A stretch of DNA of 12,618 nucleotides from assembly GCA_030632765.1 (NCBI GenBank), contig DAOVUC010000019.1, forward strand, positions 1 to 12,618. Reading direction: 5' to 3'. The notes beneath the pieces are model-generated. The model saw only the letters and a program-made list of their open reading frames with translations, had not been told where the DNA came from and did no database searches. Below, in pieces: positions 1 through 12,618 of the stretch. This DNA is from Candidatus Dadabacteria bacterium (GTDB taxonomy: Bacteria > Desulfobacterota_D > UBA1144 > Nemesobacterales > UBA2774). Numbering within the stretch: position 1 is the first letter of the stretch; each line of letters opens with the position of its first letter. The translations under genes and the position numbers were made by a program.

Positions 1-822
1 CATGAGTTCTCTTCTATACCCGGTGTCAAAGAGGATGTTACAGAGATAATTCTAAATCTTAAAGGTATAGAGTTGAAGCTACACACTTATGAACCTCAAG
101 TGATAACAGTAAGTGCTAGCGGAGAATGCAGTATCAATGCAGGTGACATTAGTACAAATCAGAATGTTGAAATATTAAACCCAGATCACCATATCGCAAC
201 TTTGGCAGAAGGCGCCAAGCTGGAAATGGAGATGACTGTAGAGATGGGTAGAGGTTATGAGCCTGTTGAAAGAAGAGGCGAGCTGCAAACTATAATAGGT
301 GTTATTCCCGTAGATTCTCTCTTCTCACCTGTAAGAAAGGTTAATTATGCTGTTACAAACGCGAGAGTAGGAAGACGCACGGATTTTCAAAGGCTTACAC
401 TTGAGATTTGGACCAACGGTACGATTATGCCAGAAGATGCTCTAGCGTATGCAGGTAAAATTGTGAAAAACCAACTTACAATATTTATTAATTTTGATGA
501 ATCTGAAGTTGATGAAGTACCTGAAAGCGAAGAGAAGCAAGAGATTAAAGGCACTGAAGAAATACTTTTTAATACAATAGAAGAGATGGACCTTTCTGCA
601 AGATCACTTAACTGTTTGAGGAAAGCGGCAATAGAATACGCAGGAGATTTAATACAGAAAAGTGAAGATGATTTGTTGAATTTAGAAAATTTTGGAAAAA
701 GGTCCTTATATGAAATAAGGGAAAGACTAGAGGAAATGGGTCTTGGTCTTGGAGTAGAAATTGACCAGGAAGTTTTCAACGCGGAGAAAGCAAAACGTAG
801 TGAGAGATTAGCTTCTCAATAA
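1..822 (+). CDS. rpoA: RNA polymerase alpha subunit (5'-truncated by window edge)
   Basis: Alpha subunit of RNA polymerase, which nucleates assembly of the enzyme and contacts UP elements and activators. The frame is open from base 1 and reads HEFSSIPGVKEDVTEIILNLKG, matching the part of E. coli RpoA that begins near residue 66, so roughly 65 N-terminal residues lie upstream. The TTG at 73 is internal and is not the start. Window residues 1-165 are the rest of the N-terminal dimerisation/assembly domain (for example GRGYEP, RRTDFQRL, TNGTI). An acidic linker follows, then the C-terminal domain at about 195-255 with ARSLNCL (equivalents of Arg265, Asn268, Cys269) and NFGKRSL. In the latter, E. 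coli Lys298 is replaced by Arg, a conservative change in the DNA-contacting helix-hairpin-helix. rplQ follows 30 nt downstream, the standard order at the end of the alpha operon. Identity is essentially certain. Confidence 0.97.
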   Translation, partial: HEFSSIPGVKEDVTEIILNLKGIELKLHTYEPQVITVSASGECSINAGDISTNQNVEILNPDHHIATLAEGAKLEMEMTVEMGRGYEPVERRGELQTIIGVIPVDSLFSPVRKVNYAVTNARVGRRTDFQRLTLEIWTNGTIMPEDALAYAGKIVKNQLTIFINFDESEVDEVPESEEKQEIKGTEEILFNTIEEMDLSARSLNCLRKAAIEYAGDLIQKSEDDLLNLENFGKRSLYEIRERLEEMGLGLGVEIDQEVFNAEKAKRSERLASQ

Positions 823-852
823 TTTTATTGCGAGCAAATTGGAGATTAGAAG

Positions 853-1665
853 ATGAGACATAAAAGAATAGGACGCAAACTCGGTGTTACAACTAAACAT
901 AGAAAAGCCATGTTTCGCAATATGGTTACTGATTTGTTTCGTAATGAGAGGTTGAAAACAACAGATACCAGAGCTAAAGAACTTAGAAGAGTTGCTGAAA
1001 AGATAATCACCCTTGCTAAGGAGGGAACTCTTCAGAAGAGAAGGCAGGCAGCAGCTTACATAAGGGATAAAGAAGTACTAAAGAAACTTTTTGATGAACT
1101 TGCTGAAAGGTTCAAGGAACGCCCTGGTGGTTATACGAGAATAACAAAGTTAGGTTTTAGAAGGGGGGATAACACCCCAATTTCTATTATTGAACTAGTA
1201 GAAGAAGAGTATAAACCTAAGAAGAAAAAGAAAACCAAGACTGCTCCTAAGAAGCCAAAAGCTACTGCAAAAGACGGCTCTGTTAAGACTAAGAGTTCAA
1301 AGAAAGAGTCTGCGGAAGAGCTTGGGTTAATTGAAGAGCAAGATAAGAAAACCCAAGAGGTTTTGGCAGCTGAGGCTGCGGTAGTAGCAGAAACTGTAGA
1401 GGTTGCAAAAGAAGTACCGGAACCTAAGGCAAAGGCAGAAGAAGCACCCGCAGTTGAAAGCGAACCTGCTGCAGAATCCGTACCTGAAGAAGCTGCCGAA
1501 GAAGAAAAAGTAGAAGAAATATCTGCGGAAACCGAAGAAGCTCCAGTAGCTGAGGAAGAAACATCTGATTCTCCAGAAGCTAAAGCTGAAGAAGGTTCAG
1601 AAGAACTGGCTGAAGATAATACTGAGGCGGAAGAAGAAAAAGAAACTGAAAAGAAAGAAGACTAA
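853..1665 (+). CDS. rplQ: 50S ribosomal protein L17 with long charged C-terminal extension
   Basis: Large-subunit ribosomal protein L17. Residues 1-117 are the complete L17 fold: the start [17 protein letters not shown], a middle with [21 protein letters not shown], and an end with [18 protein letters not shown] and ISIIELVE. Typical bacterial L17 is about 115-130 residues; this one is 270. The extra 150 residues form two blocks: a Lys-rich stretch (about 120-150) and a long Glu/Ala/Pro/Val low-complexity acidic tail (about 155-270) ending in EKKED. The start is supported by GGAG at 841-844, 8 nt before the ATG. It is co-transcribed with rpoA and closed by the terminator at 1737-1765. Low-complexity tails occur on L17 in some lineages; a function for this one is unknown, and it is probably disordered. 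Confidence 0.96.
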
Positions 1666-1736
1666 TAGTTTCTAGAGTAAAAAATAAGAAACTGATAATT
1701 TATGAACTATCTGTAGATTGAACTTGCTTATCAACG

Positions 1737-1765
1737 GGCGGCCCATTGGGCCGCCTTTGTTTTTT
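1737..1765 (+). terminator. Rho-independent terminator of the rpoA-rplQ operon
   Basis: A perfect 8-bp stem, GGCGGCCC (1737-1744) pairing with GGGCCGCC (1748-1755), has a 3-nt ATT loop and is followed by a T-rich run (TTTGTTTTTT, 1756-1765). It lies 71 nt after the rplQ stop and before the next gene, so it ends the ribosomal operon. Confidence 0.93.
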
Positions 1766-1802
1766 ATGATAGTTTTTAGGGATGTAAGGATGGATAAGAT
1801 AA

Positions 1803-2816
1803 GTGAAACCTGTCGGACTAATTTTAGATGCAAATAATATTTCGGATCTCGCCCTCTTAGCCAAACAAGCTGAAGATGCAAATTTCGATTCTGTTTGGGC
1901 AACAGAACTATACCGAACTGCCTTCCAACAACTCTCAGCAGTAGCGCATTCGACTCAGAAGATTAAACTTGGAACCGCAGTAGCGCTAGCTTTTGTCAGA
2001 AGCCCTTTAATTACCTCCCTTACGGCACTTGACCTAGATGAAATATCAAACGGAAGATTGATACTTGGGCTAGGCACGGGAGCAAAACGTACGAATGAGA
2101 TGTGGCACGGCCTAAATCACGGAAAACCTGTTACAAGGATAAAAGAGTGTCTTCAACTTATTAGGCTAATTACCTCAGGAGTGCATTTAGGTGATCCTTT
2201 GTCTTATGAAGGTGAGTATTACAATATCTCTACTAAAGGATATCACAGGGCTTATAAACCTCTAAGAGATAGGCTTCCAATATATTTAGCCGGTGTTGGA
2301 AGTAATATGATAAGCGCCGCAGGGGAGGTTGCTGACGGATACCTGGGCCATGTTGTATGTTCTTTGAGATATATAAAAGAGGTGGTTGATAAAAGTATTG
2401 CAAAAGGGCTTAAGACCTCCACAAGAGAAAGAGAGAGTTTTAAATCGTGCTCCATTATTACTTGCGCTATTTCTGATAATAAAAAAGAGGCGCTAGAGGC
2501 AGCGCGAGCCACAATTGCTTTTTATGCGACTGTTAAAACTTACGACCCGCCATTTAAGCTCCATGGATTTCAAAAGGAGACGGAAAAGGTAAGGGCTGCT
2601 TTTTTTAATCGTGATATTAAGAAAATGATTAAAAGTGTTAGCGATGATATGGTTAATACCTTTGCCGTGGTTGGCTCAGCTTCAGAATGTAGAAACAAGA
2701 TTGATGGGTATAGGGAGTATTTAGACCTTCCCATATTAAGCGCCCCTCATTATTATTTAGATTTTGAAGAAGTTAAGGGTTTTCAAGAAGCAATCTTGGA
2801 TACATTCGGTCAATAG
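1803..2816 (+). CDS. LLM-class (luciferase-like) flavin/F420-dependent oxidoreductase
   Basis: Probable cytosolic oxidoreductase of the bacterial luciferase-like monooxygenase superfamily (TIM barrel), using FMN or coenzyme F420. Length is 337 residues. Family hallmarks are an N-terminal strand and helix (GLILDANNISDLALLAKQAE), FDSVWATE at 28-35, KIKLGTAVALAFVRSP at 53-68 and the motif RLILGLGTGAKRTNEMW at 85-101. Further along come YEGEYYNI (135-142), the barrel strand PIYLAGVGSNMISAAGEVADG (159-179), and a late GSASECRNKI segment that is typical of F420-dependent members. The GTG at 1803 is used because a TAA stop is immediately upstream in frame; a modest AAGGA sits at 1786-1790. Substrate and true cofactor cannot be read from sequence. 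No clear terminator follows it, so it may be co-transcribed with the next gene. Confidence 0.85.
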   Translation: MKPVGLILDANNISDLALLAKQAEDANFDSVWATELYRTAFQQLSAVAHSTQKIKLGTAVALAFVRSPLITSLTALDLDEISNGRLILGLGTGAKRTNEMWHGLNHGKPVTRIKECLQLIRLITSGVHLGDPLSYEGEYYNISTKGYHRAYKPLRDRLPIYLAGVGSNMISAAGEVADGYLGHVVCSLRYIKEVVDKSIAKGLKTSTRERESFKSCSIITCAISDNKKEALEAARATIAFYATVKTYDPPFKLHGFQKETEKVRAAFFNRDIKKMIKSVSDDMVNTFAVVGSASECRNKIDGYREYLDLPILSAPHYYLDFEEVKGFQEAILDTFGQ

Positions 2817-2872
2817 GTAGTTAGTGACATATTCCCTAAATTAATCCCTATGCTATTCTTAATTCCATAACA

Positions 2873-3778
2873 ATGTCTAAGAATGTTCTTATATCCGGAG
2901 CCAGCGGTTTTGTAGGTACTCATTTAACGGAGTTTCTGCTTTCAAAGGGATGCACAGTTAAAAAACTTACAAGATCAAAAGGTTCTGCGAGCGATCTAGT
3001 TTGCTGGAACCCCGCAAAAGGCGAAATCGAGCTTGAAGCACTTCAAGATCTCGATGCGGTGGTTCATCTGGCGGGTGAGAATATTGCGGGAAGATGGACG
3101 GAGAAGAAAAAAGCCAACATAGAGAAAAGCCGAGTTCAGGGTACTAAATTACTGTCAGAGTCACTGGCAAAGCTCAATAAGAGGCCAGAGGTTTTAATCG
3201 CGGCTTCTGCGACTGGTTATTACGGGGATAGAGGAGATGAAATTCTGAACGAGGAAAGCGCTCCAGGAGAGGGTTTTCTGGCAGATGTAAGCTTAAAGTG
3301 GGAAAATGCTACTGAGGCTGCAAATGAGGCCGGTATTCGCGTATTTAACCTCCGTATAGGCATGGTATTGGGTTTGGGTGGAGGCGCCCTTCTGAAGATG
3401 CTTCTGCCGTTTAAGATTGGCCTAGGTGGAAAAATAGGGGATGGGAAACAGTATTGGAGCTGGATTGCTATTGATGATCTTATAGGAATAATTTATTATC
3501 TACTTAGCAAAGAGGATCTGAGCGGGCCAGTGAATGCTGTAGCTCCAAATCCTGTTACAAACAGTGAGTTTACCTTTGCCCTTGGTAGAGTTCTTAAGCG
3601 TCCGACAATATTCCCACTGCCCGCCTTTGTAGCCCGTGGGCTTTTTGGGGAAATGGCGGATGGGACAATGCTTTCAAGTGCCCGGGTAACGCCTCAAAAG
3701 TTATTAGATTTAGGATACAAGTTTAAGTATCCGAAATTAGAACAAGCACTAAATAGTATTTTAAGAGTGAGTAGATGA
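2873..3778 (+). CDS. TIGR01777-family NAD(P)-dependent sugar epimerase-like protein (SDR, DUF1731)
   Basis: Extended short-chain dehydrogenase/reductase of the YfcH/TIGR01777 type, with unknown physiological substrate. The Rossmann motif GASGFVG (residues 9-15) binds NAD(P). Residues 62-73 (AVVHLAGENIAG) and the family-specific ATGYYGDRGDE (113-123) with its active-site Tyr follow. RIGMVLG (161-167) and YWSWIAIDDLIG (194-205) complete the SDR part, and residues 250-300 form the C-terminal DUF1731 (LPAFVARGLFGEMADG and RVTPQKLLDLGY). Length of 301 matches the family. No convincing Shine-Dalgarno precedes the ATG. A weak promoter-like pair lies upstream (GTGACA at 2824-2829, TATGCT at 2849-2854, 19-nt spacer), which would leave a very short leader. 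Its stop overlaps the pdxH start (ATGA), suggesting translational coupling. Confidence 0.92.
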   Translation: MSKNVLISGASGFVGTHLTEFLLSKGCTVKKLTRSKGSASDLVCWNPAKGEIELEALQDLDAVVHLAGENIAGRWTEKKKANIEKSRVQGTKLLSESLAKLNKRPEVLIAASATGYYGDRGDEILNEESAPGEGFLADVSLKWENATEAANEAGIRVFNLRIGMVLGLGGGALLKMLLPFKIGLGGKIGDGKQYWSWIAIDDLIGIIYYLLSKEDLSGPVNAVAPNPVTNSEFTFALGRVLKRPTIFPLPAFVARGLFGEMADGTMLSSARVTPQKLLDLGYKFKYPKLEQALNSILRVSR

Positions 3779-4419
3779 GTAATCCTGAAGATACACTTAA
3801 TAAACAATTTGAATTGTCCGAGTTAAAAGAAGAGGACATTGATCCAAGCCCAATTGAACAGTTCCGTCTCTGGTATGAAGAGTCGCTCAGAGCTGATTTA
3901 ATCCATCCTAACGCGTTTACTCTCGCCACATCAACAATGGACGGCAAATCCTCGGCAAGGGTACTTTTGCTAAAGGGTTTTGATGAATTGGGTTTTGTTT
4001 TCTATAGTAACTCTGAAAGCAAAAAGGGGAATGATCTTGCTCATAATCCATTTGCCGCTATATGTTTTTGGTGGGGAGTGCTAGAAAAACAAGTCAGAAT
4101 TGAAGGCAAAATAGAGATAGTATCTCTAGATGAAGCGGATAACTATTTTAAAAGTCGCCCCAGGGGGAGTCAGATAGGCGCATGGGCATCTCATCAAAGC
4201 AGCGTAATACCTGGTCGAGAAATACTTGAGGATAGATTTAAAGAACTTGAGAATAAGTACAAGGATAAACCTGTTCCAAGACCGCCCTATTGGAATGGAT
4301 ATAGATTAGTTCCGGATGCAATTGAGTTTTGGCAGGGCAGGGATAGCAGGCTTCATGACAGATTAAGATACAAATCGCAAAGTGGCGGAAAATGGTTGAT
4401 AGAGCGCCTGGCGCCATAG
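3775..4419 (+). CDS. pdxH: Pyridoxamine/pyridoxine 5'-phosphate oxidase
   Basis: FMN-dependent oxidase that converts pyridoxamine 5'-phosphate or pyridoxine 5'-phosphate to pyridoxal 5'-phosphate with O2, the last step of B6 biosynthesis and salvage. Length is 214 residues (E. coli 218). It has the FMN-binding segment ARVLLLKGFDELGFVFYSNS (61-80) with the following SKKGNDL, then RPRGSQIGAWASHQSS (128-143). The PdxH signature IEFWQGRDSRLHDR (183-196) contains the substrate-binding Arg192 and His194, and the protein ends in the typical RLAP. The ATG overlaps the upstream epimerase stop by 4 nt. The 3' end faces ubiE/menG with one nucleotide between the stops and no terminator hairpin. Need for O2 points to an organism that meets oxygen. 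Confidence 0.96.
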   Translation: MSNPEDTLNKQFELSELKEEDIDPSPIEQFRLWYEESLRADLIHPNAFTLATSTMDGKSSARVLLLKGFDELGFVFYSNSESKKGNDLAHNPFAAICFWWGVLEKQVRIEGKIEIVSLDEADNYFKSRPRGSQIGAWASHQSSVIPGREILEDRFKELENKYKDKPVPRPPYWNGYRLVPDAIEFWQGRDSRLHDRLRYKSQSGGKWLIERLAP

Positions 4420-4420
4420 A

Positions 4421-5104
4421 TTATTGGTTTTTAATCCCGGTATAAATAATTACAGTTCCTATCATAAGTTCTATTGATTCTTGGTGCTTGAGTCCGGCAT
4501 CTTTCATTATCTCGATGAATTTTTCTCTTTGCGGAAATTCTGAGGTCGAGTCCGAGAGATATTCGTACTCTTTTTTATTTCCGAAAAGCGATCCTACAAA
4601 AGGAAGGAACTTCTTGAAATAAAATAAGTAGAGTGGGGCAAAAATCTTGTTTTTAGGAATAGTGAACTCAAGGATCGCGACTTTTCCCCCAGGTTTTAAT
4701 ACTCTTTTCATTTCGTTAAGTGACTCAAGAGGATTGAGGGTGTTTCTTATTCCAAAAGCTATTGTGATTGCATCGAATTTGTCACTTCCAAAAGGTAGAT
4801 ATTCTGCAAATCCCTGTACAAGACTGATTCTCTTTCTATATTGGGGAGATTCGCATTTCTTCCTTGCAAATCTGAGCATTTGAGCACTAGGATCGATTCC
4901 AATTACGTTTGAGTCATCTAATTTCTTTATTGTCTCAATGGCTACTTCTCCAGTCCCTGTCGCAATATCTAGAATTAGGTGCGACCCCCTAATTTGTTCA
5001 GCAAGCCGTCTTCTCCACATCTTATCCATTCCAAAACTAAAGAATGTATTTAGAGAATCGTAGTGCTCTGCTATTTTATTAAAGAGAGAAGTCGTTTCTG
5101 GCAT
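4421..5104 (-). CDS. ubiE/menG: Demethylmenaquinone/ubiquinone C-methyltransferase, UbiE/MenG family
   Basis: SAM-dependent C-methyltransferase that adds the ring methyl in menaquinone (and, in proteobacteria, ubiquinone) biosynthesis. Length is 227 residues. The UbiE N-terminal signature FNKIAEHYDSLNTFFSFGMDKMWRR covers residues 8-32. The SAM-binding motif I LILDIATGTGEVAIE is at 43-57, followed by GIDPSAQML (69-77), DAITIAFGIRN (111-121) and RVLKPGGKVAILEF (134-147). These are diagnostic of UbiE/MenG rather than generic methyltransferases. Which quinone is made cannot be decided here, since no other quinone genes are in the window. It follows metF by 25 nt on the same strand and is probably co-transcribed. 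Its Shine-Dalgarno is weak (GAAAAG). Confidence 0.93.
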   Translation of the reverse strand: MPETTSLFNKIAEHYDSLNTFFSFGMDKMWRRRLAEQIRGSHLILDIATGTGEVAIETIKKLDDSNVIGIDPSAQMLRFARKKCESPQYRKRISLVQGFAEYLPFGSDKFDAITIAFGIRNTLNPLESLNEMKRVLKPGGKVAILEFTIPKNKIFAPLYLFYFKKFLPFVGSLFGNKKEYEYLSDSTSEFPQREKFIEIMKDAGLKHQESIELMIGTVIIYTGIKNQ

Positions 5105-5129
5105 ATCTTTTCATTGTAAGTGCTTGAAA

Positions 5130-6065
5130 TCACAAGGTATTGGCTATCATTCCCCTAGCCTTTAGGTTCTCCAAATCTTCTGACAAAGCCTCCATTATTC
5201 TTATCATATGTCCGGATTTATTAAGCACATAGAAATGAATTCCGGGCACACCCCAGGCAAGAAGTTCTTTGGATTGTTGAATACATTGTCCTATACCAAT
5301 ATCACGTGCTTTATCGTCGTCATCTATTGCTGCATCCAGTTTTTCTCTGAGTACTTCGGGAATTGTTGTGCCGCACATCGAAGTAATCCGCTGAATTTGC
5401 TTAGATGAGAGTATAGGCATTATACCGGGCACTATCGGCACTGTTATTCCAATATCTCTAACTCTTTTAACAAAGTCGAAGTAAAAGTCGTTATTAAAAA
5501 AAAGTTGTGTAATTATTACATCAGCTCCGGCATCTACCTTTCTTTTTAGATTAACTAGATCAATTCCTATTTCAGGCGCTTCTAGATGCTTTTCAGGGTA
5601 CCCTGCTACAGCTATTCCAAAGTAGTTTTTGATTGCGGTGCTTACTTCAAACTTTCTTATATGCTCTACAAGCTCGTTACCGTAAGAATACCCATCATCA
5701 CTTTGTATAAAGTTTTCTTCTCCCTCCGGGGGGTCCCCCCTTAGTGCAACTATATTTCTAACCCCAGCGTCATATATTTCTTGAAGCAAAGTATCCAATT
5801 CTGTCTTTGTTGCTCCCACGCAGGTTAAATGACAGGCGGATTCGACGCCGAAATGGTTTTTGATAAGCGATGCTATCTCCAGTGTCTTATCTCTGGTAGA
5901 ACCCATTGCTCCATACGTAACTGTGATAAAGTCCGGTCCGAGTGTGACAAGTTCAGCTAACTCCTTCTTTAAATTATCCATACCCCTGTCTGTCTTCGGA
6001 GGGAAAATCTCAAATGATATAATTGGTTTTTTGTCTTTGTATTTAAAATAATCGGAAAAGAGCAT
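5130..6065 (-). CDS. metF: 5,10-Methylenetetrahydrofolate reductase
   Basis: Flavoprotein that reduces 5,10-methylene-THF to 5-methyl-THF, feeding methionine synthesis. Length is 311 residues, the usual size for bacterial MetF without a regulatory domain. Motifs in order: SFEIFPPKT (17-25) with the catalytic Glu19, TVTYGAMGSTRDKT (48-61), ACHLTCVG (77-84) and NIVALRGDPP (104-113) with Asp111. These are followed by AVAGYPEKH (152-160), LKRKVDAGADVIITQLFFNN (173-192), PIVPGIMPI (210-218) and GVPGIHFYVLNKS (272-284). The start is supported by AAAGGTGA just upstream on the minus strand. It leads a two-gene operon with ubiE/menG; both products serve methyl metabolism in a broad sense, but a functional link is not required. 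Confidence 0.96.
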   Translation of the reverse strand: MLFSDYFKYKDKKPIISFEIFPPKTDRGMDNLKKELAELVTLGPDFITVTYGAMGSTRDKTLEIASLIKNHFGVESACHLTCVGATKTELDTLLQEIYDAGVRNIVALRGDPPEGEENFIQSDDGYSYGNELVEHIRKFEVSTAIKNYFGIAVAGYPEKHLEAPEIGIDLVNLKRKVDAGADVIITQLFFNNDFYFDFVKRVRDIGITVPIVPGIMPILSSKQIQRITSMCGTTIPEVLREKLDAAIDDDDKARDIGIGQCIQQSKELLAWGVPGIHFYVLNKSGHMIRIMEALSEDLENLKARGMIANTL

Positions 6066-6096
6066 TATTTCACCTTTTAAATTCTTAAACCAATGA

Positions 6097-6125
6097 ATTC
6101 TTTCACTTCAACAGGACTTTGTCAA
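6097..6125 (-). promoter_or_regulatory. Candidate sigma-70 promoter for metF-ubiE
   Basis: On the minus strand a perfect TTGACA (6125-6120) is followed after 17 nt by AAGAAT (6102-6097), 4/6 of the -10 consensus. It sits about 30 nt upstream of the metF start, the right place and orientation. The -10 match is only moderate. Confidence 0.42.
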
Positions 6126-6163
6126 ATTTAAGACGTTATAAAAGTAAGCGAATGCGTATTAAT

Positions 6164-6230
6164 TTGACTTAAGGACTATATTTACTATATTCGAATATGA
6201 AAGTTCTTTTCAATTTGTTGCTTCTATAAT
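6164..6230 (+). promoter_or_regulatory. Candidate promoter(s) for the Sel1-repeat gene
   Basis: Two candidates overlap here. One is TTGACT (6164-6169) with TATATT (6186-6191) after 16 nt. The other is a perfect TATAAT at 6225-6230 without a good -35; it would start transcription near 6237, just before the Shine-Dalgarno at 6241-6244. Either would drive the downstream lipoprotein gene; which is used cannot be decided from sequence. Confidence 0.4.
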
Positions 6231-6252
6231 GTTTAGTAACGGAGAACACAGA

Positions 6253-6891
6253 ATGCGCTATGAATATGGTAGAGATAAAATAATTTTGATGTTGGCATCA
6301 TTAGTCCTTATTTTCAGCCTTTCTTGTCAGCAAGCTAAAGAAATTCCTGGACAAATAGGTGAAGACATTCCTAATCCGGTCAGTGATTTTACAGAAAACG
6401 ATAGATACAAGCTTGGACTCAGATGGTATCAGCAGGGTCAGTATGACATTGCGAGAAAGATGTGGAGGCCCATGGCTCAGGATGGCGACTGTGATGCACA
6501 ATACGCTCTAGGCTTATTATATTTCAATGGTCTGAGTGTTAGAAAGAGTCGTAGCAATGCACTACAATGGTGGGGTAGGGCTGCTGAGCAGGCGCAGCCA
6601 CAGGCCTTAAACACACTCGGAGTCGTTTATGCTCACCTTAGGGTGCGATATACTACTCTTGACTGTAAAAAAGGGTGTGGGGAGGCTAAAAACCTGGTTA
6701 AAGCGTATAAATGGTTTGGTCTTGCGAAGGAGTTTGGCCCTGCTCGTGAAGTTAAATTGGCTCAAAAATCTTTAAATCGTATTGGCTCAAAAATGACTGA
6801 TGCTGAGGTTAATGAAGCCCAACTCCTGATAGAGGAGTGGGAGCCTGAGCCTTCGAAATGTAAATCACGCGGACTTTTTATAGTGAATTGA
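6253..6891 (+). CDS. Sel1-like repeat lipoprotein, function unknown
   Basis: Envelope protein of 212 residues from the chosen start. The ATG at 6253 is preferred over 6229 because GGAG (6241-6244) is 8 nt upstream, and the 6229 ATG lies inside a perfect TATAAT (6225-6230). The N-terminus (MRYEYGRDKIILM..) leads into a hydrophobic stretch ending IFSLSC, a relaxed lipobox match (Cys about residue 25), so it is probably a lipoprotein. The mature part contains tetratricopeptide-like Sel1 repeats, which usually mediate protein-protein contacts. Visible pieces are YKLGLRWYQQGQYDIARKMW, DAQYALGLLYFNG with NALQWWGRAAEQ, and ALNTLGVVYAH with KAYKWFGLAKEFG. A cysteine pair (DCKKGCGEAK) lies within the last repeat. 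No partner is evident: the gene stands alone, divergent from metF. Confidence 0.83.
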   Translation: MRYEYGRDKIILMLASLVLIFSLSCQQAKEIPGQIGEDIPNPVSDFTENDRYKLGLRWYQQGQYDIARKMWRPMAQDGDCDAQYALGLLYFNGLSVRKSRSNALQWWGRAAEQAQPQALNTLGVVYAHLRVRYTTLDCKKGCGEAKNLVKAYKWFGLAKEFGPAREVKLAQKSLNRIGSKMTDAEVNEAQLLIEEWEPEPSKCKSRGLFIVN

Positions 6892-6948
6892 ATCTTTTGT
6901 ACCGCTCCCCTTTGCCAAGCTGAGGTTTAAAATGCAGGATACAGGATG

Positions 6949-6993
6949 AATTCACCCCCATCCTAACCTTCCCCCCTCAAAGGGGAAGGAATT
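6949..6993. repeat. Dispersed palindromic intergenic repeat (CACCCCCATCC...GGGGAAGG type)
   Basis: The element is bounded by AATT at both ends and carries CACCCCCATCCTAACC followed by an 8-bp stem, CCTTCCCC (6967-6974) with GGGGAAGG (6982-6989), and a 7-nt loop. It resembles a widespread family of intergenic palindromic repeats in bacterial genomes. No U-tract follows, so it is not a classical terminator, although it lies 3' of the Sel1 gene and could stabilise that mRNA end. Copy number in this genome cannot be seen here. Confidence 0.6.
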
Positions 6994-7001
6994 AAAAGAT
7001 T

Positions 7002-7027
7002 AGATTTTTCGCTACACTCGAAATGAC
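7002..7027. repeat. REP-like repeat unit (solitary)
   Basis: This unit reads AGATTTTTCGCTACACTCG then AAATGAC. Its reverse complement begins GTCATT and ends ATCT, the same edges as the paired unit at 7121-7146. It resembles the dispersed 'GTCATTCTGAGC...GAATCT' type of short repeat seen in many genomes. It is gene-free and AT-rich on both sides. Confidence 0.45.
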
Positions 7028-7084
7028 AAATAAATAATGTTTGGTAGGAAATGGGATAATTTTTGCTTGCAAGCGTCGGCTAAA

Positions 7085-7110
7085 CAAAAAAGGGAGCCGA
7101 AGCTCCCTTT
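7085..7110 (-). terminator. Rho-independent terminator of the IPTL-CTERM gene
   Basis: The stem AAAGGGAGC (7089-7097) pairs with GCTCCCTTT (7102-7110), 9 bp, around a 4-nt loop. Read on the minus strand the loop is TTCG closed by C-G, the extra-stable cUUCGg tetraloop, and the stem is followed by TTTTTT. The plus strand has only a poor T-run, so the terminator serves mainly the minus-strand gene ending at 7223. Confidence 0.85.
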
Positions 7111-7120
7111 GCCCTTTTCT

Positions 7121-7213
7121 GTCATTCTGAACTCGATTCAGAATCTCGTTTTTTCAATTCCTTTAAGGTTCTCAAACAAAAAAGATTAGACCCTGAATCA
7201 AGTTCAGGGTGAC
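7121..7213. repeat. BIME/MITE-like inverted repeat pair
   Basis: Two 26-nt arms in inverted orientation, 7121-7146 and 7188-7213, match at 21 of 26 positions (GTCA..CTGAACT.GATTCAG..TCT) and flank a 41-nt AT-rich centre. Each arm is itself a small palindrome: CTGAA/TTCAG in the left arm and CCCTGAA/TTCAGGG in the right. This is the architecture of REP doublets or a very small MITE. It lies in the 3' untranslated region of the IPTL-CTERM gene, between its stop (7223) and its terminator. It contains no transposase. Confidence 0.65.
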
Positions 7214-7222
7214 GTATTAAAG

Positions 7223-7603
7223 TTAAGAATTTACAACTGCTCTTCTTCTCATAACCACAAATCCTACTATTCCTAAAATCCCGGCCATGGCAATAAGACC
7301 CCATTCGGATAGGGTGGGAACTGCGGATACAGGAAATTCAAATCCGTCACAGTCACCCACTTGACCTTGAAAGCCGCTGGCAATAGAAAAACCACCAACA
7401 TTTGGGGTAAAGCAAATACTCCAAAGATCAAGATCAAACGCCGTGTTGATAGGTCTTGGAAGCCCTGTGCCATTACCTTCAGTGCCGCAGCTGTTTGCCT
7501 CATCAAAACACCAGCGCTCATAAACAGTTGTACCGAAGTCGAACGGGCCCTGGTTTAAATCTACGGGACCCGGGTCAGCCCGGGACAAAATCTTCGCCGT
7601 CAT
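7223..7603 (-). CDS. C-terminal part of frameshifted IPTL-CTERM secreted protein
   Basis: This is the downstream fragment of one gene broken by a frameshift; the upstream fragment is 7575-8171. The nominal ATG at 7603 lies within the other fragment's coding sequence and has no Shine-Dalgarno, so it is probably not a real start; authentic sequence begins near ADPGPVDLN. The middle (FDFGTTVYERWCFDEANSC and LDLWSICFTPNVGGFS) is an extracellular-looking Cys-containing domain. The end is a tripartite C-terminal anchor: VPTLSEWG (95-102), a hydrophobic helix LIAMAGILGIVGFVVM (103-118) and a basic RRR (119-121). This is the IPTL-CTERM signature, a putative surface-sorting signal. The total span 7223-8171 is 949 nt, one more than a multiple of 3. 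A single extra base would therefore account for the break and restore a 315-residue protein. Confidence 0.82.
   Translation of the reverse strand: MTAKILSRADPGPVDLNQGPFDFGTTVYERWCFDEANSCGTEGNGTGLPRPINTAFDLDLWSICFTPNVGGFSIASGFQGQVGDCDGFEFPVSAVPTLSEWGLIAMAGILGIVGFVVMRRRAVVNS
7569..7584. repeat. CCCGGG palindrome pair at the frameshift site
   Basis: CCCGGG occurs at 7569-7574 and 7579-7584, separated by TCAG, so the two can pair as a 6-bp all-GC hairpin in an otherwise AT-rich region. The premature stop of the secreted protein (7575-7577, minus strand) lies in its loop. Confidence 0.7.
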
Positions 7604-8171
7604 ACGGGAAATCGCTTGGAGTAATCCCTGATACTATTCCTTCTCCAAGGTCGGTAATAAAATTCCCACCTACTATCATACCATTATAATTAAACACAAT
7701 ACGCCCGTCTTGATATAACAGTATTTGAAATGTCGACGGAATATCTTGGTTTTCGTTCGTGCCTACTCCATCCCATGTAATTATTAGGGGATTGCCCGTG
7801 TTATTGTAATAAATAGTACCTATTTGAAATAAGTCCAAGTCAGTATTGAAAGGACAAATTTCCGGGTTATCAGGGTCTGAATCACTCAAGAATTCTTCCA
7901 TATATTCCCAGTGATCAAAATCTATAACACGATCCAGACCTAATCCTCCGAGCTGGATACAGCCGTTAGTGCCGACATAAGCCATATTGAAGTTGCTGCC
8001 GTTAAACGGGAACGGAAACGGCAGAGCAATTTGCTCTTCTTCTTCGTCCCCACCTGTAAGGCCTGCAAGCTCATTTCCGAAATTGTCCTGCCAGAGCGGC
8101 GGCTGCGCGTTTGCGGGAAAATATAGTCCAACTGCAAAAAGCAATACACCTATACAAAGTAAAATCCTCAT
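7575..8171 (-). CDS. N-terminal part of frameshifted secreted nidogen-like protein
   Basis: Exported protein, 198 residues before a premature TGA. The signal peptide MRILLCIGVLLFAVGLYFPANA has predicted cleavage after Ala22 (ANA|QPP). The mature part looks like a bacterial NIDO-type extracellular beta domain: LPFPFPFNGSNF, YVGTNGCIQLGG, ICPFNTDLDL, GTIYYNNTGNPLIITWDGVG, STFQILLYQDGRIVFNYNGM and EGIVSGITPSD. Ribosome binding is excellent: AAGGAGGAG lies 6 nt before the ATG. The frame ends at GVPG-like GDF..FVPG with TGA at 7575-7577, while the neighbouring frame continues to an IPTL-CTERM anchor. I read the two as one gene with a +1 frameshift at the CCCGGG repeats. Function is unknown; probably a surface or secreted adhesion-like protein. 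Confidence 0.82.
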   Translation of the reverse strand: MRILLCIGVLLFAVGLYFPANAQPPLWQDNFGNELAGLTGGDEEEEQIALPFPFPFNGSNFNMAYVGTNGCIQLGGLGLDRVIDFDHWEYMEEFLSDSDPDNPEICPFNTDLDLFQIGTIYYNNTGNPLIITWDGVGTNENQDIPSTFQILLYQDGRIVFNYNGMIVGGNFITDLGEGIVSGITPSDFPYDGEDFVPG

Positions 8172-8239
8172 CTGGTTCTCCTCCTTAAAGTTGTATTCAG
8201 TTCAGAAATTTGTATTTAACTAAGAAAACAATTTCATTG

Positions 8240-8268
8240 ATTATAGCAAAGTTATTATTGAAATACAA
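8240..8268 (-). promoter_or_regulatory. Extended -10 promoter for the IPTL-CTERM gene
   Basis: On the minus strand TGCTATAAT (a perfect TATAAT at 8245-8240 with the upstream TG of an extended -10) lies 17 nt after a weak -35, TTGTAT (8268-8263). It predicts a leader of about 60 nt before the ATG at 8171. Confidence 0.55.
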
Positions 8269-8309
8269 TGATATGTAGAGATTCCTTTTTATAATGTAAG
8301 TTCAATTTC

Positions 8310-8338
8310 TTGACAATACGTATGATGCTAAGTATGAT
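8310..8338 (+). promoter_or_regulatory. Near-consensus sigma-70 promoter of the porin cluster
   Basis: TTGACA (8310-8315) and TATGAT (8333-8338) are separated by exactly 17 nt, giving 11 of 12 consensus bases. The expected start is around 8345, about 50 nt upstream of the porin ATG. A 10-bp direct repeat GTATGATGCT (8320-8329 and 8332-8341, 12-bp period) covers the spacer and the -10. Confidence 0.8.
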
Positions 8339-8346
8339 GCTGGTAA

Positions 8347-8371
8347 ATTGATATTGAAAACGAATATCAAT
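8347..8371 (+). promoter_or_regulatory. Fur-box-like inverted repeat operator
   Basis: Perfect 9-bp arms ATTGATATT (8347-8355) and AATATCAAT (8363-8371) flank GAAAACG. The 19-bp core, positions 8350-8368, agrees with the classical E. coli-type Fur box variant GATAATGAGAACGATTATC at 16 of 19 positions. The site begins at the expected transcription start, where a bound repressor would block the strong promoter. Identity of the regulator is inferred from this similarity; another Fur-family or unrelated dimeric repressor is possible. Confidence 0.6.
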
Positions 8372-8397
8372 ATTAACTACTGGAGGTTTTTCTTAGG

Positions 8398-9987
8398 ATG
8401 AATAGACTTTTAACGCATGTAGGTACTGGTTTAGTTTTTGAAATTATTATTCCATTTTTTCTGGTTTTCTTTATTATGTTTTCAATGGATAGTTTTTCCG
8501 ATGAGCTCAATCAAAGTCAAAAAGAGTTCTCAGATTCAATAGAGTCCTACAACAATTTAAGAGCAGAGATAATAGTTGAACAGGCTAAAAATGAAGCCCA
8601 ATCTCAACAAAATAATAAAAATATCGAAGTTGCTCAGAGGCTCAGTGATGACGAAACAGAGACCCAGGATGAGAGGATCAAACAACTTGAGAAGAAACTT
8701 CAGAATGTAACAGAAGAATTACAAGAGCTTAAGAGCTCTGGTATGACGGATGACAGATTGAGTTCGATCGAAGATAAATTAAGCATTCTGGCAGAAGAAA
8801 TAGACAATATTAAATCCGCGGCAGTTGTCTCTGATCCTACATACGAGCAGGTCTATGGAGCGGCACCCGCAGCATCAAAGGTTTATCTAAAAGATAAAGG
8901 GTTGTCTATCGGTGGTTACGGCGAATTATTAGTCGGTCAGGTAAGAGAAAACGGGAACGATGTAGTAGATGCGCAAAGAGTCGTACTCTATTTCGGTTAT
9001 AAATTTACAGACAGGATAATCTTTAACTCAGAGCTTGAGTTTGAGCACGCAACGACTAGTTCAAACAAGGACGGGCAGTCAGGCTCGGTATCTGTAGAGT
9101 TTGCTCTTCTGGATTTTCTCCTCTGGCAAGAGCTTAACTTAAGAGCAGGGCTTTTACTTGCTCCTTTCGGCATAATAAACGAAGTGCATGAGCCTACAAC
9201 TTTCTTCGGGGTATTCAGACCATCTGTGGAAAGACAAATAATTCCTACAACATGGAGAGAAAACGGCTTGGGTATTTTCGGAGATTTTGATCTTGGGGAT
9301 GCGGGCTCGATAAACTATAGATCATACGCAATGAACAGTTTTGACGCCAGAGGGTTTAGAGCAGCAAACAATAGATCGCTTCGTATAAAAGGCTCCCGCG
9401 CAAGATTTAATGACATTGCCTGGGTAAGCAGGGTAGAGTATCAACCTGTGCCGTATGTGGCTTTGGGAGCTTCAATGTTTCTTGGCAATACAGGTCAGAA
9501 CCAGAATATAGAGAATGCCGATTCACCTTTTAACGGGGAGAAGTTCAGTGGGTTCTTCCAGATGTATGAGGCCGACATACAGCTCCAGTACAGGGGATTT
9601 GAGGCGAGAGGACTTTTTGTTTATACAACACTTGATGACGCAGCTAGGGTAAACGCTTTAAACGATCTGGAAGGGGAGAATTCGGTAGGCAGCGAGCAGT
9701 GGGGTTATTATGTTGTAGGGGCTTACAATGTGCTCTCACTCGCAAATTTTACAAGTCAATACGCTCAGTACCTAGCTCCTTTTATCAGGTGGGAGCAGTA
9801 TGATACACAGGCAAAAGTCCCCACAGGTTTCTCGAGGAACCCCGCAAATGACAGAAACGATCTGACAATCGGGCTTAACTATAAACCAATTCCTAATGTT
9901 GTTATGAAAGCAGAGTATCAAAGGTTAGATAATGAAGCCAACAGTTCTGATAATCAGTTTAATTTTGGACTTGGATATGTCTTTTAA
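8398..9987 (+). CDS. Outer-membrane porin with N-terminal coiled coil
   Basis: Outer-membrane beta-barrel channel, 529 residues. The N-terminus has a hydrophobic stretch (11-30, VFEIIIPFFLVFFIMFSM) acting as signal sequence. Residues 35-140 are polar and helical with a clear coiled coil (91-141, IKQLEKKLQNVTEELQELK...), as in trimeric porins of the DcaP or phosphate-selective O/P style. The barrel runs from about 168: GLSIGGYGELLVGQV, RVVLYFGYKFTDRIIFNSELEFEHA, LNLRAGLLLAPFGIINEVHEP, repeated aromatic strands, and a C-terminal strand ending FNFGLGYVF. The terminal Phe is the BAM assembly signal. The ATG at 8398 follows GGAGG (8382-8386) by 11 nt. It is the first gene of the cluster under the TTGACA/TATGAT promoter and Fur-like operator. 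The substrate cannot be read from sequence; a metal chelate is an inference from the operator. Confidence 0.88.
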   Translation: MNRLLTHVGTGLVFEIIIPFFLVFFIMFSMDSFSDELNQSQKEFSDSIESYNNLRAEIIVEQAKNEAQSQQNNKNIEVAQRLSDDETETQDERIKQLEKKLQNVTEELQELKSSGMTDDRLSSIEDKLSILAEEIDNIKSAAVVSDPTYEQVYGAAPAASKVYLKDKGLSIGGYGELLVGQVRENGNDVVDAQRVVLYFGYKFTDRIIFNSELEFEHATTSSNKDGQSGSVSVEFALLDFLLWQELNLRAGLLLAPFGIINEVHEPTTFFGVFRPSVERQIIPTTWRENGLGIFGDFDLGDAGSINYRSYAMNSFDARGFRAANNRSLRIKGSRARFNDIAWVSRVEYQPVPYVALGASMFLGNTGQNQNIENADSPFNGEKFSGFFQMYEADIQLQYRGFEARGLFVYTTLDDAARVNALNDLEGENSVGSEQWGYYVVGAYNVLSLANFTSQYAQYLAPFIRWEQYDTQAKVPTGFSRNPANDRNDLTIGLNYKPIPNVVMKAEYQRLDNEANSSDNQFNFGLGYVF

Positions 9988-10014
9988 GTCTGGTTAAATA
10001 TAGCTCAAGAATCT

Positions 10015-10044
10015 GGGCGTAGAAAACAAATTTCTACGCCCTTT
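10015..10044 (+). terminator. Intercistronic hairpin (attenuating terminator or mRNA stabiliser)
   Basis: A perfect 11-bp stem, GGGCGTAGAAA (10015-10025) with TTTCTACGCCC (10031-10041), has a 5-nt loop and is followed by only TTT. It lies 27 nt after the porin stop and 24 nt before the next ATG. Too little space remains for a separate promoter downstream, so it probably lets through part of the transcription or protects the porin mRNA. Confidence 0.65.
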
Positions 10045-10068
10045 GTACATCATAAGGTAGTGTGAATC

Positions 10069-10620
10069 ATGAATAAGACCATAATAGCAATATTCATAAT
10101 AATTTATTCATTCATAATAGTTTATCCTTCCGAATCCAAAGTGTTTATGAAAAGGGATGAAGCGCTTGAAACAGCTTTCCCTCAGGCGGTTAAGATAGAA
10201 AAAAAGGAGATATTCTTATCCTCTGATCAATCCCAAGAAATAGAGTCCCTCGCTAATTCTAAGAATGAGTCCAAACTCTATATTCTTTATGAGGCAAAGA
10301 ATGGGGAGAAAACATTAGGTTATGCTATAATAGACACACATTCGCTACGAACCAAGACCGAGACTGTAATGTTTGTAATCAACCCTGACGGGAGTTTAAG
10401 GCAGATGGAGATATTGGCATTTTTCGAACCTCAGGATTATCAGCCCGGAGAAAATTGGATGGAGCTTTTTGAGGACAAAGATTTGGATGATACTCTAAAG
10501 TTAGGAAAAGACATTCCGAACATTACAGGGGCAACTATTACGGCAAATTCTTTGTCACAGGCGACTAGAAGAATACTGGCGGTATTTAAAGTAGCCTCAG
10601 AGCAGGGTCAGTTAAACTAA
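10069..10620 (+). CDS. Exported FMN-binding (FMN_bind) flavoprotein
   Basis: Predicted periplasmic or membrane-attached electron carrier, 183 residues. Residues 4-20 form a hydrophobic signal sequence or anchor (IIAIFIIIYSFIIVYP). The remainder is an FMN_bind domain of the RnfG/NqrC/NosR/Ftp type. It has GYAIIDTHSLRTKTETVMFVINPDGSLRQMEILAFFEP (84-121) and the flavinylation motif NITGATIT (151-158). In that motif the last Thr of TGAT (Thr156) is the expected site for covalent FMN attachment by an ApbE-type transferase, which must be encoded elsewhere. No haem, Fe-S or other cofactor motif is present. The Shine-Dalgarno is AAGG at 10054-10057. It sits between the porin and a small membrane protein, 16 nt before the latter, so it likely passes electrons between inner-membrane and periplasmic or outer-membrane partners. 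That role is inferred. Confidence 0.85.
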   Translation: MNKTIIAIFIIIYSFIIVYPSESKVFMKRDEALETAFPQAVKIEKKEIFLSSDQSQEIESLANSKNESKLYILYEAKNGEKTLGYAIIDTHSLRTKTETVMFVINPDGSLRQMEILAFFEPQDYQPGENWMELFEDKDLDDTLKLGKDIPNITGATITANSLSQATRRILAVFKVASEQGQLN

Positions 10621-10636
10621 CAGAGGATCAGGTACA

Positions 10637-11128
10637 TTGCGCTTTTTCATCTCACCCGATATAAAAAAAAATACACTTCTAAAACTGATTGTGGCTTTTA
10701 CAGTGCTTTTTTTCCTATTCCTATGGATTACTAACCTTCTTTTATATCTTCAAATAGGTTTTAGCTACGAGTCAGTTGTGGAATATTATCTTGGCTCTGA
10801 GCAGGATTTTAGACCACCGAGAAGCTACCTCGGAATGCTGGAAGAGGCCCATTTTCACTTCTTCGCGATGGCGATAATTCTTGTAACCCTAACTCATCTG
10901 ATTTTATTTACAAAGATTAACAATTTCTGGAAACTCCTGCTTATTCTGTCCTCGTACTTATCTGCTTTGGGTGATATAGCGGGGGGGTGGCTCATACTCT
11001 ATGTAAGCCCTGAATTTGCCTACTTAAAGATAGCATCATTAATAGTCCTTCAGGTTTCTCTAGCTGCTTTGATGATTATAGTTATATGGTTTCTTTACGG
11101 ATATAGCGATCGTAAAACTAGCTATTAG
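10637..11128 (+). CDS. Four-helix inner-membrane protein, function unknown
   Basis: Small integral membrane protein of 163 residues, not assignable to a named family with certainty. Predicted helices are at about 16-38, 72-92, 97-120 and 130-154. Between the first two lies a charged loop with GSEQDFRPPRSYLGMLEEAHFHF. The start of helix 2 carries EEAHFHFF (Glu69, Glu70, His72, His74) and its other end His87, 13 residues after His74. This spacing could bind haem or metal, though a bis-His haem would need a further ligand from another helix or subunit. Helix 3 holds a buried Asp113 in LGDIAGGW. The start is TTG at 10637, preceded by GAGG (10623-10626); no ATG occurs before residue 67. It is the last gene of the porin cluster, 16 nt after the FMN protein, and may be its membrane redox or transport partner. 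Confidence 0.75.
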   Translation: MRFFISPDIKKNTLLKLIVAFTVLFFLFLWITNLLLYLQIGFSYESVVEYYLGSEQDFRPPRSYLGMLEEAHFHFFAMAIILVTLTHLILFTKINNFWKLLLILSSYLSALGDIAGGWLILYVSPEFAYLKIASLIVLQVSLAALMIIVIWFLYGYSDRKTSY

Positions 11129-11146
11129 TAGATTTCCAATATGAAA

Positions 11147-12433
11147 TTAAACTAGATTGAGCTTTTTTCTGAGTTTACTAACGTCGTAATAAGGCTCCCC
11201 ACGGTTTTTAGCTTGTTCATATATGATCTCAAGCTCATCTATTACTGAATTAAGCTTTACTCTCCCATCTTTAGTTTTCAAAGCATCTATAGGAGACTTC
11301 CCATCCAGTATTTCAAGAGGCGTGTTTACCCATTTATCGTAATGACTATCTAGCTCTGAATCGAGCTCGACCTTGTTCTTTATTCCTAGCGGGTATTTCT
11401 TTAATTTCTTTGTTTCACTCTTGCTCTTATCTATGAATTTGTCCTGTTCTTTTATAGTGTCTTCTAAGTGTTTAATGTGCCCCTTGCATTGCTTCTCTAT
11501 TTTAGCTTTAGCTTTCGCAAGCATCTCTACTGAATAGCATTCAATGCGTAATTTAGTTTTTTCTATCTCTAAAGTGCCGGTAATTTTATTTCTTCCTACT
11601 TTTTCCCAAGAGAATATTCTAATTTCTTCGGTTTCATCGCTAATTTCTTTTAATGATTTAATTTTCTCGATATTCTTTATGCATTGCTCAAATTCGTCTA
11701 CAAAGTAATTTGCAGTTGCCAGTACAAATTCATCACCTTCAGGAGTTACAAAATGCGGGTGGCTGGCAACGTCTTCAATGTAATAGCCAATCCGAAATCC
11801 CCAATCCTTTAAATACTCCCTTTTAGTTTTTTGATTCCCGTATAGTTCTTTATACTCTTTAAGTTCTCTGTCGAAAAATTCAGTAATAAGGTTTTTAAAA
11901 GTAGCCGGATAAAGTGAGACTATTCCTGAAAAGTAATATTGATTCCCGATTTTAAGTGGTCTTGCCGCAATTATATCAGTACGTTTTATTTGCTTGGAAG
12001 ATGCCTTGTCTAAAACTTCAAATACTTTTCCTGTAAATATATCTTTTATAACGCACTTCTCACCCGAGAAGACTTCTTTAACCTCAAAAAAGCTATATAT
12101 GCTTTTTATCCAGTCTATTATTAGTTCCTTCTCAGTATCCGATAATTCCTTACCCTCATCTAAATAAAATCTTTCTATTACTCTTTTTTCTGAATCCAGC
12201 AGCTTAAAGTCATATAAGAACCAATCGAGGAATTTCCCAAATGTAAGCTCATCTATATTCTCTTCGCTAATATCTTCACTAGTAAATTCAGGGGTGTTTT
12301 TCCAAATATAAAATGCTTCTCCAATTTGGGATTGGATCTCTGCATTCTCAGAATAATCCACCAATTTTTTCCTGAGCTCCTTCTCTATTTGATCAAACTC
12401 GTATCGTGTAATATCTGCAACCGTTTCAGTCAT
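11147..12433 (-). CDS. Uncharacterised 428-residue protein
   Basis: Large, charged, Lys/Glu-rich protein without signal peptide or membrane helix, so probably cytoplasmic. I do not recognise a characterised family. Three segments stand out. Residues 65-145 (FGKFLDWFLYDFKLLD, IERFYLDEGKELSDTE, VIKDIFTGKVFEVLDKA) look like the N-terminal domain of uncharacterised proteins that sometimes carry a C-terminal SEC-C zinc motif; no Cys cluster is present here. Residues 285-340 contain GTLEIEKTKLRIECYSVEML followed by a helical, coiled-coil-like stretch. Residues 365-402 (YDKWVNTPLEILDGKSPIDAL then DGRVKLNSVIDELE) recall a W...P...L.GKTP.eA motif seen in toxin-binding or DUF-type C-terminal domains. 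The ATG is the first possible start, since an in-frame TAA lies two codons upstream; AAGGAG is 14 nt away, rather far. It is convergent with the porin cluster, 18 nt apart, without a visible terminator. Confidence 0.7.
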   Translation of the reverse strand: MTETVADITRYEFDQIEKELRKKLVDYSENAEIQSQIGEAFYIWKNTPEFTSEDISEENIDELTFGKFLDWFLYDFKLLDSEKRVIERFYLDEGKELSDTEKELIIDWIKSIYSFFEVKEVFSGEKCVIKDIFTGKVFEVLDKASSKQIKRTDIIAARPLKIGNQYYFSGIVSLYPATFKNLITEFFDRELKEYKELYGNQKTKREYLKDWGFRIGYYIEDVASHPHFVTPEGDEFVLATANYFVDEFEQCIKNIEKIKSLKEISDETEEIRIFSWEKVGRNKITGTLEIEKTKLRIECYSVEMLAKAKAKIEKQCKGHIKHLEDTIKEQDKFIDKSKSETKKLKKYPLGIKNKVELDSELDSHYDKWVNTPLEILDGKSPIDALKTKDGRVKLNSVIDELEIIYEQAKNRGEPYYDVSKLRKKLNLV

Positions 12434-12618
12434 CTTTTATAATACTACTCCTTCGCGTTAAATTTAATAATAGGGATACAGTATATGTAATTATCATACC
12501 AGTGTACATTCTCTCAGGAATTTCTTAAGTTATATTTAATTTCAGCGACGATAGAGTAATTAGGGGCAGGTTTGTAGGGTTAGAAAAAAATTCCATGCTT
12601 TACTTATAGTCATTGCAA

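Follow-up and report, generated by a model that had tools for sequence, protein, structure and literature searches.

What is the function of three adjacent genes, encoding a porin-like protein, an FMN-binding protein and a small membrane protein with a conserved His-x-His pair (here HxH), in the envelope of a Candidatus Dadabacteria bacterium? The genes lie in a 12,618-nt stretch of contig DAOVUC010000019.1 (the window), from a genome that is 83.6% complete, and a sequence-only reading of the window had proposed them as a possible new redox or metal system. The conservation of the gene set and the apbE and iron genes found near it support that proposal. The trio is probably a route, so far uncharacterised, by which redox chemistry assists iron uptake, because diverse bacteria keep the three genes together, partly beside iron-uptake genes.

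Gene order and upstream elements

All three open reading frames are on the forward strand, with the porin gene at 8398-9987, the FMN-binding protein gene at 10069-10620 and the HxH gene at 10637-11128; the gaps are 81 bp and 16 bp, respectively, which confirms the compact arrangement first read from the sequence. Upstream of the porin gene there is a sigma-70-like promoter (8310-8338, forward strand) composed of TTGACA (8310-8315), a 17-nt spacer and TATGAT (8333-8338), with 11 of 12 matches. It is the best of eight promoter-like sites in the region, where shuffled sequences average 8.0 such sites, and TTGACA is found at a similar position in the relatives G033, G034, G036 and G040. A candidate Fur box, GATATTGAAAACGAATATC, follows at 8350-8368 on the same strand and matches 14 of 19 positions of the E. 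coli Fur consensus. Taken alone this box is weak, as 2.5% of shuffles reach the same score (p 0.025), but a near-identical element is found in the same four relatives and boxes scoring 15-16/19 are found in eight genomes belonging to other genera; this recurrence makes the predicted box convincing. These predicted elements agree with the single regulated promoter previously suggested for the three genes.

The upstream scan covered the 33 genomes with a porin start at hand, leaving out G002, G016, G024-G026, G032, G035 and G042. A Fur-like box precedes the porin gene in 10 of 14 tested genomes from two families and in 1 of 19 from other families (control, 3 of 125); in G001 the box coincides with the initial codons of the longest open reading frame. 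The 18 genomes of other families in which no box scoring 14/19 was found upstream of the porin gene count against a role in iron acquisition, as do the apbE genes located elsewhere, 13 of 14 of which have no Fur-like box.

The gap between the porin and FMN genes contains a hairpin (10015-10041, forward strand) with an 11-bp stem, a 5-nt loop and no long T run. Its folding z is -3.75, and 18 of 25 tested gaps (of 33) fall below -3, while those of G003 and G007 have no hairpin. No match to Rfam was found, either in eight sources searched at the gathering threshold or, with an E limit of 1, in one stretch, and a terminator scan of the forward strand from 8200 to 11200 listed none.

The predicted proteins

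The FMN-binding protein (183 aa) is predicted to be periplasmic and RnfG/NqrC-like, with its FMN domain at about 10363-10578. Its match to PF04205 (FMN_bind) is borderline: the cut-off is 22 bits, and the single protein scores 21.3 and the search of the genome 22.4; across the phylum this family matches 25 of 57 genomes, 23 of them above the cut-off, and a purpose-built FMN profile finds 41. Among the best-scoring rows for the fold model, 16 of 17 are Rnf/Nqr flavoprotein subunits, the remaining row being a Borrelia periplasmic protein. The predicted flavinylation site is Thr156 (codon 10534-10536, forward strand) in a TGAT motif; the threonine is invariant in 15 phylum members and 58 close relatives, and GAT is invariant across the latter. 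This motif fits the [S/T]GA[S/T] flavinylation motif, as given in PMC8238504. Outside the phylum, 13 of 20 listed sequences contain the strict motif and 16 a wider pattern, with no match in G212, G344, G140 and G117. In family f8, the motif is altered in three of four aligned members (SNST, ANST, SGST) with the threonine kept, which counts against the preferred reading. The genome encodes one ApbE (G000:C286:8236-9045, E 5e-72), away from the operon. Profile, motif, fold and genomic ApbE together predict an FMN_bind protein of the RnfG/NqrC type that would be flavinylated by ApbE. It shares fold and flavinylation motif with RnfG/NqrC; in contrast to Rnf/Nqr, the nine window proteins that were scanned include none of the membrane subunits of those complexes.

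The HxH protein (163 aa, TTG start) is predicted to be a four-helix inner-membrane protein. A search of local Pfam and NCBIfam gave no match; PF27139 is the precomputed assignment for this protein, for its listed relatives (best 120 of 521) and for 77 of 77 proteins in a second listing, which includes a Nitrospira sp. assembly among its sources, and the literature searched contained no description of PF27139 and no paper naming the accession. The EEAHFH motif (E69 to H74; 10841-10858, forward strand) would lie at the periplasmic end of TM2 in a topology derived from the structure model and charge counts, and E69, H72 and H74 are invariant in 86 aligned sequences. The alignment also contains a third conserved histidine, His87 (10895-10897, forward strand), close to where TM2 is predicted to reach the cytoplasmic face. 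It is absent in more distant relatives and is missing from porin-FMN-HxH sets such as those of G213, G383 and G252; a wire of two haems is thus no general feature, which counts against the preferred reading. G142 encodes two tandem copies between which the histidines are divided, H72 alone remaining in the first and H74 and H87, without H72, in the second, and a site built jointly by two subunits would be expected to allow such a split; a search for split histidines among relatives of G142, whose phylum has two genomes in the set, gave matches in G142 only.

Comparisons of HxH with known proteins gave no cytochrome family in the profile libraries used. None of PepSY, MsrQ, DUF4405, DsbD, NapH and Nqr/Rnf was matched when 23 members were searched against Pfam with E allowed up to 1, nor in NCBIfam at 0.1. 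Foldseek found nothing for the model at E values of 0.001 or below, and the sequence has no relative in the PDB at E up to 10. Helical fold matches (FAT, talin, mPGES1, LTC4S), with middling Z to unrelated bundles, were set aside as generic.

The porin-like protein (529 aa) is predicted to reside in the outer membrane, has an N-terminal coiled-coil-like stretch and matches beta-barrel families weakly. Its IAT_beta match, at 24.6 bits, is above the cut-off but covers only 69 residues; BBP2 is matched in 5 of 20 relatives and Porin_O_P in one, and a sequence search of the PDB matched no barrel. Of the 57 phylum genomes, 43 have porin relatives, which in some cases are weak paralogues located elsewhere.

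Conservation and iron-gene linkage

In the 57 phylum genomes, the HxH and FMN genes are found together in 41, both are absent from 15, and HxH is found alone in one (Fisher p 7e-13). Where they co-occur they are adjacent in 38 genomes, separated by apbE in two and split by contig ends in one. Outside the phylum, HxH relatives are found in 30 of 329 genomes, at 31 loci in 26 families, with an FMN gene at 18 loci, a porin at 15 and apbE nearby at 15. The 31 loci include distant HxH relatives (G153, G140, G117, G124, G243 and the second locus of G236) with FMN-like neighbours that lack the motif or with none; the 18 do not include G113 (weak FMN match, 7e-4) or G343 (contig-end FMN match, 5e-3). 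Some FMN, ApbE, FeoB, Fur, DtxR, FTR1 and TonB-receptor queries were cut from these outside loci and match themselves there, and identity rests on Pfam or profiles. Distances between FMN and HxH sequences correlate outside the phylum (r 0.80, 0 of 2000 permutations), computed on 10 outside loci and with phylum genomes G022, G026, G043, G044, G045 and G048 left out; this correlation carries little weight, because common descent alone yields high values and because of the genomes and loci left out. Apparent HxH-FMN fusions, seen as long open reading frames in G236 and G117, were rejected as overlapping genes in different frames. Only the fusion genes joining FMN and ApbE were retained.

FTR1 adjoins the operon in 16 of 42 HxH-bearing phylum genomes and at two outside loci. 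FeoB is found beside the module at four outside loci, in family f37 (G085, G232, G367) and in G236, and Fur or DtxR regulators are also among the neighbours. FeoB_N was dropped as a marker, as all 57 genomes match it via other GTPases and only 10 below 1e-50. Iron transporters at 6 of 31 outside loci would arise by chance with a probability of 6e-7 to 3e-5, on an assumed 1-2% rate and with three of the six from family f37. The neighbourhood search that the sequence-only reading had called for, covering apbE, fur, feoB or other iron transporters, was thus positive within and beyond the phylum, and neither the non-co-occurring homologues nor the separate regulation that would have spoken against a common system was encountered.

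Several observations count against a tie to iron uptake. The window's genome has no FTR1, no convincing FeoB and no Nramp that we could find, and nine further HxH genomes (G016, G037, G041, G043-G046, G049 and G050) likewise yielded no FTR1; the f8 members among the HxH genomes without FTR1 have a weak Nramp-family match. Conversely, eight genomes (G010-G013, G019, G038, G039 and G056) have FTR1 but not the trio.

Proposed electron flow and iron acquisition

On balance, we favour the trio as a module that spans the envelope, depends on ApbE and transfers electrons in the service of iron acquisition, a reading that we hold to be somewhat likelier to be right than wrong. The porin would admit an iron species to the periplasm, and ApbE would attach FMN covalently to Thr156 of the RnfG/NqrC-like protein. 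This flavoprotein could then exchange electrons with periplasmic iron, most likely reducing Fe(III), the direction that we infer, and the reduction would lead to iron uptake by a permease. In the inner membrane HxH, with its His-x-His pair on the periplasmic face, may link the quinol pool to the flavin; it plausibly dimerises and binds either haem or a metal ion, and Fur would repress the operon when iron is plentiful. More tentatively, and with rather less than even confidence, PF27139 may represent one more class of membrane carrier, as yet undescribed, that supplies electrons to flavinylated proteins, in which a dimeric four-helix protein with a haem-binding His-x-His on its periplasmic face feeds an iron-reducing FMN protein and a dedicated porin supplies the iron.

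A possible, although less probable, role for HxH is to bind iron at a His-His-Glu site and pass it on, with the flavin reductase being fed by another membrane protein. The few invariant residues of HxH include the histidine pair and E69, at the predicted periplasmic face; this role would also be consistent with the variable His87, the lack of a cytochrome-family match in the libraries used and a window genome without the three permease families searched (FTR1, FeoB, Nramp). Against this, the flavoprotein requires a membrane electron donor and it is HxH that adjoins its gene in 38 of 41 phylum genomes, and the CxxCH motif preceding the HxH helix at the second locus of G236, a distant relative, suggests redox work.

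Electrons might instead flow inward, with the flavoprotein drawing them from Fe(II) or an FTR1 protein's cytochrome c and passing them via HxH to quinone; the module would then be the sink for the electrons of an FTR1 permease that is coupled to ferroxidation. Known FTR1 permeases work with iron oxidation, which would suit this direction and counts against the one that we prefer. FTR1 is, moreover, the operon-linked permease in those 16 of 42 phylum genomes; the G014 protein contains a cytochrome c domain (Pfam), the seven f7 relatives listed have a CxxCH motif in the same cluster, and in G113 FTR1 is fused to an FtrD-like domain. We nevertheless consider inward flow unlikely: FeoB, the partner in f37 and G236, is an Fe(II) importer and requires reduced iron, and ten HxH genomes have the module without FTR1.

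Somewhat less likely again is a periplasmic reductase of general respiratory or detoxifying function that serves another acceptor, near iron genes merely through co-regulation under iron limitation. Many redox genes are under Fur regulation, and neither FTR1 nor FeoB is near 25 of the 31 outside loci, which also counts against the favoured iron-acquisition module; this explanation sits poorly with FTR1 or FeoB, and also Fur or DtxR regulators, as direct neighbours in separate lineages. Finally, although the promoter count and the box (p 0.025) are each weak alone, we give almost no credence to three unrelated genes adjacent by chance, as this is excluded by the HxH/FMN co-occurrence conserved across the phylum, where the genes are adjacent or have apbE between them in all but one of the 41 genomes, and by the recurrence of the set outside.

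The favoured module, an ApbE-dependent route to iron, has partial parallels among described systems. The earlier statement that no named operon has this composition stands in so far as the literature searched holds no description of a porin-FMN-HxH operon, but iron-linked flavinylated systems have already been described (PMC8238504). That paper counts 260 iron-assimilation clusters of the P19/FTR1 type that include an FMN-binding gene, mostly Gram-positive and defined by P19 (PF10634). They likewise encode an FMN-binding protein with FTR1, as a proposed redox aid to iron uptake; compared with the clusters as described there, the present module has a porin and HxH, and FeoB replaces FTR1 in some lineages. 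PepSY-like, MsrQ-like and DUF4405/FezC proteins are flavinylation-associated cytochromes, according to PMC8238504 and PMC11334425, and the HxH family resembles them in being a conserved-histidine membrane protein encoded beside ApbE and a periplasmic protein predicted to be flavinylated, with links to iron and Fur. HxH differs from these families, as presented there, in having no sequence match to them, four predicted helices and a His-x-His pair at one helix end.

Genome context thus ties a family for which no described function was found to iron uptake, both in this phylum and in outside families, the iron link being seen in only some of the 26, and names the likely partners of HxH as the FMN protein, ApbE, the porin and FTR1 or FeoB. 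If this is true, HxH would add a membrane component to the known flavinylation-based electron routes.

Operon structure and conservation in the phylum

The window is the whole of contig G000:C240, from a genome of 1.83 Mb that is 83.6% complete; its close database relatives, where named, are Candidatus Dadabacteria, Thermodesulfobacteriota or Deltaproteobacteria, with the further labels Thermodesulfobacteriales, Desulfobacterota and Bacterium HR37. As the sequence-only reading described, genes for a porin (8398-9987, +), an FMN-binding, RnfG/NqrC-like protein (FMN; 10069-10620, +) and a predicted four-helix membrane protein (HxH, PF27139; 10637-11128, +) lie on one strand with small gaps, of 81 and 16 bp. 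Convergent behind HxH is a 428-aa protein of unknown function (11147-12433, -), with relatives at or close to this position in 9 of 40 clustered phylum loci, some with an N-terminal SEC-C-like stretch. On the other side, two ORFs in different frames (7223-8171, -) resemble the front and back parts of a single secreted protein, as would follow from a frameshift or assembly error; the front has a weak, under-cut-off Nidogen-like match and the back a sorting-signal-like tail.

Among the 57 phylum genomes, HxH is present in 42, the FMN gene in 41 and porin relatives, some of them weak paralogues elsewhere in the genome, in 43. Both HxH and FMN are found in 41 genomes, 15 have neither and one (G050) has HxH alone, bearing out the proposed co-occurrence. 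The two genes adjoin on one contig in 38 of the 41; ApbE, the FMN-attaching enzyme, lies between them in G001 and G002, and in G025 each is at a contig end. A second porin paralogue in G003 (L054 485-2074, contig G003:C34), on a short contig that has neither FMN nor HxH genes, scores better against the window porin than does the porin of G003's own trio.

ApbE matches below 1e-20 are found in 40 of the 41 HxH + FMN genomes (the exception, G042, is 80% complete) versus 3 of the 16 others (Fisher p 3e-9), or 8 of those 16 when every match <= 0.001 is counted, five being family f8 genomes with weak matches. The apbE gene, which the sequence-only reading proposed to look for nearby, is operon-linked in 27 of 42 HxH genomes. 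Its position varies: upstream of the porin, in divergent orientation, convergently placed after HxH, or separating FMN from HxH. The window's family has it away from the operon (G000:C286).

Iron transporters and Fur-like boxes

The iron transporter FTR1 (PF03239) adjoins the operon in 16 of 42 HxH genomes. In 12 of these it is a long protein divergent from the porin, with a cytochrome c domain (Pfam) in G014 and CxxCH visible in the relatives printed; the remaining four, in f8, are short; three of them follow HxH and a small protein on the same strand and one is divergent. FTR1 was not found in HxH genomes G000, G016, G037, G041, G043-G046, G049 and G050. Eight phylum genomes have FTR1 without the trio; near FTR1 in one of these, G019 (C1:46346-48477), is an 89-aa porin-like piece containing a stop, as might remain after loss of the operon. 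The proteins of cluster c9 (L077 10141-10554 and relatives), which are 116-137 aa long and match nothing in Pfam, accompany ApbE, plus FTR1 where present, in nine f8 genomes, in five of which FTR1 was not found.

Upstream of the window porin are a sigma-70-like promoter (8310-8338, +) and, at 8350-8368 (+), a Fur-like box that matches the E. coli consensus at 14/19 positions (shuffle p 0.025); taken singly, this box is weak. Of 14 genomes scanned in families f1 and f2, 10 have a box scoring 14/19 or more ahead of the porin, and in eight of these 10 the score is 15 or 16/19. In the remaining families 1 of 19 genomes has such a box. Among 125 upstream regions taken from these loci as controls, 3 reach 14/19, one of which is, by coordinates, the porin box viewed from the divergent gene. 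Such boxes precede 7 of 13 FTR1 genes located elsewhere and 1 of 14 apbE genes located elsewhere, and Fur-family genes are present in 54 of 57 phylum genomes. Given these counts, the operon of f1/f2 and FTR1 seem to share one iron regulon.

Gap hairpin, histidine site and loci outside the phylum

The window's porin-FMN gap contains a hairpin with an 11-bp stem, more stable than dinucleotide shuffles (z -3.75). Against mononucleotide shuffles, z is below -3 in 18 of the 25 gaps, out of 33, of suitable length. Across genera the stem sequence varies and the stem is kept, except in G003 and G007; no Rfam family matched it. The hairpin may govern how much porin is made relative to the FMN and HxH proteins. 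The f8 gaps (L047, L048, L049, L076, L077) have a long outer stem (~13 bp) enclosing an inner hairpin, with weaker z-scores (-1.0 to -3.1) and, in the first four, no Rfam family at gathering score.

The HxH search covered 386 genomes, 57 of the phylum and 329 others, and returned relatives in 72, including 30 of the 329, from 26 families; outside the phylum, HxH proteins with a named source come from Nitrospira sp., a Nitrospirae bacterium and Candidatus Binatia. Among all 31 outside loci, co-occurrence was seen again, with an FMN gene (E <= 1e-10) near HxH in 18, a porin relative in 15 and ApbE in 15. Gene order is ApbE-porin-FMN-HxH in G104, G288 and G280, porin-FMN-HxH-ApbE in G212, FMN-ApbE-HxH in G205 and reversed (HxH-FMN-porin) in G236; FMN::ApbE fusions occur in G085, G232 and G344.

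Iron transporters are found at 6 of the 31 loci, and neither FTR1 nor FeoB is nearby at 25. Neighbouring feoB and fur, which the sequence-only reading proposed to look for, are seen at some of the loci: FeoB and a DtxR-type regulator stand behind HxH in G085, G232 and G367 (one family), G236 has Fur-FeoB-HxH-FMN-porin, and a Fur gene borders the G142 locus. FTR1 is present in G344 and, fused to an FtrD-like domain and with a weak FMN match, in G113; the G351 locus is followed by a TonB-dependent receptor.

The His-x-His of helix 2 (H72 and H74, window numbering) is kept in all compared relatives with aligned helix 2, except both G142 copies, while the third histidine, H87, is confined to nearer HxH relatives; porin-FMN-HxH sets lacking it occur in G213, G383 and G252. 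In G142 the histidines are divided between two tandem HxH copies, one of which carries H72 and an Arg in place of H74, the other lacking H72 and having H74 and H87. This one case would be consistent with a site formed jointly by two HxH subunits; in G142's phylum (2 genomes), further split-histidine cases were sought and HxH matches found in G142 only. A distant HxH relative at G236's second locus has a CxxCH motif ahead of the HxH helix. Behind distant HxH relatives there also lie apparently secreted proteins containing an AHxTPxVV stretch (L151 4429-5034, L152 7998-8591, L157 7552-8193), which lack the flavinylation motif and have weak or no resemblance to FMN-binding proteins.

A probable variation on flavinylation-linked iron uptake

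The computed results comprise the gene set and its conservation, the fold and motif of the FMN protein, the linkage to ApbE and to iron genes, and the Fur-like boxes; their best reading is iron uptake aided by a flavinylated periplasmic protein. Electrons would leave the membrane through HxH to the FMN protein, which would pass them to Fe(III), reducing iron in the periplasm. Partnership with FeoB favours reduction; partnership with FTR1 would permit flow in the reverse direction too. The direction of flow, flavinylation itself, the HxH cofactor and the porin substrate are inferences.

In the portions considered here, PMC8238504 connects flavinylation with the uptake of iron, P19/FTR1 clusters that carry FMN-binding genes being one case, and distinguishes five membrane electron carrier classes; DUF4405/FezC cytochromes come in addition from PMC11334425. 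Those portions do not describe the porin-FMN-HxH set, the word "porin" is absent from both main texts, and we found no description of the set in the open-access literature searched, in agreement with the earlier impression that no named operon has this make-up. As flavinylation-linked iron uptake is already described and that search gave no account of such a set, we regard the porin-FMN-HxH set as a new variation on it.
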